NCBI RefSeq assembly: GCF_039839785.1
Contig: NZ_JBDOQT010000001.1
Coordinates: forward strand, 1,054,001-1,118,000
Length of the DNA: 64,000 nucleotides
Origin: Pelagibius sp. CAU 1746
GTDB lineage: Bacteria > Pseudomonadota > Alphaproteobacteria > Kiloniellales > Kiloniellaceae
Reading direction: 5' to 3'
The translations under genes were made by a program, and so were the position numbers. The notes under the pieces are model-generated. The model saw only the letters and a program-made list of their open reading frames with translations, was not told where the DNA came from and made no database searches. Within the stretch, counting starts at the first letter, position 1. Each line of letters begins with the position of its first letter. Below are positions 1 to 64,000 of this stretch, piece after piece.

Positions 1-1
1 C

Positions 2-949
2 TCCGGCTCGGACGCGGCGGGGGCGGCGGCGGTGGGCCGCATCACCTATGCGCGCCTGGTGGAGGCCGGTTATCCCCGGCCCTATGCCTGCGCCCTGGTC
101 GCTTCCGGGGCCTGCACGGGCATCCTCATCCCGCCGTCGATCGCCTACATCATCATCGGCCTCATCCTCGGCATCTCCGCCTCGACCCTGTTCCTGGCGG
201 CGGCCGTGCCCGGCGTGATGATCATGGTCTCCATCATGCTGACCAACGTCGTCATCAACCGGCGGCGCGGCTACGAAGCCTCCGATATCGCCTTCTCCTT
301 CCAGCGCTGGCTGCGCGCGGTCTGGGCCGGCAAGTACGCGCTGATGATCCCCTTCATCATCCTGGGCGGCATCTACTCCGGCGTCTTCACCCCGACCGAG
401 GCGGCCGCCGTCGCCGTGGTCACCACCCTCGTCATCGGCCTGCTGCAGGGCACGCTGACCCTGGACGACTTCCCCAAGATGCTCTTGAGTTCGGCCAAGG
501 TGAACGGCGTCATCGTGCCGATCATCGCCTTTGCCCTGCCGCTGGCGCAGGCGCTGGCCGCGCTGGAGGTGCCGCAGACCTTCGTGCAGTCGATCACCGC
601 CGTGACCGAGGACCCGACGATGATCGTCCTGCTGATGCTGGGCATCTTCATCCTGGCCGGCTGCGTCATGGAGACCACGCCCAACATCGTCATCCTGGCG
701 CCGATCATGCTGCCGCTGGCCGAGAGCATCGGCATGAACGAGATCCACTTCTGCATTTTCATGGTGACCTCGCTCGGCGTCGGTTTCGTGACGCCGCCGC
801 TGGGGCTCAACCTCTTCGTCCTGGCGGGGCTGACCGGGGAGCCGGTCATGGGCATTGCGCGGCGCGCCATCCCCTACGTGTTGTCCATGCTGGCGGTGGT
901 GCTGCTGCTCGCCTTCGTGCCGGCGCTCTCGCTTTGGGCCATCTACTGA
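2..949 (+). CDS. TRAP transporter large permease (DctM family), 5'-truncated
   Basis: The gene runs in from the left edge. The frame is open from base 2 and reads SGSDAAGAAAVGRI, the conserved segment of the TRAP large membrane subunit near the end of its first half, so roughly the last 315 residues are present. Several hydrophobic helices follow, including the GILIPPSIAYIIIG region and a second repeat ending with GFVTPPLGLNLFV, which is typical of DctM. TRAP systems import organic acids and sulfonates using an ion gradient and a periplasmic binding protein; that protein and the small DctQ subunit must lie upstream. The dehydrogenases immediately downstream make uptake of DHPS the likely role (HpsM-like), which is inferred from context. 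Confidence 0.9.
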   Translation, partial: SGSDAAGAAAVGRITYARLVEAGYPRPYACALVASGACTGILIPPSIAYIIIGLILGISASTLFLAAAVPGVMIMVSIMLTNVVINRRRGYEASDIAFSFQRWLRAVWAGKYALMIPFIILGGIYSGVFTPTEAAAVAVVTTLVIGLLQGTLTLDDFPKMLLSSAKVNGVIVPIIAFALPLAQALAALEVPQTFVQSITAVTEDPTMIVLLMLGIFILAGCVMETTPNIVILAPIMLPLAESIGMNEIHFCIFMVTSLGVGFVTPPLGLNLFVLAGLTGEPVMGIARRAIPYVLSMLAVVLLLAFVPALSLWAIY

Positions 950-2395
<1,446 letters not shown>

Positions 2396-2398
2396 GGC

Positions 2399-3169
2399 AT
2401 GGCGGGCGGTCCGGGCCTCTTCGACCTCTCCGGCCGCGTGGCGCTGGTCACCGGCGGTTCCAGCGGCATCGGCCGGCGCCTGGGCGAGGCGCTGGCGGGC
2501 GCCGGGGCCTCGGTGGTGCTGGTCGCCCGCCGTGCGCCGCAGTTGAGCGAGGCGGTGGCTTCCATCAAGGCGGCCGGCGGCAGGGCGGCGGGCCTGGCCC
2601 GCGATCTCGCCGACCCGGCGGAGATGGAGGAGGTGGCGCGGCTGGCCGCCGGCGACTTCGGGCCGCCCGACATCCTGGTCAATGCCGCCGGCATCAACCT
2701 GCGCGAGGCGCCGGAGGCGATCACGCCGGAGAGCTGGGAGCGCACGATCACCCTCAACCTAACCATCCCCTTCTTCCTGGCGCGGGCCTGCGTGGCGGGC
2801 ATGAAGGACAAGAGCGACGGGCGCATCATCAACATCGCCTCGCTGCAGTCGGAGCGCGCCATGCCGAACGGCATGGCCTATGGCGCCTCCAAGGGCGGGG
2901 TGGCACAGCTCACCCGCGCCATGGCCGAGGCCTGGTCCGGTGCGGGCGTCACCGCCAACGCCATCGCGCCGGGCTTTTTTCCGACCGCGCTGACCGGGGC
3001 GGTTTTCGAGGACGAGGAACGGGTCGCCGCCCTGGCGGCGCAGACCGCCATCGGGCGCAACGGGCGCCTGGAGGACCTGGACGGCATCGCCATCTTCCTG
3101 GCTTCCGCCGCCTCTGCCTACATCACCGGCCAGGTCATCTACGTCGACGGAGGCTTTACCGCGAAATGA
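2399..3169 (+). CDS. SDR-family oxidoreductase, probable DHPS 2-dehydrogenase
   Basis: This is a 256-residue classical short-chain dehydrogenase. It has the N-terminal cofactor motif TGGSSGIG near residue 20, NAAGIN in place of NNAG, and the catalytic YGASK pair near residue 160. A C-terminal GQVIYVDGG stretch is typical of the family. The ATG lies 3 bp after the stop of the HisD-like gene, so the two are co-transcribed. In described hps clusters an SDR and a zinc alcohol dehydrogenase (HpsO and HpsP) interconvert the DHPS enantiomers through oxidation at C2, which fits this position. I do not assign O or P. A generic sugar or polyol dehydrogenase cannot be excluded. Confidence 0.75.
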   Translation: MAGGPGLFDLSGRVALVTGGSSGIGRRLGEALAGAGASVVLVARRAPQLSEAVASIKAAGGRAAGLARDLADPAEMEEVARLAAGDFGPPDILVNAAGINLREAPEAITPESWERTITLNLTIPFFLARACVAGMKDKSDGRIINIASLQSERAMPNGMAYGASKGGVAQLTRAMAEAWSGAGVTANAIAPGFFPTALTGAVFEDEERVAALAAQTAIGRNGRLEDLDGIAIFLASAASAYITGQVIYVDGGFTAK

Positions 3170-3179
3170 GAGAGGAGAG

Positions 3180-4184
3180 ATGAAGGCGCTCGTCTATACC
3201 GGTGCCGGCGCGCTGGATTACCGCGAGGTCGAGGACCCGCGGCCCGGCGCCGGCGAGTCCCTGCTGAGGGTCGAGGCCTGCTGCATCTGCGGCTCGGACA
3301 TGCATGCCTTTCACGGCAAGGACGAGCGCCGCAAGCCGCCGCTGATCCTGGGGCACGAGGCTGTCGGTAGCGTCGTCGAGGGCACGGGCGCCGGGCGGCG
3401 CGTGGTGATCAACCCCCTGGTCTCCTGCGGGCGCTGCGCCTATTGCCTGGAAGGCCGCGGCAACCTCTGCCCGTCGCGCCAGATGATGTCGATGAACCGC
3501 CCCGGCGGCTTCGCCGAGTTGGTGACGGCGCCAGAGCGCAACCTGCTGGCGGTGCCCGATGACCTTTCCTCCGTGCAGGCGGCCCTGACCGAGCCGGCGG
3601 CGACGGCCTGGCACGGCGTCGTCACCGCGGCCCGCGCCCTGCACCGTCCGCTCGCGGAGACGAGGGCGCTGGTCATCGGCGGCGGCGCCATCGGCCTGCT
3701 CTCGGCGCTTTCGCTGCGCGCCTTCGGCTGCCCCCGGGTGACGGTGGCGGAGACCAACGCCCTGCGCCGCGAGACCGTCGCCGCCGAAGGTTTCGAGGTC
3801 TTCGATCCCCAGGCAGCGGACCCCGGCGAGGACCCGGGAGAATCGGGCGCCGACCTGGTGATGGACGCGGTCGGCTACGCGGCGACGCGCGAGGCCGCCT
3901 CGCGCTGGGTGCGGCCCGGCGGCGTCATCCTGCACATCGGCCTGGGCGACGGCGCGGGCGGGCTCGACCTGCGCAAGATGACGCTGCAGGAAGTGACCTT
4001 CATCGGCACCTACACCTACACCATGACCGACTTCGCCCAGGCGCTTGCGGCCCTGGCTGCCGGGCGCCTCGGTGCGCTGGGCTGGGTCGAGCGGCGGCCG
4101 CTGGCCGGCGGCCTGGAGGCCTTCCGGGCGCTGGACCAGGGTCAAGTCGCCGCCGCCAAGATCGCTCTGGAGCCGGCCGGCTGA
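3180..4184 (+). CDS. Zinc-dependent medium-chain alcohol dehydrogenase, probable DHPS dehydrogenase
   Basis: The 334-residue protein has the MDR layout: catalytic-zinc segment CCICGSDMHAFHG, GHE motif in ILGHEAVG, structural-zinc cysteines in CGRCAYCLEGRGNLC, then a Rossmann region with VIGGGAIGLL. It follows the SDR gene by 10 bp and has a strong ribosome binding site (GAGAGGAGAG) just before the ATG. The trio HisD-like, SDR and zinc dehydrogenase is the hallmark of the hpsNOP set for DHPS, where the two 2-dehydrogenases interconvert enantiomers. The family is certain; the substrate is inferred from gene order. Confidence 0.75.
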   Translation: MKALVYTGAGALDYREVEDPRPGAGESLLRVEACCICGSDMHAFHGKDERRKPPLILGHEAVGSVVEGTGAGRRVVINPLVSCGRCAYCLEGRGNLCPSRQMMSMNRPGGFAELVTAPERNLLAVPDDLSSVQAALTEPAATAWHGVVTAARALHRPLAETRALVIGGGAIGLLSALSLRAFGCPRVTVAETNALRRETVAAEGFEVFDPQAADPGEDPGESGADLVMDAVGYAATREAASRWVRPGGVILHIGLGDGAGGLDLRKMTLQEVTFIGTYTYTMTDFAQALAALAAGRLGALGWVERRPLAGGLEAFRALDQGQVAAAKIALEPAG

Positions 4185-4283
4185 GCCGCAAGCCCGCGCG
4201 GCCTGCGGGGCGCGGCGATTTGATCCCGCCGCCCTCCGCCCTATCTGATGGGGTGTCCCAGGCGCAACCGGCGGAGCCCCCGC

Positions 4284-4889
4284 ATGTTCTTCTCCCCGTT
4301 CAAGATCTCCCCGCCCAGATTGCTGTTGTTCGCCTTGCTGGCCCTGGCCGCCGGACCTCTCGGCGGCCCGGCGGCCGCTGCGGAGCCGGCGGCGTCGGCC
4401 CATGATTTCGCCTTCACCTCCATCGAGGGCCAGCCGCTGCCGCTGTCGCAGTTCAAGGGCAAGGTGGTGCTGCTGGTGAACACCGCCTCGCGCTGCGGCT
4501 TCACTCCGCAGTACGAAGGTCTTCAGGCGGTCTGGGAGCGTTATCGCGACCGCGGACTGGTGGTGCTCGGCGTGCCCTCCAACGACTTCGGCGGCCAGGA
4601 GCCGGGCAGCGAGGCGGAGATCAAGCAGTTCTGCGAGGTGAACTTCAGCGTCGACTTCCCGCTGACCAGCAAGGAGCAGGTGGTCGGCGAAGCGGCCCAT
4701 CCCTTCTACCGCTGGGCGGCCGCGCAGCTCGGCTTCGCCGCCAAGCCGCGCTGGAATTTCCACAAGTACCTCATCGGCCCGGACGGCGCGCTGGTCGATT
4801 GGTTCGCCACCACCACCAAGCCCACCGCCGCCAAGGTGACCAAGGCCATCGAGGCCCAGCTCTCCAGGGTGGCGCAGCCGGAAAGCTGA
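4284..4889 (+). CDS. Exported glutathione peroxidase family protein
   Basis: The product has 201 residues. A hydrophobic N-terminus (RLLLFALLALAAGPL, ending in AAAAEPA) looks like a signal peptide, so the enzyme probably acts in the periplasm. The peroxidase triad is present: Cys71 in ASRCGFTPQYEG (a cysteine, not selenocysteine), Gln105 in FGGQEPG and Trp157 in RWNFHKY. Such cysteine homologues reduce hydroperoxides with thioredoxin or glutathione. I chose the ATG at 4284 because it places the signal peptide at the N-terminus; an in-frame ATG at 4248 would add 12 residues. It stands alone on the plus strand, convergent with the TetR gene. Confidence 0.85.
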   Translation: MFFSPFKISPPRLLLFALLALAAGPLGGPAAAAEPAASAHDFAFTSIEGQPLPLSQFKGKVVLLVNTASRCGFTPQYEGLQAVWERYRDRGLVVLGVPSNDFGGQEPGSEAEIKQFCEVNFSVDFPLTSKEQVVGEAAHPFYRWAAAQLGFAAKPRWNFHKYLIGPDGALVDWFATTTKPTAAKVTKAIEAQLSRVAQPES

Positions 4890-4910
4890 TCCGCCGCTGC
4901 TTGACCGGAC

Positions 4911-5477
4911 CTAGTGGGCCAGGGCGTTGTCCAGCAGGGTCATGGCCGCGTCCTTGGCCTGGGCGGCGGCGGCGCGGCAGCCCTCAACCTGGGCGGCGAC
5001 GATGGCGCCTTCCTTCAGCACCAGGAGCTGGCGGGCCAGCCGGGCCGGATCGCCGGCGCCGCCCTGCACCGCCAGGCCGTGCAGGTGGCGGTAGATCAGC
5101 GCCTTGTGGGTCGCCGCCAAGGCATGGATGGGGTGCTCCGGGTCCTGGTACTCGGAGGCCGCCTTGACGAAAAGGCAGCCGCGGAAACCCGGTTCCTCGA
5201 ACCACTCCTCCAAAGCGTCGAACATGGCCAGCATCTGCCCGCGCGGAGTCTTGCCCAGCCTGCTCATGCGCCGGAACAGCCAGTCGCGGAACTCCGTGTC
5301 GCGGCGCTGCAACACCGCGAGGATCAAGGCTTCCTTGCTCTGGAAGTATTTGTACATGGAGGTCTTGGAAATGCCGGTCTCCTCCACCAGGCGGTCCATC
5401 CCGGTGGCGTGGAAGCCGTTGGCGTAGAACGTCTTCAGCGCCTTGTCGATCAGCTCGTCGCGCTTCGTCGGACGCAT
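4911..5477 (-). CDS. TetR/AcrR-family transcriptional regulator
   Basis: The 188-residue protein begins MRPTKRDELIDKALKTFYANG and carries a TetR helix-turn-helix over about residues 20-55, with the typical KTSMYKYFQSKEAL recognition-helix region. The C-terminal part, including EEWFEEPGFRGCLFVKAASEY, is the ligand-binding half seen in the AcrR/NemR-like branch. Start at 5477 gives a standard N-terminus; an upstream in-frame start at 5519 would add 14 residues. It is divergent from the HugZ-like gene at 5582 with about 100 bp between, so that gene is a plausible target along with its own promoter. Effector unknown. Confidence 0.85.
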   Translation of the reverse strand: MRPTKRDELIDKALKTFYANGFHATGMDRLVEETGISKTSMYKYFQSKEALILAVLQRRDTEFRDWLFRRMSRLGKTPRGQMLAMFDALEEWFEEPGFRGCLFVKAASEYQDPEHPIHALAATHKALIYRHLHGLAVQGGAGDPARLARQLLVLKEGAIVAAQVEGCRAAAAQAKDAAMTLLDNALAH

Positions 5478-5581
5478 GCACTGCCTCGCTTGTCTTCTGT
5501 CCCGGCCAGTATAGCCCAATCCGCCGGTGGATGCGCGGAACGGGATTTTCCTGCGCCCGGGCCCGGTTCTATAGTGGCGGC

Positions 5582-6355
5582 ATGGCCCGGCCCGCGAAAA
5601 AGAAAGATCCCCTGCTGCCGGTCGACGCCGAGGCGCGGCGGCTGGCGAAGGACCTGCTGCGCCGCGCCCGCCACGGCGCCTTGGCGACCCTGGATCCGGA
5701 GACCGGCGGCCCCCTGGCGACGCGCACGGCGCTGGCGACCGACCTGGACGGTGCGCCGGTCATCCTCACCTCGACCCTCTCGGCCCATACCCAGGCGTTG
5801 CTGAAGGATCCGCGCTGCTCGATCCTGCTCGGCGAACCGGGCAAGGGCGATCCGCTCGCCCATCCGCGCCTCACCCTCATCGGCAGGGCCGGGCGGATCG
5901 GGCCGGCGGGGCCGCGCGAACGCCTGAAGCGGCGCTACCTGGCCCGCCACCCCAAGGCCGGGCTCTACGTCGACTTCCCCGATTTCAGTTTCTGGCGCCT
6001 GGAGGTCGCGCGCGCCAGTCTCAACGGCGGTTTCGGGCGGGCCTACGCGATGACGCCGGCGGACCTCCTGATCGACATGACCGGCCTGGAAGAGCTGGCG
6101 GACTTCGAAGCCGGCGCGGTCGACCACATGAACGCGGATCATGCCGAGGCCGTGGCGCTCTACGCCCGGGCCTTCTGCCGGGCGCCGGCCGGCGATTGGC
6201 TGCTGACCGGCCTCGATCCCGAAGGCCTCGACCTCGCCCTGGGGGACCGCGTCGAGCGCCTCTGGTTCGAAACGCCGCCGGGCGCCCCCGAGCAACTGCG
6301 GCCGCTGCTGGTGCGCCTCGCCAAGGAAGCGCGGGAAAGGCTCGCCGCCACCTAG
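5582..6355 (+). CDS. HugZ-like pyridoxamine 5'-phosphate oxidase-fold protein with DUF2470 domain
   Basis: The protein has 257 residues. The N-terminal half (RRARHGALATLDPETGGPLATR and following) is a split-barrel flavin/heme-binding fold. The C-terminal part after about residue 165 is a DUF2470 domain with the signature DHMNADHAEAVALYA. This arrangement is that of HugZ and related heme-utilisation or heme-binding proteins in Proteobacteria. The ATG at 5582 is chosen over an upstream in-frame start at 5531 because the family starts close to the conserved RRA segment. It is divergent from the TetR gene. Heme degradation is a family-based suggestion; no iron or heme uptake genes are adjacent. 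Confidence 0.75.
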   Translation: MARPAKKKDPLLPVDAEARRLAKDLLRRARHGALATLDPETGGPLATRTALATDLDGAPVILTSTLSAHTQALLKDPRCSILLGEPGKGDPLAHPRLTLIGRAGRIGPAGPRERLKRRYLARHPKAGLYVDFPDFSFWRLEVARASLNGGFGRAYAMTPADLLIDMTGLEELADFEAGAVDHMNADHAEAVALYARAFCRAPAGDWLLTGLDPEGLDLALGDRVERLWFETPPGAPEQLRPLLVRLAKEARERLAAT

Positions 6356-6365
6356 ACCGGATTCA

Positions 6366-6420
6366 CAGGGCCGGTGGATCGCCTTCGGCGATTCCGGCCG
6401 ACCCTGATCTACTCTAGTCC
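6366..6420. repeat. 55-bp dispersed inverted repeat, copy 1
   Basis: CAGGGCCGGTGGATCGCC and GGCGATTCCGGCCGACCCTG form an imperfect stem around a TTC loop, followed by an unpaired tail ending CTAGTCC. The element matches 44436-44490 at 51 of 55 positions. This copy sits in the gap between the convergent HugZ-like gene and the histidine kinase gene, downstream of both stops. It may be a REP-like element or act as a bidirectional 3'-end structure. Confidence 0.75.
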
Positions 6421-6463
6421 GGCGAATCCTCCCGCGGCCCCCGGCTGGGCCGGGCGCGGGGCG

Positions 6464-8083
<1,620 letters not shown>

Positions 8084-8681
8084 GAAGGCTCAACCCCCTG
8101 GAGCGGTCGGCGGCGAACTTGGCCGATAACCCTGTCGGGCGCCCTGGCGACGGAGGTTTCCTTCGCTTTTGCGAAGGCCGGGCGTCCTGACCGATAGCTA
8201 AAATTTGTCGGTTTTTTAATACGTTGCCGCCGCCGGTGAACAGGGAGCCATTTGCCGCCCGAGGCCTCGAGGAGTCAAGCGCGCAAAGGCCGCAGGTCCG
8301 CGGCCGGCTTGCCACGCCCCCGATTCCATCCAGGAATTCCGGCGACTTCCCGGTTCATGCGACCGTCGTTTTTTTCGTCATGCTCCGGAGTGTCCGGCAG
8401 GGTCGAGAAACCCGATTCACGGTGCCGCCGTAACGGTCGGGCGATTCCCGGGTCCCGGGTCGGCGGTCGCTCCGTGCGGCGTTCGGGATCGCGCGCCCAC
8501 GGCAGCCGGAAAGCTCTCCGGCGTTGAAGAGAGAGAAGGAGTTCTTACGCCACAGCCGCAGCGCCTCCTCGCGCTCCTTAAGAGGTAGCGGCGGCTCTTT
8601 GGCGCTAGGCTGCTTGACGGCGCAAGGCGATTGACCGGACACTCTTCCCAATCCGCAAAGACATCGAAGGGGAGGTGTGTG
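8084..8681. promoter_or_regulatory. Divergent intergenic region with perfect 7-bp-stem hairpin
   Basis: This 598-bp stretch separates the histidine kinase (minus) from the protease-hydrolase fusion (plus) and should contain both promoters. I see no convincing gene in it. At 8160-8177 CCTTCGC-TTTT-GCGAAGG forms a perfect hairpin about 80 bp upstream of the kinase start, which would lie in its 5' leader or at an operator. An A/T-rich patch (TAAAATTTGTCGGTTTTTTAATAC) lies at about 8198-8222. The rest is GC-rich and unremarkable. Confidence 0.5.
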
Positions 8682-10634
8682 ATGCCGAGATCACAGAACG
8701 GCGACGGCAAGACCTATGGGGGCGTCGTCAAGGATCCTCTCGATCTGCGCGACTTGGTCTACGAAAGCGGCCTCTTCGAGCTGCCTTTCAGGATCGACAA
8801 CCGCGCCTTCGTGCCCGTCATCCTGGACCAGGGGCAGGAAGGCGCCTGCACGGGCTTCGGCCTGGCCGCGGTGGTGAACTTCCTGCACCACAACCGCTCC
8901 GACTTCACCGCCGCCCGGCGTAACGCCTATAAGAAGAAAGAGAACGGCGCCAGCGCGCGCATGCTCTACGAGATGGCCAAGCGCTACGACGAGTGGCAGG
9001 GCGAGAACTACGACGGTTCTTCCGTCCGCGGCGCCATGAAGGGCTGGTCGCGCCACGGCGTCTGCACCTGGGGCGACTGGCCCTACGATGCGCGCAAGCC
9101 GGGCAAGCTGACGCCGCAGCGCCAGCGCAATGCGCTGAACCAGCCGCTGGGCGCTTACTACCGGGTGCGCCATCTCTACCTCAACAACATGCAGGCCGCC
9201 CTGGCCGAGGCCGGCATTCTCTACGCCAGCGCCTCGGTCCACGAGGGCTGGCAGCAGGTCGGCAATGACGGGATCATCCCCTACAGCAAGACCAAGATCG
9301 GCGGCCATGCTTTTGCCATCGTCGGTTACGACGACCGCGGCTTCTGGATCCAGAACTCCTGGGGGCCGCGCTGGGGCGCCAAGGGCTTCTGCCACATCGG
9401 TTACGACGATTGGCTGGAAAACGCGTTCGACTGCTGGGTGGCGCGCCTCGGCGTGCCGGCGCTGAGCTTCGCCGACGGCGGCTCCCTGGTGCACGGCCGC
9501 GCCTCGGAGTTCGGCTTCATTCCCGACGAGTCGGTGGTGCTGGACACCATCCGCCCGCACTTCGTGAACCTGGGCAACGATGGCCGCTTCTCGCAGTCCG
9601 GCATCTATTCCAGCGACGAGGCGGAGGTCGACGAGGTGGTGCTCGGCGGTTTCAAGAAAACCTCCAAGGACTGGGCCGGCCCCAAGAAGCTGGCCATCTA
9701 CTGCCACGGCGGCCTCAACAACGAAAAGGCCTCGGCCTCGCGCATCGCCTCCATGCAGCCCTACTTCCTCGGCAACCAGATCTATCCGCTGCACTTCATG
9801 TGGGAGACGGGCTTCCTCGATTCCGTGAAAGGCATCGTCCAGGACGCCTTCCGCCGCGGCCGCTTCGAGGGTTGGGCCGACAAGATGAAGGACCGCTTCT
9901 TCGATTTGCTGGACGAGGGCGTGGAACTGGCCTCGCGGCCCCTGGGCAGGCCGGTGTGGAGCCAGATGAAGGACAATGCGATGCGGGCCTCCGACGCGAA
10001 CGGCGGCGCCCGCTACACCGCCGCGCGCATCGCCGCCGCCTTCGCGGAGCTGGAGGGTAAGGCGGAGCTGCATCTGGTCGGCCACAGCGCCGGCAGCATC
10101 TTCCTCGGCCACCTGCTGCCGGTGCTGGTGGAACTGGGGCTGCCGGTGAAGTCGCTGACGCTCTTCGCCCCGGCCTGCACCCTGGAGCTTTTCGACGCCA
10201 ACATCGCCAAGCACCTGGGCCGGGAGGTGGAGCGCTTCGCCCTCTTCAACCTGACCGACGAGGTGGAGCAGGACGACAACGTCGGCGGCGTCTACCACAA
10301 GAGCCTGCTCTACCTGGTGACCGAAGCCTTCGAAACGCGCCACCGCGTGCCGCTGCTGGGCATGGAAGCCGGTATCAAGGCGCGCAAGAAGACGCACAGC
10401 CCGAGCGCGGCGGAAGAGGAGGAAAGAAAGCTCGTCGAGCGGGTGCGCCGGTCCATCGGCAACGAGGTGAAGCCGGGCAACGAGAAGACGGTGGTCCGTG
10501 CCCTGGGCCTGCCCCAGGCGGTGAAGCCGAAGTCCAAGAGCACCAGCCACGGCGGCTTCGACAATGACGAGGATACCCTCAACTCCATGCTGCGCATCAT
10601 CACCGGCAAGCAGAAGCTGGCGAAGGAATTCTAG
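8682..10634 (+). CDS. Papain-like (C1) peptidase fused to an alpha/beta hydrolase
   Basis: The protein has 650 residues and no signal peptide. The first half is a C1-type cysteine peptidase: Gln52 and Cys56 in DQGQEGACTGFG, His209 in GGHAFAIVGYDD and Asn225 in IQNSWGPRWGAKGF form the expected active site. After about residue 330 comes an alpha/beta hydrolase, with LAIYCHGGLNN as the likely oxyanion-hole strand and nucleophile Ser469 in LVGHSAGSIFLG. The C-terminal 80 residues are charged and lysine-rich. The start at 8682 follows a strong site (AAGGGGAGGT). The gene heads the DUF2589 block, 378 bp upstream of the first DUF2589 gene. The substrate of either domain is unknown; the fusion is unusual in my knowledge of these families. 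Confidence 0.8.
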   Translation: MPRSQNGDGKTYGGVVKDPLDLRDLVYESGLFELPFRIDNRAFVPVILDQGQEGACTGFGLAAVVNFLHHNRSDFTAARRNAYKKKENGASARMLYEMAKRYDEWQGENYDGSSVRGAMKGWSRHGVCTWGDWPYDARKPGKLTPQRQRNALNQPLGAYYRVRHLYLNNMQAALAEAGILYASASVHEGWQQVGNDGIIPYSKTKIGGHAFAIVGYDDRGFWIQNSWGPRWGAKGFCHIGYDDWLENAFDCWVARLGVPALSFADGGSLVHGRASEFGFIPDESVVLDTIRPHFVNLGNDGRFSQSGIYSSDEAEVDEVVLGGFKKTSKDWAGPKKLAIYCHGGLNNEKASASRIASMQPYFLGNQIYPLHFMWETGFLDSVKGIVQDAFRRGRFEGWADKMKDRFFDLLDEGVELASRPLGRPVWSQMKDNAMRASDANGGARYTAARIAAAFAELEGKAELHLVGHSAGSIFLGHLLPVLVELGLPVKSLTLFAPACTLELFDANIAKHLGREVERFALFNLTDEVEQDDNVGGVYHKSLLYLVTEAFETRHRVPLLGMEAGIKARKKTHSPSAAEEEERKLVERVRRSIGNEVKPGNEKTVVRALGLPQAVKPKSKSTSHGGFDNDEDTLNSMLRIITGKQKLAKEF

Positions 10635-11012
10635 GCGGCCCGCAGTTCAGCCCGCTGGCCTCCGGCGTGAATTCTAGAAGCCGGCGGCCGCCGGGAGAAT
10701 TCGCGCGGCGAGAGGGGCGCTTCGCGTCTCTCCCGCCAAGTCGCCGGCGGCGGGGCATTGGGGTCGCCGTATTATTCAGCTTTTCAATAGTACAGTATGG
10801 TTAATTTCGGCGCCTTGATTTCTCGTGCGCCACATTAATATCACAGTATTATTCCGAGGCTCCCCGATTCGAAGTAATCCCTTTGTGCTGGAAAGCTAAT
10901 TGCTGCCGCAAAACCCGCTGGCTATACTTGCAGGCAAATAGGACGCCGCACCTAGGCTGGGGATTTTCCCGGGACCGTGTGGGGACGGTAGACAAAGGGT
11001 GGAGGGGACAGC
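10635..11012. promoter_or_regulatory. Intergenic region with AT-rich promoter candidate for the DUF2589 operon
   Basis: The 378-bp gap starts with GC-rich sequence containing an imperfect hairpin at 10707-10737 that could end the upstream transcript. It changes to AT-rich DNA at about 10765-10935. The 9-mer GTATTATTC occurs at 10769 and again at 10846 on the same strand, and CAGTAT recurs nearby, so these may be regulator sites. A purine-rich site (GGAGGGGACA) precedes the ATG at 11013. No gene is seen. Confidence 0.45.
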
Positions 11013-11615
11013 ATGGCAGTCGCAGGTGAACTTCAGGCACTTCCGTTCGGCTCGCTGATCGGCGGGCCGCTGGACGCGGCGATCGAGGCCCAGGCCCGCG
11101 CGGCCATGTCGTCGGTCAACTTCATCCGCAACATCGGCTTCGACGACAAGGGCGCGGTCCAGAACATCACCTTCACGGCCAAGAAGGGCGCGACCGAGAG
11201 CGAGATCACGGTGCCCTTGCTCACCATCGTGCCGATCCCCTTCATCCGCATCGACGAGATGACCATCGACTTCAAGGCCAACGTGTCGTCCAGCACCGAG
11301 AGCGAGGACAAGACGGTCCAGTCGGTGAACAAGCAGGCTAAGGTCAACGCCAGCGCGCGCTACCTTTTCTTCAAGGCGAGCCTGGAAGCCTCCATTTCCT
11401 CCAAGAAGGATTCGGAGTCGACCAAGAATTCCAAGTACGCGGTGGAGACCACCATCGACGTGCACGTCCACGCGGTTCAGGACGAACTGCCCGCGGGCCT
11501 CGCCAAGATGCTGAACATCCTGGCCGATACCATCCAGGCGCCCCCGGCGGTGGCCGAGCAGCCGGCCGGCGGCGGCGGCGGTGGCGGCGGTGGGGGCCGC
11601 AGCGGGGGAAACTGA
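11013..11615 (+). CDS. DUF2589 domain protein, first paralogue
   Basis: The 200-residue protein matches the DUF2589 pattern as I know it: helical start GSLIGGPLDAAIEAQARAAM, then IGFDD, the strand-rich core with PIPFIRIDEMTIDFKANV at 74-91, and VHAVQDELPAGLAKMLNIL near 150-170. It has no signal peptide or membrane helix. The tail is almost pure glycine (residues 187-196). DUF2589 has no established function to my knowledge. It is followed 188 bp later by a gene whose product shares the P-[IV]-P motif, and then by a second DUF2589 gene. Confidence 0.88.
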   Translation: MAVAGELQALPFGSLIGGPLDAAIEAQARAAMSSVNFIRNIGFDDKGAVQNITFTAKKGATESEITVPLLTIVPIPFIRIDEMTIDFKANVSSSTESEDKTVQSVNKQAKVNASARYLFFKASLEASISSKKDSESTKNSKYAVETTIDVHVHAVQDELPAGLAKMLNILADTIQAPPAVAEQPAGGGGGGGGGGRSGGN

Positions 11616-11803
11616 TCGCGCTGGGGCCGCCGGAAGACGGCAGCTTGCCGGGCCGTCCCAGCGTCCTCACGCGTTTCCGCCGGGTGCAGACCCGTCTGTG
11701 GCGCGGGGTGCTGGGCTGGCTGGCTGGCGGAACGCTCTCCGGCGTAGTCTAGCGGAACGGCGGGGCGGAGAGCCGGCGCCGAGGGGAGGCAAAGCAGGAC
11801 CGA

Positions 11804-12625
11804 ATGGCCGATCTTCAGCAGATCGTAGGCGCAATTCTGCGCGACCTGGCGAAGGCGCGTTTCAGCGCCGATCTCTATTCACGCTCGATCTCGCGCTACT
11901 ACGAGAACGACTATCTTCTGCGCCGCTTTCCGGTGCCGCGCGCCGACGTGGAGGAGGTCGAACTGGATCTCAAGTTCTCCATCGCCGGGGTGCCCGACAG
12001 CGAGGTCAATCACGAAAGCCAGGAAGCCAACGCGGCGGTGCTCTTCGAGCGCTCGGTGGAGCGTCTTGTCGCCACCTTCCTGGATATCGCGCGGGCGCGC
12101 AACGAAAGCGACGAAGCCTTCCGTGAGACCTGGTGGACCTACCTGACCAAGGGAACCAACTCCTCCGCGCTGCGCATCGAGATGCGCCAGAAGGTGCTGC
12201 GCTATTTCATCGAGTCCTACACGCACCTGATCGACGACGAAGGCAGGTTCAACGCCGCGCTCGCCCTGCAGGAACTGGAGCGGCCGATCCGCTGGGCCAT
12301 GGAGCCTTACGCCAAGGAGGCCTACACCGCCCCTGGCAGCGAGGCCGAGCAGCAGATGAAACGGGACCTGCGCGCCATGGTCTTGCCGCTGATGGAAGAG
12401 GGCGACATCCGTCAGGCGGTCGGCGCCATGACGCCCGCAATCGAAACCATCTGGCAGGGCAACAGCGATGCGCGCCTGGAAATCATGGTGGAAGGCGGCC
12501 AGCTCTCGCAGCTCGGCGAGGCGGCGCTGTCCAGCGTGAAGATCAAGGCGGTGGTGCGCAACATGGTGTGGACCGAGGTGAAGGTCGGCGAGAGGACCAC
12601 GCGCCACGCCCTCACGTCGGAATAG
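11804..12625 (+). CDS. Unknown DUF2589-associated protein sharing the PxP-strand motif
   Basis: I do not recognise a named family for this 273-residue protein. It opens with a helix (LQQIVGAILRDLAKARFSAD) and then PVPRADVEEVELDLKFSI at residues 43-60. That segment aligns position by position with the P-I-P motif segments of both flanking DUF2589 proteins. The middle is helical and charged. The C-terminal 40 residues (SSVKIKAVVRNMVWTEVKV) look like alternating beta strands. No signal peptide or membrane segment is visible. The start follows GAGGGGAGGC by 16 bp. It lies between two DUF2589 genes and probably works with them, perhaps as a structural partner. Confidence 0.75.
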   Translation: MADLQQIVGAILRDLAKARFSADLYSRSISRYYENDYLLRRFPVPRADVEEVELDLKFSIAGVPDSEVNHESQEANAAVLFERSVERLVATFLDIARARNESDEAFRETWWTYLTKGTNSSALRIEMRQKVLRYFIESYTHLIDDEGRFNAALALQELERPIRWAMEPYAKEAYTAPGSEAEQQMKRDLRAMVLPLMEEGDIRQAVGAMTPAIETIWQGNSDARLEIMVEGGQLSQLGEAALSSVKIKAVVRNMVWTEVKVGERTTRHALTSE

Positions 12626-12649
12626 GGGCATCGGAGTAGGGAGGGCAAT

Positions 12650-13417
12650 ATGTCTGACGACACCGACAAGGCCGCCGCAGCCTCCGGAAGCGGCGGGGCC
12701 GAAAGCGGTGGGGCCGCAAGCGGTGGGAACGGCAACGGCGGAAGCGGCAACGGCGTCCTGCCGGGCGGCGCCCCTGAGCTGCCGGAGCCGCAGAGCGGCG
12801 TGCTGTCGCTGGCGCAGCTTATCGGCGCGCCGATCCATGCGCTGGTCGATGCCGAGGCGCAGTCGGCCATGGCCACGGCCCGCTTCGTGCGCGCCGTCGG
12901 CTTCACCGGCCCGAAAGAAGGCGAGCCCGGCGGCATGGGCGACCTCGGCGACCTGCAGATGGCGCGCTTCACCCGCAGGCGCCGCAGCGCCGACGGCACG
13001 GAGGAAGACGTGGAGGTGCAGATCCCGCTGCTCTCCATGCTTCCGATCCCGGCGCTGCAGATCAAGGACGCGGAGCTGGACTACACCGTGAAGATCGTCC
13101 AGACCGAGGCCCTGCCCCAGCGCCAGGCGGAGGTGAACCAGCTCATCGAAGCGCGGGGCGCCGGGCCCTTGCGGGAGCCGCCGGCCACCTTGCGCGCCGC
13201 CTTCGCGCGCGAGCCGCGCGCGGGCGACCGCCGCTCCGTCGACATGCTGGTGAAGATGAAGCTGCGCATCGAGCAGGCCGACATGCCCGGCGGCTTGGCG
13301 CAGTTGCTGGCCTTGGCGGCGGAGACCACGCGGCAGACGCCGCTGCCGCCGCCGCCCTCCGAGACGCCGCCGGCTGCGGCGGGCAATCGCGATCGCCGGA
13401 ACCGCGGCAATGGCTGA
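12650..13417 (+). CDS. DUF2589 domain protein, second paralogue with Gly/Ser-rich N-terminal extension
   Basis: The 255-residue protein repeats the DUF2589 layout: LIGAPIHALVDAEAQSAM, VRAVGF, PLLSMLPIPALQIKDAELDY at about 126-145, and DMPGGLAQLLALAAET near the end. It differs from the first paralogue by about 45 extra N-terminal residues rich in Gly, Ser and Asn, and by charged insertions in the core. The tail is proline- and arginine-rich. The gene starts 24 bp after the preceding stop, with GGGAGGG before the ATG. Its stop region overlaps the next start by 8 bp, so the genes form an operon. Confidence 0.85.
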   Translation: MSDDTDKAAAASGSGGAESGGAASGGNGNGGSGNGVLPGGAPELPEPQSGVLSLAQLIGAPIHALVDAEAQSAMATARFVRAVGFTGPKEGEPGGMGDLGDLQMARFTRRRRSADGTEEDVEVQIPLLSMLPIPALQIKDAELDYTVKIVQTEALPQRQAEVNQLIEARGAGPLREPPATLRAAFAREPRAGDRRSVDMLVKMKLRIEQADMPGGLAQLLALAAETTRQTPLPPPPSETPPAAAGNRDRRNRGNG

Positions 13418-13676
13418 GCCGCAACCCGATGCGACGACGCCGGGCCGCATCCCCTGTCCCGACTGCGGCCAGGCGCTGGCGCTGCCGATCGCCGCGGTGT
13501 TGAGCGGTCAGCCGATCGTCTGCGCCGCCTGCGGTCTGGAGCTTCAGGCAAAGCGGGAAGATTCGGCCGAGGCCCTGGCGGCGCTGGGGCGCTGGTACGA
13601 GGAGACCGCGACGGCCCGCGCCGCCGCCGCCGGCGCTCGATCCTCGCCGCCCAAGTCCTCCGGCCGCCGCCGCTAG
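13410..13676 (+). CDS. Small zinc-ribbon protein
   Basis: The 88-residue protein has two CxxC knuckles, Cys16/Cys19 in CPDCG and Cys38/Cys41 in CAACG, 19 residues apart, as in a zinc ribbon. The remainder is alanine-rich and ends in a basic tail (SSGRRR). It overlaps the end of the second DUF2589 gene by 8 bp, and the next gene begins 2 bp after its stop, so translation is probably coupled. The first half resembles MJ0042-like ribbons. The role is unknown; a binding or adaptor function is a guess. Confidence 0.7.
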   Translation: MAEPQPDATTPGRIPCPDCGQALALPIAAVLSGQPIVCAACGLELQAKREDSAEALAALGRWYEETATARAAAAGARSSPPKSSGRRR

Positions 13677-13678
13677 CC

Positions 13679-14671
13679 TTGTCGGTCTACGAAAGCCGCT
13701 TTCGTCCCTGGCTGGACGATCCCGCGGGGTGGCCTTCGTGGAGTCTGACGCCGCAAGAGGCGGCGGACTTCGCAGCCGATCTCGCCGCCGCCGGCGCCGA
13801 GGCGGGGGAGCGGCTCGTCAATCTCTACGGCGAGCAGGCCGACACCTTCGGTGCGGCGGATCTTGCCGCGGCCCTGGCGGCGCAGCCCCTGGACGAGGCG
13901 GACCTGCAGGCCGTGGCCCTCTCCATCGCTGCTGCCGACTACCACCGCCGGCGGCTGACGGTGCCGCGGGCCGCCGCCGGCGGCCTGACCAACCCAACGA
14001 ACAAGCCGGTCTGGGAAGCGCTCCGGCCCTACCTGCTGGCGCGCTGCCGGGCGGCGCTGGCGGGGGGCGGCGCCGAGGCGCTGCAGTGGCGGGCGATCCT
14101 GGGGCGGGTGCCCGACAACTGGCTGCCGGCGGCGCAGCTCACCCGCGCCCTGCAGCAGGAACTCAACGCCAGCGGCCTGTTCTCCGAGGTCGAGGTGACC
14201 CTGGAGCTGAATCCGCCGGTGGCCGGCGGCGGGCGTTGGATCGCCATGCAGTGCCGCGGCGCTCTGGCCGAGTTGCGCAAACGTCTCCGGGAACGCGCAC
14301 CCTGCCTGGTGGAGCTGATCCGCGATGCCGAGGATGCGGCGCCGCAGTGGGTGGTGGCCTGGCGCCTGGAGGACGAGCTGAGCCTGGGCCGCGACGGGGT
14401 GGAACGCGTGCGTCTCTGGGTCTACGACCCGCGCCGCGGCGCGGTGCCGGTCAGCCTGCGCGTTACCTTGGCCGACGACCGTATCCAGGCGGTGGAGAGC
14501 CCCGCGCCGGAGGCCGGCGCGGCGGTGAAGGCCCTGCGCCTCGTCAAGCTGGAGCCCGGCGACCCGCCGCGCTTCGGCTGGCGCCGCTGGTTCGGGCGCG
14601 CCCACCCCTGGGGCGTCTTCTGGTGGCTGAAGCGGCTCTGGCTGCTGCGCTTCGGCCGCGCTCCCGCTTGA
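13679..14671 (+). CDS. Hypothetical protein, last gene of the DUF2589 operon
   Basis: The 330-residue protein starts at a TTG only 2 bp after the zinc-ribbon stop. I recognise no domain. The N-terminal 100 residues are alanine-rich helices. About residues 150-250 look alpha/beta, with LFSEVEVTLELNPPV and VVAWRLEDELSLGRD. The C-terminus is tryptophan- and arginine-rich (WRRWFGRAHPWGVFWWLKRL) and may form an amphipathic membrane-contacting helix. No signal peptide is visible. Tight coupling suggests it works with the DUF2589 proteins. Confidence 0.65.
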   Translation: MSVYESRFRPWLDDPAGWPSWSLTPQEAADFAADLAAAGAEAGERLVNLYGEQADTFGAADLAAALAAQPLDEADLQAVALSIAAADYHRRRLTVPRAAAGGLTNPTNKPVWEALRPYLLARCRAALAGGGAEALQWRAILGRVPDNWLPAAQLTRALQQELNASGLFSEVEVTLELNPPVAGGGRWIAMQCRGALAELRKRLRERAPCLVELIRDAEDAAPQWVVAWRLEDELSLGRDGVERVRLWVYDPRRGAVPVSLRVTLADDRIQAVESPAPEAGAAVKALRLVKLEPGDPPRFGWRRWFGRAHPWGVFWWLKRLWLLRFGRAPA

Positions 14672-14679
14672 GGCGCCGC

Positions 14680-15315
14680 TCAGGAAAGTCCGGCCTGTAC
14701 GAAGCGGACTTCTCGATCCTCGCCCTGCTCGCCGCTCTTGCAAAAGAAGAAGAGTATGATCGCGAAGACGGCCGTGGCGGTGACCACGAGCGCCAACTGC
14801 AAGAACTGAACAGGCAGGGGAATGCACAACGCCACGAGCTCCGGCAGCACGATCGAAGGCCACAGCAGCATGACGAAGAAGCTGGTCGCTTGGTTCACTT
14901 TCGAAACCGAATAGGGGTATCCGCCGGTCAGGCTGAGCGGCCTGAAAAGTTCCTTGGAGATTACGGTTCGGTAGAGGGGGCCGACTTGATCGTCTGAAAG
15001 ACAGTCGACGTGGCGTTCCCAGTTCTGTTGCCAGTACTTGCTGCCCCGGTTGACGAGGAACCAGCCTATGGAAAGAAGGAAACCGATGCAGCCGACGATG
15101 ATCGTGAGATGGACATTGCCGGGTCCCGAACTGGCGAGAGCGAAGTACCCCGCCAAGGTTGAGGCGATCAGCGTCCAGAAATAGGTGGCGCGGCGCCAGT
15201 AGAGCCCGATCTCGAACTTTCGGATGTCGAGAGCGAAATCCAGGGCCCTCTTCCTATCGATGGTATCGCTCGGGAATGCCGCTGCATAGGCATGAATATC
15301 GCGAATCTTGGTCAA
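14680..15315 (-). CDS. RipA-family-like membrane protein
   Basis: The 211-residue protein has a conserved DIRKFEIGLYWRRATYFWTL segment at residues 30-49, followed by hydrophobic helices at about 45-65, 70-88, 145-165 and 170-190. This pattern matches what is annotated as the RipA family of octameric membrane proteins, named after a Francisella factor. The start is TTG at 15313-15315 preceded by GGGGAG at good spacing; no ATG fits the family N-terminus better. It converges on the DUF2589 operon with 8 bp between stops. Function is unclear. Confidence 0.65.
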   Translation of the reverse strand: MTKIRDIHAYAAAFPSDTIDRKRALDFALDIRKFEIGLYWRRATYFWTLIASTLAGYFALASSGPGNVHLTIIVGCIGFLLSIGWFLVNRGSKYWQQNWERHVDCLSDDQVGPLYRTVISKELFRPLSLTGGYPYSVSKVNQATSFFVMLLWPSIVLPELVALCIPLPVQFLQLALVVTATAVFAIILFFFCKSGEQGEDREVRFVQAGLS

Positions 15316-15468
15316 GGTTGTGTCTCCCCAAGACGAGGGTGAGCCGATGTCGGGCTTCGCCGCTTCTGGCGCGGATGCTACGGCCGGACCGTCATCTTAC
15401 CGCAACCGGGAGTCGCGGGTAGAATGATGTTGTCCTGGAATCTTTGCTTGTGGCTAGATGGACCCGGT

Positions 15469-16746
15469 ATGCACGATTCCCTCTTCGCCCGTATCGAGGC
15501 CAAGCGCGACGACCTGGTCGCGCTGACCCGGGACCTCATCCGCTTTCCCACGGTGAATCCGCCGGGCGAGGCCTACACGCCCTGCGCCGAGTTTCTGGGC
15601 CAGCGCCTCGCGGCGCGCGGCTTCGAGGTCGGCTATCACCGCGGCGAGGGCACGGCGGGCGATTCGGACAGGTATCCCCGCACCAACGTGGTGGCGCGCA
15701 AAGAGGGCAGGCGGCCGGGCCCCTGCATCCACTTCAACGGCCACATCGACGTGGTGGAAGTCGGGCACGGCTGGACCGTGCCGCCCTTCGAGGGCCTGCT
15801 GCGCGACGGCAAGGTCTACGGGCGCGGCGCCTGCGACATGAAGGGCGGCCTCGCCGCCGCGGTCATCGCCGTGGAGGCGCTGCTCGAAGAACATGACGAC
15901 CTGCCCGGCGCGCTGGAGGTCTCCGGCACCGTGGACGAGGAGACCGGCGGCTACGGCGGCGTCGGCTACCTGGCCAAGCAGGGCTTCTTCTCGCGCCCGC
16001 GCGTCGACCATGTGATCATCCCGGAGCCGCTGAACGTCGACCGGGTCTGCATCGGCCATCGCGGCGTCTGGTGGGCCGAGATCGAAACCCACGGCCATAT
16101 CGCCCACGGCTCCATGCCCTTCCTCGGCGACTGCGCGGTGCGCCACATGGGCGCCTTCCTGCAGAAGCTGGAGAGCGAGCTCTACCCGGCCCTGGCTGAG
16201 AAGCGCACCGAGATGCCGGTGGTGCCGGAGGGCGCGCGCCAGTCGACCCTCAACATCAACTCCATCCACGGCGGCCTCGGCGAAGACTTCGACGGCCTGC
16301 CGGCGCCCCTGGTGCCGGACTCCTGCCGCCTGGTGCTGGACCGCCGCTACCTCATCGAGGAAGACCCGGAGGAGGTGAAGCGGGAGATCGTCGCCCTGCT
16401 GGAAGGGTTGAAGCACGACCGAGAAGGTTTCGACTATGCCCTGCGCGAGGTGCTGGCCTTTCAGCCGACCATGACCGATCCGCAAGCGCCGGTAGTGCGC
16501 GCGGTCTCGGAAGCGATCGAGGAAGTGCTGGGCAGACCCGCCGAGAAGGTGGTTTCCCCCGGCACCTACGACCAAAAGCACATCGTGCGCGTCGGCCACC
16601 TGGAGGACTGTATCGCCTACGGTCCCGGCATCCTCGACCTGGCGCACCAGCCCGACGAGTACGTCGGCATCGACGACATGGTGGCCTCGGCCAAGGTCAT
16701 GGCCGCCGCGACTTTGGCGCTTTTGGGGCAGGCAGGGGGTCGCTAA
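15469..16746 (+). CDS. M20-family ArgE/DapE-type amidohydrolase
   Basis: The 425-residue protein is an M20 metallo-amidohydrolase. Visible signatures are HFNGHIDVVEVG with the metal-binding His and Asp, GRGACDMKGG, the catalytic/metal acids in TVDEETGGYGG, and a C-terminal YGPGILDLAHQPDEYVGIDDM with the last metal histidine. Members remove acyl groups from acetylornithine, succinyl-diaminopimelate or other N-acylated amino acids and peptides. I chose the ATG at 15469; the upstream in-frame ATG at 15424 adds 15 non-conserved residues. It is followed by a peptide-type ABC importer, so hydrolysis of an imported acylated compound is likely. Confidence 0.85.
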   Translation: MHDSLFARIEAKRDDLVALTRDLIRFPTVNPPGEAYTPCAEFLGQRLAARGFEVGYHRGEGTAGDSDRYPRTNVVARKEGRRPGPCIHFNGHIDVVEVGHGWTVPPFEGLLRDGKVYGRGACDMKGGLAAAVIAVEALLEEHDDLPGALEVSGTVDEETGGYGGVGYLAKQGFFSRPRVDHVIIPEPLNVDRVCIGHRGVWWAEIETHGHIAHGSMPFLGDCAVRHMGAFLQKLESELYPALAEKRTEMPVVPEGARQSTLNINSIHGGLGEDFDGLPAPLVPDSCRLVLDRRYLIEEDPEEVKREIVALLEGLKHDREGFDYALREVLAFQPTMTDPQAPVVRAVSEAIEEVLGRPAEKVVSPGTYDQKHIVRVGHLEDCIAYGPGILDLAHQPDEYVGIDDMVASAKVMAAATLALLGQAGGR

Positions 16747-16820
16747 ACTCCTGCCAGGACAGGAAAAGCGGTTGGTTCTCTCACCGGACCGCGAAGAATC
16801 ACGGAGGCAAAGCAGGACTC

Positions 16821-18311
16821 ATGAGACCGACTATTGTGCGTGCGTGTGCAGCCGTTCTCGTCGCCTGTGGGACCCTTGCGGGGGCTTCCGCGGCGCAGGC
16901 TGCCAAGGACAGCCTGGTTCTCGCCATGGTGCTGGAGCCGCCGCACCTCGACCCGACGGCCGGCGCGGCGGCGGCCATCGACGAGGTGGTCTACGCCAAC
17001 ATCTTCGAGGGCCTGACCCGCATCGACCGCAAGGGCGCGGTGAAGCCGGCGCTGGCCGAGAGCTGGACGGTGAGCGATGACGGCCTCACCTATACCTTCA
17101 CCCTGCACCAGGGCGTGACCTTCCACGACGGCACGGCCTTCGACTCCGCCGACGTGAAGTTCTCCCTCGACCGCGCCCTGGCCGAGGACAGCACCAACGC
17201 GCAGAAGGGTCTTTTCGCGCCCATCGCGTCGGTCGCGGCGCCCGACGCTTCCACCGTGGTCATCACCCTGAAGCAGGCGGCGGGCAATTTCCTCTTCAAC
17301 CTCGGCTGGGGCGACGCGGTCATCGTGGCGCCGGAAAGCGCCGCGACCAACAACAGCAATCCCGTCGGCACCGGTCCCTTCAAGTTCGAGCGCTGGGTCA
17401 AGGGCGACCGCATCGAGATGTCGCGCAACCCGGACTACTGGGGCACGCCGGCCAAGCTCGCCAAGGCGACCATCAAGATCATCCCCGATCCGGCGGCCGC
17501 CACCGCGGCGCTGCTGGCCGGCGACGTGGACGTCTTCGCCAATTTCCCGGCGCCGGAGGCCCTGGCCCAGTTCGAGGGCGATCCCCGTTTTGCCGTGAAG
17601 GTCGGCTCCACCGAGGGCGAGACCATCCTGGCGATGAACAACGGGCGCGAGGCGCTGAACGATCTCCGCGTGCGCCGCGCGCTCGCCCAGGCGGTGGACC
17701 GCAAGGCGGTGGTCGACGGCGCCATGTTCGGCTACGGCACGCCCATCGGCACCCACTTCGCCCCGCACCACCCGGCCTATGTCGATCTCACCGGGCGCTA
17801 TCCCTACGACCCGGAGAAGGCCAAGGCGCTGCTGGCGGAGGCCGGCTACGGCGACGGCCTGACGCTCAGCCTGAAACTGCCGCCGCCCAGCTACGCGCGC
17901 CGCGGCGGGGAGATCATCGCCGCCCAGCTCGCCGCCGTCGGCGTGAAGGCCGAGATCGAGCAACTGGAATGGAAGGGCTGGCTGGAGCAGGTCTTCAAGG
18001 CCAAGGACTACGACCTCACCATCGTCTCCCATACCGAGCCCATGGACATCGGCATCTACGCCCGCGACGACTACTACTTCGACTACCACGATGCGGACTT
18101 CAAGGCGCTGATGACAAAGCTGGACGCGACCGTGGCGGAGAAGGACCGCTATGCCATCCTCGCCGAGGCGCAAAAGAAGCTGTCCGAGGACTCGGTGAAC
18201 GTCTTCCTCTTCCAGCTCGCCAAGCACGGCGTCTGGAAAAAGGACGTCATGGGCCTCTGGGAGAACAGCCCGGTGCAGGCCAACGACCTGACGGAAGTCT
18301 ATTGGAAGTAA
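16821..18311 (+). CDS. ABC transporter substrate-binding protein, family 5 (peptide/nickel type)
   Basis: The 496-residue protein starts with a signal peptide (cleavage likely after AQA near residue 27) and continues with the family 5 pattern: LEPPHLDPTAGAAAAIDEV, YANIFEGL, AESWTVSDDGLTYTFTL, and NPVGTGPFKFERW. Such proteins capture di- or oligopeptides, opines or similar solutes in the periplasm. It lies 74 bp after the M20 gene and 187 bp before the first permease gene; a GC-rich palindromic repeat fills that second gap and may attenuate transcription. The ligand cannot be read from sequence. Confidence 0.9.
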   Translation: MRPTIVRACAAVLVACGTLAGASAAQAAKDSLVLAMVLEPPHLDPTAGAAAAIDEVVYANIFEGLTRIDRKGAVKPALAESWTVSDDGLTYTFTLHQGVTFHDGTAFDSADVKFSLDRALAEDSTNAQKGLFAPIASVAAPDASTVVITLKQAAGNFLFNLGWGDAVIVAPESAATNNSNPVGTGPFKFERWVKGDRIEMSRNPDYWGTPAKLAKATIKIIPDPAAATAALLAGDVDVFANFPAPEALAQFEGDPRFAVKVGSTEGETILAMNNGREALNDLRVRRALAQAVDRKAVVDGAMFGYGTPIGTHFAPHHPAYVDLTGRYPYDPEKAKALLAEAGYGDGLTLSLKLPPPSYARRGGEIIAAQLAAVGVKAEIEQLEWKGWLEQVFKAKDYDLTIVSHTEPMDIGIYARDDYYFDYHDADFKALMTKLDATVAEKDRYAILAEAQKKLSEDSVNVFLFQLAKHGVWKKDVMGLWENSPVQANDLTEVYWK

Positions 18312-18337
18312 GATCCGACCTGGCCTCGGCTAGAAAG

Positions 18338-18471
18338 TTCCTCCTCCCCCCTTGCGGGGGAGGATTGAGGAGGGGGGTCGGCGTAAGCCGCCAGCGATTG
18401 ATCAAGCGGAACCACCGCATCCCCCCCACCCTAACCCTCCCCCACCCAAATGGGCTTTGGGGGGGAGGGGA
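18338..18471. repeat. GC-rich palindromic intergenic repeat
   Basis: Two hairpins flank a spacer: CTCCTCCCCC / GGGGGAGGA at 18341-18363 around CTTGC, and CCCTCCCCC / GGGGGGGAGGGG at 18434-18470 around an ACCCAAATGGG core. The outer C-tracts and G-tracts can also pair across the element. This composition is common in alphaproteobacterial intergenic repeats of MITE or REP type. It separates the binding-protein gene from its permease genes. Confidence 0.7.
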
Positions 18472-18498
18472 CATTCTTTTCGTCGCGTATAAAGCGTC

Positions 18499-19455
18499 AT
18501 GACCCTCTTCCTGCTGCAGCGCCTGACCGCCCTGGCCGTCACCCTGCTGGTCGCCAGCCTGGTGGTCTTCCTGGTGATGGAGGTGCTGCCCGGCGACCCG
18601 GCGGCGGTCATGCTGGGCGTCAACGCGCGGCCGGACACCCTGGCGGCCCTGCGCCAGCAGATGGGCCTCGACCAGCCGGCGGCGCAGCGCTACCTCCTCT
18701 GGCTCGGCGGCCTCGTCACCGGTGATCTGGGCACCAGCTACACCTACGGCGTTCCGGTCTGGGAGCTGGTGCGCGAGCGCCTCGGCCTCTCGCTGCCGCT
18801 GGCGCTCATGGCGATCACGCTGTCGACCCTGCTGGCCATTCCGCTGGGCGTGCTGGCGGCGGCGCGGCGCGGCCGCGCGGCGGACGCGGGCGTCATGGGC
18901 TTTACCCAGCTCGGCATCGCGATCCCCAACTTCTGGTTCGCCATCCTGCTGATCCTGCTGTTCGGCGTGCAGTGGCAGATCCTGCCGGCCGGCGGCTTCG
19001 CCGGCTGGGACGCCGGGGCCTGGCCGGCGCTGAAGACGCTGATCCTGCCGGCAGTGGCGCTGGCCCTGCCGCAGGCGGCGATCCTGGCCCGCGTCACCCG
19101 CTCCTCGGTGCTGGAGACCCTGGGCGAGGACTTCGTGCGCACCGCCCGCGCCAAGGGCCTGACGCGCTCCGCCGCCCTGTGGCGCCACGCCGTGCGCAAC
19201 GCCCTCATTCCCGTGGTAACCATCATGGGCCTGCAGTTCTCCTTCCTGCTGGCCGGCACCATCATCATCGAGAACGTCTTCTACCTGCCGGGCCTGGGGC
19301 GCCTGATCTTTCAGGCCATCGCCCAGCACGACCTCATCGTGGTGAAGGACCTGGTGATGCTGCTGGCCGCCGCCGTGGTGGTGGTCAACTTCCTGGTCGA
19401 CCTGGCCTATGCCGTCATCGACCCGCGCCTGCGCGGAGGCCGATCCCATGAGTGA
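18499..19455 (+). CDS. ABC transporter permease, DppB type
   Basis: The 318-residue inner-membrane protein has about six helices. The N-terminus FLLQRLTALAVTLLVASLVV and the segment PGDPAAVMLG are typical of the DppB/OppB subunit. The cytoplasmic coupling loop is visible as EDFVRTARAKGLTRSAALW. It pairs with the DppC-type permease that starts within its last codons (8-bp overlap). Together they form the membrane channel of the importer. Confidence 0.93.
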   Translation: MTLFLLQRLTALAVTLLVASLVVFLVMEVLPGDPAAVMLGVNARPDTLAALRQQMGLDQPAAQRYLLWLGGLVTGDLGTSYTYGVPVWELVRERLGLSLPLALMAITLSTLLAIPLGVLAAARRGRAADAGVMGFTQLGIAIPNFWFAILLILLFGVQWQILPAGGFAGWDAGAWPALKTLILPAVALALPQAAILARVTRSSVLETLGEDFVRTARAKGLTRSAALWRHAVRNALIPVVTIMGLQFSFLLAGTIIIENVFYLPGLGRLIFQAIAQHDLIVVKDLVMLLAAAVVVVNFLVDLAYAVIDPRLRGGRSHE

Positions 19456-20311
19456 TTCCGGGTCGACTGAGGTCTGGCGCGAATACTGGGCGCGCGGGCG
19501 CGGTTCCGCCGCCTTCATCTTCGGGCTGGCGGTAACCCTGCTGCTCGTCGCCATGGCGCTGGTCTCCCTGGTCTGGACGCCCCATCCCATCGACGCCATC
19601 GACATCCCGAACCGTATGCAGCCGCCCTCGGCCGGTCATTGGCTGGGCACCGACCTCTACGGGCGCGACGTGCTGTCCCGGCTCATGGCCGGGGCGGTGA
19701 ACTCCATCGCCGTCTCCCTGGTCGCCGTCGGTATCGGCGCCGGGCTGGGCGTGCCGCTGGGTGCGCTGGCCGCCGCGCGGCGCGGGCTGGTCGAGGAAGT
19801 GGTGATGCGCTTCAACGACTTCACCTTCGCCTTCCCGGCGCTGCTCTCCGCGGTGATGATCACCGCCGTGCTCGGCCCCGGTGCCATCAACTCCATCATC
19901 GCCATCGGCATCTTCAACATCCCCGTCTTCGCGCGGCTGACGCGCGGCGCCTCGCTCTCCCTGTGGAAGCGCGACTTCGTGCTGGCCGCGCGGGTCGCCG
20001 GCAAGGGCCGGGCGCGCATCACCGTGGAACACATCCTGCCCAACATCGCCAGCCTGCTTATCGTGCAGATGACCATCCAGTTCGCGCTGGCGATCCTGGC
20101 GGAGGCGGGCTTGAGCTACCTCGGCCTCGGCACCCAGCCGCCGGCGCCCTCCTGGGGCAAGATGCTGAACGAGGCGCAGACCCTCATGAGCCTCGCCCCG
20201 CACCTGGCGATCTTCCCGGGTCTCGCCATCATGGTGACGGTGCTGGGCCTCAACCTCTTGGGCGACGGCCTGCGCGACCTGCTGGACCCGCGTCTCAGGA
20301 GGCAGCGATGA
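19448..20311 (+). CDS. ABC transporter permease, DppC type
   Basis: The 287-residue protein has an N-terminal helix, the conserved GTDLYGRDVLSRLMAGA segment near residue 70 and the coupling loop RDFVLAARVAGKGRARITVE. These mark the DppC/OppC subunit. I start it at the ATG at 19448, which overlaps the dppB-type stop by 8 bp; an earlier in-frame ATG at 19409 would lie deeper in that gene. Its stop overlaps the next ATG by 4 bp. Confidence 0.92.
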   Translation: MSDSGSTEVWREYWARGRGSAAFIFGLAVTLLLVAMALVSLVWTPHPIDAIDIPNRMQPPSAGHWLGTDLYGRDVLSRLMAGAVNSIAVSLVAVGIGAGLGVPLGALAAARRGLVEEVVMRFNDFTFAFPALLSAVMITAVLGPGAINSIIAIGIFNIPVFARLTRGASLSLWKRDFVLAARVAGKGRARITVEHILPNIASLLIVQMTIQFALAILAEAGLSYLGLGTQPPAPSWGKMLNEAQTLMSLAPHLAIFPGLAIMVTVLGLNLLGDGLRDLLDPRLRRQR

Positions 20312-21297
20312 CCCTGCTCTCCGTCGCCGGTCTCTGCGTCACCCTCGACACGCCCGACGGTCCGGCGCCCATCCTGCAGGACGTCTCCTTCGAGCTGGCG
20401 GCGGGGCAGAGCCTCGGCATCGTCGGCGAGTCCGGCTGCGGCAAGTCGATGACCGCCCTGGCGCTCATGGGCCTGCTGCCCGCCCAGGCGCGGGCCGCCG
20501 GCGAGATCTCCTTCGAGGGAGAGAACCTGCTGGCGCTGCCGGAGGCCGAGCTCTGCAAGGTGCGCGGCCGGCGTCTCGCCATGGTGTTCCAAGAACCCAT
20601 GACGGCGCTCAACCCGGTGAAGACCATCGGCTTCCAGGTGGCCGAGGGCCTGCGCTGGCATCTCGGTCTGTCAGGCCCCGAGGCCGAGGCGCGGGCGGTG
20701 ACGCTGCTCGACCGCGTCGGCCTGCCGCAGCCGCGCTTTTCCCCCGGCCTCTATCCGCACCAGCTCTCCGGGGGGCAGCGCCAGCGCGTGGTCATCGCCA
20801 TGGCGCTGGCCTGCGATCCCGCCTTGCTCATCGCCGACGAGCCGACCACGGCGCTGGACGTTACCAGCCAGGCGGCGATCCTCGACCTGCTGGCCGAGGT
20901 GACGGAGGCGGCGGGGCTCGCGCTGCTGCTCATCACCCACGACCTGGCGGTGGTCTGGCAGAACACCGCGCGCATGCTGGTCATGTACGCCGGGCGCGTG
21001 GTGGAGCGCGGCGAGACCCAGGCCGTCTTCAAGCGCATGGCCCATCCCTACACCCGCGGCCTCTTCGCCGCCTCGCCGGGGGCCTTGGACGCCGCGCTGC
21101 CACCGGGGAGACGTCTGGCCACTATTCCCGGCCAGGTGCCCGATCCGCGCCAGCGCCCGGCCGGCTGCGTCTTCGCCGGGCGCTGCCCGCGCGTGCGCGA
21201 CGACTGCCTGCCGGCTCAGCCGGCGGAGCACGTCCTCGATGCCGCCCACGGCGTCGCCTGCCTGCATCCTCACCTGGAAGAGGAGGCTGTGCCATGA
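20308..21297 (+). CDS. ABC transporter ATP-binding protein, DppD type
   Basis: The 329-residue ATPase has Walker [15 protein letters not shown] near residue 40, signature [15 protein letters not shown], Walker [13 protein letters not shown] and switch histidine in [10 protein letters not shown]. The C-terminal extension with [14 protein letters not shown] is the oligopeptide/dipeptide (oligo_HPY) domain. It overlaps the permease upstream and the second ATPase downstream by ATGA junctions, so expression is tightly coupled. Confidence 0.92.
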
Positions 21298-22112
21298 GCG
21301 GCGGTGACATTTTGCTGAAGGTCGAGAACCTGACCCTCGACTACGCCTTGCCACGCCAACGGCTCTTTGCGGCGGCGCCGCATCACCGCGCCCTCGACGA
21401 CGTTTCCCTGACCTTGGCGCGCGGCGAGAGCCTGGCGGTGGTCGGCGAGTCGGGCAGCGGCAAGTCGACCCTGGCCCGCGCCATCCTCGCCCTGGAGGCG
21501 TCCAGCGCCGGCCGCGTCATGCTCTGCGGCCACGACGTCTTCGCCGCTTCGCCCGGCGAACTGCGCAAGCTGCGCCGCCACGCCCAGATGGTCTTCCAGG
21601 ATCCCTACGGCTCCCTCGACCCGCGCCGCAAGGTCGGCTGGATCGTCGCCGAGCCGCTGGACGCCTTGGAAAGGGTGAGCCGTGAAGAGCGCCGGGTACG
21701 TATCGCCGAGGCGCTTGAGTCGGTCGGTCTAAGAGCGGAAGACGCCGACAAGTTCCCGCACGAGTTCTCCGGCGGTCAGCGCCAGCGCATCGCCATCGCC
21801 CGCGCCCTCATCACCCGGCCCGACCTGATCGTTGCGGACGAAGCGGTCTCGGCCCTCGACGTCTCGGTGCAGGCCCAGGTGCTGAACCTCTTCATGGACC
21901 TGCGCGAGAGCCTGGGCCTCAGCTACCTCTTCATCAGCCACGACCTGGCGGTGGTCCGCCAGGTGGCCGACCGCGTGATCGTCATGCGCGACGGCCGGAT
22001 CGTGGAGGAAGGGGAGACGGAGGCGGTGTTCCGCGCCCCGCAGCACCCCTACACCCGGGCGCTGCTGGCGGCGGTGCCGCGCATCGGCGGGCCGCGACGG
22101 CGTCTTGGCTAA
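21294..22112 (+). CDS. ABC transporter ATP-binding protein, DppF type
   Basis: The 272-residue ATPase has Walker A GESGSGKSTLARAI, signature FSGGQRQRIAIARAL, Walker B LIVADEAVSALD and LFISHDLAVV. The C-terminus stops soon after the HPYTRALLAAVP segment, so the oligo_HPY region is short and lacks the cysteine cluster seen in the DppD-type partner. Both ATPases together drive import. It ends 5 bp before the convergent small gene. Confidence 0.92.
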   Translation: MSGGDILLKVENLTLDYALPRQRLFAAAPHHRALDDVSLTLARGESLAVVGESGSGKSTLARAILALEASSAGRVMLCGHDVFAASPGELRKLRRHAQMVFQDPYGSLDPRRKVGWIVAEPLDALERVSREERRVRIAEALESVGLRAEDADKFPHEFSGGQRQRIAIARALITRPDLIVADEAVSALDVSVQAQVLNLFMDLRESLGLSYLFISHDLAVVRQVADRVIVMRDGRIVEEGETEAVFRAPQHPYTRALLAAVPRIGGPRRRLG

Positions 22113-22117
22113 GGTTT

Positions 22118-22417
22118 CTACAGCGGCGCGCCGTGCAGCAGGGCCTGGGCCAGCTCGGCCCACTCCTCTTCCAGGCTCAGACGGCAGTGCGGCTTGCCGG
22201 CGCGCTGGTACCAGTAGCCCGCATTGCTTTCGTCGCCCTCGACGCGGTGCAGATGGGCGTGCACCCAGGCACCCTCGGCGCTGCCGTCGTCCTGGGCGAT
22301 GCCGTGTGCCGTGTCCCAGTTGCCCTTGGCGGCGTGCCATAAGGCCGCCAGCAGGGGCGGCTGGCCCACCGGAGGCGCCGCCTCCGCCAGGCTGCTGCGG
22401 AAAGCCTCGAAGTGCAT
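22118..22417 (-). CDS. Small conserved hypothetical protein
   Basis: The 99-residue protein is mostly helical with a histidine-rich central block (WVHAHLHRVEGDESNAGYW) and an aromatic/basic region (WYQRAGKPHCRLSLEEEW). The pattern is one I have seen in alphaproteobacterial small proteins without a named function. A ribosome binding site (AGGAGA) precedes the ATG at good spacing. It lies 17 bp downstream of the HlyU-family gene on the same strand, so the two are probably co-transcribed. Confidence 0.7.
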   Translation of the reverse strand: MHFEAFRSSLAEAAPPVGQPPLLAALWHAAKGNWDTAHGIAQDDGSAEGAWVHAHLHRVEGDESNAGYWYQRAGKPHCRLSLEEEWAELAQALLHGAPL

Positions 22418-22434
22418 TGCGTCGTCTCCTGCGC

Positions 22435-22722
22435 TCAGTCGCGGAACATCCGCTCACCCTGCTCGTCGATGATCTGGCGCGCCTTGATGACGGCGAAGTC
22501 GTTGGCGGCCTCCGCCGAGGCGTGGGTGTCGGCGCGCAGGAAGCGGTGCTCCTTGACCTCGCCGCCCACTTCCTTGCGGATCACGCCGGCGGTCAGCCAC
22601 TGTCCGCTCTGCGGTTGGGCGGCCGGGGTGATCTTGAATCCCTGGTAGTCGACCTCGTCGCCTTCCCGGGCGCCGCCGGCCCCGCCGCCTCCGCCGCCGA
22701 ATAACTTGCTGAACAGGCCCAT
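22435..22722 (-). CDS. HlyU-family protein
   Basis: The 95-residue protein starts MGLFSKLFGGGGG and continues with EVDYQGFKITPAAQPQSGQW and HRFLRADTHASAEAANDFAV, which match the HlyU family. HlyU of Vibrio is a transcriptional activator, but this short alphaproteobacterial branch is uncharacterised and lacks an obvious helix-turn-helix. The start at 22722 gives the family N-terminus; upstream sequence (start at 22773) is not conserved in style. Likely in an operon with the small gene downstream. Confidence 0.75.
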   Translation of the reverse strand: MGLFSKLFGGGGGGAGGAREGDEVDYQGFKITPAAQPQSGQWLTAGVIRKEVGGEVKEHRFLRADTHASAEAANDFAVIKARQIIDEQGERMFRD

Positions 22723-22856
22723 CTTGCCGCTCCTCCCGGCTGCTTGTCGTGCATGACAGGGTAGCGCGCGCAAGGCCTTCTTCCTACCTCCTCCTGTAAT
22801 CTATGCTGACGCCACGTCGTCGGCCCCCTTGGGGGATCCCTGCAGGAGCCTTTTTC

Positions 22857-24203
22857 TTGAGCCGTCTCTACCATCCCGCCCTCTATGACCGCAGCGCTCC
22901 CGTCGACAGCTACTGGGAGGCCTCGGCCCCGCCGCTGAACCGCGCAACGCCGCCGCTGCGCGATACCGCCACCTGCGAGATCGCGGTCGTCGGCGCCGGC
23001 TACACGGGGCTGACCGCCGCTTTGACCCTGGCCGAGCGGCACGGCGCCGGGGTGGCGGTGCTGGAGGCTGGCACGCCGGGCTGGGGCGCCTCCGGGCGCA
23101 ACGGCGGTTTCTGCTGCCTGGGCGGGGCGAAGCTCGGCTACGCGGTCATGGCCCGGCGCTACGGCCTGGAGGAAACGCGCCGCTTCTTCGCCGTTCAGAT
23201 GGAGGCCATCGACCTGGTGCGGCAGACCTGCGCCGAGCACGGCATCGAGGCCGACATCACCGGCGGCGGCGAGGTTATCCTGGCGCACCGGGCGAGCCGC
23301 GGCGGCGCGGCGCTGCAGGCGGAGCGCGAGGAGCTGCGCGACCTGGTGGGCCTCGACTGCCCGGTGCTGGACAGCGACGCCCTGGCCGCGCGCGGTCTCG
23401 CCGGCGCCGGCTTCCACGGTGGGCTGGAGTTGCCGCCGGGCGTCGGCCTGCACCCCTTGAAGTACCTGCGCGGCCTGGCCCGCGCCGCGCTCGATGCCGG
23501 GGTGACGGTCTACGGCCGCTCGCCGGTGACGGCGCTGCAGCGCGACGGGCAGGATCATATCCTGGTCACGCCTTCGGGGCGCATGCGGGCGCGCAAGGTC
23601 ATCTTCGCCACCAACGGCTATACCGAAGACGACATTCTGCGGCCCCTGGCCGGCCAGCTCATGCCGGCGCTCTCCAGCATCATGGTGACGCGGCCCTTGA
23701 GCGAGTCGGAGCAAAGGGCGCAGGGCTGGACCTCCACGGTGATGTGCGCCGACAGCCGCCGCCTGCTGCACTACTTCCGCCTGCTGCCCGACGGCCGCTT
23801 CCTCTGGGGCGGGCGCGGCGGCATCTCCGGCTCGCCGGCGGCGGCGGCGCGCTCTGAGGCCCGCCTGCGCCGCAGCTTCGAGCATCACTATCCGGCCTGG
23901 CGTCACGTGGAGACGGAGTACTTCTGGCGCGGCCTGGTCTGCCTGACCAAGCCCCTGGTGCCCTTCGTCGGCAGGCTGGAAGGCGAGGGGCTCTATGCCG
24001 CGCTGGCCTACCACGGCAACGGCGTCTCCTTCACCGCCTGGGCCGGGCGCGCCGTCGCGGCCCAGGTGGCCGGCGTGCAGGGCGCCGAGGCCCTGCCGGC
24101 GGTGCTGCGCGCGCCGCTGCCGCGCTTTCCATTGCCCTTTCTGCGCAAGACCTATCTGACCGGCGCCTACGCGGTCTACGGCGCGCAGGACGCGCTGACC
24201 TGA
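22857..24203 (+). CDS. FAD-dependent amine/amino acid oxidoreductase (DAO family, PuuB-like)
   Basis: The 448-residue flavoprotein has the dinucleotide motif AVVGAGYTGLTAALTLAE near residue 43, the flavin-contact segment WGASGRNGGFCCLGG, and a C-terminal LAYHGNGVSFTAWAG that closes the FAD site. This matches gamma-glutamylputrescine oxidase and related amine oxidases that feed electrons to oxygen or quinone. The proposed start is TTG at 22857, with GGAG 8 bp upstream and an N-terminus (SRLYHPALYD) typical of the family; an ATG at 22803 is the alternative. The stop overlaps the next start by 1 bp. Confidence 0.82.
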   Translation: MSRLYHPALYDRSAPVDSYWEASAPPLNRATPPLRDTATCEIAVVGAGYTGLTAALTLAERHGAGVAVLEAGTPGWGASGRNGGFCCLGGAKLGYAVMARRYGLEETRRFFAVQMEAIDLVRQTCAEHGIEADITGGGEVILAHRASRGGAALQAEREELRDLVGLDCPVLDSDALAARGLAGAGFHGGLELPPGVGLHPLKYLRGLARAALDAGVTVYGRSPVTALQRDGQDHILVTPSGRMRARKVIFATNGYTEDDILRPLAGQLMPALSSIMVTRPLSESEQRAQGWTSTVMCADSRRLLHYFRLLPDGRFLWGGRGGISGSPAAAARSEARLRRSFEHHYPAWRHVETEYFWRGLVCLTKPLVPFVGRLEGEGLYAALAYHGNGVSFTAWAGRAVAAQVAGVQGAEALPAVLRAPLPRFPLPFLRKTYLTGAYAVYGAQDALT

Positions 24204-24817
24204 TGCGCGCGGCGGCGCTCCTGCTCGGCCTTCTCTGCTGGGCGGCGCCGGCCGCAGCTCTGGAGGATCTGCCGGGCTGGGATACGACGCGCTGGGGCAT
24301 GACCGGCGAGGAGTTGCGCGCGGTGCTGGGCGAACGGGCGGCGGAGCTGCCGGGGCGCTGGGTCTACGGCGGCGCCTACGCCGAGCTGGCGGTGGAAGAG
24401 GTCGAGATCGGCGGCCTCGTCTTCACCGCCTATCTGCAGATGAACGACCGGACGGAGCGCCTGCAGCAGGTGCTGCTGGAACGCCGCCGCACGGGGGCGG
24501 TGCCTGCGGCCTTTGAACAGGTCGTCGACGCCCTGACCGAACGCTACGGTCCGCCGTCTGGCGATTGCCCCCAGGCCAAGACCGGCGGGCAGCCGCTGGA
24601 CTACGAAGTTACCTGGCGTTTCCCCACCACCATCCTGCACGCCAAGTTCCTCGACTTCTCCACCACCGCGGTCTTCTCGCGCGATCCCGAAGCGGAGCTG
24701 GACCCGCTGGTCGTCGAGCGCAAGGTGCGCCGCAACCTCAGGCGCTTCCTGCCCAGGCGCATCCTGCTGCGCTTTCACAGCGCCGGACGGACGGACCTCG
24801 ATCCGGGCTGCTCTTAA
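24203..24817 (+). CDS. Exported hypothetical protein
   Basis: The 204-residue protein has a clear signal peptide (RAAALLLGLLCWAAPAAALED, cleavage near residue 20), so it is periplasmic or secreted. The mature part begins with WDTTRWGMTGEELRAVLG, a pattern found in small exported proteins of unknown function. It continues with strands (EVEIGGLVFTAYLQM) and helices. The ATG overlaps the oxidase stop (TGATG). It converges with the FemAB-like gene by 4 bp. No enzyme motif is visible. Confidence 0.7.
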   Translation: MRAAALLLGLLCWAAPAAALEDLPGWDTTRWGMTGEELRAVLGERAAELPGRWVYGGAYAELAVEEVEIGGLVFTAYLQMNDRTERLQQVLLERRRTGAVPAAFEQVVDALTERYGPPSGDCPQAKTGGQPLDYEVTWRFPTTILHAKFLDFSTTAVFSRDPEAELDPLVVERKVRRNLRRFLPRRILLRFHSAGRTDLDPGCS

Positions 24818-25800
24818 AGGTAGCTCCCCGTCAGGGTGAAGACTTCGCCGCCCAGGCCGAGCTTGAAGCGGGCGAGGCCGCGCTGGCTTTCGGTGTTGAG
24901 GCCGCCCAGGTCGAGCCACTGGATACCGTCTCGCTGCAGCGTCTCGATGCCGCGCCACAGCAGCAGATTGTGCGCCTGTCCCGCGCGCCCGGCATCGCTG
25001 GTCCAGGAGGCCATGTAGGTGGCGCTGGTGCCGTGGCGCAGCAGGATGACGCCGGCCACCAGCTTGCCGCCCTGGCGCGCGGAGAGGGAGAGCAGGGCCT
25101 TGCCGTCGGCGGCGTCGATGGCGGCGATGAAGTTTCCCGGAGGGCCGACGAAGCGCTTCTTGCGGCGGAAGGTGTCGTAGAGCAGCAGCGCCGCCTGCTT
25201 CTGCCGCGCCTTGTCGTCGAGGGAGATGTCCAGGCCCTCGCGTTCGGCCTTGCGCAGGGCGGCGCGCCACTTGCCGTGCAGGCCGGCCAACAGGGCCTGC
25301 GGGCTCTGGCGCAGGTCGAGCCAGGCCGAGGCATAGCCGGTGACCACGCGGCGAAAGCCGAGGGCGTTCAGGACGGCTTGGCTGCGTGGGTCGTCGGGCA
25401 GTTCCGGCAGCCAGGACAGGAAGTCGAGGCGCCGGCCGCGGTAGCGCCGGGCGACGGCGGCGCAGACCGCGGCGCTGCGCGGGTCGGCCAGCGGGTCGAT
25501 CAGCCACAGCGGGCCGCGCAGGATGCGGGTGACGCCGATGCCCCAGTAGGTCTTGCGGTAGGCCTGCACCAGGGCGAGCGGCGTCCCGGAGCCTGCGTCC
25601 CGCTCCGCGTGGGCTCCGGGGGCGGCGATGACGTGGCGCTCCATGGCGTAGCCGTGCCGGGCGGTCACCGCCTCGCCATAGGCCCAGGACTGTTCCAGGC
25701 TGCTCCTGCCGGTCTGGCGGAAAACATCCTCCCAGGCATCCCGCGCCAAAGGCCGCCAGATCAGGTCGTCGCCGATATCGTCCAGGGAGGGTGCCAGCAT
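24814..25800 (-). CDS. FemAB-like GNAT acyltransferase
   Basis: The 328-residue protein has the FemAB/BioF2-like GNAT arrangement: SSLEQSWAYGEAVTARHG near residue 30, LALVQAYRKTYWGIGVTRILRGP, and in the second half GVILLRHGTSATYMASW, then WLDLGGLNTESQRGLARFKLG. Relatives transfer aminoacyl or acyl groups to peptidoglycan precursors or other amines. The ATG at 25800 is preferred; a TTG at 25836 would add 12 residues. It is divergent from the small membrane protein at 25854. The substrate is unknown. Confidence 0.75.
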   Translation of the reverse strand: MLAPSLDDIGDDLIWRPLARDAWEDVFRQTGRSSLEQSWAYGEAVTARHGYAMERHVIAAPGAHAERDAGSGTPLALVQAYRKTYWGIGVTRILRGPLWLIDPLADPRSAAVCAAVARRYRGRRLDFLSWLPELPDDPRSQAVLNALGFRRVVTGYASAWLDLRQSPQALLAGLHGKWRAALRKAEREGLDISLDDKARQKQAALLLYDTFRRKKRFVGPPGNFIAAIDAADGKALLSLSARQGGKLVAGVILLRHGTSATYMASWTSDAGRAGQAHNLLLWRGIETLQRDGIQWLDLGGLNTESQRGLARFKLGLGGEVFTLTGSYL

Positions 25801-25853
25801 GGGCGGCAGTTTCCCGGTTTTCCGATGCCGCGGCAACGGCTAGTCTCGGCCGC

Positions 25854-26084
25854 ATGACACGAGACAGCCGGGAAGACGACAGCCGCGCCGGGGGCGACGA
25901 CGACGCGGCCGTGCTGGGCCACGTCATTCCCCGGCGCCGCTTCACGCGCTGGGCCGCCTTCTACTTCCTGCTCTACGTCTGCCTGCCGGTATTGGCGCTG
26001 GGCTTGGCCGTCGATGTCCTGCTTTATGCCGTCTTCACCGGCCTCTTCGGGCATTGCTATGCCCTGCTCTGCCTGTTCGGCTAA
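25854..26084 (+). CDS. Small membrane protein
   Basis: The 76-residue protein has a charged acidic N-terminus (TRDSREDDSRAGGDDD) followed by a long hydrophobic segment (AAFYFLLYVCLPVLALGLAVDVLLYAVFTGLFG) that can form one or two helices. No family is recognised. The ATG at 25854 puts the charged region first. It is divergent from the FemAB-like gene by about 50 bp, and its stop overlaps the next minus-strand gene by 4 bp. Confidence 0.6.
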   Translation: MTRDSREDDSRAGGDDDAAVLGHVIPRRRFTRWAAFYFLLYVCLPVLALGLAVDVLLYAVFTGLFGHCYALLCLFG

Positions 26085-26371
26085 GCCTTGGAGCCGGCGG
26101 TTTCCAGGGCGCGGCGTCCGGCGGCGGTCAGGGAGACGGAAAGGACACCCGGGCTCACCTCTTTCCAGGTGATCCAGTGATTGTGACGGCACTCCTGCAT
26201 GGTGCGCCAGAGGATGGTGCCCTCGGCCGACTCCAATACGGCGATCTCGCCGGACATGCGGAGCAGTTCAAGGACAAGCTGCTGTTGGGGAAGGAGGGGC
26301 ACGTCGAATAGGTTTCCTGCAACGTTGTCTGGGCGGACCGCCGTAGTGGCGACGGTAACCGCCCCGGGCAT
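26081..26371 (-). CDS. Small hypothetical protein, possible winged-helix-like fold
   Basis: The 96-residue frame contains LLPQQQLVLELLRMSGEIA, RHNHWITWKEV and LSVSLTAAGRRALE. This helix, helix and strand-wing order resembles a small winged-helix domain and its final T-A-x-G-R-R pattern. I do not recognise a named family. The true start may be one of the internal codons, since the first 20 residues are not distinctive. It overlaps the convergent small membrane-protein gene by 4 bp. Confidence 0.5.
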   Translation of the reverse strand: MPGAVTVATTAVRPDNVAGNLFDVPLLPQQQLVLELLRMSGEIAVLESAEGTILWRTMQECRHNHWITWKEVSPGVLSVSLTAAGRRALETAGSKA

Positions 26372-26522
26372 GCGCGCAGGTTACCTGCTTTGCGGGCGCC
26401 CGACGAGAGGGATGGGGAAGAGGGCGGTCTTTTCCGGCCGGCCTCTCTCCTCCGCCTGGTGCCGGAGCGGGCCGGCACTCAGGACCGTGGCGTCGGTCGC
26501 CCGCCTGCGGGCTAACGCCGGA

Positions 26523-26936
26523 TCAGTGCTGTACCCCGTCGGCCAGAACGCGGCAAAGCTGGCTCACCGCCTCCTGGTGACGGTCATTGCTGATCCGTGT
26601 GAAGTTGCGGGCCAGATCGAGGCACATGCGCTGGCGCTCGTTCAGCCGGCTGTCTTCGCTGTTAAGCCCTTCGTAAAAGAAGCCGATGTCCACGCCGAGA
26701 ACCTTGGCGATCTCGAACAGCCGGCCCGCGGACACGCGGTTGATCCCACGCTCGTACTTGTGGGCCTGCTGATAGGTCACCCCGATCATCTCCGCGAGCT
26801 GCTGCTGGGTGAGGCCCAGCATGGTGCGGCGCTCACGAATGCGCTGACCGACATACTTCTCGATGCTCTGGATATTTGCAGACACAGTTTCCACGAGATT
26901 CCACCGTTGCAGTTGAGGATTAACCCCAAATTTCAT
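26523..26936 (-). CDS. XRE-family transcriptional regulator
   Basis: The 137-residue protein has a Cro/C1-type helix-turn-helix: VGQRIRERRTMLGLTQQQLAEMIGVTYQQAHKYERG over about residues 30-65. This YQQ-x-x-K-Y-E-R-G version is widespread in alphaproteobacteria. A helical C-terminal part (LNERQRMCLDLARNFTRI) may mediate dimerisation or sensing. The ATG at 26936 lacks a clear ribosome site; a GTG at 26894 with GGTGGA upstream is a good alternative that keeps the whole domain. An AT-rich palindrome lies immediately upstream, suggesting self-regulation. Confidence 0.85.
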   Translation of the reverse strand: MKFGVNPQLQRWNLVETVSANIQSIEKYVGQRIRERRTMLGLTQQQLAEMIGVTYQQAHKYERGINRVSAGRLFEIAKVLGVDIGFFYEGLNSEDSRLNERQRMCLDLARNFTRISNDRHQEAVSQLCRVLADGVQH

Positions 26937-27497
26937 CAACAAGATTAATCATAATGATGCTTAACATAATCACTTCATCAGGTAAATAAGGCAAGGGGTT
27001 TTTCGCCAGGATCGTGAGAGCATCTCATCAAGATGCCGGCCTTCGGTGGACCCGGTGTCGAAAGGGCGTCTTCGGAGGATTAGATAACATAGTTCAAAAA
27101 CAATTGGATAGCGCTCTCTTCGTGAGGGTGGAAGGCGTCTTGTCCGCCGCCATGGCGAAGTGCCGCCTTGTCACTTGAACCTATTCCGCGAGGCAGAGGC
27201 TTCAACCCAGGGCCGCACGATTTCCCCAAATGATTGAGCAACGGGCCCGGCTGGGGCGGGCCCCGGGCGGCCGGCCAGGCTGCGCCGCGCATTGCCGCTT
27301 TACGTTTATTAGGTGGGGCCGCTGCGGCTCGCCGCCAGGGACAATTTCGGGGCCAAACCCTGATCTCCACGTGGTTTTTGGTTCCCTGCGACAGCCAAGG
27401 TCGCCTGCGCGCGGGACAGTCCCCGCCCGTCCCGGCTGACTGGCCCGGGTTGTCCCCGGCCCCGGCGCCGCGGACCGAGGGAGGGAAGGAAGGCGAT
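26937..27497. promoter_or_regulatory. Intergenic region between XRE regulator and nitrilase gene
   Basis: The 561-bp region is AT-rich near the regulator (26937-27120) and GC-rich after that. ATCATAATGAT at 26948-26958 is a perfect odd-length palindrome 12 bp upstream of the regulator ATG and a candidate operator. A minus-strand open frame across 27080-27526 has no protein-like features, being arginine- and proline-rich. The GC-rich end includes the purine-rich site GGGAAGGAAGG that precedes the nitrilase TTG start. Confidence 0.45.
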
Positions 27498-28388
27498 TTG
27501 GACAAGACCATCCAGGCGGACCGCAAGCTGCGCCTCGCCGTCGCGCAGATCGAGGCCGGTCACGGCGATATCGAGGCCAATCTGCGCAAGCACCTCGATG
27601 TGATCGACGCCGCCCGCGCCGCCGGGGCGGAGGCGCTGCTGTTTCCGGAACTCTCGCTCACCGGCTACTGCGTCGGCGAGCAGAGCCTGGAGCTGGCGAT
27701 CGCCCGGGACCACGAGTTCATCCAGCGCCTCGGCGCGGCCAGCGGCGATATGTGGACCCTCGTCGGTTTCATCGAGGAAGGCGTGGCCGCGCAGATCCAC
27801 AACTCCCTGGCGGTGCTGCACCGGGGCTGCGTCAGCTTCCTGCACCGCAAGCTGAACCTCGCCACCTTCGGCAAGCTGGAGGAGGGAAAGCACTTCGCCG
27901 GGGGACGCTATCTGGAGACCTTCGATCTGGGGCCCCGCTGGCGCGCCGCCAGCCTGATCTGCGCCGACTGCTGGAACCCGGCGCTGGTGCACCTGGCGGC
28001 GGTGCAGGGCGCGACGCTGCTGCTGCTGCCGGTGGCCTCGGCCCGCGACGTCGTGGGCGGCGAGTTCGACAATCCTCTCGGCTGGCAGCGGGTGCTGGAT
28101 TTCTACGCCATGGTCTATGGCATGCCGCTGGCCATGGCCAACTTCGCCGGCCTGCAGAACGGCGCCGCCTTCTGGGGCGGCAGCCGCATCCTCGATCCTT
28201 TCGGCAAGTGCCTGGCCCAGGCCGGTGACAAGGAAGCCTTGATCCATGCCGAGCTGGACTTCCAGACCGTGCTGGCGGCGCGCTATCACCTGCCGACGCT
28301 GCGCGATTCCAATCTGGATCTCGTCTACCGCGAACTTGGACGCCTGACCTGGCAGGTGGGCGTCCCGCCGGAAAGCCGCCGCGTGTAG
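27498..28388 (+). CDS. Nitrilase-superfamily amidohydrolase
   Basis: The 296-residue enzyme has the Glu-Lys-Cys triad of the carbon-nitrogen hydrolases: Glu51 in FPELSLTGY, Lys118 in HRKLNLATFG and Cys158 in ICADCWNPALVH. These enzymes hydrolyse nitriles, amides or carbamoyl compounds in the cytoplasm. The start is TTG at 27498 preceded by GGGAAGGAAGG at suitable spacing; it places RLAVAQIEAG near the N-terminus as expected. No ATG fits. The methyltransferase gene follows after 45 bp. The substrate is unknown. Confidence 0.82.
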   Translation: MDKTIQADRKLRLAVAQIEAGHGDIEANLRKHLDVIDAARAAGAEALLFPELSLTGYCVGEQSLELAIARDHEFIQRLGAASGDMWTLVGFIEEGVAAQIHNSLAVLHRGCVSFLHRKLNLATFGKLEEGKHFAGGRYLETFDLGPRWRAASLICADCWNPALVHLAAVQGATLLLLPVASARDVVGGEFDNPLGWQRVLDFYAMVYGMPLAMANFAGLQNGAAFWGGSRILDPFGKCLAQAGDKEALIHAELDFQTVLAARYHLPTLRDSNLDLVYRELGRLTWQVGVPPESRRV

Positions 28389-28433
28389 CAACCCTCCGTG
28401 ATTCTTCACAGATGCCTGTGGTAACTTGCCGGG

Positions 28434-29213
28434 ATGCTGCTGCGACTGGACAAAGAGGTGAAAGCCATCGCCGCCGAGGGGTTCTCCGCGGCCGAGGTCT
28501 ATCGCCGCGAGGACCTGCACCGCCGGCGGCCGTCGCGCCCGGTGGCGCCGGGGATGCTGCATTGCCCGGTCTGCGGGCGCAGCGCCGCCGCGTTCCTGCC
28601 TTTCGGGCTCGGGCGGCGGCGCAATGCCTTCTGCCCGACCTGCGGTTCGCTGGAGCGCCACCGCTTCCTCTGGCTTTACCTCACGGGCTACACGCGGCTG
28701 CTGCGCCAGGTGGCGCGGGTGCTGCACACGGCGCCGGAACCCTGCCTGGAGCCGCGGCTGCGCGCGCTGCCCAATCTGCGCTATCAAAGCGTGGATCTCT
28801 TCGACCCGGCGGCAGACGTGCAGGCCGATCTCTGCGATCTGCCTTTCGACGCGGGACACTTCGACCTGCTGCTCAGCAGCCACGTGCTGGAACATCTGCC
28901 GGACGACGGCCCGGCGCTTGCCGAACTGGCGCGGGTGCTGCGCCCCGGCGGGCGGGCCATCGTCATGGTGCCCTACGATGCGGAGCTGCCGGTGACCGAG
29001 GAGGGCGGACAGGTGACCTGCCCGGCCGAGCGCATGGCCCGCTTCGGCCATCCCTATCACTATCGGAACTACGGCGGCGACTTTCCGGCCCGCCTGGCGG
29101 CGGCCGGCTTCGAGGTCACTCCGGTCCGCGTGAAGCGGCTGTTGACGCCGCAGCGGCGGCGCTTCTACCGGCTGAACGACAACGTTCTCTTCGATTGCCG
29201 GCGGCTTTCATGA
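28434..29213 (+). CDS. SAM-dependent methyltransferase with N-terminal zinc ribbon
   Basis: The 259-residue protein carries a zinc ribbon with Cys44/Cys47 (CPVCG) and Cys67/Cys70 (CPTCG). A type 11 methyltransferase domain follows, whose clearest parts are LPFDAGHFDLLLSSHVLEHL and ELARVLRPGGRAIVMVPYD. The usual glycine-rich SAM motif I is not obvious, since the ribbon runs into CLEPRLRALPNLRYQSVDL. The ribbon plus SLERHR motif suggests recognition of a specific macromolecule. It is followed by a GlxA regulator gene. Substrate unknown. Confidence 0.75.
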   Translation: MLLRLDKEVKAIAAEGFSAAEVYRREDLHRRRPSRPVAPGMLHCPVCGRSAAAFLPFGLGRRRNAFCPTCGSLERHRFLWLYLTGYTRLLRQVARVLHTAPEPCLEPRLRALPNLRYQSVDLFDPAADVQADLCDLPFDAGHFDLLLSSHVLEHLPDDGPALAELARVLRPGGRAIVMVPYDAELPVTEEGGQVTCPAERMARFGHPYHYRNYGGDFPARLAAAGFEVTPVRVKRLLTPQRRRFYRLNDNVLFDCRRLS

Positions 29214-29307
29214 CCGCGCCACCGGATAAGCTGTGGTCCGGCAGGATCGGCGAGGCGGGCGTTTCCGGGGCGCCGGCAGCGGGCCGGCCGGGGAAAGGAG
29301 TGCCGGA

Positions 29308-30348
29308 GTGGACGTGATGGCGACAGGAAGGAATGGCGGCGCGGCGCGCCAGAGCTTCGCTTTCCTGCTGCTGCCGCAGTTCTCCATGCTGGCCTTCAGC
29401 TCCGCGGTGGAGCCGCTGCGCGCGGCCAACCGGCTGTCCGGCGAGGCGCTCTACGACTGGCGCATCCTCACCGCCGATGGCCGTCCGATCCACTCTTCCA
29501 GCCGCATGCATCTGCTGCCGGATGGCGGGCTGGACGACATCGGGCGGCCCGATTTCCTCATCGTCGTCGCCGGCCTGGAGGTGCAGAGACTGCGCGAGCC
29601 CGGCGTCATCGCCGCCCTGCGCCGTCTGGCCCGCAGCGGCTGCCGCCTGGGGGCGCTGTCGACGGGCAGCTACCTCCTGGCCTGGGCCGGCCTGCTGGAG
29701 GGCTTCCGCTGCACCGTGCACTGGGAGAACCTGGACGCCTTCCGCGAGGACTTTCCGGACCTGGACGTCACCGGCGAGCTCTTCGAGGTCGACGGCGCGC
29801 GGCTGACCTGCTCGGGCGGCACCGCTTCCATGGACATGATCCTCAGCCTCGTCGCGGAAACCCACGGCCGCGACCTGGCGGCCCAGGTGGCGGAGCAATT
29901 CATCCATGAACGCATCCGCGATACCCACGACCATCAGCGCATGAGCCTGCAGGGGCGTCTCGGCATCAGCCATCCCAAGCTGCTGCAGGTCGTCTCCTTG
30001 ATGGAAGACCATCTGGAGGATCCCTTGGCACGGGCCGAGCTGGCGCGCCTGGCCGGGCTTTCCACGCGCCAGTTGGAGCGGCTCTTCCGCCGCTACCTGG
30101 GGCGCACGCCGACCCGCTATTACCTGGAGCTGCGCCTGCACCGCGCCCGCGCCTTGCTGACTCAGACGGCGATGTCGATCCTCAACGTGGCGCTGGCCTG
30201 CGGTTTCGTCTCGGCCTCGCACTTCTCTAAATGCTATCGCGAGTTCTTCAACAAGATGCCGCGCGAGGAGCGCCGGCAGGCGGAGAGGGGCGCGCCGCAG
30301 CCGGGCGCGCCGCAGCCGCAAAGCGCCCGCCTGCCCAAGGGCGGCTGA
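29308..30348 (+). CDS. GlxA-family AraC-type transcriptional regulator
   Basis: The 346-residue protein has an N-terminal DJ-1/PfpI-like domain (SFAFLLLPQFSMLAFSSAVEPL, then ALSTGSYLLAWAGLL and LTCSGGTASMDM) and a C-terminal AraC double helix-turn-helix (LARLAGLSTRQLERLFRRYL and VALACGFVSASHFSKCYREF). Members regulate catabolism of quaternary amines and arginine, such as GbdR, CdhR and ArgR in Pseudomonas. GTG at 29308 is preferred because AAGGAG lies 7 bp upstream; ATG at 29317 is 16 bp from it. The target here is not evident. Confidence 0.85.
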   Translation: MDVMATGRNGGAARQSFAFLLLPQFSMLAFSSAVEPLRAANRLSGEALYDWRILTADGRPIHSSSRMHLLPDGGLDDIGRPDFLIVVAGLEVQRLREPGVIAALRRLARSGCRLGALSTGSYLLAWAGLLEGFRCTVHWENLDAFREDFPDLDVTGELFEVDGARLTCSGGTASMDMILSLVAETHGRDLAAQVAEQFIHERIRDTHDHQRMSLQGRLGISHPKLLQVVSLMEDHLEDPLARAELARLAGLSTRQLERLFRRYLGRTPTRYYLELRLHRARALLTQTAMSILNVALACGFVSASHFSKCYREFFNKMPREERRQAERGAPQPGAPQPQSARLPKGG

Positions 30349-30373
30349 CTCTCTTCAGCAAGATGGTCGGGGA

Positions 30374-30874
30374 TTAGACGGCCAGGCGTACGAAGGTCGC
30401 GTCGTCGGGCAGGATCTCCGGCTCGCCGCCGGCCTTGCGGTAGACGTCGCTGCCCAGCTGCGCGGCATCGCGGTGCCCGCTGAGGCTGGTTTGGGGGGTG
30501 GCGGCCTGGGGCCGTCCGGCCGTGGCTTGCTGGCCCAGCACCTGCACCATGAAGGGCATCGAGCTGAGGCGTGAGAAGCCGATCAGCCGCCCGTTGGCGG
30601 CCTCGCCGCGCGCCGGGATCGCGTCCTGCCGGCCGCGGCCGACGCGCTCGTCGCCGGTCCGGCCGTGATCGGCGGCGCGCTCGTTGCCGAGTTGGCGGCG
30701 CGCCTGGCGCTCGTCGATGGTGGGCTGCTGGATCTCCGGCCGGTTGTGGCGCGTGGCCTTGACCGGGACCACCGGCTGGACCCGCGGTTCACCCTGGCCC
30801 GGCAGGGCGACAGCCGCCGTGCCCGGCAAGGTGCCGGGGGCTGGAAGAAGCTGTAGCCTTGGAACAGCGGTCAT
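30374..30874 (-). CDS. Hypothetical protein, proline/arginine-rich
   Basis: The 166-residue frame is low in hydrophobic content apart from GRLIGFSRLSSMPFMVQVLGQQ. It ends in RDAAQLGSDVYRKAGGEPEI, where the final DATFVRLAV looks protein-like. The middle is Arg/Gln/Asp-rich and probably disordered. A similar short conserved C-terminus is known to me from alphaproteobacterial hypothetical proteins, but I assign no function. Convergent with the regulator gene upstream and divergent from the EAL gene downstream. Confidence 0.5.
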   Translation of the reverse strand: MTAVPRLQLLPAPGTLPGTAAVALPGQGEPRVQPVVPVKATRHNRPEIQQPTIDERQARRQLGNERAADHGRTGDERVGRGRQDAIPARGEAANGRLIGFSRLSSMPFMVQVLGQQATAGRPQAATPQTSLSGHRDAAQLGSDVYRKAGGEPEILPDDATFVRLAV

Positions 30875-31208
30875 GCCAGGGGTTTCCCAGGAGGCTCCAC
30901 GAGGTTCTATCCCTACTGCCTACAATAAATGCAGGTTGTGAGAAATTTATCAAGCATTGAATCTATCATGGTTTAAAAATTAACCAATTATATTCACCAT
31001 ATTTTCTGTGAGTTTCTGTCAAATTACTGATTTCATCAAATATTCACTATAGATGTTGTTTCAGGACCGGGGTTCCTTAGGTGGTATTTCACCGTTCCTT
31101 AAGGGTCGCCTGCCAAATTCGTTTAGTTCCGGGCATCAAGAGACGCCCAGGTCGGCTGGAACCCCGGCTTCGTGCCAGGGTTCGACTTCAGGTAGGAGAC
31201 CGCAAGCC
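30875..31208. promoter_or_regulatory. AT-rich divergent promoter region before the EAL gene
   Basis: The 334-bp region between the small minus-strand gene and the GGDEF/EAL gene is AT-rich at about 30920-31060, unlike its surroundings. It contains TTAAAAATTAACC and runs of A/T with TTTCTGTGAGTTTCTGTCAAA. The strongest start signal is AGGAG at 31194-31198 before GTG 31209. No open gene is visible. A regulated promoter is likely. Confidence 0.4.
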
Positions 31209-32990
31209 GTGACCAAGTCCCGCGTCAACACCTCCCCTGTCGATGGAGTGAGCGTCGGCAAACCAGGGATGAGGGAAGATTGCCTTCAGGCGCTGGCGCG
31301 CCTGGAGACGGCGATCCATGCCTCGGGCGACGTGGTCTACGAGTGGGATCTGGCGACCGACGAGATCGTCTTCAGCGGCGACATCACCTCGCTTTTCGAC
31401 GCCGAGGGCAAAACCATGCCGCGCAGCGGCGAGGAGATGCAGGCACGAATCAATCCCGAGGACGTGCCGCGCCGCCGCCGCGCCCTTGCCGACCACTTTG
31501 CCGGCACCTGCGACTACGACTGCGAGTTCCGCCTGCGCATCCGCCAGGGCGAATTCCAATGGCTGCACGACCGCGGCGCCGTGGAGTACTCGCCGGCCGG
31601 CACGCCGGCGCGCATGTCCGGCGTCATCCGCCTGGTCACCCTGCGCAAGCAGCAGGAAGAGCGCCTGGAATATCTCGCAAACTTCGACGACCTGACCGGC
31701 CACTTCAACAAGGTGCGCCTGCGCGAGGCGCTGGAGCATGCCCTGGCGCAGTCCACGCGCTTCGGCCAGTCCGGGGTCTACATGGTGATCGGCGTCGATC
31801 ACCTGGATCGCATCAACACCGGCTACGGCTACGAAACCGGCAACGCGGTGCTGGTGGAGCTGGGCCGCCGCCTCGACAACCGGTTGCGCGCCGCCGACGT
31901 CATCGGCCGGCCCGGGGGCGACTTCTTCGGCGCCATCCTCAGCGCCTGCACCGAAGAGACCGCGCAGATCGCCGCCGAGCGCGTGCTGCAGTCGATGCGC
32001 GACGACCCCATCACCGTCGGCGCCGACCAGGTGCACGTGACGGTCTCCATCGGCGCCGTGTTCTTCCCCGCCGAATCGAAGACCGCGGTCGACGCCATGA
32101 CCAAGGCGGAAAGCGCCATGCAGCAGGCCAAGGCCGCGGGCCGCGACTGCCTGCGCTTCTTCGCCCTCTCCGAGGAGCAGCGCCAGGGCTATCGCGCCAG
32201 CATGGATATCGGCGAAGAGGTTCAGCTGGCGCTGAAGGAAGACCGTATCGTCCTGGCCCACCAGCCGGTGGTCGACGCGGGCACGCACCGGGTCAGCTAC
32301 TACGAATGCCTGGTGCGTATGTACGACCGCGAGGGCAAGCTGGTGCCGGCAGCACAGTTCGTGCCCGCCATCGAGCAGCTCGGCCTCATGCGCTCCATCG
32401 ACAACAGGGTGCGCGATCTGGCGATCCGGGAACTGGAGCGCAATCCGCAGGTCTCCCTGGCGATCAACATCTCGGGCCTCACCGCCACCGAGCGCTCCTG
32501 GTTCCGCGGCCTGGTCGCGCGCCTCAAGGAGCGCCGCGACATCGCCAAGCGGCTCATCGTCGAGATCACCGAGACCGCGGCTCTGCAGGACATCGACGAG
32601 ACCTCGCGTTTCGTCTCGGCGCTGCGTGCCCTCGGCTGCAAGGTGGCGCTCGACGATTTCGGCTCGGGCTTCACGACCTTCCATCATCTGAAGGCCCTGA
32701 CGGTCGACGTGGTGAAGATCGACGGCTCCTTCGTCCGCGACATCACCTCGGACACCGAAAACCAGATCTTCATTCACAACCTCATGGCCCTGGCGCGGGC
32801 GCTGGGTGTGTCCACCGTCGCCGAGTGCGTGGAAACGCGCGCGGACGCCGACTATCTGGCCAAGTCCGGGATCGACCTGCTGCAGGGCTACTACTTCGGG
32901 CGCCCCGAGATCGACGGCCATCTGCGCGGCGCGGTGCAGCCGGCCGCTCTGCTGGCGGCGGCGACCCTGGGGGCCGTTGGCAGCGACTGA
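31209..32990 (+). CDS. PAS-GGDEF-EAL cyclic-di-GMP protein with degenerate GGDEF
   Basis: The 593-residue protein has a PAS/PAC region (about residues 35-145), a GGDEF domain and an EAL domain. The GGDEF motif is GGDFF (236-240), so cyclase activity is doubtful. The EAL domain keeps the catalytic set: Glu366 in YECLVRM (ECL for EAL), EITETA, DDFGSG from residue 482 with the following lysine in VVKIDGS, and AECVETR. It therefore probably acts as a c-di-GMP phosphodiesterase, perhaps activated by GTP at the GGDFF site. GTG at 31209 is preferred with AGGAG upstream; the next in-frame ATG is at 31269. No membrane helix. Confidence 0.88.
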   Translation: MTKSRVNTSPVDGVSVGKPGMREDCLQALARLETAIHASGDVVYEWDLATDEIVFSGDITSLFDAEGKTMPRSGEEMQARINPEDVPRRRRALADHFAGTCDYDCEFRLRIRQGEFQWLHDRGAVEYSPAGTPARMSGVIRLVTLRKQQEERLEYLANFDDLTGHFNKVRLREALEHALAQSTRFGQSGVYMVIGVDHLDRINTGYGYETGNAVLVELGRRLDNRLRAADVIGRPGGDFFGAILSACTEETAQIAAERVLQSMRDDPITVGADQVHVTVSIGAVFFPAESKTAVDAMTKAESAMQQAKAAGRDCLRFFALSEEQRQGYRASMDIGEEVQLALKEDRIVLAHQPVVDAGTHRVSYYECLVRMYDREGKLVPAAQFVPAIEQLGLMRSIDNRVRDLAIRELERNPQVSLAINISGLTATERSWFRGLVARLKERRDIAKRLIVEITETAALQDIDETSRFVSALRALGCKVALDDFGSGFTTFHHLKALTVDVVKIDGSFVRDITSDTENQIFIHNLMALARALGVSTVAECVETRADADYLAKSGIDLLQGYYFGRPEIDGHLRGAVQPAALLAAATLGAVGSD

Positions 32991-33054
32991 AGCGGCCCCG
33001 CTCCGGCCAACGCCGGGGCATTCTCCGCCGGTCGGACTCCGTCTACTTTGCCCG

Positions 33055-33690
33055 TCAGGGCTTGTCTTTGTTGAGGGTGTCGATCTGCTTTTGCAGCTGG
33101 TCGATCTGCGCCTTCAGGGCGTCCAGGGATTCCTTGGCCTGGCCGCCGGCGGGGCCCGCGCCGCCGGCCGAGGCGGCGGCGTTGCCTTCGCCCTCCTTGC
33201 CTTCGGTGGCCCCGAAGGGGGAGAACATGCGCATGGCGCTTTCGAAGAGCGCCATGTTCTGCTTGCTCATTTCCTCCAGATTGCTGAAGGGGAACATGCC
33301 GCCGAAGGTTTCCTGCATCGACTGGCGCATGCGGTCCTGGTTCTGGGCGAAGGCACCCATCATGTGCTCCAGGTATTGCGGCACCATCCACTGCATGGAA
33401 TCGCCGTAGAAGGAGATGAGCTGGCGCAGGAAGTTGATGGGCAGCAGGTTCTGCCCCTTCGATTCCTCCTCGACGATGATCTGCGTCAACACCGAGCGCG
33501 TGATGTCCTCGCCGGACTTGGCGTCGTAGACGACGAAGTCGACGTCGTCCTGCACCATCTGGCAGAGATGGTCCAGCGTGACGTAGCTGCTGGTCGCCGT
33601 GTTGTAGAGGCGGCGGTTCGCGTACTTCTTGATGGTGATCGGCCCGCTGCCGTCACCCTGCTTCTTGCCGTTCTTTTCGGTGCCAGCCAA
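33055..33690 (-). CDS. phaR: Polyhydroxyalkanoate synthesis repressor PhaR
   Basis: The 211-residue protein has the PhaR DNA-binding region PITIKKYANRRLYNTATSSY and the PHB accumulation domain in LPINFLRQLISFYGDSMQWM. The C-terminus has a coiled-coil-like end (LDALKAQIDQLQKQIDTLNK). PhaR represses phasin and its own gene until PHB binds it. The best start is TTG at 33690, which gives a short N-terminus ahead of the domain and has GGAAAGG upstream; a longer in-frame version begins at 33729. It is divergent from the phaE-like/phaC genes. Confidence 0.9.
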   Translation of the reverse strand: MAGTEKNGKKQGDGSGPITIKKYANRRLYNTATSSYVTLDHLCQMVQDDVDFVVYDAKSGEDITRSVLTQIIVEEESKGQNLLPINFLRQLISFYGDSMQWMVPQYLEHMMGAFAQNQDRMRQSMQETFGGMFPFSNLEEMSKQNMALFESAMRMFSPFGATEGKEGEGNAAASAGGAGPAGGQAKESLDALKAQIDQLQKQIDTLNKDKP

Positions 33691-34123
33691 GTTCCAATGC
33701 CTTTCCCGTCCTTCGCAGCTTGCTTTCACCTTCCGGCTTCCCGGAGCGGCGCCCTGCAGCGAGCTCTGCGAATGCGTGTTCCCTTGCGGTATCGGTCTCC
33801 GGCAACCTTTGGCAGGCCTATTCCGGGCCGTTGGTTCCTAGTGCCGGCTGCAAGGGCCTGTGGTCGTCGCCGTCTCGGCCCGCCAGGGGCTCCGGAATCG
33901 CCGGAAATCATTACCGCACGTGCTAAGGGGATATTGCTGCGCCGCGTCACGCACTGTCAACGTCTAGTCTCGAAGGCCCCGCCAAGGCGCCATTTGGACG
34001 GTTTTCCGGACCATTTCGCCCGCCGGGAGCGCCGGCCCGCTGGTCAGGGCGCGTCGCCGGCCGCTATACTTCGCCGGGAAAACAGGGGCGCAGGCCCCGG
34101 GAAGAGGACGCCGGGAAGCGACT
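33691..34123. promoter_or_regulatory. Divergent intergenic region between phaR and phaE-like genes
   Basis: The 433-bp region separates the divergent phaR and phaE-like genes and should hold promoters and possibly PhaR sites. I see no clear repeat or strong promoter element, and no gene. The start of the phaE-like gene is preceded by GGGAAG, about 9 bp upstream of the ATG. Confidence 0.35.
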
Positions 34124-34615
34124 ATGGCGAAGGACGAGCAGGCAGGTTCGCCGGAGGATCTGGAAGAGTTGGCGCGGCGCTACGTCGACCTCTGGCAGGA
34201 CCAGATGACCGCCCTGGCCGCCGATCCGGAGTTCGCGGAATCCCTGCAGAAGGTCATGGCCGCCATGGGAGTGGCCGCCAGCGGCCTGCCGGCCATGTGG
34301 TCGGCCTGGCCCGCCGCCATGTCGACACTGATGAGCGCCGCCCAGCCCGCGACCCAAACGGGCAGGACGAACCCGCAGGAACCAAAGACAGATGAAAAGC
34401 CAGCAGGCGCAAAGCACGACGGGAGCGGGCAAGCCTCGGGACCAAGGGCCGCCGAGGCTGGGGCCGAGGCCGCTGCCGCTGCATCTCATGGCGGCGGGGC
34501 TGACCTGGGCCTCCTCGAGGAGCGCCTTGCCGCTCTGGAGCAGCGGATCCGTGACCTGGAAGGGGGATCTGGCCGGGCGCGCGGAGGCACTAAGGCAAAG
34601 TCTCGACGGGCGTGA
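34124..34615 (+). CDS. PhaE-like PHA synthase-associated protein
   Basis: The 163-residue protein starts MAKDEQAGSPEDLEELARRY and has YVDLWQDQMTALAADPEFAESL, the short helical pattern of PhaE-like partners of class III synthases. It then runs through a low-complexity Ala/Gly linker to a coiled coil (LEERLAALEQRIRDLEG) and a basic tail (GTKAKSRRA), as in phasin-like proteins. It immediately precedes the PHA synthase gene and overlaps it by 224 bp in another frame. The PhaE role is inferred from position and pattern. Confidence 0.65.
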   Translation: MAKDEQAGSPEDLEELARRYVDLWQDQMTALAADPEFAESLQKVMAAMGVAASGLPAMWSAWPAAMSTLMSAAQPATQTGRTNPQEPKTDEKPAGAKHDGSGQASGPRAAEAGAEAAAAASHGGGADLGLLEERLAALEQRIRDLEGGSGRARGGTKAKSRRA

Positions 34616-35696
34616 CCCTGCCGCCGTCGCGGCGGCGGTGGAGCGCGAGGTGACGGGGCGCATGGCGGCGCTGGCCGCCGGGCTGGAGGCCTATCGTCAC
34701 CATCCCTATCGCCGCGACCTCGCCGATCCGCCGGTGCTGTGGCAGGAGGGCGCCTGCCGCCTGCTGGATTACGGCGCCCTGCCGGAAGCGGAGGGCGCCG
34801 GGGCTGGGGCGGACGGCCCGGCGGTTCTGGTGGTGCCCTCGCTGATCAACCGGGCCTACGTGCTGGATATCACCGCCGAGCGTTCCTTCCTGCGCTGGCT
34901 GGCCCGCCGGGGGGTGCGCCCCTTGCTGATGGACTGGGGCCGTCCCGGCGCCGAGGAGCGCGGCTTCACCCTGACCGACTACGTCGCCGGGCGGCTGGAG
35001 CGCGCCCTCGACGCGCTGCGCGCCGACGCGCAAGACAGGCCGCCGCTGGTCATGGGCTATTGCATGGGCGGGCTGCTGGCGCTGGGCCTGGCGCTGCGCC
35101 GCCAGCCCGATCTCGCCGGCCTGGTGCTGCTGGCGACGCCCTGGGATTTCCATGCCGAGAACGCGCCGCACAGCCGCATGGCCGCCGCCGCCTTGCCGCT
35201 GGTCGCGCCCTTGCTGGAGGTCGCGGGGGAGATGCCGGTAGATTTGCTGCAGACCCTGTTCGCCAGCCTGGACCCGCATCTCGTGGTGCGCAAGTTCCTG
35301 GCCTTCGGACGGCTGGACCCGGACAGCCCCAAGGCGCGTGACTTCGTCGCCCTGGAAGACTGGCTCAACGACGGCGTGCCGCTGGCCGCGCCCGTGGCGC
35401 GCGAGTGCCTGGGCCAGTGGTACGGCGAGAACGCGACCGCCGCCGGGCGCTGGCGGCTTGCCGGTTCCGTGGTCGATCCCAAGCGGCTCGAGCTGCCGAC
35501 GCTCTGCGTCATCCCGGCCCAGGACCGTATCGTCCCGCCCGCCTCCGCCGCGGCGCTGGCCGAGGTCATTCCCGGCGTCGAGCGGCTCTGTCCGGAGGCG
35601 GGCCACATCGGCATGGTGGTGGGCGCGCGGGCCGAGAAGGAGGTGTGGCGGCCGCTGCTGACCTGGATCAAGGCGCGGGCCGCGCGCGCAGGCTAA
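34392..35696 (+). CDS. phaC: PHA synthase (PhaC, class III-like)
   Basis: The protein, 434 residues from the ATG at 34392, has the alpha/beta fold of PHA synthases with lipase-box GYCMGG. Catalytic residues are Cys224, Asp378 in PAQDRIVPP and His405 in EAGHIGM. It polymerises hydroxyacyl-CoA into granules. This start gives a 224-bp overlap with the phaE-like gene; AGGA lies 11 bp upstream. The extra N-terminus contains GPRPLPLHLMAAGLTW, which resembles conserved N-termini of this group. A later start at 34488 (MAAGLTW) is possible and shortens the overlap. The length is between class I and class III. Confidence 0.82.
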   Translation: MKSQQAQSTTGAGKPRDQGPPRLGPRPLPLHLMAAGLTWASSRSALPLWSSGSVTWKGDLAGRAEALRQSLDGRDPAAVAAAVEREVTGRMAALAAGLEAYRHHPYRRDLADPPVLWQEGACRLLDYGALPEAEGAGAGADGPAVLVVPSLINRAYVLDITAERSFLRWLARRGVRPLLMDWGRPGAEERGFTLTDYVAGRLERALDALRADAQDRPPLVMGYCMGGLLALGLALRRQPDLAGLVLLATPWDFHAENAPHSRMAAAALPLVAPLLEVAGEMPVDLLQTLFASLDPHLVVRKFLAFGRLDPDSPKARDFVALEDWLNDGVPLAAPVARECLGQWYGENATAAGRWRLAGSVVDPKRLELPTLCVIPAQDRIVPPASAAALAEVIPGVERLCPEAGHIGMVVGARAEKEVWRPLLTWIKARAARAG

Positions 35697-35886
35697 TCCG
35701 TCGTTGAATTCTTTGTCATCTAACAGTCTCCAGGCGCGGCTTGCACCGGCCGGTCGTCTGTTCTTATATCGGTGTTGAGAGCGATACATGAACGTGCGGA
35801 CTGCCGCCGGGCGGCGGTGCGCGCATAAGCGGCTGGCCGTGTCGAAACACGGCGATTCCTGTCCGCCACAAGGGAGATATCCGAAG

Positions 35887-37062
<1,176 letters not shown>

Positions 37063-37379
37063 AGGGAGCGGGAGCGACCGGAAGCGCGGCTGAGGTCGGG
37101 CGGAGAACAGCGCCGCCCGCGACCTTGTGACGCTGGGCGGACCCCGCGGCGCTGGGGTAACGATGCTGCGCAGAGCGGCCTGCCTTTTTTGAGGGGCAGG
37201 CCGTTTTGTCGTTCGGCAGCCGCTGCGATTTGGCGGTACCGCCGAACGGGAATCCGGCTTTTTTGCCCCTGGGCGGCGGTGCAGCGGTTGGCGGTATGCT
37301 TGTTCCGTGATTTGATTGGACACGGCGAGCAGACCGTCGTTTCAGACGGCTAGGAATGGTCAAACGGGGAGGCTAGAAG
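37063..37379. promoter_or_regulatory. Intergenic region between phaA and phaB with palindromes
   Basis: The region holds the phaA terminator (37176-37207). GGCGGTACCGCC at 37232-37243 is a perfect 12-bp palindrome lying inside a larger TTCGGC...GCCGAA pairing (37212-37246). These may form a structured leader or a protein site before phaB. The phaB start has GGGGAGGC upstream. No gene is seen. Confidence 0.45.
37176..37207 (+). terminator. Rho-independent terminator after phaA
   Basis: CGGCCTGCC (37176-37184) pairs perfectly with GGCAGGCCG (37195-37203) around a 10-base T-rich loop, and TTTT follows at 37204-37207. It is the best canonical terminator I found in the window and lies 114 bp past the phaA stop. 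Confidence 0.75.
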
Positions 37380-38105
37380 ATGGCGCGCGTGGCTCTGGTA
37401 ACGGGGGGAACCCGAGGGATCGGCGAGGCGATTTCCAGAGGGCTGAAAGACGCCGGCTTCACGGTCGCCGCCACCTACGGCGGCAACGACGAGGCGGCGA
37501 ACAAGTTCAAGGAAGAAACCGGCATCCACGTCTACAAGTGGGACGTCGGCGATTTCGAGGCCTGCAAGGCGGGCATCGCCAAGGTCGAGGCGGATCTGGG
37601 GCCCGTCGACGTGCTGGTCAACAATGCCGGCATCACCCGCGACGGCACCCTGCACCGCATGACGCCCGAGAACTGGCGCGCGGTCATCTCCACGAACCTC
37701 GACTCGCTGTTCAACATGACGCGCAACGTCATCGAAGGCATGCGGGCGCGCAACTACGGCCGGGTCATCTCGATCTCCTCGATCAACGGCCAGAAGGGCC
37801 AGCTCGGACAGGCGAACTACTCTGCCGCCAAGGCCGGCGTCTTCGGCTTCACCAAGGCGGTGGCGCAGGAGAACGCCCCCAAGGGCATCACCGTCAACGC
37901 CATCGCGCCGGGCTACATCGGCACCGAGATGGTCCGCGCGGTGCCCGAGGAAATCCTCAACACCAAGATCCTGCCGCAGATCCCGGTCGGCCGGCTCGGC
38001 GAGCCGGAGGAGATCGCGCGCTGCGTGGTCTTCCTGGCCGGCGAGGACGCGGGCTTCATCACCGGCGCCACGCTGACCGCCAACGGCGGCCAGTACATGA
38101 CCTGA
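37380..38105 (+). CDS. phaB: Acetoacetyl-CoA reductase
   Basis: The 241-residue SDR enzyme reduces acetoacetyl-CoA to (R)-3-hydroxybutyryl-CoA with NADPH, the monomer for PhaC. Signatures are TGGTRGIG near residue 10, NNAGITRD, Tyr147 and Lys151 in YSAAK, and PGYIGTEM near the substrate loop. It is close in pattern to PhaB of Cupriavidus and Rhodospirillaceae. A strong start site (GGGGAGGC) precedes the ATG by 9 bp. The DUF4336 gene follows 23 bp later, likely in the same transcript. Confidence 0.93.
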   Translation: MARVALVTGGTRGIGEAISRGLKDAGFTVAATYGGNDEAANKFKEETGIHVYKWDVGDFEACKAGIAKVEADLGPVDVLVNNAGITRDGTLHRMTPENWRAVISTNLDSLFNMTRNVIEGMRARNYGRVISISSINGQKGQLGQANYSAAKAGVFGFTKAVAQENAPKGITVNAIAPGYIGTEMVRAVPEEILNTKILPQIPVGRLGEPEEIARCVVFLAGEDAGFITGATLTANGGQYMT

Positions 38106-38128
38106 GGCCGGCGGCCCGGGGAAGAGGT

Positions 38129-38878
38129 ATGAGCGGCGGTGGTGAGATCACCTATCCGCCGCTCGGCAGCCTGAAGCCGCTGGCCGAGAACGTCTGGACC
38201 GTCGACGGCCCGGCCATCCGCTTCGGCCTCGGCTGGCTGAAGCTGCGCTTCCCCACCCGCATGACCATCCTCCGCCTGATCGGCGGCGGGCTCTTCATCC
38301 ATTCGCCGACGGCGTTGAGCCCGGCGCTGCGAGGCGCGGTCGAGGTGCTGGGGCCGCCGCGCTGGATCGTCGCGCCGAACCGCATCCATTATTGGTGGGT
38401 GCCGGACTGGCACGCGGCCTTTCCGGCGGCCGAGGTCTACCTGGCCCCGCGCGTGCGCGAGCAGGCGGGCGGGCGCATCGACTTCCCGGCCTGTGAGCTG
38501 GAGGCCGCCGCGGGCTATCCCTGGGACGGCGAGATCGCCACCTTGCCGGTGCCCGGCAGCTACATGACCGAGGTCGTCTTCTTCCACCGTCCCAGCCGCA
38601 CCCTGGTCCTGACCGACCTGATCGAGAACTTCGAGCCGCGGAAACTCGGCTTCGTCATGCGCCGGTTGACGCGCTGGGCCGGCATCCTGGATCCCGACGG
38701 CCAGATGCCCCGTGACATGCGCCTGACTTTCAAAGGGCGCCGGGCGGAGCTGCGCCGGGCCGTCGAAACCATGATCGCCTGGGACCCGCAGCGCGTTATC
38801 CTGGCCCACGGACGCTGCTACGAACGCGACGGGGCGGCGGAGTTGCGCCGCGCCTTTCGCTGGCTTCTGGACGACTGA
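38129..38878 (+). CDS. DUF4336 domain protein (metallo-beta-lactamase-like)
   Basis: The 249-residue protein matches DUF4336: LKPLAENVWTVDGPAIRFGL, APNRIHYWWVPDWHAAFP, and TDLIENFEPRKLGFVMR, with a final LAHGRCYERDGAAEL. The fold resembles metallo-beta-lactamase hydrolases but the HxHxDH motif is not retained, so the metal chemistry is uncertain. The ATG at 38129 has GAAGAGG upstream and lies 23 bp after phaB. No function is known to me. Confidence 0.72.
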   Translation: MSGGGEITYPPLGSLKPLAENVWTVDGPAIRFGLGWLKLRFPTRMTILRLIGGGLFIHSPTALSPALRGAVEVLGPPRWIVAPNRIHYWWVPDWHAAFPAAEVYLAPRVREQAGGRIDFPACELEAAAGYPWDGEIATLPVPGSYMTEVVFFHRPSRTLVLTDLIENFEPRKLGFVMRRLTRWAGILDPDGQMPRDMRLTFKGRRAELRRAVETMIAWDPQRVILAHGRCYERDGAAELRRAFRWLLDD

Positions 38879-38892
38879 GAAGGAGAAGCCTC

Positions 38893-39252
38893 ATGCTGCT
38901 CGGATCCTGCCACTGCGGCGCCGTCACCTTCGAGCTGCCGCGGCCGCCGGAATGGCGCAATGAATGCAACTGCTCGATCTGCCGGCGGCTCGGCACGCTC
39001 TGGGGCTACTTCGAGGAACGGGAGGTGCGCTTCACCGGTCGGCCAGACGCCACCGAGGCCTATGTCTGGGGCGACCGCTTGCTGGCTTTCCACCGCTGCC
39101 GCGCTTGCGGCTGCATCACCCACTGGCAGGGCCTGGAGCCGAAGCCCGACGCCCGGATGGCGGTGAACACCCGGCTGCTCGATCCGAAGGATGTCGCCGG
39201 CATTCCCCTGCGCCATTTCGACGGCGCGGACAGCTTCCGCTATCTGGATTAG
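38893..39252 (+). CDS. GFA-family protein
   Basis: The 119-residue protein has the GFA/CENP-V fold metal sites: CHCGAVTFEL (Cys at 7 and 9), CNCSICRRLG and CRACGCITHW. Such proteins bind zinc and relate to glutathione-dependent formaldehyde-activating enzyme, although most members do not have that activity. A strong AGGAGAA precedes the ATG and it follows the DUF4336 gene by 14 bp. Confidence 0.85.
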   Translation: MLLGSCHCGAVTFELPRPPEWRNECNCSICRRLGTLWGYFEEREVRFTGRPDATEAYVWGDRLLAFHRCRACGCITHWQGLEPKPDARMAVNTRLLDPKDVAGIPLRHFDGADSFRYLD

Positions 39253-39285
39253 AATGGCCGCCGCGAAGAACGGGGAGGAAACACC

Positions 39286-39702
39286 ATGCCCCTGGGGCAG
39301 CTCATCGAGTACGAGGACGCGAGCGACGAGGTGCGCGCCGTCTACGACGACATCATGGCGACCCGCAAGACCGACTGGGTGAACAACTTCTGGAAGGCGC
39401 TGGCCCAGGACCCGCAGACCTTGAAGCGCACCTGGGAGAGCGTGAAGCAGGTCATGGCGCCGGGCGCACTCGACCCGCTGACCAAGGAGATGCTCTACAT
39501 CGCCGTCAGCGTCACCAACAACTGCGAGTACTGCATCACCTCGCACACAGCGGGCGCCATCCAGAAGGGCATGACCGACGAGATGCTGAACGAGCTGCTG
39601 GCCGTGGTCGGCATGGCCAACGAGACCAACAGCCTGGTCAACGGCTACCGCGTGCCGGTGGACGAACGGCTGCGCGCCGTGGCCCACGGCGAAGCGGACT
39701 AG
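39286..39702 (+). CDS. Carboxymuconolactone decarboxylase/AhpD-family protein
   Basis: The 138-residue all-helical protein has the thiol motif CEYCITSHTAG near residue 83, in which CxxC and the following histidine form the AhpD-type redox site. These proteins act as alkylhydroperoxidase adaptors or peroxide-detoxifying proteins. It is in line with the neighbouring genes (33 bp gap, GGGGAGGA before the ATG), and the NUDIX gene begins 7 bp after its stop. Confidence 0.82.
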   Translation: MPLGQLIEYEDASDEVRAVYDDIMATRKTDWVNNFWKALAQDPQTLKRTWESVKQVMAPGALDPLTKEMLYIAVSVTNNCEYCITSHTAGAIQKGMTDEMLNELLAVVGMANETNSLVNGYRVPVDERLRAVAHGEAD

Positions 39703-39709
39703 GCTTCAC

Positions 39710-40147
39710 GTGAACGACTATCCCAACCGCCCGCTCATCGGGGTCGGCGTCGTTGTGTTCAAGGATGATCGTGTGCTGCTGATCCGCCGCGGCAAACCGC
39801 CGCGCGCCGGCCAGTGGTCGCTGCCCGGCGGCCGTCAGCGCCTGGGCGAGCGCATCGAGGCGACCGCCCGCCGCGAGGTGGCGGAGGAGGCCGGCATCGA
39901 GGTCGATGTCGGCACGCTGGTCGACGTGGTGGACTCCATCACCCGCGACGGCCAGGGCGCGGTGCAGTACCACTACACCCTGGTCGACCTGCTGGCCGAG
40001 TGGCGCTCGGGGGAGGCGGTAGCCGGTCACGACGCGGCCGAGGTTGTCTGGGCCGACCCGGCGGACCTGGCGCCCTACGACCTGTGGAAGGAAACCCTGC
40101 GGATCATCGGTCTCGCGATACGGAAGCGAAACACCCGAAGCGACTGA
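39710..40147 (+). CDS. NUDIX hydrolase
   Basis: The 145-residue protein starts with a GTG at 39710 and has the Nudix box GGRQRLGERIEATAR followed by REVAEEAGI, satisfying Gx5Ex7REUxEExGU. It hydrolyses nucleoside diphosphate derivatives linked to other groups, often as housecleaning or in NAD or ADP-ribose metabolism. It follows the AhpD-like gene by 7 bp. Substrate unknown. Confidence 0.88.
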   Translation: MNDYPNRPLIGVGVVVFKDDRVLLIRRGKPPRAGQWSLPGGRQRLGERIEATARREVAEEAGIEVDVGTLVDVVDSITRDGQGAVQYHYTLVDLLAEWRSGEAVAGHDAAEVVWADPADLAPYDLWKETLRIIGLAIRKRNTRSD

Positions 40148-40196
40148 AACCCGCCGCCGCTTGCCTCGGCGCGCCGGGGCGGCTATTCCCCCTGGC

Positions 40197-41102
40197 ATGA
40201 CTTCTATCGCAAGCGACAGCGGCGTCCACCGCGTGCGGGCCACCCTGATCGGCGGTATCGCCGTGCTGCTGTGGGCGCTGCTGGCGCTTTTCACCACCGG
40301 GGCGGCAGGTATTCCGCCCTTCCAGCTCCTGGCCATGACCTTCGCCGTGGCCTTCGTCCTCGGCCTCGCCGTGCTGGCGGCGCGCGGCCGGCGCGCCTTC
40401 GCCGCCTGGCGCCAGCGGCCGGCGGTCTGGGCGCTGGGCGTCGGCGGTCTCTTCGGCTACCACTTCTTCTACTTCGTCGCTCTCGGCAATGCGCCGGCGG
40501 TGGATGCCAGCCTCATCGCCTATCTCTGGCCGCTGCTCATCGTGGTTTTCTCGGCGCTGCTGCCCGGCGAGCGGCTGCGCTGGTTCCACTTGGCGGGTGC
40601 CGCCATGGGTCTCTTCGGCGCCGGGCTGCTGGTCACCAAGGGCGGCTCGCTCAGCTTCGACGCGCGCTACTCGCTCGGCTACCTGGCCGCGGCGGCCTGC
40701 GCGCTCACCTGGTCCAGCTACTCCGTCGCCAACCGCCGCTTCGGCGCGGTGCCGACCGAGGTGGTGGGCGGCTTCTGCGGCGCGGTGGCGCTGCTCGCCT
40801 TCCTCTGCCATCTGGCGGTCGAGACCACGGTAACGCCCCAGGGCCTGCAGTGGCTGGCGGTGCTGGGCCTCGGCCTGGGGCCGGTGGGCGCCGCCTTCTT
40901 CGTCTGGGACTACGGGACCAAGCACGGCAACATCCAGGTGCTGGGCGCGCTGGCCTACGCCGCGCCGCTGCTCTCCACCCTCGTCCTCATCGCCTTCGGC
41001 CAGGCCGAGGCGACCTGGCAGGTGGGCCTGGCCTGCCTGCTGATCGTTGCCGGCGCAATGCTGGCTTCCAAGGAAATGCTGCGGCGCCGGCGCGCGCGTT
41101 AG
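40197..41102 (+). CDS. EamA-family drug/metabolite transporter, YddG-like
   Basis: The 301-residue inner-membrane protein has about ten hydrophobic helices in two repeated halves, including IGGIAVLLWALLALFTTG and LLIVAGAMLASKEML. The spacing and G-rich helices are those of EamA (DMT) exporters such as the aromatic amino acid exporter YddG. The ATG at 40197 begins the first helix at a normal distance; earlier in-frame codons are out of place. It converges with the DUF985 gene by 4 bp. Substrate inferred. Confidence 0.85.
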   Translation: MTSIASDSGVHRVRATLIGGIAVLLWALLALFTTGAAGIPPFQLLAMTFAVAFVLGLAVLAARGRRAFAAWRQRPAVWALGVGGLFGYHFFYFVALGNAPAVDASLIAYLWPLLIVVFSALLPGERLRWFHLAGAAMGLFGAGLLVTKGGSLSFDARYSLGYLAAAACALTWSSYSVANRRFGAVPTEVVGGFCGAVALLAFLCHLAVETTVTPQGLQWLAVLGLGLGPVGAAFFVWDYGTKHGNIQVLGALAYAAPLLSTLVLIAFGQAEATWQVGLACLLIVAGAMLASKEMLRRRRAR

Positions 41103-41569
41103 CGTTTGCCGCGCAGAGACATCGGCTGCCAGCCCGGCGGCGCCATCTCGAAACCCTCGAAGCGGAAGGCCGGGGCCACGGTGCAGCCCACCAGCGTCCA
41201 GGCACCGAGGCTGCGTGCGCCCTGCCAGGCCTGGGCGGGCACCACCACCTGCGGGCGCTGGCCGACGGTTACCTCGGGACCCAGGCGGTGGGTCGCGGCC
41301 TCGCGCCCGTCCGCGGAGATCGTCAGCTCCAGGGGCGCGCCGGCGTACCAGTGCCAGACCTCCGCCGCATCGACCCGGTGCCAGTGCGAGACCTCACCGG
41401 CCTGCAGCAGGTAGTAGATCGCCGTCGAGGCCCCGCGCGACGCCTTTCCTTCTCCAAGGGTGACGGGGTCGCGGAAAGTCTCGCGGAAGTGGCCACCTTC
41501 CGGGTGCGGCTGCAGGGCCAGCTCACGGATGATGTCGGCGGCCGAGAGGGCGTCCGTGGCCTCCGGCAT
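41099..41569 (-). CDS. DUF985 cupin-domain protein
   Basis: The 156-residue protein has a cupin barrel: ADIIRELALQPHPEGGHFRET at the start, HWHRVDAAEVWHWYAG with metal-binding histidines and glutamate, and VGCTVAPAFRFEGFEM near the end. This fits the DUF985 family. The ATG at 41569 has AAGGAAC at good spacing; the longer form at 41587 lacks one. It is divergent from the methyltransferase at 41659. No function is known to me. Confidence 0.85.
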   Translation of the reverse strand: MPEATDALSAADIIRELALQPHPEGGHFRETFRDPVTLGEGKASRGASTAIYYLLQAGEVSHWHRVDAAEVWHWYAGAPLELTISADGREAATHRLGPEVTVGQRPQVVVPAQAWQGARSLGAWTLVGCTVAPAFRFEGFEMAPPGWQPMSLRGKR

Positions 41570-41658
41570 AGGGCGGTTCCTTCGCAATTAACCCACGGTT
41601 GACCATAGCAGATCGGCCATTCACGGGGTCCAGGGCCCTGTGCTAAGTTATCCACACC

Positions 41659-42417
41659 ATGTGGCATGACGTTGTCGATCTGCGGGAGTTCTACGAGACC
41701 CGCCGCGGCCAGGTGGCGCGCCATATGGTGCGCCGCGCGGTGCGCTCGCTCTGGCCGGACGTGAGCGGCCAGAGCGTCCTCGGCCTGGGTTTCGCCACCC
41801 CCTACCTGCGCCAGTTTAAAGGCGAGGCTGAGCGGACTCTCGCCTTCATGCCGTCCTCCCAAGGGGTCATGCACTGGCCGCCGGAAGGCCCGGGGCTGGT
41901 CAGCCTGGTGGAGGAGACCGAGCTGCCGCTGCCCGACTACTCGGTCGACCGGGTGCTGCTGGTGCACGGCCTGGAGAACAGCGAATCCCTGCGCGGCCTG
42001 CTGCGCGAGATCTGGCGCGTGCTGACCGGCGACGGCCGGCTCCTGGTCGTCGTGCCCAACCGGCGCGGCATCTGGGCGCGCTCCGACCGCACGCCCTTGG
42101 GCTGGGGCCATCCCTACAGCGGTGCCCAGCTTTCCCGTGTGCTGCGCGACAATTTGTTCATCCCGGCGCGCACCGAGCGGGCGCTTTATGTGCCGCCGAT
42201 CGCGAACTTCACCTTCTTGCGCTCCGCCCCGGCCTGGGAGCGCATGGGCGCGCGCTTCTTCCCCACCTTCGCCGGCGTGGTGATGATCGAATCCGGCAAG
42301 CAGCTCTACGCCGGCACCATGACCCCCGCCAAGCAGCGCAAATTCCGCCGCCCCGTGGTGGTCTCCTTCCCGCAGGCCGCCGGGCGGCTGCACCGCGACC
42401 TCTCCGACGAGTCCTGA
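41659..42417 (+). CDS. SAM-dependent methyltransferase-like protein
   Basis: The 252-residue protein resembles type 11 methyltransferases: GQSVLGLGFATPYLRQF stands in for motif I, LPLPDYSVDRVLLVHGLENS for motif II-III, and REIWRVLTGDGRLLVVVPNR for the later strands. The first motif is weak (GLGFATP instead of DxGxGxG), so SAM binding is not certain. This form is common in alphaproteobacteria, usually near glyoxalase II genes, which are not present here. Confidence 0.72.
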   Translation: MWHDVVDLREFYETRRGQVARHMVRRAVRSLWPDVSGQSVLGLGFATPYLRQFKGEAERTLAFMPSSQGVMHWPPEGPGLVSLVEETELPLPDYSVDRVLLVHGLENSESLRGLLREIWRVLTGDGRLLVVVPNRRGIWARSDRTPLGWGHPYSGAQLSRVLRDNLFIPARTERALYVPPIANFTFLRSAPAWERMGARFFPTFAGVVMIESGKQLYAGTMTPAKQRKFRRPVVVSFPQAAGRLHRDLSDES

Positions 42418-42437
42418 TCTTCCCGCGTTGAACCGGC

Positions 42438-44258
42438 CTACTGACGTAGCGGCTGGCGCGGCGGCGGCGTGGCGCGCTGCGGCTGAAGCTCGCGCTGCGG
42501 CGTCGTGCGCCTGGGCGCGCCGCCGCAGTCCAGCTTCACGTTCACGCGGATCGCGAAGGTGTTGTCCTCGTCGCTTTCGTCGACCTGCCTGTCGGCGTCC
42601 ATGACCACGCGGATGACGCTGAGGCCGCTGGGCAGCTCCAGCGCGAAGCTGCGCCAGCCGTCGGTCTGCTTGGGCGCCAGGTTGTGGACCGACTGGTCGA
42701 CCGTCGCCGAGCCGCGATAGACCTTGTTCTTGAAAGGCCCGCTCTGGACGTCGCCCTTGTTGAAGGGCCGATAGGCCGCCTGGGTGAAGCGGCAGAGGTT
42801 GTGCTTCGGCCCGACGCCGGTGGCGGCGGCGAGCTGCGGCTTGTCGATCACCACGGTCGAGCCCCAGGGATTGGGACCGCCGGCCAGCACGAAGCCCAGG
42901 GTCGTGGCCCTGATGTCGGGCTTCAGGCCGCTGGTGAGGCCGGCGCGCGGCAGCGCCGGAACCTGCGCCTGCCGGCGCGGCGCCGCCGGCTCGCGGCTCG
43001 CGGCCAGCCCGCCGGGCTGGATCGCGGCGGTGCCGGGCTGGGTTTGAGGCTGGGGCGGCTTGGGCTGCATCTGCAGCGCCTTGGGCGTGGCGATACCGGC
43101 GGATTGGGGTTTGCAGGTGATGCGGTAGCCGGCGTAGTCCGAGACGATGCCGGTTGCCGGGTCCATGACTTCGACGCGGAAGGACTCGCTGTGGATGTTG
43201 CCGGCCAGTGGGTTCACCTGCACCTGCCCCATCCCGCTACTTGATGCGGAACCCGGGAATAGCGGGTCTTCCGGCTGAGTCTGGACGGCGAGACCGCCAC
43301 CGGGCTGCTGATTGACGATGCCGCCGGCGCCGCTCGGGTTCCCGGCGGGACCTCCGCCCTGGGCCAGAGGAACCTGGATATGCTCTTCGTGGAGCGCTTT
43401 GAAGACGCCGTTGGTCTGGCTGGTGATGTTCACCGAGCGTAGCTGCGAGGCCTTGCCGCTTGCAGAGACGAAACGGAACTTGAGGTTGCCGGCGTTGGTG
43501 GCTGTGAACTCGGCGACCAGGGGCACCGTGACCGGGCAGTCGGCCACGAGGTTCCGGTAGGCCGGCGAGATGGCGAGCTTGGCGCCGGTCACCTGGAAGT
43601 TTGACTGAAGCGCCCCGGCCATCGGCATGGCGCTGCCGGTCCACTTCTTGCAGATGATCTGGATATCTGGGGGGGACCCGGCCGCCGCCTCCGCAAGACC
43701 GGGGTTGACGATCCCGCTGTAGTCGACATCCAACTGCGGAATCACCCAGAGCCCGATGTTCCGGTCTTCGTCGAATATCTCTTGATCGGACAAGCCTTGC
43801 TCGCGCAGAGAGTCGGCGAGGTTGTTGCATTGGGCGACGATGTAGCTGTTGTAGGCAGCGGAAGGGAGCAGCAACTGCTCGACTTCGTCGACGCTGTGCG
43901 GCCGCTGGAACACCGGGTAGCTCTCGTCGGCGCCGTGCTCCGGAAATTCGAGGCCCAGGGCGTCGCTGGCCTTCAGTTCAAGCCAGACCTCCCAGCTCTT
44001 CACATGACCGGACCAGCCGGAATCGATTTCTACATGGACGTTGGCCACGATATTCCCGTTCGGCGGCGTCGTGGTGTAGGCCACGCCATTGCTGGCGACA
44101 CTGATCTCCAGGGGAACCACGCTCACCAGCGTCGCTTCCTCGTCGCTCTTGGCCAGCGCCGGCTCGATCGATCCAGCGGCGAGCAGCCAGACCGCGGCTG
44201 CGGCGAGCGCTGAGCGCCGGCTTTGTGAGACGCGAAAAGCTTTTCGGAAAACGTCCAT
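42438..44258 (-). CDS. Large exported protein with C-terminal CARDB-like domain
   Basis: The 606-residue protein has a signal peptide (RSALAAAAVWLLAAGS, cleavage near PALA-K, residue 36). I see no enzyme motif. Residues 40-330 are a beta-rich region, followed by a glutamine/proline-rich linker. Near the C-terminus a CARDB-like adhesion domain shows SFALELPSGLSVIRVVMDAD and VDESDEDNTFAIRVNV. The tail is proline-, glutamine- and arginine-rich. The ATG at 44258 has GGAGGAG upstream; an earlier in-frame start at 44384 is not signal-like. It stands alone and may be an outer-surface or periplasmic binding protein. Confidence 0.7.
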   Translation of the reverse strand: MDVFRKAFRVSQSRRSALAAAAVWLLAAGSIEPALAKSDEEATLVSVVPLEISVASNGVAYTTTPPNGNIVANVHVEIDSGWSGHVKSWEVWLELKASDALGLEFPEHGADESYPVFQRPHSVDEVEQLLLPSAAYNSYIVAQCNNLADSLREQGLSDQEIFDEDRNIGLWVIPQLDVDYSGIVNPGLAEAAAGSPPDIQIICKKWTGSAMPMAGALQSNFQVTGAKLAISPAYRNLVADCPVTVPLVAEFTATNAGNLKFRFVSASGKASQLRSVNITSQTNGVFKALHEEHIQVPLAQGGGPAGNPSGAGGIVNQQPGGGLAVQTQPEDPLFPGSASSSGMGQVQVNPLAGNIHSESFRVEVMDPATGIVSDYAGYRITCKPQSAGIATPKALQMQPKPPQPQTQPGTAAIQPGGLAASREPAAPRRQAQVPALPRAGLTSGLKPDIRATTLGFVLAGGPNPWGSTVVIDKPQLAAATGVGPKHNLCRFTQAAYRPFNKGDVQSGPFKNKVYRGSATVDQSVHNLAPKQTDGWRSFALELPSGLSVIRVVMDADRQVDESDEDNTFAIRVNVKLDCGGAPRRTTPQRELQPQRATPPPRQPLRQ

Positions 44259-44435
44259 TATCGGCTCCTCCTGCTGGGGAACGACATAGGAACGGGTCCA
44301 GTATCGCCATTCTGGGTCGCTGCGGGGAGGAAAATGGTTCAGTCGGCGCCAGAGGGCAGGACCCAAGTCCTTTCTTGGCCGCAAGGCCCTGCGCTGTCAG
44401 AGCGGGCCGTCAGCTCCCGCCTTTCGGCGGATACT

Positions 44436-44490
44436 CAGGGCCGGTGGATCGCCTTCGCCGATTCCAGCCGACCCTGATCTGCCCTAGTCC
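44436..44490. repeat. 55-bp dispersed inverted repeat, copy 2
   Basis: The sequence differs from 6366-6420 at four positions (51 of 55 identical), starting CAGGGCCGGTGGATCGCC. It overlaps the last seven bases of metW and its CTA is the complement of the metW TAG stop. It lies downstream of metW in the sense of transcription, matching the position of copy 1 downstream of the histidine kinase gene. It is likely a REP-like element or a conserved 3'-end structure. Confidence 0.75.
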
Positions 44491-45140
44491 TTGCGCAGGC
44501 GGAAAATCGCCTTCTCGCCGAAGAGGTTGGCCAGGTGGGGGCTGTTCAGGCTGGCGCGGTGGGCGCGGCCGTTCAGGACCAGGGCCTCCTCGATCTCGAT
44601 GCCGCAATCGCCGCAGAGGGCGATGAAATCGCGCAGCGTGCAGAGATGGATGTTGGGGGATTCGTACCACGCTTCCGAGAGCGCCTCGGTGACCGGCATG
44701 CGGCCGTTCATCAGAAGCTGCAGGCGCACCCGCCAGTGGCCGAAGTTGGGGAAGGAGACGATGGCGTGGCGGCCGATGCGCACCATCTGCTCCACGACCT
44801 TTCGCGGGTCGCGCGTCGCCTGCAAGGTCAGCGAAAGGATGGCGTAGTCGAAGGCGCCGGCCGGATATTCCGCTAGGTCGCTGTCGGCGTCGCCCTGGAT
44901 GACCGAGAGGCCGCGGGCGACGCTGGCGTTCACGTTCTTCTGCGACAGCTCCATGCCGCGGGCGGCGACGCTGCGCTCGCGCGCCAGGTATTCCAGCAGC
45001 GCGCCCTCGCCGCAGCCGATGTCCAGCACCCGGCTGCCCGGCGCGACCATGTCGGCGATGAGCTGCAGGTCGGCGCGCAGCGGCGTTTTGGCCAGCGCTG
45101 TCGGGGCGGTTGCGGGGCGAGGCGCGTCGAGCGGGTTCAT
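44484..45140 (-). CDS. metW: Methionine biosynthesis protein MetW
   Basis: The 218-residue protein is a methyltransferase-like fold with VLDIGCGEGALLEYLAR (motif I), DYAILSLTLQATRDPRKVVEQM and SFPNFGHWRVRLQLLMNGRMP, which is the MetW signature. MetW works with MetX in homoserine acylation in many proteobacteria. Its gene begins 10 bp after the metX stop, so the two form an operon. The 55-bp repeat overlaps its stop. Confidence 0.92.
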   Translation of the reverse strand: MNPLDAPRPATAPTALAKTPLRADLQLIADMVAPGSRVLDIGCGEGALLEYLARERSVAARGMELSQKNVNASVARGLSVIQGDADSDLAEYPAGAFDYAILSLTLQATRDPRKVVEQMVRIGRHAIVSFPNFGHWRVRLQLLMNGRMPVTEALSEAWYESPNIHLCTLRDFIALCGDCGIEIEEALVLNGRAHRASLNSPHLANLFGEKAIFRLRKD

Positions 45141-45150
45141 CGGCGGAGCA

Positions 45151-46347
45151 TCACCCGTTCAGTCCGCGGTGCTCGGCACAGCCGGCGATGAAGCCTGCCA
45201 GGGTCTGGCGGAACTCCGGCTCGTCCAGCAGGAAGGCGTCGTGGCCGGCGTCGCTCTCGATCTCCACGAAGCTCACGTCGGCGGCCACGGCGTTGAGGGC
45301 GTGGACGATGTCGCGGTTCTCGGAGGTGGGGAACAGCCAGTCGCTGGTGAAGGAGACGACGCAGAAGCGTACCGGCGTGTCGCGGAAGGCGTTGGCCAGC
45401 TTGCCGCCGTGCTCCTGGGCCAGGTCGAAGTAGTCCATGGCCCGGGTGATGTAGAGATAGGAGTTGGCGTCGAAGCGCTGCACGAAGGCGGCGCCCTGGT
45501 GGCGCAGGTAGCTCTCCACCTGGAAGTCGGCCTCGAAGCCGAAGGTCAGGCTGTTGCGGTCCTGCAGGCGGCGTCCGAACTTGCGGTGCAGGGCCGGTTC
45601 CGACAGGTAGGTGATATGCGCGGTCATGCGCGCCACGGCCAGGCCGCGGTCGGGGTTCTTGCCTTCCGCGATGTAGCGCCCGCCGCACCAGTCCAGGTCG
45701 GCCATGATGGCCTGGCGGCCGACCTCGTGGAAGGCGATGTTCTGCGCCGTGTGGCGCGCCGCGGTGGCGATGGGCACGGCGGCGAAGACCTGTTCGGGGT
45801 ATCTGGCGGCCCATTCCAGCACCTGCATGCCGCCCATGGAGCCGCCGATCACGCAGAACAGCTTGTCGATGCCCAGGTGGTCGATCAGCAGCTTCTGGGC
45901 GCGCACCATGTCGGCTATGGTGATGACCGGGAAGTCCAGTGCCCAGGGCTCGCCGCTGGCCGGATTGACCGACTTCGGCCCGGTCGAGCCCATGCAGCCG
46001 CCCAGCACGTTGATGCAGATGACGAAGTAGCGCCGGGTGTCGAGCGGCAGGCCGGGGCCGACGACCTGGCTCCACCAGCCTTCCTTGCCGGTGACGGGAT
46101 GGCGGCTGGCCATGAACTGGTCGCCGGTCAGGGCATGGCAGACCAGGATGGCGTTGGACTTCTCGGCATTCAGTTCGCCGTAGGTCTGGTAGGCCAGGGA
46201 GAAGGGCCCCAGGGCGACGCCGCAGTCCAGCATCAGGGGCGTGTCGCCGCCGAAGGTCATGCTGAGCCCCGCTTTCGAGGGAGACTCCTCCACCGCCGCC
46301 GGGTTTTCCGTCTGGGCACCCTCCCAGCGGGGGTGGTCCATCGCCAT
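45151..46347 (-). CDS. metX: Homoserine O-acetyltransferase
   Basis: The 398-residue alpha/beta hydrolase acylates homoserine for methionine synthesis. The nucleophile serine is in [17 protein letters not shown], the acid in FTSDWLFPT and the histidine in [12 protein letters not shown]. The start at ATG 46347 has GAGGAC at about 8 bp; a TTG at 46362 and an ATG at 46341 are alternatives. I found no SAM-II or SAM/SAH riboswitch pattern upstream. Acetyl versus succinyl specificity cannot be told from sequence by eye. Confidence 0.92.
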
Positions 46348-46685
46348 AGGCCAAGTCCTCAAAATCGCGGCCCCGAAGCCGCCTCGCGCCAGGCCCGGTG
46401 CGGATCCGGGCCGGGCCCGGGCCCAACCCTGGATTATCCGCTCTCTCCGCGCCGCAGGCTTATCCGCTCTCTTCGCGCCGCAGGCGCCGCCGCGTAGCCG
46501 CCGTTTGGCCGCCGCGGGGGGGTGCCCGGAACCCCTTAGCTAGGGAGCCGGGCGTCCGGCTGTCAACGCTTTCTTGGCCATGGCTGGCCCCCGCCCGGGG
46601 CGGGGCCGAACCTCAGGTTTTCTTTGATTTTCCCGGGTTCAACGACTATCAGTAGCTCCGCCTTGGATGCAGGTATCGGGCCCAG
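46348..46685. promoter_or_regulatory. Divergent intergenic region metX / chorismate mutase with tandem repeat
   Basis: The 338-bp region separates metX from the aromatic operon. It contains a 26-bp sequence in two adjacent copies at 46434-46459 and 46460-46485 (one C/T difference), starting TTATCCGCTCTCT. GC-rich self-complementary blocks lie on either side. The rest is GC-rich with no gene. I looked for riboswitch cores and saw none. Confidence 0.55.
46434..46485. repeat. Two-copy 26-bp tandem repeat
   Basis: Copies at 46434-46459 and 46460-46485 are identical except for one C/T difference. Each copy starts TTATCCGCTCT and ends GCGCCGCAGGC. The arrangement looks like a recent local duplication. 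Copy number may vary between strains. Confidence 0.8.
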
Positions 46686-47564
46686 ATGACTAACCAGACG
46701 CCATCCCTGGACGACTTGCGTCGCCAGATCGACGAAATCGACGATTCCATTCACGACTTGCTCATGCGCCGCACCGAGCTCGCGCGGGAGATTGGCGTCG
46801 CCAAGGGCCAGGGCGCCGTCTTCATGCGTCCGGGCCGCGAGGCGCGGGTGCTGCGCCGCCTGGTGGCGCGCCACGAGGGCGCCTTTCCGAAACCGGTGAT
46901 TGCGCGTATCTGGCGGGAGATCGTCTCCGTCTTCACCCGTTTGCAGGGGCCCTTCGCCGCGGCTGTCTTTTCGCCGCAGGAAGGGCCCGATCTTTATGGC
47001 CTGACGCGCGACCATTTCGGCTCGCTGACCCCCATCACCCGTTTCGAGTCGGAAATGGGTGTGCTGCGCGCCGTTTCCGGGGGCAAGGCCAACATCGGCG
47101 TGCTGCCGCTGCCGGAGGCCGACCGCGGCACCCCTTGGTGGCCCAAGCTGGCGCGCCACGGCAAGGTGACGCCGAAGGTCATCGCCCGCCTGCCTTTCGC
47201 ACCGCTGGACGGCGGCCGCGGCGACGCCCCGCAGGGCGTGGTGATTTCCCTGGCCGAGGCGGAGGAGAGCGGCGACGACCACGGCTACATGATCGTCGAA
47301 CTGGACGAGGCGGTCTCCCGCGGCGCGCTGAAGACGATGCTGTCGGCAGCCGGCTTCCAGGTCTGCGACATCCAGGCCTGGGTCGACTCGCCGGACCGCA
47401 CCCTGCACCTGGTCGAGGTCGAGGGCTTTCTTGCCGCCGACGATGACCGCATTGAGACGCTGCTGGCCGAGGCCGAGAGCGTGAAGCACGCCTGGTCGGT
47501 GGGCAGCTTCGCGGTGCCGCTGAGCGCGGACGATCTGGCCGCGACGCCGCGGGCCGCGTCATGA
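46686..47564 (+). CDS. Chorismate mutase with degenerate prephenate dehydratase-like and ACT-like regions
   Basis: The 292-residue protein starts with an AroQ-type chorismate mutase (LDDLRRQIDEIDDSIHDLLMRR, then ELAREIGVAK near residue 35). After about residue 95 it resembles a prephenate dehydratase domain, but the expected TRF/TRD-style catalytic segment is not convincing. An ACT-like end (VELDEAVSRGALKTMLSAAG) is present. It heads an operon with hisC and tyrC by a 4-bp overlap (ATGA). Chorismate mutase activity is likely; dehydratase activity is not. Confidence 0.78.
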   Translation: MTNQTPSLDDLRRQIDEIDDSIHDLLMRRTELAREIGVAKGQGAVFMRPGREARVLRRLVARHEGAFPKPVIARIWREIVSVFTRLQGPFAAAVFSPQEGPDLYGLTRDHFGSLTPITRFESEMGVLRAVSGGKANIGVLPLPEADRGTPWWPKLARHGKVTPKVIARLPFAPLDGGRGDAPQGVVISLAEAEESGDDHGYMIVELDEAVSRGALKTMLSAAGFQVCDIQAWVDSPDRTLHLVEVEGFLAADDDRIETLLAEAESVKHAWSVGSFAVPLSADDLAATPRAAS

Positions 47565-48643
47565 GCCCGAGGCCGCGTCCCGGCATTCTGGATGTCGCCC
47601 CTTACGTCGGCGGGGAGTCCAAGGCGGCCGGGGTCAACCGCGTCATCCGCCTGGCCTCCAACGAGAACCCGCTGGGGCCCAGCCCGCTGGCCGTCGCCGC
47701 CTACGAGGCGGAGAAGTCGCAGCTCCACCGCTACCCCGACGGCGGCGCCAGGGAGCTGCGTCAGGCCATCGCCGAGACGCAGTCCCTGCAGACGGACCGC
47801 ATCGTCTGCGGCGCCGGCTCCGACGAGCTGATCGGCCTGCTGGTGCGCGCCTATGCCGGCCAGGGCGACGAGGTGCTGTACAGCGAGCACGGCTTTCTGA
47901 TGTACCCGATCGCCGCCAAGACCGCCGGCGCGACCCCGGTGGCGGCGCCGGAGGCCAACCTGACCGCCGACGTGGACGGCCTCTTGGCGCGGGTCACCGA
48001 GCGCACGCGCCTGGTCTTCGTCGCCAATCCGAACAATCCCACCGGCAGCTACATCTCCGAGGCGGCGCTGCGGCGTCTGCACAAGGGCCTGCCGGACGGC
48101 GTGCTGCTGGTGGTCGACATGGCCTATGCCGAATACGTCTCGGCGCCCGACTACCCGCAGGTGGCGGACCTGGTGGAGAGCGCCGGCAACGTCGTCATGC
48201 TGCGCACCTTCTCCAAGATCCACGGCCTCGCGGCCCTGCGCCTCGGTTGGGCCTACTGCCCGCCGGCGGTGGTCGACGTGCTGAACCGGGTGCGCGGCCC
48301 CTTCAACGTCAGCCAGGCGGCCCAGGCCGCCGGTATCGCCGCCGTGCGCGACCGCGACCACGTGACCTCTTCGATCGCCCATAACAGCAAGTGGCTCGCC
48401 TGGTTCAGCGGGGAAGCGGCCAAGGCCGGCATCGAGGCGCTGCCCAGCGTCGGCAACTTCGTGCTGCTGCGCTTTCCCGGCGGCGGCGCCCAGGCCGAAG
48501 CCGTGCTGGCCGAGATGAAGCGCCGGGGCATCCTGCTGCGCGGCATGGCCGGCTACGGCCTGCCCGACTGCCTGCGCGTCACCATCGGCACCGAAGAGGA
48601 GTTGCGCGCCACCGCCGAGGCCTTGGCGGAGGTGATGTCATGA
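47561..48643 (+). CDS. hisC: Histidinol-phosphate/aromatic aminotransferase
   Basis: The 360-residue PLP enzyme has RLASNENPLGPSPLAV at residue 25 and the Schiff-base lysine in LRTFSKIHGLAALRLGW. It transaminates histidinol-phosphate precursors or aromatic keto acids. Here it lies between chorismate mutase and TyrC-type dehydrogenase genes with ATGA overlaps on both sides, so a role in tyrosine/phenylalanine synthesis is likely in addition to or instead of histidine. The gene name is by family. Confidence 0.85.
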   Translation: MSPRPRPGILDVAPYVGGESKAAGVNRVIRLASNENPLGPSPLAVAAYEAEKSQLHRYPDGGARELRQAIAETQSLQTDRIVCGAGSDELIGLLVRAYAGQGDEVLYSEHGFLMYPIAAKTAGATPVAAPEANLTADVDGLLARVTERTRLVFVANPNNPTGSYISEAALRRLHKGLPDGVLLVVDMAYAEYVSAPDYPQVADLVESAGNVVMLRTFSKIHGLAALRLGWAYCPPAVVDVLNRVRGPFNVSQAAQAAGIAAVRDRDHVTSSIAHNSKWLAWFSGEAAKAGIEALPSVGNFVLLRFPGGGAQAEAVLAEMKRRGILLRGMAGYGLPDCLRVTIGTEEELRATAEALAEVMS

Positions 48644-49614
48644 GCGCGCCCGCGGAAGGGCCGCTGTTCGACAAGGTGGCGCTGCTCGGCGCCGGCCTCA
48701 TCGGCTCCTCCCTGGCCTGGGCGGTGCGCGCCCGCGGCCTGGCCGGCCACGTCGCCGCCTATTCGCGCCGCGAGGAGACCCGCGCCACCATCGAGAAGCT
48801 GGGCTTTGCCGATTCCGTCCACGGCGACCCCGCCGAGGCGGTGAAGGACGCCGGCCTGGTGATCTTCTGCGTGCCGGTCGGCGCCAACGAGGCGGTCGCC
48901 AAGGCGGTCGGCCCGCACCTGGCCGCCGGCGCCATCGTCACCGACGTCGGCTCCGTCAAGCAGGCGGTGGTGCGCGACATCGGGCCCTATCTGCCCGAAG
49001 GCGTCGAGTTCGTGCCCGGCCATCCCATCGCCGGCACCGAACACTCCGGGCCGGAGGCCGGCTTCGGCGACCTCTTCGAGCAGCGCTGGTGCATCCTGAC
49101 GCCGGTACCCGGCACGCCCGAGCCGGCGGTCGACAGGCTGAAGACTTTTTGGGAGCGCTGCGGCTCCACCGTCACCCTCATGGACGCCGGCCACCACGAC
49201 AAGGTGCTGGCCATCACCTCTCACTTGCCGCACCTCATCGCCTATACCATCGTCGGCACCGCCGTCGACCTGGAAGAGAGCGAGCGTGCCGAAGTGGTGA
49301 AGTTCTCCGCCGGCGGCTTCCGCGACTTCACCCGTATCGCCGGCTCCGATCCGGTGATGTGGCGCGACGTCTTCCTCAACAACCGCGAGGCGGTGCTGGA
49401 GATGCTGCAACGTTTCTCCGAGGATCTGACCGCCCTGCAGCGGGCGATCCGCTGGGGCGAGGGAGAGACTTTGGAGGGCCTGTTCCGCCGCACCCGCGAG
49501 ATCCGCAGCGGCGTCATCGAGGCCCATCAGGCCGGCACCTTCGATGCTAGAGAACCGGAGCGACTGGGAATAGCGGGATCGGCCCCAGGTAAAGCAGGCC
49601 CTGGCGAAGACTGA
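48640..49614 (+). CDS. tyrC: Prephenate/arogenate dehydrogenase
   Basis: The 324-residue NAD-dependent dehydrogenase has an N-terminal VALLGAGLIGSSLAWAVRA nucleotide motif and the conserved GHPIAGTEHSGPEAG segment near residue 127, followed by the helical dimerisation half. The histidine in this segment is the expected catalytic base. The last about 22 residues (AREPERLGIAGSAPGKAGPGED) overlap the end of the convergent DUF2125 gene by 68 bp and look unconserved. It starts in an ATGA overlap with hisC. Confidence 0.88.
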   Translation: MSAPAEGPLFDKVALLGAGLIGSSLAWAVRARGLAGHVAAYSRREETRATIEKLGFADSVHGDPAEAVKDAGLVIFCVPVGANEAVAKAVGPHLAAGAIVTDVGSVKQAVVRDIGPYLPEGVEFVPGHPIAGTEHSGPEAGFGDLFEQRWCILTPVPGTPEPAVDRLKTFWERCGSTVTLMDAGHHDKVLAITSHLPHLIAYTIVGTAVDLEESERAEVVKFSAGGFRDFTRIAGSDPVMWRDVFLNNREAVLEMLQRFSEDLTALQRAIRWGEGETLEGLFRRTREIRSGVIEAHQAGTFDAREPERLGIAGSAPGKAGPGED

Positions 49615-50617
49615 TCGGCGCCGCCAGCACCGTTTCCCCCGTCTCCCCGTCCGTCTGACCCATGGCGGCCACCGCGATCTGCGCGGCCAGCGCCGCTTCG
49701 GGTTTGATCTTGCCGCTGTCGATCAGCCGCCGGATGATCTTGTTGGCGCCCTTCAGTTCCGCCTCGAAGAGCCCGGCCGGGCGTAGCGCCTCGTCCAGCC
49801 CCAGGCGTCCCTCGGCCCGCAGGTCGAGCGGCCCCCAGAGCGCGACGAGGTGATGGAAGCGCCAGCGCCCGCCGCCGTCGCGCCAGGCCGGCAGGGCTTC
49901 TTCGGGCTTGCCCGGCGGAATACCGCCGATCAGCGTTGAATCGAAGGAGAGGCGGGCCACCGCGTCGCCCAGCAGGCCGCCGCGGCCCGGCGGCAGTTCG
50001 ACGAAGAGCGCCTCGCCCACCAGGTCGACTTCGTCCAGCGCCTCGCCGCCGGCCTGTCTTGCGCCCTCGCGCAGCGGCCCCAGCCTGGCGGAGAGCCGCT
50101 GCAGGGTGATCGTCTCGATAGCGGCGCCGCTGACCTGCAGCACGCCCAGGTCGACCGCGGCGCTCTCCACCTTGCCGTCGCGGCGCAGCACCACGCGGCC
50201 GCTGGCCTCCTCGGCGGCCACGTCGACCTGCTTGGGCTCCGGCGTGCCGTCCGGTTCTCCAGTCAGTTCTCTGGCCAGTTCCGCCGGCAGGCTGAGGCGG
50301 TGCAGGCCGGGATAGCGCAGGTCGATGGTGAAAGGCGCCCACAGCTTGGCCTCGCCGCTGACCGGCGGCCCCTGCCAGGTCAGGCCCTGGGGCGTCACCA
50401 CCCGCGGTTCGCGGAAGGTGACGGAAAGCGCGAAGGGAAAGCCGGCGAATTCGGGCCCCTGGTAGGCGATGTCGTAGCCGCGCGCGGCCTGTTCGGCGCG
50501 CCACTTGGCGATGCCGCCGTCCAGCGCCTGGCGCGCCCAGAGCCAATACCCGGAGAGCGCGCCGGCGAGCAGCAGCAGCGCAAAGGTGGTGAAGACGGCA
50601 AGGCGATAGCGGTTCAT
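49547..50617 (-). CDS. DUF2125 domain protein
   Basis: The 356-residue protein has an N-terminal membrane anchor or uncleaved signal (RLAVFTTFALLLLAGALSGYWL), then the DUF2125 pattern GYDIAYQGPEFAGFPFAL and alternating strands to the end. DUF2125 proteins are alphaproteobacterial envelope proteins of unknown function. The ATG at 50617 is chosen; 50626 and 50686 are in-frame alternatives. The stop end overlaps tyrC by 68 bp on the opposite strand. Confidence 0.8.
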   Translation of the reverse strand: MNRYRLAVFTTFALLLLAGALSGYWLWARQALDGGIAKWRAEQAARGYDIAYQGPEFAGFPFALSVTFREPRVVTPQGLTWQGPPVSGEAKLWAPFTIDLRYPGLHRLSLPAELARELTGEPDGTPEPKQVDVAAEEASGRVVLRRDGKVESAAVDLGVLQVSGAAIETITLQRLSARLGPLREGARQAGGEALDEVDLVGEALFVELPPGRGGLLGDAVARLSFDSTLIGGIPPGKPEEALPAWRDGGGRWRFHHLVALWGPLDLRAEGRLGLDEALRPAGLFEAELKGANKIIRRLIDSGKIKPEAALAAQIAVAAMGQTDGETGETVLAAPISLRQGLLYLGPIPLFPVAPVL

Positions 50618-50736
50618 GGGCGGCATGATAGGTCTCCGCCGGGCCCCTTGCAGCCCCCAATTCGGGCCGGGGCGGGCGGCTTGCATCGGCGGGCGCGGCC
50701 TCTAACATGTTGACCGCCCCATCAGAAAGGGTCCCG

Positions 50737-51360
50737 ATGACGCCCCCCAAGCCGCCGACGCTCGACGACCTTCAGAACCTCACGGCCGAGGAGCTGGCTG
50801 CGTGCCGTCTCAGCTTGCCGGCCGATAAGGATTTCTGGGTCTTCGGCTACGGCTCGCTGATGTGGCATCCGGGCTTTGCTCATGTAGAGGTGCGCCTCGC
50901 CCGCCTGCGCGGCTTCCACCGCAGCTTCTGCATCTATTCCCACCGCTACCGCGGCACGCCGCAGGCGCCGGGGTTGGTCCTGGGCCTGGACCGCGGCGGC
51001 TCCTGCCACGGCATGGTCTACCGGGTGCCGGCGGCCGAAGGCGAGGGGGTGCTGGACTATCTTTACGAGCGCGAGATGGTCACCGGCGTCTACCGGCCCT
51101 CCTGGCGCCGGGCCGAGACCGAGCAGGGGCCGGTCAGCGCCATCACCTTCGTGGTCGACCGCGACCACCGCCAGTACGCCGGGCGCCTGGATCGCGACGA
51201 CATGGTCGAACTGATCCTGCAGGGCTGCGGCAACCGGGGGCCCTGCATGGAGTATTTGGAGAACACCGTGCACCACCTGCGCAACCTGGGCCTCAAGGAC
51301 CGCGGCCTGGAGCGCCTGCTGAAGGAGGTCGCCCGCCGCCGCAAGGAGAACGGCCGATGA
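50737..51360 (+). CDS. ChaC-type gamma-glutamylcyclotransferase
   Basis: The 207-residue protein has the ChaC signature FGYGSLMWHPGF near residue 40 and the catalytic glutamate in YEREMVTGVY. It releases 5-oxoproline from glutathione, so it may act in glutathione turnover. The ATG at 50737 follows AGAAAGG at good spacing; 50707 is an earlier in-frame ATG. Its stop overlaps the next gene by 4 bp (ATGA). Confidence 0.87.
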   Translation: MTPPKPPTLDDLQNLTAEELAACRLSLPADKDFWVFGYGSLMWHPGFAHVEVRLARLRGFHRSFCIYSHRYRGTPQAPGLVLGLDRGGSCHGMVYRVPAAEGEGVLDYLYEREMVTGVYRPSWRRAETEQGPVSAITFVVDRDHRQYAGRLDRDDMVELILQGCGNRGPCMEYLENTVHHLRNLGLKDRGLERLLKEVARRRKENGR

Positions 51361-52304
51361 AACCGATCACCCGCGAAGCCGTCGCCGAGACCGAACGGCT
51401 GATCCGCCCCTACGTCCGGCGCACGCCGGTGCTGACGGTCGGCCTGGAGGACTTCGGGCCCGCCTGCGAAGGGGCGCCGCGTCCGCTGGACCTGAAGCTG
51501 GAGTTCCTGCAGCATTCCGGTTCCTTCAAGGCGCGCGGCGCCTTCGCCAACCTGCTGACCCGCAAGGTGCCGGAGGCGGGCGTGGTGGCGGCGTCCGGCG
51601 GCAACCACGGCGCCGCCGTGGCCTACGCGGCCCGGAAGCTGGGCATTCCCGCGACCATCTTCCTGCCCTCGGTCACCTCGCCGGCCAAGGCCGAGCGCAT
51701 CGAGCGCTACGGCGCGAAGCTGGTGGTCGGCGGCGAGCGCTATGCCGACGCCCTTGCCGCCAGCGAGATCTTCGTCGCCGAGAGCGGCGCTCTGCCGGTG
51801 CACGCCTTCGACCAGCCGGAGACCCTGCTGGGCCAGGGCAGCGTCGGCCTGGAGATCGAGGAGCAGTTACCGCAGATCGACAGCCTGCTGGTGGCGACCG
51901 GCGGCGGCGGCCTGATCGGCGGCATCGCCGCCTGGTTCGCCGGGCGCATCAAGGTGGTGGCGGTGGAGCCCGAGGGCGCGCCGACCCTCTACAAGGCCCT
52001 GGCGGCGGGCCATCCGGTGGACGCCGAGGCCGAGGGCATCGCCGCCGACTCCCTGGCGCCGCGCCAGGTCGGTCGGCTCATGTTCCCCCTGGCCAAGGCC
52101 CATGTGGCGCGCTCGGTCCTGGTCAGCGACGACGACATCCGCGCCGCCCAGCGGGCCCTCTGGGAGACGCTGCGGGTGGTGACGGAGCCCGGCGGGGCGG
52201 CGGCCATGGCGGCGCTGCTCAGCGGCAAATACCGCCCGGCAGCGGAGGAAAGGGTGGCCGTGCTGCTCTGCGGGGCCAACACCACCGCCGTCGACTTCGG
52301 GTGA
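51357..52304 (+). CDS. Threonine/serine dehydratase-like PLP enzyme
   Basis: The 315-residue enzyme is a fold-type II PLP protein. The Schiff-base lysine is in SGSFKARGAFAN, the phosphate loop is ATGGGGLIGGIAAW, and ASGGNHGAAVAYAAR binds the substrate. It deaminates threonine or serine, or relates to the serine racemase branch; no ACT domain is present, so it is not the feedback-controlled biosynthetic type. It overlaps the ChaC gene by 4 bp, which hints at linked glutathione-amino acid turnover. Confidence 0.85.
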   Translation: MKPITREAVAETERLIRPYVRRTPVLTVGLEDFGPACEGAPRPLDLKLEFLQHSGSFKARGAFANLLTRKVPEAGVVAASGGNHGAAVAYAARKLGIPATIFLPSVTSPAKAERIERYGAKLVVGGERYADALAASEIFVAESGALPVHAFDQPETLLGQGSVGLEIEEQLPQIDSLLVATGGGGLIGGIAAWFAGRIKVVAVEPEGAPTLYKALAAGHPVDAEAEGIAADSLAPRQVGRLMFPLAKAHVARSVLVSDDDIRAAQRALWETLRVVTEPGGAAAMAALLSGKYRPAAEERVAVLLCGANTTAVDFG

Positions 52305-52517
52305 CGGCCCGGCGGCCCTTTCTCAGCTAAACCCTTGGGAATCGCGGAATTTCTTGCCTCGCAAGGCCGCAAGCTGCCCGCCGCGCCGGGCCGTCACATT
52401 CTCGTGTAGTGACGTGATTTGATCGCTCCCGGCGCGGCCAAATATCTCTAAGCCAGCAGGCAGTGGTCTGCGCCCCGTTGAGGGGATTGGTGCAACAGGA
52501 GATGTGAGGTTTCCCCC

Positions 52518-53075
52518 ATGATGCGCAAACTCCTTCTGGCCTCGGCCCTGTCGGTCCTGACGTTGGGCGCGGCCCAGGCCGGTGAGCAGTACGTCGACGA
52601 GACCGGCTACGCGGTCAGCGGCTACGACCCCGTCGCCTTCTTCGATCTGAAGCAGAACCCGGTCGGCGAGAAGCAACCGGAAGCGGTCCCCGGCAAGGCG
52701 AGCATCACCGCCGAGTACAACGGCGCCAAGTGGGCCTTCGCCTCGGAGGCCAACCGCGACAAGTTCCTTGCCGATCCGGAGAAGTACGCCCCGGCCTATG
52801 ACGGCCACTGCGCCTATGGCGTTGCCAAGGACGGCAAGGTGCCGGGCAACCCCAACCTGTGGCGCATTCTCGACGGCAAGCTCTATCTGAACATCACCCC
52901 CACGGTGGTGGGCTTCTGGGAGAAGGACATCGACGGCTTCCTGAAAACTTCCGAGAGCAATTGGAAATCGCAGGAATCCAAGCCGGCCTCGTCCCAGAGC
53001 TGGAAGAAGATCAAAGACAATAGCGGCACCTATTCGGTCGAAGCGCCGGTGATTCCGGAAGCGCTGACCAACTGA
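52518..53075 (+). CDS. Exported YHS-domain protein
   Basis: The 185-residue protein has a signal peptide ([18 protein letters not shown]) and the YHS-like pattern [14 protein letters not shown] near residue 36, [19 protein letters not shown] and [15 protein letters not shown]. The cysteine there occupies the position that is selenocysteine in some relatives. These exported proteins are thought to bind metals. It lies 70 bp upstream of the bufferin precursor gene, on the same strand, and may belong to the same copper response. Confidence 0.82.
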
Positions 53076-53145
53076 ACCGCGTTTCGGGCAGCACAGCCTC
53101 GAACGCAATCGGACTGCATGCGAGTGTAACAAGGAGAGCCCTCAT

Positions 53146-53475
53146 ATGGCTGACAAGACGAAATTGATGAGCGCCGCGATGATCGCCGGTGCGGTGGCCT
53201 TGGCGGTTTCCGCGACTGCGGAAGTGAACCCCGCTGCGGCGCAGGCCAAGGAGAAGTGCTACGGCATCTCGATGGCCGGTCAGAACGACTGCTCGGCCGG
53301 CCCCGGCACCACCTGCGCCGGCACCTCGACGATCGACTACCAGGGCAACGCCTGGAAGCTGGTGCCCGCCGGCGACTGCGCCAAGTACGGCATCGAGGAA
53401 AGCGAGGCCAAGTACGAGCTGCCCGGCGACCGCAAGGGCTCGCTCGAGGCGCTGGAGCGCGACCTGCCGGCCTGA
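53146..53475 (+). CDS. Bufferin-type RiPP precursor (BufA1-like, DUF2282)
   Basis: The 109-residue protein has a long hydrophobic leader ([23 protein letters not shown]) that serves as a signal peptide. Its core has four cysteines at 38, 49, 57 and 78, with KCYGIS, NDCSAG, TTCAGT and GDCAKYG around them. This spacing matches DUF2282 precursors whose central cysteines are converted to thiooxazoles by MNIO enzymes to make periplasmic copper-binding bufferins. AAGGAG lies before the ATG. The next genes are the maturation enzymes. Copper binding is inferred from the family. Confidence 0.85.
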
Positions 53476-53498
53476 GGCAGGCGTTCTTGGAGTCCCGT

Positions 53499-53528
53499 GA
53501 CCCGGCCGTGTTCCATCGCGGCCGGGTC
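53499..53528 (+). promoter_or_regulatory. Perfect hairpin between bufferin precursor and maturase genes
   Basis: GACCCGGCCG (53499-53508) pairs perfectly with CGGCCGGGTC (53519-53528) around a 10-base loop. It lies 24 bp past the precursor stop and before the DUF692 gene. There is no T-tract, so it is not a canonical terminator. A structure here could stabilise the precursor mRNA or cut expression of the enzymes. Confidence 0.6.
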
Positions 53529-53565
53529 CGGCTTTCCTGGCATCGCAGTTTGGAGGACGGCAAGC

Positions 53566-54474
53566 ATGGCGGTTTCGGCGGAAATTCCGGCACGCGGGGG
53601 CGTGGGGCTGAAGGCCCAACACTATGATGCCATCCTGGGCGGCCGCCCCGATGTCGGCTGGTTCGAGGTGCACGCCGAGAACTACATGGGCGCCGGCGGC
53701 CCGCCGCATCACTACTTGGAGGCCATCCGCCGCGACTACCCCTTGTCGCTGCACGGTGTCGGCCTCTCCATCGGGGGCGACCGGCCCCTGGACGAGGATC
53801 ACCTGGCGCGGCTCAAGGCGCTGAACGACCGCTACCAGCCGGGGCTGGTCAGCGAGCACCTCGCCTGGTCGAGCCACAACGAGGTTTTTTTCAACGACCT
53901 GCTGCCGCTGCCCTACACGGGTGAAGCCGTGGCGCGGGTCAGCGAGCATATCGAACGCCTCCAGGATGTGCTGGGCCGGCGCATCCTGCTGGAGAACCCC
54001 TCTACCTACGTCGCCTTCGAGGCCAGCGAGATGAGCGAGCTGGATTTCCTGCAGGCCGTCTCCCTGCGCAGCGGCTGCGGGCTGCTGCTGGACGTGAACA
54101 ACGCGCTGGTGAGCGCCACCAACCAGGGCGCCAGCGCCGAGGCCTATATCGATGCCTTCCCCATGTCCGCGGTGGGCGAGATCCACCTGGCCGGCCACGC
54201 CCGCGACCGCGACGACGCCGGGCAGACGCTGCTGATCGACGCCCACGACCGCCCGGTCGACGACAAGGTCTGGACGCTCTATGCGCGCGCCATCGCCCGG
54301 GCCGGGGCCAGGCCGACGCTCATCGAATGGGACAACGACGTGCCGGCTTGGCGCGAGCTCTTCGCCGAGGCGCGCACCGCCGAGCGCCTGATGGCGGCGC
54401 AGGACGCCCTGCGCCGCAGCCGCGCCAATGGCGTTCGAACGGGCCGGGAGGCCGGACATGCAACGGCTGGCTGA
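53566..54474 (+). CDS. MNIO-family bufferin maturase (DUF692, BufB-like)
   Basis: The 302-residue protein is a DUF692 TIM-barrel multinuclear iron oxygenase. Metal-binding segments visible are WFEVHAENYM, LSLHGVGLSIG, LVSEHLAW, ILLENPS, LLLDVNN, IHLAGHARD and IDAHDRPV. It would install thiooxazole modifications on the cysteines of the adjacent precursor. The ATG at 53566 has GGAGGA 8 bp upstream. The gene is followed by the DUF2063 partner with a short overlap. Confidence 0.88.
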   Translation: MAVSAEIPARGGVGLKAQHYDAILGGRPDVGWFEVHAENYMGAGGPPHHYLEAIRRDYPLSLHGVGLSIGGDRPLDEDHLARLKALNDRYQPGLVSEHLAWSSHNEVFFNDLLPLPYTGEAVARVSEHIERLQDVLGRRILLENPSTYVAFEASEMSELDFLQAVSLRSGCGLLLDVNNALVSATNQGASAEAYIDAFPMSAVGEIHLAGHARDRDDAGQTLLIDAHDRPVDDKVWTLYARAIARAGARPTLIEWDNDVPAWRELFAEARTAERLMAAQDALRRSRANGVRTGREAGHATAG

Positions 54475-55261
54475 TCTGCAGGCGGACTTCGCGGCGGCGC
54501 TCAGGGACCCGGCCCTGCCGGTGCCGGCGGGCGTCCGCCAAGCGGCAAGGCGGGAGCAGGTGAAGCGGCCGCAGAGCCGGCGCTTCGACGTTTACCGCAA
54601 CAACATGATGGTCAGCCTCATCGAAGCGCTGGAGGCTACCTTCCCGGCGGTCAAGCGCCTGGTGGGCGCCGATTTCTTCAAGGCGGCGGCCAAGGTCTAT
54701 ATCCGGCAGGCGCCGCCGCGCTCGCCGGTGCTGCTGCTCTACGGCGAGACCTTCGGCGATTTCCTCGACGGTTTCGAGCCGGCGGCCGGCGTGCCTTACC
54801 TGGGCGATGTGGCGCGCCTGGAGTGGGCGCGCGTCGCCGCCTACCACGCCGCCGATGCGGAGCCTCTGCCCATAGAGCGCCTGGCGGCGGTGCCGCAGGG
54901 GCTTCTGACGGAAACGCGCTTCACGCTGCACCCCTCGCTGCGGCTCGTCAGCTCGAAGTATCCGGCCGCCTCTCTCTGGGCGGCGACCAGCGGCGCCGAC
55001 CCCGAGGCTGAGGTCGACATGAAGCGTGGCGAGGACGCGGCGGTGCTGCGCCCCATGCTGGCGGTCGACCTGCGGCTGCTGCCGCCGGGCGGCCATACCT
55101 TCATGGCCGCGCTGGCGGCGGGCCGCTCCCTGGGCGACGCGGCGGACCACGCGGCGCAGGCGGTGGCGGACTTCGATCTTGCCCGCCACCTGCAAGGGCT
55201 GTTCCAGCTCGGCGCCGTCGCCGCCCTCCATACGCCCGATCAGATCCAAGAACAGGCATAG
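54458..55261 (+). CDS. DUF2063 precursor-recognition protein (BufC-like)
   Basis: The 267-residue protein has the DUF2063 N-terminal helical segment (LADLQADFAAALRDPALPVP) and FDVYRNNMMVSLIEALEATFPAVKRLVG, then FFKAAAKVYIRQAPPRSPVLL. These partners deliver the precursor to the MNIO enzyme. I start it at ATG 54458 because GGGAGG lies 8 bp upstream; the longer start at 54428 gives a larger overlap with the DUF692 gene. Either start overlaps that gene. Confidence 0.85.
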   Translation: MQRLADLQADFAAALRDPALPVPAGVRQAARREQVKRPQSRRFDVYRNNMMVSLIEALEATFPAVKRLVGADFFKAAAKVYIRQAPPRSPVLLLYGETFGDFLDGFEPAAGVPYLGDVARLEWARVAAYHAADAEPLPIERLAAVPQGLLTETRFTLHPSLRLVSSKYPAASLWAATSGADPEAEVDMKRGEDAAVLRPMLAVDLRLLPPGGHTFMAALAAGRSLGDAADHAAQAVADFDLARHLQGLFQLGAVAALHTPDQIQEQA

Positions 55262-55271
55262 AGTTGGAACG

Positions 55272-55865
55272 ATGACTCAAGCGATTTCCCGCGCCCTGCG
55301 CCTCTACCACTGCACCACGACCTTGGCCGAGGCGCGCCTCGACGGCTGGTTCCTTGGCCTGACCGCGCGCTTCTTCTTCGCCGCCGTGCTGCTGGTCTAC
55401 TATCTGAATTCGGCCGCGACCAAGGTGGGCGAGGGCATCGCCGGCTTCTTCTCGGTCGGCGACAACGCCTATTTCCAGATCCTGCCCAGCGTGGTGGAGG
55501 CCTACAACTACGACGCTTCCCAGGTGCCCTTCTTTCCCTACGACCTGATCGTCATCGCCGGCACCTACGCCGAGTTCATCCTGCCGATCCTCATCGTGCT
55601 GGGGCTTTTCACGCGCCTGGCGGCGCTGGGCATGATCGGCTTCACCCTGGTGCAGAGCTACGTCGACATCGCTTTCCACGGCGTCGACGCCAAGACCATA
55701 GGCGCCTGGTTCGACCGCTTCTCCGACGCCGCGATCCTGGATCAGCGCGCGCTCTGGGTCTTCCTGCTGGTCTATCTTGTCGTGAAGGGCGCGGGCGCCG
55801 TGTCGCTGGACTGGGTGCTGGGGCGGAAGCTGGCGGCGCCGTCAGGCCAGCAGGTCGCGGCCTGA
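55272..55865 (+). CDS. DoxX-family membrane protein
   Basis: The 197-residue inner-membrane protein has DoxX-type helices: LGLTARFFFAAVLLVYYLNSAATKV, IVIAGTYAEFILPILIVLGLFTRLAALGMI and LWVFLLVYLVVKGAGAVSLD. DoxX proteins commonly close DUF692/DUF2063 operons and are thought to support membrane redox or metal handling. It lies 10 bp after the BufC-like gene. Palindromic repeats follow at 55884. Confidence 0.83.
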   Translation: MTQAISRALRLYHCTTTLAEARLDGWFLGLTARFFFAAVLLVYYLNSAATKVGEGIAGFFSVGDNAYFQILPSVVEAYNYDASQVPFFPYDLIVIAGTYAEFILPILIVLGLFTRLAALGMIGFTLVQSYVDIAFHGVDAKTIGAWFDRFSDAAILDQRALWVFLLVYLVVKGAGAVSLDWVLGRKLAAPSGQQVAA

Positions 55866-55883
55866 CGGTCTTCTCGCCTGTCA

Positions 55884-55957
55884 CCCTCGGACGTGTTCCG
55901 AGGGTCCAGGGCAACACCTCCGCGCCCGCCCTGGATGCTCGGGACAAGCCCGAGCAT
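55884..55957. repeat. Paired palindromic repeat between doxX and the SDR gene
   Basis: Two palindromes are present: CCCTCGGACGTGTTCCGAGGG (imperfect) at 55884-55904 and ATGCTCGGG-ACAAG-CCCGAGCAT at 55935-55957. Similar paired palindromes occur at 56842-56928. They fit the alphaproteobacterial pattern of short repeats containing GGGCTTGACCCGAGGG and its relatives. They sit in the convergent gap and may also act as a 3'-end structure for both genes. Confidence 0.75.
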
Positions 55958-55971
55958 GACAACCTAGGCGT

Positions 55972-56739
55972 CTAGGCCACAAGTCCGACCTTGCGGCGGC
56001 CTTCCTCGGTCTTCAGGGAGAAGTCGCCGCCATCGTACTCCGAAGCCTCTTTCGTGCAGAGCCAGGCGATGGCCTTGGCCGGCCAGTCCGGGGAAATGTG
56101 CACCGAGGGGTCGAGCTGGCTCACCGGGTTGATCCCGGAGGCTTTGATGGAGATCTGCATCCCGGTGGCGACGGTGCCGGGGCTCATGCCGACGACGCGG
56201 ATGCCCTTGTCCGCGTATTCCTTGTGGACGCAGCGGGTGAGCATCAGTACCGCCGCCTTCGAGGCGCAGTAGTGGCTCCAGCCTTCCAGCGCCGAGGTCG
56301 CGGCGCCGGAGCTGACGTTGACGATGACGCCGGCGCCCTGCGCCTCCATGAGCGGCAGCACCGCGCGCAGGCCGTGGTAGACGCCCTTCACGTTGATGTC
56401 GATGGCCTCGCCCCAGCCGGCGGGGTCGGACTCGGCCAGCCGTGCGATGGGCTCGATGACGCCGGCGTTGTTCACCAGGATATCGACGCTGCCGAAGCTC
56501 GACGTGCAGAGGTCCACCGCGGCGGCGACGTCGTCGTAGCTGGCGACGTCGCAGGCGATGGCCTTGGCCTTGCCGCCAGCCGCGGTGATCTTCCCCGCGA
56601 CTTCCTCGATGGCGCCGCTGCTGCGCGCGGCCAGCACCACGGCCACGCCCTGGCGCGCCAGTTCCTCGGCGGTGGCGGCGCCGATGCCCTTGCTAGCCCC
56701 GGTCACGATGGCGGCTTTGCCTTGCAGTTCGTCAGTCAT
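55972..56739 (-). CDS. SDR-family oxidoreductase
   Basis: The 255-residue classical SDR has TGASKGIG near residue 14, NNAGVIE, the catalytic YCASK and a C-terminal tail of charged residues (SLKTEEGRRKVGLVA). Substrate unknown. It is bounded on both sides by paired palindromic repeats (55884-55957 and 56842-56928), so it sits in a repeat-rich island and may have been inserted. No operon partners. Confidence 0.87.
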   Translation of the reverse strand: MTDELQGKAAIVTGASKGIGAATAEELARQGVAVVLAARSSGAIEEVAGKITAAGGKAKAIACDVASYDDVAAAVDLCTSSFGSVDILVNNAGVIEPIARLAESDPAGWGEAIDINVKGVYHGLRAVLPLMEAQGAGVIVNVSSGAATSALEGWSHYCASKAAVLMLTRCVHKEYADKGIRVVGMSPGTVATGMQISIKASGINPVSQLDPSVHISPDWPAKAIAWLCTKEASEYDGGDFSLKTEEGRRKVGLVA

Positions 56740-56841
56740 CCATTCTTCCTCTTCATTCTGATACCGTTACCCTCGGAACAAGCTCGAGCATGACATGTGA
56801 GTAGTCTGTGCTCGCACACCTTTGCCGTCTTCCCGACTGTC

Positions 56842-56928
56842 ACCCTCGGGCTTGACCCGAGGGTCCATGATCCAATCCGCACGAACCAGTACGTCATAGA
56901 AATGGATTGCCGGGTCAAGCCCGGCAAT
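56842..56928. repeat. Paired palindromic repeat upstream of the SDR gene
   Basis: ACCCTCGGG-CTTGA-CCCGAGGGT at 56842-56864 and ATTGCCGGG-TCAAG-CCCGGCAAT at 56906-56928 are perfect palindromes around 5-base loops. A shorter decayed copy (ACCCTCGGAACAAGCTCGAG) is at about 56769. The pair resembles that at 55884-55957, but the two palindromes are about 40 bp apart here and about 30 bp there. Confidence 0.8.
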
Positions 56929-56952
56929 GACGCGTTGGTGGTTCATTGGAGA

Positions 56953-57114
56953 CTATTCGTTCGGCCTTTTGCCGCTGTTCTCAAACCATGCTTGGAGCTG
57001 GTGCGCAAAGGCGATTGCGGCTTTGCGGCTGACCGGCATGTTGATCTCATCCCACGCCACATTCCCTATGTAGCCTGCGATTGCGGCTGTTCCAACCCTG
57101 TCGCTCACCCGCAC
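56953..57114 (-). CDS. Possible small protein overlapping the end of nrdJ
   Basis: A 53-residue frame starts at GTG 57114 (RVSDRVGTAAIAGYIGNVAW, then MPVSRKAAIAFAHQLQAWF). Its GTG overlaps the last codons of the nrdJ gene by 10 bp in another frame, which would allow coupled translation. The composition is protein-like, with a regular Ala/Ile core and charged end. No family is recognised. Confidence 0.4.
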   Translation of the reverse strand: MRVSDRVGTAAIAGYIGNVAWDEINMPVSRKAAIAFAHQLQAWFENSGKRPNE

Positions 57115-59459
57115 TTGGAATAGCCGCAGGAGGTGCAGAGGTCGCAGCCTTCCTGGCGGATCAGGCTGGCGCCGGCGCACTTGGGGCACTGGGCGAAGCG
57201 GGTGCCGTCATCGGGGCCGCCGAGGTTCACCACCGCCTTCTGCTCCTCGCCTTGCGGCGTCTCCTTCGGCTGCAGGAAGCCGATGTCGATCATGTGGCGC
57301 TCGATGACCCCGCCGATGGCGGCCAGCAGCGAGGGTACGTAGCGCCCTTCCATCCAGGCGCCGCCGCGCGGGTCGAAGACGGCTTTCAGCTCCTCGACCA
57401 CGAAGGAGACGTCGCCGCCGCGCCGGAACACGGCGGAGATCATGCGCGTCAGCGCCAGCGTCCAGGCGTAGTGCTCCATGTTCTTGGAGTTGATGAAGAT
57501 CTCGAAGGGGCGGCGGCGCGGCTCTTTCCCGGTCCCCTCCTGCACGATGTCGTTGAGGGTGATGTAGATGGCGTGGTCGCTCTCCGGCCAGCGCAGCTTG
57601 TAGGAGCGTCCGGGCAGCACCTCGGGGCGCCCCAGCGGCTCGGTCATATAGACCACGTCGCCGCTGGCCGGGGGCGGGCCCAGGTCCGGCGTGGCCGCGG
57701 CGGCGGCTTCGGCGGGCACCCGCTCGCTGGTCGCGGTGTCGCGATGTGCTTCGCCGGCGCCGGTCGAGAGCACCGCGCCGGTGATCTCGTTGGGCCGGTA
57801 GGTGGTGCAGCCCTTGCAGCCCAGGTCGTAGGCCTGCTGGTAGACGTCCTTGAAGGCGTCGAAGGAGATCGAGGCCGGCAGGTTGATGGTCTTGGAGACC
57901 GAGCTGTCGATGTAGCGCTGCACCGCGGCCTGCATGACCACGTGGGCCGCCGGCTCCAGGGTCTGGGCGTTGACGAAGGCGGGCGGCAGGGGCGCGTCCT
58001 CGCCTTTCAGGCGGCGGAACAGGCGGTAGGCGTAGTCGCTGACCTCCTCCTCGCGGCGGCTGCCGTCGGGCTGCAGGATGCGGCGCTTGTAGACGAAGCT
58101 GAAGACCGGCTCCAGGCCGGAGGAGATGTTGTCGGCCAGGAGCGAGATGGTGCCGGTGGGTGCGACGGAGGTCACCAGGGCGTTGCGGATGCCGTGCTGG
58201 GCGATGGCTTCCTGTACGTCCTTGTCCAGCTCCCGGATGGTCTCGCCGGCCAGGTAGGGCTCGCGGTCATAGAGCGGGAAGGGGCCCTTCTCCTTGGCCA
58301 GCTCCACCGAGGCGAGATAGGCGTGGCGGCGCAGGGCGGCCAGCCAGCGCTCCGTCGTCTTCACCGCCTCGGCGCTGCCGTAGCGCAGGCCGCAGCAGAT
58401 GAGGGCGTCGGCCAGGCCGGTGATGCCCAGGCCGATGCGGCGCTTGGCCATGGCCTCCTGGCGCTGCGCCTCCAGGGGGAAGCGCGAGACGTCGATGGCG
58501 TTGTCGAGCAGGCGCACCGCCGTGGGCACCAGCTCGGCCAGCGCCTCCATGTCCAGGGCCGCGTTCTTCCCGAAGGGGTTCTTCACCAGGGCCGCCAGGT
58601 TGATCGAGCCCAGAAGGCAGGCGCCGTAGGGCGGCAGCGGCTGCTCGCCGCAGGGGTTGGTGGCGCGGATGGTCTCGCAGTAGTGCAGGTTGTTGCGCTG
58701 GTTGATGCGGTCGATGAAGATCACGCCCGGCTCGGCGGCGGCGTAGGTCGCCTGCATGATCCTGTCCCACAGATCGCGCGCCTGCACCGTGCGGTAGACC
58801 GTGCCGCCGAAGACCAGCTCCCAGGGCTGGTCCTCGCGCACCGCCTGCATGAAGGCGTCGCTGACCAGCACCGAGAGATTGAACATGGAAAGCCGCCCCG
58901 GCTCCTGCTTGGCGGCGATGAAGGCCTCGATGTCCGGGTGGTCGCAGGCCAGCGTCGCCATCATGGCGCCGCGCCGCGAACCGGCGGACATGATGGTGCG
59001 GCACATGGCGTCCCAGACGTCCATGAAGCTCAAGGGGCCGGAGGCGTCGGCGCCGATGCCGTGGACCACGGCGCCCCTGGGGCGCAGGGTCGAGAAGTCG
59101 TAGCCGATACCGCCGCCCTGCTGCAGGGTCAGGGCGGCTTCCCTCAGATGCTCGAAGATGCCGCCCATGTCGTCGGGGATGGCTCCCATGACGAAGCAGT
59201 TGAACAGGGTGACCTTGCGCTCGGTCCCCGCGCCGGCCTGGATGCGCCCGGCGGGCAGGAAGCGGAAATCCTCCAGCGCCTCGAAGAACTTTGATTCAAT
59301 TGAGCTTCTGGCCGCCGGATCGGGCTCCGCCTGAGCCAGCGCCCGGGCGATCCGCCGCCAGGAATCGGCGATGGTTTTGTCCACAGGCTCGCCCGAGGCG
59401 GTCTTCAGGCGGTATTTCATGTCCCAGATTTCCTGGGACAAGGCCGGCAACTTGGTCAT
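57105..59459 (-). CDS. nrdJ: Vitamin B12-dependent ribonucleotide reductase
   Basis: The 784-residue class II reductase makes deoxyribonucleotides using adenosylcobalamin. Visible signatures are FNCFVMGA with a redox cysteine near residue 87, the active-site segment ATNPCGEQPLPPYGAC, NLPASISFDAFK, and a C-terminal zinc-ribbon/redox tail (CPKC then CDLCTSCGYSKCG). No class I nrdAB is in the window. I searched the region upstream for a cobalamin riboswitch core and saw none. RBS-like AAAGG precedes the ATG. Confidence 0.94.
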   Translation of the reverse strand: MTKLPALSQEIWDMKYRLKTASGEPVDKTIADSWRRIARALAQAEPDPAARSSIESKFFEALEDFRFLPAGRIQAGAGTERKVTLFNCFVMGAIPDDMGGIFEHLREAALTLQQGGGIGYDFSTLRPRGAVVHGIGADASGPLSFMDVWDAMCRTIMSAGSRRGAMMATLACDHPDIEAFIAAKQEPGRLSMFNLSVLVSDAFMQAVREDQPWELVFGGTVYRTVQARDLWDRIMQATYAAAEPGVIFIDRINQRNNLHYCETIRATNPCGEQPLPPYGACLLGSINLAALVKNPFGKNAALDMEALAELVPTAVRLLDNAIDVSRFPLEAQRQEAMAKRRIGLGITGLADALICCGLRYGSAEAVKTTERWLAALRRHAYLASVELAKEKGPFPLYDREPYLAGETIRELDKDVQEAIAQHGIRNALVTSVAPTGTISLLADNISSGLEPVFSFVYKRRILQPDGSRREEEVSDYAYRLFRRLKGEDAPLPPAFVNAQTLEPAAHVVMQAAVQRYIDSSVSKTINLPASISFDAFKDVYQQAYDLGCKGCTTYRPNEITGAVLSTGAGEAHRDTATSERVPAEAAAAATPDLGPPPASGDVVYMTEPLGRPEVLPGRSYKLRWPESDHAIYITLNDIVQEGTGKEPRRRPFEIFINSKNMEHYAWTLALTRMISAVFRRGGDVSFVVEELKAVFDPRGGAWMEGRYVPSLLAAIGGVIERHMIDIGFLQPKETPQGEEQKAVVNLGGPDDGTRFAQCPKCAGASLIRQEGCDLCTSCGYSKCG

Positions 59460-59675
59460 TTCGGCGCCTTTCGCCTGCTGCTAAAAGCAGTCCAGGCCTC
59501 AATATTTGGCGGAAATACAAGGCTGACGATAGGTCCCGGCCGGGGGCCGGTCAAGGTGCTGTTCCCTCTTCGTTTCGCCGGTGCGGGCCGCCGCCGGATT
59601 CGGCCGCCGGATGACGGATTCCCGGGCCTTCGCGCCGGCGGCGTGAACTGTCCACAACTTTGCGCACAGCTATTT

Positions 59676-60455
59676 TTAGACGGGGGGCTTGCTTTCGATT
59701 CCGGTTTCGGCAGCCGACTCGGGCGATGGCTGGGCTTGGGAGGGGGTGGGGCCCCCGGCGAGGGCCCGGCTGCGCCCCTCGATGGCCCTTTCCAGGCGGG
59801 CCAGGAAGTCCTTGCGCTGCAGGCCGGGCGGGATCTGCGGCAGGAATTCCAGGGTGATGGTGCCCGGCAGCTTCCAGAAGCTGTTGCGGCGCCAGTAGAG
59901 GCCGGAATTGAGCGCCACCGGCACCACCGGGACGCCAAGCTGGCCGTAGAGCGCGGCCACCCCGGGGTGGTAGGGGCGCTGCTGTTCCGGGGCGACGCGG
60001 GTGCCTTCGGGAAAGATCACCATGGGCCGGCCTTGCGCGGCGACCCGCTTGGCGGCGGCCACCATCTTCTTCAATGCCTTGGCGCCGCCGCGGCGGTCGA
60101 CGGGGATGAGTCCGGCGCGCCAGAGGTAGAGGCCGAAGAAGGGAATGCGCATCAGCTCCTGCTTCAGGACGAAACTGTGATCCCACAGCAGGATCGAGAA
60201 GACGATCGTATCCCAGGCCGATTGATGCTTGGCGGCGATCAGCACCGGTCCCTGGGGCAGGTTCTCACGGCCGCGCACCTGGTGCTTCAGGCCGCAGAGC
60301 AGGCGCAGGGCGGCCAGGACCGGATGGGCCCAGATTCGGCCCAGGACGTAGATGCCCTTGCGCGGGCCCAGCAGCAGCGGCAGGCCGGCGATGCAGCAGA
60401 ACGCCGTCCAGCCGTAGAAGAAGAGGTTGAACAGCAGAGAGCGTAGCGCGGTCAT
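59676..60455 (-). CDS. plsC: 1-acylglycerol-3-phosphate acyltransferase
   Basis: The 259-residue membrane enzyme has HX4D motif KHQSAWD and the FPEGTR motif near residue 145, with an N-terminal hydrophobic helix. It acylates lysophosphatidic acid to phosphatidic acid in phospholipid synthesis. It is the last gene of the ftsE-ftsX-ydcF-plsC set; its ATG lies 18 bp after the ydcF stop. The C-terminal 35 residues are Ser/Pro/Gln-rich and unconserved. Confidence 0.92.
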   Translation of the reverse strand: MTALRSLLFNLFFYGWTAFCCIAGLPLLLGPRKGIYVLGRIWAHPVLAALRLLCGLKHQVRGRENLPQGPVLIAAKHQSAWDTIVFSILLWDHSFVLKQELMRIPFFGLYLWRAGLIPVDRRGGAKALKKMVAAAKRVAAQGRPMVIFPEGTRVAPEQQRPYHPGVAALYGQLGVPVVPVALNSGLYWRRNSFWKLPGTITLEFLPQIPPGLQRKDFLARLERAIEGRSRALAGGPTPSQAQPSPESAAETGIESKPPV

Positions 60456-60473
60456 GCCGGATCCATGCTCGCG

Positions 60474-61124
60474 TTACGCCAAGACCGCGAAGAGCGGATC
60501 GAAGAGGCCGCGCAGCAGAGCCACCAGGTACTTGCTGTACTCCGTAATCAGCAGGCTGCTGCTGCCCGGCCAGCGCCACCAGTCGTCGCTCTTGAAATGT
60601 TCGGGGAAAACCGGATGGGGCACGATCTCGATGTCCGGCATCAGGCGGCGGAATTCCAGCAGCGAGCGCGGCATGTGGTAGGTGGCGGTCACCAGGCGCA
60701 GGGAAGTGAAGCCCTGCTCCTTCATCCAGGCCGCAGTCTCCACGGCGTTGCCGCGGGTGTCGTCGGCCTCGTAGCCCAGGACCACGCAGCAGGAGAGGTC
60801 CTCGGGAGAATGCTGGGACAGGTCGAGGAGCTGGCGCACGTCGACCCCGTGATAGACGCCGGAGACGAAGAGTTTCCGCCCTTTATCGGCGCTCAGCAGG
60901 TCCAGGGCCACGCTCAGGCGGTCGCTGCCGCCGGTCAGCACCACGATGGCGTCGGTCCGGCGCTGGCCGTCGTCGGCCCGGGTCGGCATCAGGGTGGCGA
61001 ACCACAGGAAGCCGATGCCGTAAGCCAGGGCCAGCAGCAGAGTCGCCGCGATCAGCCATCTGAGGCGGCGCCAGCCGCGCCCCGGCGCCTTGGCTCTGTC
61101 GTGTCTGAGGCTTCGCACCCGCAT
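60474..61124 (-). CDS. YdcF-family (DUF218) protein
   Basis: The 216-residue protein has an N-terminal membrane helix (RWLIAATLLLALAYGIGFLW) followed by a DUF218 domain: DAIVVLTGGSDRLSVALDLL, LFVSGVYHG, DTRGNAVETAAWMKEQG and RLVTATYHMPRSLLEFRRL. Such proteins have roles in envelope metabolism, for example vancomycin resistance or cell-wall steps. Its gene is in line with ftsX and plsC, supporting an envelope role. Confidence 0.85.
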   Translation of the reverse strand: MRVRSLRHDRAKAPGRGWRRLRWLIAATLLLALAYGIGFLWFATLMPTRADDGQRRTDAIVVLTGGSDRLSVALDLLSADKGRKLFVSGVYHGVDVRQLLDLSQHSPEDLSCCVVLGYEADDTRGNAVETAAWMKEQGFTSLRLVTATYHMPRSLLEFRRLMPDIEIVPHPVFPEHFKSDDWWRWPGSSSLLITEYSKYLVALLRGLFDPLFAVLA

Positions 61125-61136
61125 CGCCCGCCTTCT

Positions 61137-62039
61137 TTAAGGCATGCGCGCCAAGGTGCGCAACACGGTGACGCGCGCAGTCAGCATGGCGACCAGGGCG
61201 GCGGCGAGGGGCAGCAGCACCAGCAGCGACCACTCGAAAGGTTCCAGTACCAGCTCCGGTAGCAGGCCGCTGTCGATTCGCTGCAGCAGGAAGCGCGCCA
61301 GGTAGAGGGTTGGCAGGGCGCAGAGAAAGCCCAGCAATCCGCCGCGCAGGCCGAGGCTGAGGGCGTGGTTCTGGAACTGCCGGGCGACGTAGGAGTCCTG
61401 CGCGCCGATGAGATGCAGCAGCTCGATGGCCCGATCATGGGCGGCCAGGCCCATGCGGGTCACGAAGGCGACCATGATGCAGGCCGCCGCGACCACCAGC
61501 AGCACCACCACCGCGGCCATGATCTCCACCGCCCGGGCGAGGTCCAGCAGCCGCGCCAGCCAGCGCTGGTGGTCGTCCAGCAGGCTGCCGGGGGCCAGGT
61601 CCTCGGCCGTCGCCCGAAGCGCCTCCATGTCCGGCGGGCCAGCCGTGTCGACGGTGACGGCGACGAGCCGCGGCAGCGGCAGGTCGCCGGCGGTCACCGC
61701 GTCGCCGAGCCAGGGTTCCAGCAGCGCCGTCATCTCCTGCGCATCCATGGGCTCGACCGCCAGCACGCCGGGGGTCGCGGCCAAGGCCTGGATGAGCGCG
61801 TTCAGCGGCGGGCCGTCCGCGGCCGCCGCGGCCTCGGCGGGGATCTGCAGGGTGAGGGCGCCGGCCAGGCCGCTGTCCCAGCGCTCCGCCAGCCTGTTCA
61901 CCGACAGCGCGCCGGCCAGGGCCAGGACGGCCAGATAGACCATGATGGCCACCAGCAGCGGCAGGTAGCGCCCGGAGACGTCGCGGTCCAGGGGAACGGG
62001 CTTGCGCAAGCGCCTTCTGGTCTTGGATGAGGCGGCCAT
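61137..62039 (-). CDS. ftsX: Cell-division permease FtsX
   Basis: The 300-residue membrane protein has an N-terminal helix (YLPLLVAIMVYLAVLALAGAL), a periplasmic region (about residues 50-155) and three C-terminal helices with the MacB/FtsX-type core (ELLHLIGAQDSYVARQFQNHAL). FtsX pairs with FtsE at the division site to control peptidoglycan hydrolases. It begins 4 bp after ftsE. Confidence 0.9.
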   Translation of the reverse strand: MAASSKTRRRLRKPVPLDRDVSGRYLPLLVAIMVYLAVLALAGALSVNRLAERWDSGLAGALTLQIPAEAAAAADGPPLNALIQALAATPGVLAVEPMDAQEMTALLEPWLGDAVTAGDLPLPRLVAVTVDTAGPPDMEALRATAEDLAPGSLLDDHQRWLARLLDLARAVEIMAAVVVLLVVAAACIMVAFVTRMGLAAHDRAIELLHLIGAQDSYVARQFQNHALSLGLRGGLLGFLCALPTLYLARFLLQRIDSGLLPELVLEPFEWSLLVLLPLAAALVAMLTARVTVLRTLARMP

Positions 62040-62043
62040 GACG

Positions 62044-62754
62044 TCAGGCGGTTCCGGCCTGCGGGCTGGGCGCCGGTCCGGCGTCCGAGTCCACCGCCTC
62101 GCCGTCGCGCAGGCGCGTTACCGGGTGGCGGAAGCGCTGCACCAGCGATTCGTTGTGGGTGGCGATGACCACGGTGGTGCCGATCTTGTTCAGTTCCTCG
62201 AAAAGATACAGCAGGCGCACGGCCATGCGGTCGTCCAGATTGCCGGTCGGTTCGTCGGCCAGCAGCAGGCTGGGCCGCGCGATGACCGCCCGGGCGATGG
62301 CGACGCGCTGCTTCTGGCCGCCGGAAAGCGTCGGCGGCAGGGCGTCCATATGGTCGGCCAGGCCGACCCAGGCCAGCAGTTCCTCGACATCCTTGGCGCT
62401 GCGTCCCTTGTCGGCCCGGGAGGCAGCCTGGCCGCCGATGTGCAGCGGCAGGGTGACGTTTTCGCGCGCCGTCAGGTGGTCCAGCAGGCGGAAATCCTGG
62501 AACACGACCCCGATTCGTCGCCGCAGCAGCGCGGTTTCCCGGCGCGAGAGCCCGGCCACGTCCCGGCCGAAAAGAGCCACTTTGCCGGCCGTGGGGTGCT
62601 GGGCGAGGTACATCATGCGCAGCAGCGAGGACTTGCCGGCGCCGCTGGGGCCGACCAGGAAATGATAGGATCCCGGGTCGAACTGCAGGGAGAGTCGCTT
62701 CAGGATTTCCGGCCCGTTTCCGTAGCGCAGCACGACGTCCTCGAAGCGAACCAA
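62044..62754 (-). CDS. ftsE: Cell-division ATP-binding protein FtsE
   Basis: The 236-residue ATPase has Walker [17 protein letters not shown]-loop [13 protein letters not shown], signature [15 protein letters not shown] and Walker [13 protein letters not shown]. The start is TTG at 62754 ([13 protein letters not shown]), giving the normal FtsE length; longer in-frame starts reach 62853 but add a cysteine- and basic-rich tail unlike the family. FtsX follows after 4 bp. It is divergent from the MJ0042 gene. Confidence 0.9.
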
Positions 62755-62899
62755 GGCACATTTTCCCTTTTCCGGAAGCTCGAATCGAAAATGGCATAGG
62801 CAAGTCAGTCCCGTAAAGGGTTCTGCTCCTGCCTTGCTTTGCCCATACCTCACTCATATAAGGTTAGCGTGACATCTCCCCGGAGGGCAGAAGTCGTCC

Positions 62900-63544
62900 A
62901 TGATTGTTTCTTGTCCTGCCTGTGAAAGCCGCTTCGAGGTCGATCAGGAACAGCTCGGCTACAAAGGCCGAATCGTCCGCTGCGGCAAATGCGGGAATTG
63001 CTGGCACCAGATGCCGGACGACGACCCGCGCGTGGCCGTGGCTGTGGCCGAAGAGCCGGGGCCGCCGCCGCGCCGCCGTCCCATGCCGCCCCCCAAGAAG
63101 AAGGGCCGCGGCGTGGCCGTGGGCTGGCTGCTCCTGCTGCTGCTCATCGCCGGCATCGCCGCCGGCGGCTGGTTCGAGCGCGAACGGATCGTCGCCCAGT
63201 TCCCTCAGCTCGCCGATGCCTATGCGCTGCTGGGCGTTCCCGTCACCGGGCCGGGCCCGGTTCTGGACTTGAAGGTCCTCTCGCCCACCAGCGACGTGGT
63301 CGAGGGCGACACGGTTATCACCGTGCGCGGGACGGTGACCAACATCTCCGACCGCAAGCAGGACGTTCCCCGCCTGCGCGCGCAGTTGGTCAACGGGACC
63401 GGCGAGGTTCTGACGGAGTGGGTATTCGAGACGCCGCAGCCGGCACTCGACGCCGGGGGCAGCGTCGATTTCGTGACCCAGACCAGGAACCCGCCCGCCG
63501 AGGCGCAGAACGTCAGCGTCTTCTTCGTCGAAAGCGCCCGCTGA
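62900..63544 (+). CDS. MJ0042 zinc-ribbon protein with membrane anchor and DUF3426 region
   Basis: The 214-residue protein has an N-terminal zinc ribbon (Cys5, Cys8, Cys28, Cys31 in CPAC and CGKC), a proline/arginine-rich linker, a membrane helix near residues 73-92, and a C-terminal beta-rich DUF3426-like region (LDLKVLSPTSDVVEGDTVI and VRGTVTNISDRKQDVPRLR). It is a conserved neighbour of ftsE in alphaproteobacteria. Function unknown. It is followed by a structured gap and the CpdR-like gene. Confidence 0.85.
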   Translation: MIVSCPACESRFEVDQEQLGYKGRIVRCGKCGNCWHQMPDDDPRVAVAVAEEPGPPPRRRPMPPPKKKGRGVAVGWLLLLLLIAGIAAGGWFERERIVAQFPQLADAYALLGVPVTGPGPVLDLKVLSPTSDVVEGDTVITVRGTVTNISDRKQDVPRLRAQLVNGTGEVLTEWVFETPQPALDAGGSVDFVTQTRNPPAEAQNVSVFFVESAR

Positions 63545-63622
63545 CGATTCGCGCCATCGCCGCGGCGGCGCCGCCGGACGCCGGCCCGGCGTTCCCTTTG
63601 ATACACAGCCCGTTAAGCCAAA

Positions 63623-63638
63623 TTAAGCGTTGCTTAAC
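63623..63638. promoter_or_regulatory. CtrA-type box upstream of the CpdR-like gene
   Basis: TTAAGCGTTGCTTAAC matches the CtrA consensus TTAA-N7-TTAAC exactly. An extra TTAA lies 10 bp upstream (63613-63616). It is 124 bp before the ATG of the CpdR-like gene. CtrA is the master cell-cycle regulator of alphaproteobacteria, so cell-cycle control of this gene is plausible. Confidence 0.55.
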
Positions 63639-63670
63639 CACGCCGGTGGCAGTTTGAACGGCGAGGGACG

Positions 63671-63715
63671 GGCTGCGTTGCAGCCGTGATTCCGCGGCGC
63701 GAAAGCGCCGGAATC
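63671..63715. promoter_or_regulatory. Two adjacent hairpins before the CpdR-like gene
   Basis: GGCTGC-GTT-GCAGCC (63671-63685) is a perfect 6-bp stem. GATTCCG-(CG)-GCGC-GAAA-GCGC-CGGAATC (63688-63715) is an 11-bp stem with a 2-base bulge and a GAAA tetraloop. No T-tract follows. They lie between the CtrA-type box and the start, so in the 5' leader of the CpdR-like mRNA. Confidence 0.6.
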
Positions 63716-63761
63716 GGGCTTGTCCGTCTCGATATTCAGGTCCGCAGGAGACGAAGACGCC

Positions 63762-64000
63762 ATGGCGCGCATTCTGGTCGCAGAAGACGATACCGCCGTT
63801 CAGAGTTTTGTCAGCCGCGCCCTCGTGCACCGGGGGCACCGCGTCACCTCGGTCGAAGACGGCGTGCAGGCGCTGGAGGCGCTGGACCGCGACAGCTTCG
63901 ACCTGCTGATCACCGACATCGTCATGCCCAGCCTGGACGGCATCGGCTTGGCGCTGAAGGTGGCCAAGGATTTTCCGGCCCTGCCGGTGCTGCTGATGAC
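63762..64000 (+). CDS. cpdR: CpdR-like single-domain response regulator, 3'-truncated
   Basis: The visible 79 residues form the first part of a receiver domain: acidic pocket Glu8-Asp9-Asp10 in VAEDD, phospho-acceptor Asp52 in LLITDIVMP. The sequence is close to CpdR, which controls ClpXP-dependent degradation of cell-cycle proteins including CtrA. The gene runs off the right edge. The upstream CtrA box and hairpins support a cell-cycle role. The exact subtype needs the missing part. Confidence 0.78.
   Translation, partial: MARILVAEDDTAVQSFVSRALVHRGHRVTSVEDGVQALEALDRDSFDLLITDIVMPSLDGIGLALKVAKDFPALPVLLM

What the first reader, a model, noticed from the sequence alone, without database searches (positions are those of the whole stretch)
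8682..14671. Protease-hydrolase fusion next to a DUF2589 pair operon: candidate undescribed system
The block combines a papain-like peptidase fused to an alpha/beta hydrolase, two DUF2589 paralogues, an intervening protein with a shared motif, a zinc ribbon and a last gene of unknown type. The four genes from 12650 onward are nearly contiguous. DUF2589 has no known function to my knowledge, and none of the proteins looks exported. A multi-gene system is plausible; its role cannot be read from the sequence.
Basis: partly seen in the sequence, partly recalled or inferred. Interest (0 to 1): 0.78.

Follow-up and report, generated by a model that had tools for sequence, protein, structure and literature searches.

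The report
Conserved DUF2589 operon, function unknown
A marine bacterium carries a small gene set built from an unstudied protein family, and the same four genes in the same order occur in several bacterial phyla, in some of them beside enzymes that cut cell walls, so it looks like a real but undescribed bacterial system.

Summary
The block is real. The window lies in a Pelagibius-like genome. Two proteins are DUF2589 (PF11655), the intervening one (X) is a divergent DUF2589 relative, and a two-CxxC zinc ribbon and a fast-evolving last gene (Y) follow.

D1-X-D2-zinc ribbon is kept in order in 62 of 77 loci found with an X-type query, in six phyla and a SAR324 bin. No library or held paper searched here describes it as a system.

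The papain-hydrolase fusion is not core: it lies within 5.4 kb of the operon in 4 Pelagibius genomes, is missing in 3 others that have the operon, and occurs in 3 relatives without DUF2589.

Elsewhere DUF2589 genes sit beside phage-type murein hydrolases of eight Pfam families, or peptidases and lipases. In 44 selected genomes, 16 of 18 PF11860 muramidases lie at the DUF2589 locus (28 genomes have none). In a Bacteroidota sample, apart from its chosen centre genome, 0 of 23 do. In unselected Pseudomonadota 3 of 8 loci have a murein-hydrolase-type neighbour, without a matched control.

Best reading: a membrane-docked DUF2589 assembly that deploys a co-encoded hydrolase. The conserved system is near certain; the function is inferred (about 0.35). 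No murein hydrolase was found in the window.

The parts
8682..10634 (+). Papain-type (C1) peptidase fused to a GHSAG hydrolase-like half; accessory neighbour, not a core member
   Evidence: Peptidase_C1 E 2e-11; GHSAG motif; hydrolase half no Pfam match; 7 of 61 genomes of the order, 3 of them without a DUF2589 match
11013..11615 (+). D1, DUF2589 protein (200 aa)
   Evidence: PF11655 E 3.8e-33; in a 70-row alignment the 18 invariant columns hold no H, C, D, E or K, though K88, K131, D133, E145 and D149 are at 90% or more
11804..12625 (+). X, divergent DUF2589 relative with a helical insertion (273 aa)
   Evidence: profile match to D1 over ~65 residues, E 4.8e-5; AlphaFold model pLDDT 87.7, pTM 0.61: N-terminal helix, strand, helical block about 70-218, strands
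12650..13417 (+). D2, second DUF2589 protein (255 aa)
   Evidence: PF11655 E 1.2e-17
13410..13676 (+). Small zinc-ribbon protein with two CxxC pairs (88 aa), overlaps the end of D2
   Evidence: two CxxC 21-23 residues apart in 68 of 68 relatives; Pfam zinc-ribbon matches below cut-off
13679..14671 (+). Y, fast-evolving last gene (330 aa, TTG start) with a Trp/Arg-rich C-terminus
   Evidence: no family match; found in the genus, L061, L063, L064, L065; Trp/Arg-rich C-terminus by eye in 9 of 11 members, weaker in L064 and L065; dN/dS 0.54-0.67

Best explanation
11013-14671 is one operon for a conserved protein assembly. D1, X and D2 are three paralogous, probably non-enzymatic DUF2589-type subunits that build a cytoplasmic complex; the zinc ribbon is a small constant subunit or adaptor; the last gene (Y here, an unrelated protein of about 160 residues in Bacteroidales) docks the complex on the membrane through a Trp/Arg-rich or basic amphipathic segment. 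The assembly's job is to hold and deploy a co-encoded, signal-less hydrolase: murein hydrolases in some hosts, peptidases or lipases in others, and in this Pelagibius perhaps the neighbouring papain-hydrolase fusion. It would work like a lysis or effector-deployment module. Shown: the conserved gene order, the paralogy, selection on the proteins, and recurring hydrolase neighbours in some lineages. Inferred: complex formation, membrane docking, handling of the hydrolase.
For: Gene order D1-X-D2-Zn in 62 of 77 loci, median gaps 28.5, 12.5 and 6 bases; pairwise distances of the four genes correlate (r 0.34-0.89, 0 of 999 permutations as high), as co-inherited genes would. Rows from Pseudomonadota, Bacteroidota, Verrucomicrobiota, Cyanobacteriota, Nitrospinota, Thermodesulfobacteriota and a SAR324 bin. 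No invariant H, C, D, E or K in D1. Pfam matches within about 3 kb of DUF2589-cluster genes to eight families of murein-hydrolase type (activity recalled from the family): PF11860, PF00959, PF00182, PF01183, PF05838, PF08291, PF13539, PF05257, the last seven at one or two loci each. PF11860 in 44 selected DUF2589-positive genomes: 18 matches in 16 genomes, 16 of them at the DUF2589 locus (positions matched). In the 8 unselected Pseudomonadota loci other than the window's, 3 have such a neighbour among the three nearest genes (L043 and L046 GH19, L048 phage lysozyme). Among 150 flanking genes of 50 loci the commonest families were LytTR 11, Muramidase 6, DUF2589 6, PG_binding_1 5, PG_binding_3 5, then Peptidase_C1, Response_reg, Acetyltransf_1 and AAA_24 with 3 each. 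Trp/Arg-rich C-terminus of Y.
Against: No murein hydrolase among the 8 window proteins scanned. 28 of the 44 genomes have no PF11860 at all. In a sample of 296 Bacteroidota 19 have DUF2589 and 22 have PF11860, 5 both; only 1 of 25 PF11860 matches is at a DUF2589 locus, and that is the centre genome, chosen because it has it: 0 of 23 elsewhere. Loci with the full core and no murein-hydrolase neighbour by eye exist (L068, L123, L128). No matched control loci were scanned for the other families. An archaeon, A. fulgidus, has a run of DUF2589-related genes and archaea lack bacterial murein (recalled), so a murein role cannot be universal. No fold match for X; the D1 model is poor. The 50 loci were hand-picked and include loci already known to carry these enzymes.
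Confidence: 0.35

Rival explanations
1. A cellular scaffold or compartment of DUF2589 paralogues with a housekeeping or metabolic role; hydrolases are incidental, lineage-specific neighbours.
For: Tree rows largely cluster by phylum, as for old, mostly vertical genes; DUF2589-related genes in an archaeon are up-regulated on lactate (one passage); in the Bacteroidota sample no muramidase outside the centre genome is at a DUF2589 locus.
Against: Presence is patchy: 9 of 398 Pseudomonadota, 19 of 296 Bacteroidota, 3 of 194 Cyanobacteriota, each count with its positive centre genome. Eight hydrolase families recur beside DUF2589 clusters, and 16 of 18 muramidases in one selected set are at the locus.
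Confidence: 0.3
2. A conflict module: an anti-phage or inter-bacterial system in which DUF2589 proteins sense or carry, and the partner enzyme (protease, lipase, murein hydrolase, transferase) kills.
For: Patchy presence, copies on records listed as plasmids (5 records), swapped enzymes of unrelated families including CHAT, caspase, LCAT, patatin, trypsin-type and subtilase, DUF2589 fused to DUF6734, fast-evolving Y.
Against: No PADLOC match in 7 proteins of the window. For 150 flanking genes 45 PADLOC models matched; of the 25 shown none matched more than one member. The single hits include phospholipase, CHAT, subtilase and Jet-type models, so the conflict reading is not excluded.
Confidence: 0.2
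3. Cargo or adaptor genes of a contractile injection particle encoded elsewhere in the genome.
For: Hydrolase and toxin-like neighbours are typical cargo (recalled); 12 of 37 DUF2589-positive genomes have a Phage_sheath_1 match over cut-off.
Against: 23 of 37 genomes, among them 11 of the 12 Bacteroidales tested, have no match; the window's own genome has only one below cut-off. Type VI sheaths, which this family does not stand for (recalled), were not searched.
Confidence: 0.05

Closest known systems
DUF2589, Pfam PF11655
   Same: D1 and D2 are members by score
   Different: The family is described only as of unknown function; the constant X partner matches no family, and the ribbon only below cut-offs
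Type 10 secretion (phage-derived lysis modules that release folded toxins; T10SS, PMC10847048, abstract and outline seen; holin plus endolysin make-up recalled and from listing)
   Same: At other DUF2589 loci a phage-type murein hydrolase lies next to proteins without clear export signals; one DUF2589 locus (L142) also has an SpvB/TcdB-domain protein
   Different: No clear holin-like protein in the core; the core proteins match no phage family; no endolysin found in the window
Papain family C1 (PF00112; closest solved chain 3ois_A)
   Same: Peptidase half of the fusion matches, with Cys, His and Asn motifs in sequence
   Different: Fused to a GHSAG hydrolase-like half; encoded beside, not within, the core operon

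Membership tests
DUF2589 (PF11655) | score over Pfam's gathering cut-off (23 bits) | tested here: met
   D1 115.4, D2 65.1 bits
DUF2589 (PF11655) | X as a member by score | tested here: not met
   no PF11655 match; only a profile-profile match over ~65 residues
Peptidase family C1 | score over cut-off and catalytic motif | tested here: met
   44.8 against 20.7 bits; QGQEGACTGFG around the Cys, GHAFAIVGYD and NSWG in sequence; motif meanings recalled
Alpha/beta hydrolase | family match plus GxSxG | tested here: inconclusive
   GHSAG present, no Pfam match
Type 10 secretion system / phage lysis cassette | endolysin in the locus | tested here: not met
   none among 8 window proteins scanned; endolysin-type families present at some other DUF2589 loci
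Type 10 secretion system / phage lysis cassette | holin-like membrane protein | tested here: inconclusive
   hydropathy only: X, Y and Zn rarely or never reach 1.6; 68 of 167 D1-type ORFs do
Known anti-phage defence system | match to a PADLOC model | tested here: not met
   0 of 7 proteins of the window
Contractile injection system | sheath gene in the genome | tested here: inconclusive
   Phage_sheath_1 only: own genome 28.9 bits, below cut-off 31.4; 12 of 37 DUF2589-positive genomes over cut-off; type VI sheath not searched
Phage protein family | match to a PHROG | tested here: not met
   D1, D2 and Y none up to E 0.1; X 0.019 and Zn 0.003 at best

The most novel reading that the evidence does not exclude
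DUF2589 operons encode a new class of membrane-docked protein machine, built from three paralogues and a zinc ribbon, that moves or activates a signal-less murein hydrolase or other hydrolase without a holin: a holin-independent lysis or effector-deployment system shared by several phyla.
Probability: 0.2. Interest if true: 0.9.

Novelty: categorically new. Interest (0 to 1): 0.67.

Why it matters
A four-gene unit kept in order from alphaproteobacteria to gut Bacteroidales, Akkermansia and cyanobacteria is under real selection, yet its main family has one passing mention in the papers held. If it deploys murein hydrolases or other hydrolases, it would be a lysis or delivery route unlike holins, contractile particles or known secretion systems, and it could be tested in commensal gut bacteria. 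The label 'categorically new' means that no known kind tested here fits; with the function unproven it may still prove to be an odd form of a known kind.

Tried and rejected
Structure: the D1 model was too poor to search (pLDDT 56.3). The X model gave no convincing match: best Z 5.9 to CNOT1, on the helical block only; Foldseek best E 0.41. No solved relative of D1; two weak hits for X, E 0.022 and 0.84. A pore-forming reading of D1 (Ser/Thr-rich loops between long strands) came to mind from recall; no call supports it.

Viral origin: PHROGs had no D1 or D2 match. Of 4 viral contigs, L132 looks like Bacteroides-type DNA with the operon and L133-L135 share only a short motif. The one phage-collection hit, MT839761, is an unannotated faecal scaffold with the Bacteroidales-type operon.

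Selection in the samples: the query came from D1 proteins with X beside them; 80 of 238 encoding stretches were kept, the best-scoring ones, and the 77 loci are not dereplicated. The 44 genomes are a chosen part of those loci; contig identity there was inferred from matching positions, not names. The samples each contain a known positive centre genome. The 50 loci and the 37 genomes were hand-picked. L034-L039 repeat the genus genomes among L056-L062 and were left out of counts. In the Peptidase_C1 search (50 genomes) I judged only the 13 matches with E of 1e-7 or better: 3 lie at DUF2589 loci; a fourth whose position could have fitted L087 was checked and is not there.

Promoter and terminator scan: 0 promoters, 6 terminators against 5.0 expected. 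The 8xMP literature search listed 6 papers, none relevant by title.
Full report
What is there. The window is positions 1054001-1118000 of contig 1 of a 4.66 Mb genome, whose nearest named relative by these genes is Pelagibius marinus. Six genes run on the plus strand: a papain-hydrolase fusion 8682-10634, D1 11013-11615, X 11804-12625, D2 12650-13417, a zinc ribbon 13410-13676 and Y 13679-14671. D1 and D2 are DUF2589 by score and the fusion's first half is Peptidase_C1. X, Y and the ribbon reach no cut-off in Pfam or NCBIfam and no PADLOC match. X aligns with DUF2589 over its first 65 residues, and its model shows an N-terminal helix and strands interrupted by a helical block. So the operon encodes three DUF2589-type proteins. 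The ribbon's two CxxC pairs are kept in 68 of 68 relatives. All genes show dN/dS below 1, Y the highest at 0.54-0.67.

Distribution. DUF2589 occurs in 9 of 61 genomes of the order (7 of 8 in the genus, counting the window's own), 9 of 398 sampled Pseudomonadota, 19 of 296 Bacteroidota and 3 of 194 Cyanobacteriota; each of the last three counts includes the known positive genome at its centre. Two or more matches are found in 9 of 9, 8 of 9, 8 of 19 and 3 of 3 positive genomes, some being pieces of one ORF. A pattern scan of one genome for each of 84,980 species, with an alignment of D1 proteins that have X beside them, found 238 encoding stretches; the best 80 gave 76 loci. In 62 of these 76 plus the window the order is D1-X-D2-zinc ribbon with short gaps; the 15 others include short contigs or contig ends, expanded arrays and shorter forms. 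In the samples not chosen for X, the full four-gene order is in 3 of 3 cyanobacterial genomes and 2 of 19 Bacteroidota (one centre genome in each), while X accompanies D1 in 12 of 19 Bacteroidota and 2 of 8 other Pseudomonadota. A second form, D1-X followed by a helical protein of about 190 residues, is common there. Sixteen of the 76 named loci hold six or more DUF2589-type ORFs. The concatenated tree (quick method, long branches present) clusters largely by phylum.

The fusion. Among 61 genomes of the order it is in 7: four of the window's genus, each with the fusion within 5.4 kb of the operon, and three others with no DUF2589 match whose flanking stretches hold no operon gene (two of those contigs are only about 5 kb). 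It is a separate conserved protein that sometimes sits next door. Papain-type peptidases without the GHSAG half lie beside DUF2589 in L107, L124 and L125; in 50 DUF2589-positive genomes these three are among the 13 Peptidase_C1 matches with E of 1e-7 or better.

Enzyme partners. Beside DUF2589 clusters at other loci Pfam finds Muramidase PF11860 (mostly with PG_binding_1), phage lysozyme (L048, L053), GH19 (L043, L046), GH25 (L087, L109), GH108 (L084), two M15 peptidase families (L119, L143) and CHAP (L140), and also trypsin-type, subtilase, caspase, CHAT, LCAT and patatin proteins. The murein-hydrolase-type proteins mostly start without an obvious signal sequence, by eye; the GH25 protein of L087 has a hydrophobic N-terminus. 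In many gut Bacteroidales the layout is LytTR regulator, D1, X, D2, ribbon, a protein of about 160 residues with a basic, by eye amphipathic N-terminus, muramidase; the three flanking families were seen in 23, 12 and 18 loci. In 44 chosen genomes 16 of 18 PF11860 matches are at the locus, at most about 3.1 kb away; one of the 16 has an internal stop; 28 of the 44 have none. Against this, in 296 Bacteroidota only one of 25 matches is at a DUF2589 locus, in the centre genome itself, so the partnership is lineage-bound. In the 8 Pseudomonadota loci other than the window's, 3 have a murein-hydrolase-type neighbour among the three nearest genes; no matched control was run. The window's genes scanned include no murein hydrolase.

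Reading. D1 has no invariant H, C, D, E or K, the paralogues lie together in the core loci, and the last gene carries a Trp/Arg-rich segment. A structural assembly, docked on the membrane and serving a swappable hydrolase, fits best, but complex formation and function are inferred. Tests of membership in known kinds failed or were inconclusive: no PADLOC match, no PHROG worth the name, no phage-type sheath match in 23 of 37 genomes, no clear holin.

Literature. DUF2589 appears in one held paper, for a run AF0414-AF0417 in Archaeoglobus fulgidus that is up-regulated on lactate (passage seen); PF11655 in none. Two wider term searches gave 11 papers (8 listed, none opened, none on the system by title) and 0 papers. 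Subscription papers and preprints were not searchable.

Noticed in passing
window 14680-15315 (-): A convergent membrane-protein gene, 8xMP family PF24838 (E 1.4e-33), directly after Y; no other match among the ORFs of the 103 sources searched (for the family).
   Followed up: partly
window 6464-8083 (-): PAS-HisKA-HATPase sensor kinase divergent from the fusion gene.
   Followed up: no
L072 15242-17080; L076 8224-9900; L110 5324-9100: DUF2589 fused to other domains in Bacteroidales: DUF6734 (L072 E 1.5e-11; L076 below cut-off) and, by eye, GNAT-like repeats in L110.
   Followed up: partly
L142 2622-6818: An SpvB/TcdB-domain ORF lies just after a D1-X-helical-protein set in a Bacteroidota contig.
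   Followed up: no
L132 2956-4956: D2 ends early and an integrase-like ORF (by eye) follows, as if an element had inserted into D2.
   Followed up: no
L133 7806-8276; L134 7815-8306; L135 7785-8249: Viral contigs encode a short protein holding the DUF2589-type stretch VPLLTIVPIPYI and a second similar copy; origin of the likeness unknown.
   Followed up: no
L106 9378-9953: A gene between LytTR and D1 has a weak, below-cut-off Scabin-like match (ADP-ribosyltransferase type, recalled), E 9e-4.
   Followed up: no
L045, L048, L050, L051, L052 (and L046 by eye): A third form: DUF2589 pair with a conserved partner of about 90 residues, seen in Vibrio plasmids, a deltaproteobacterial plasmid and other Pseudomonadota.
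   Followed up: partly
window 1-64000: No tRNA or tmRNA gene in the window.
   Followed up: no
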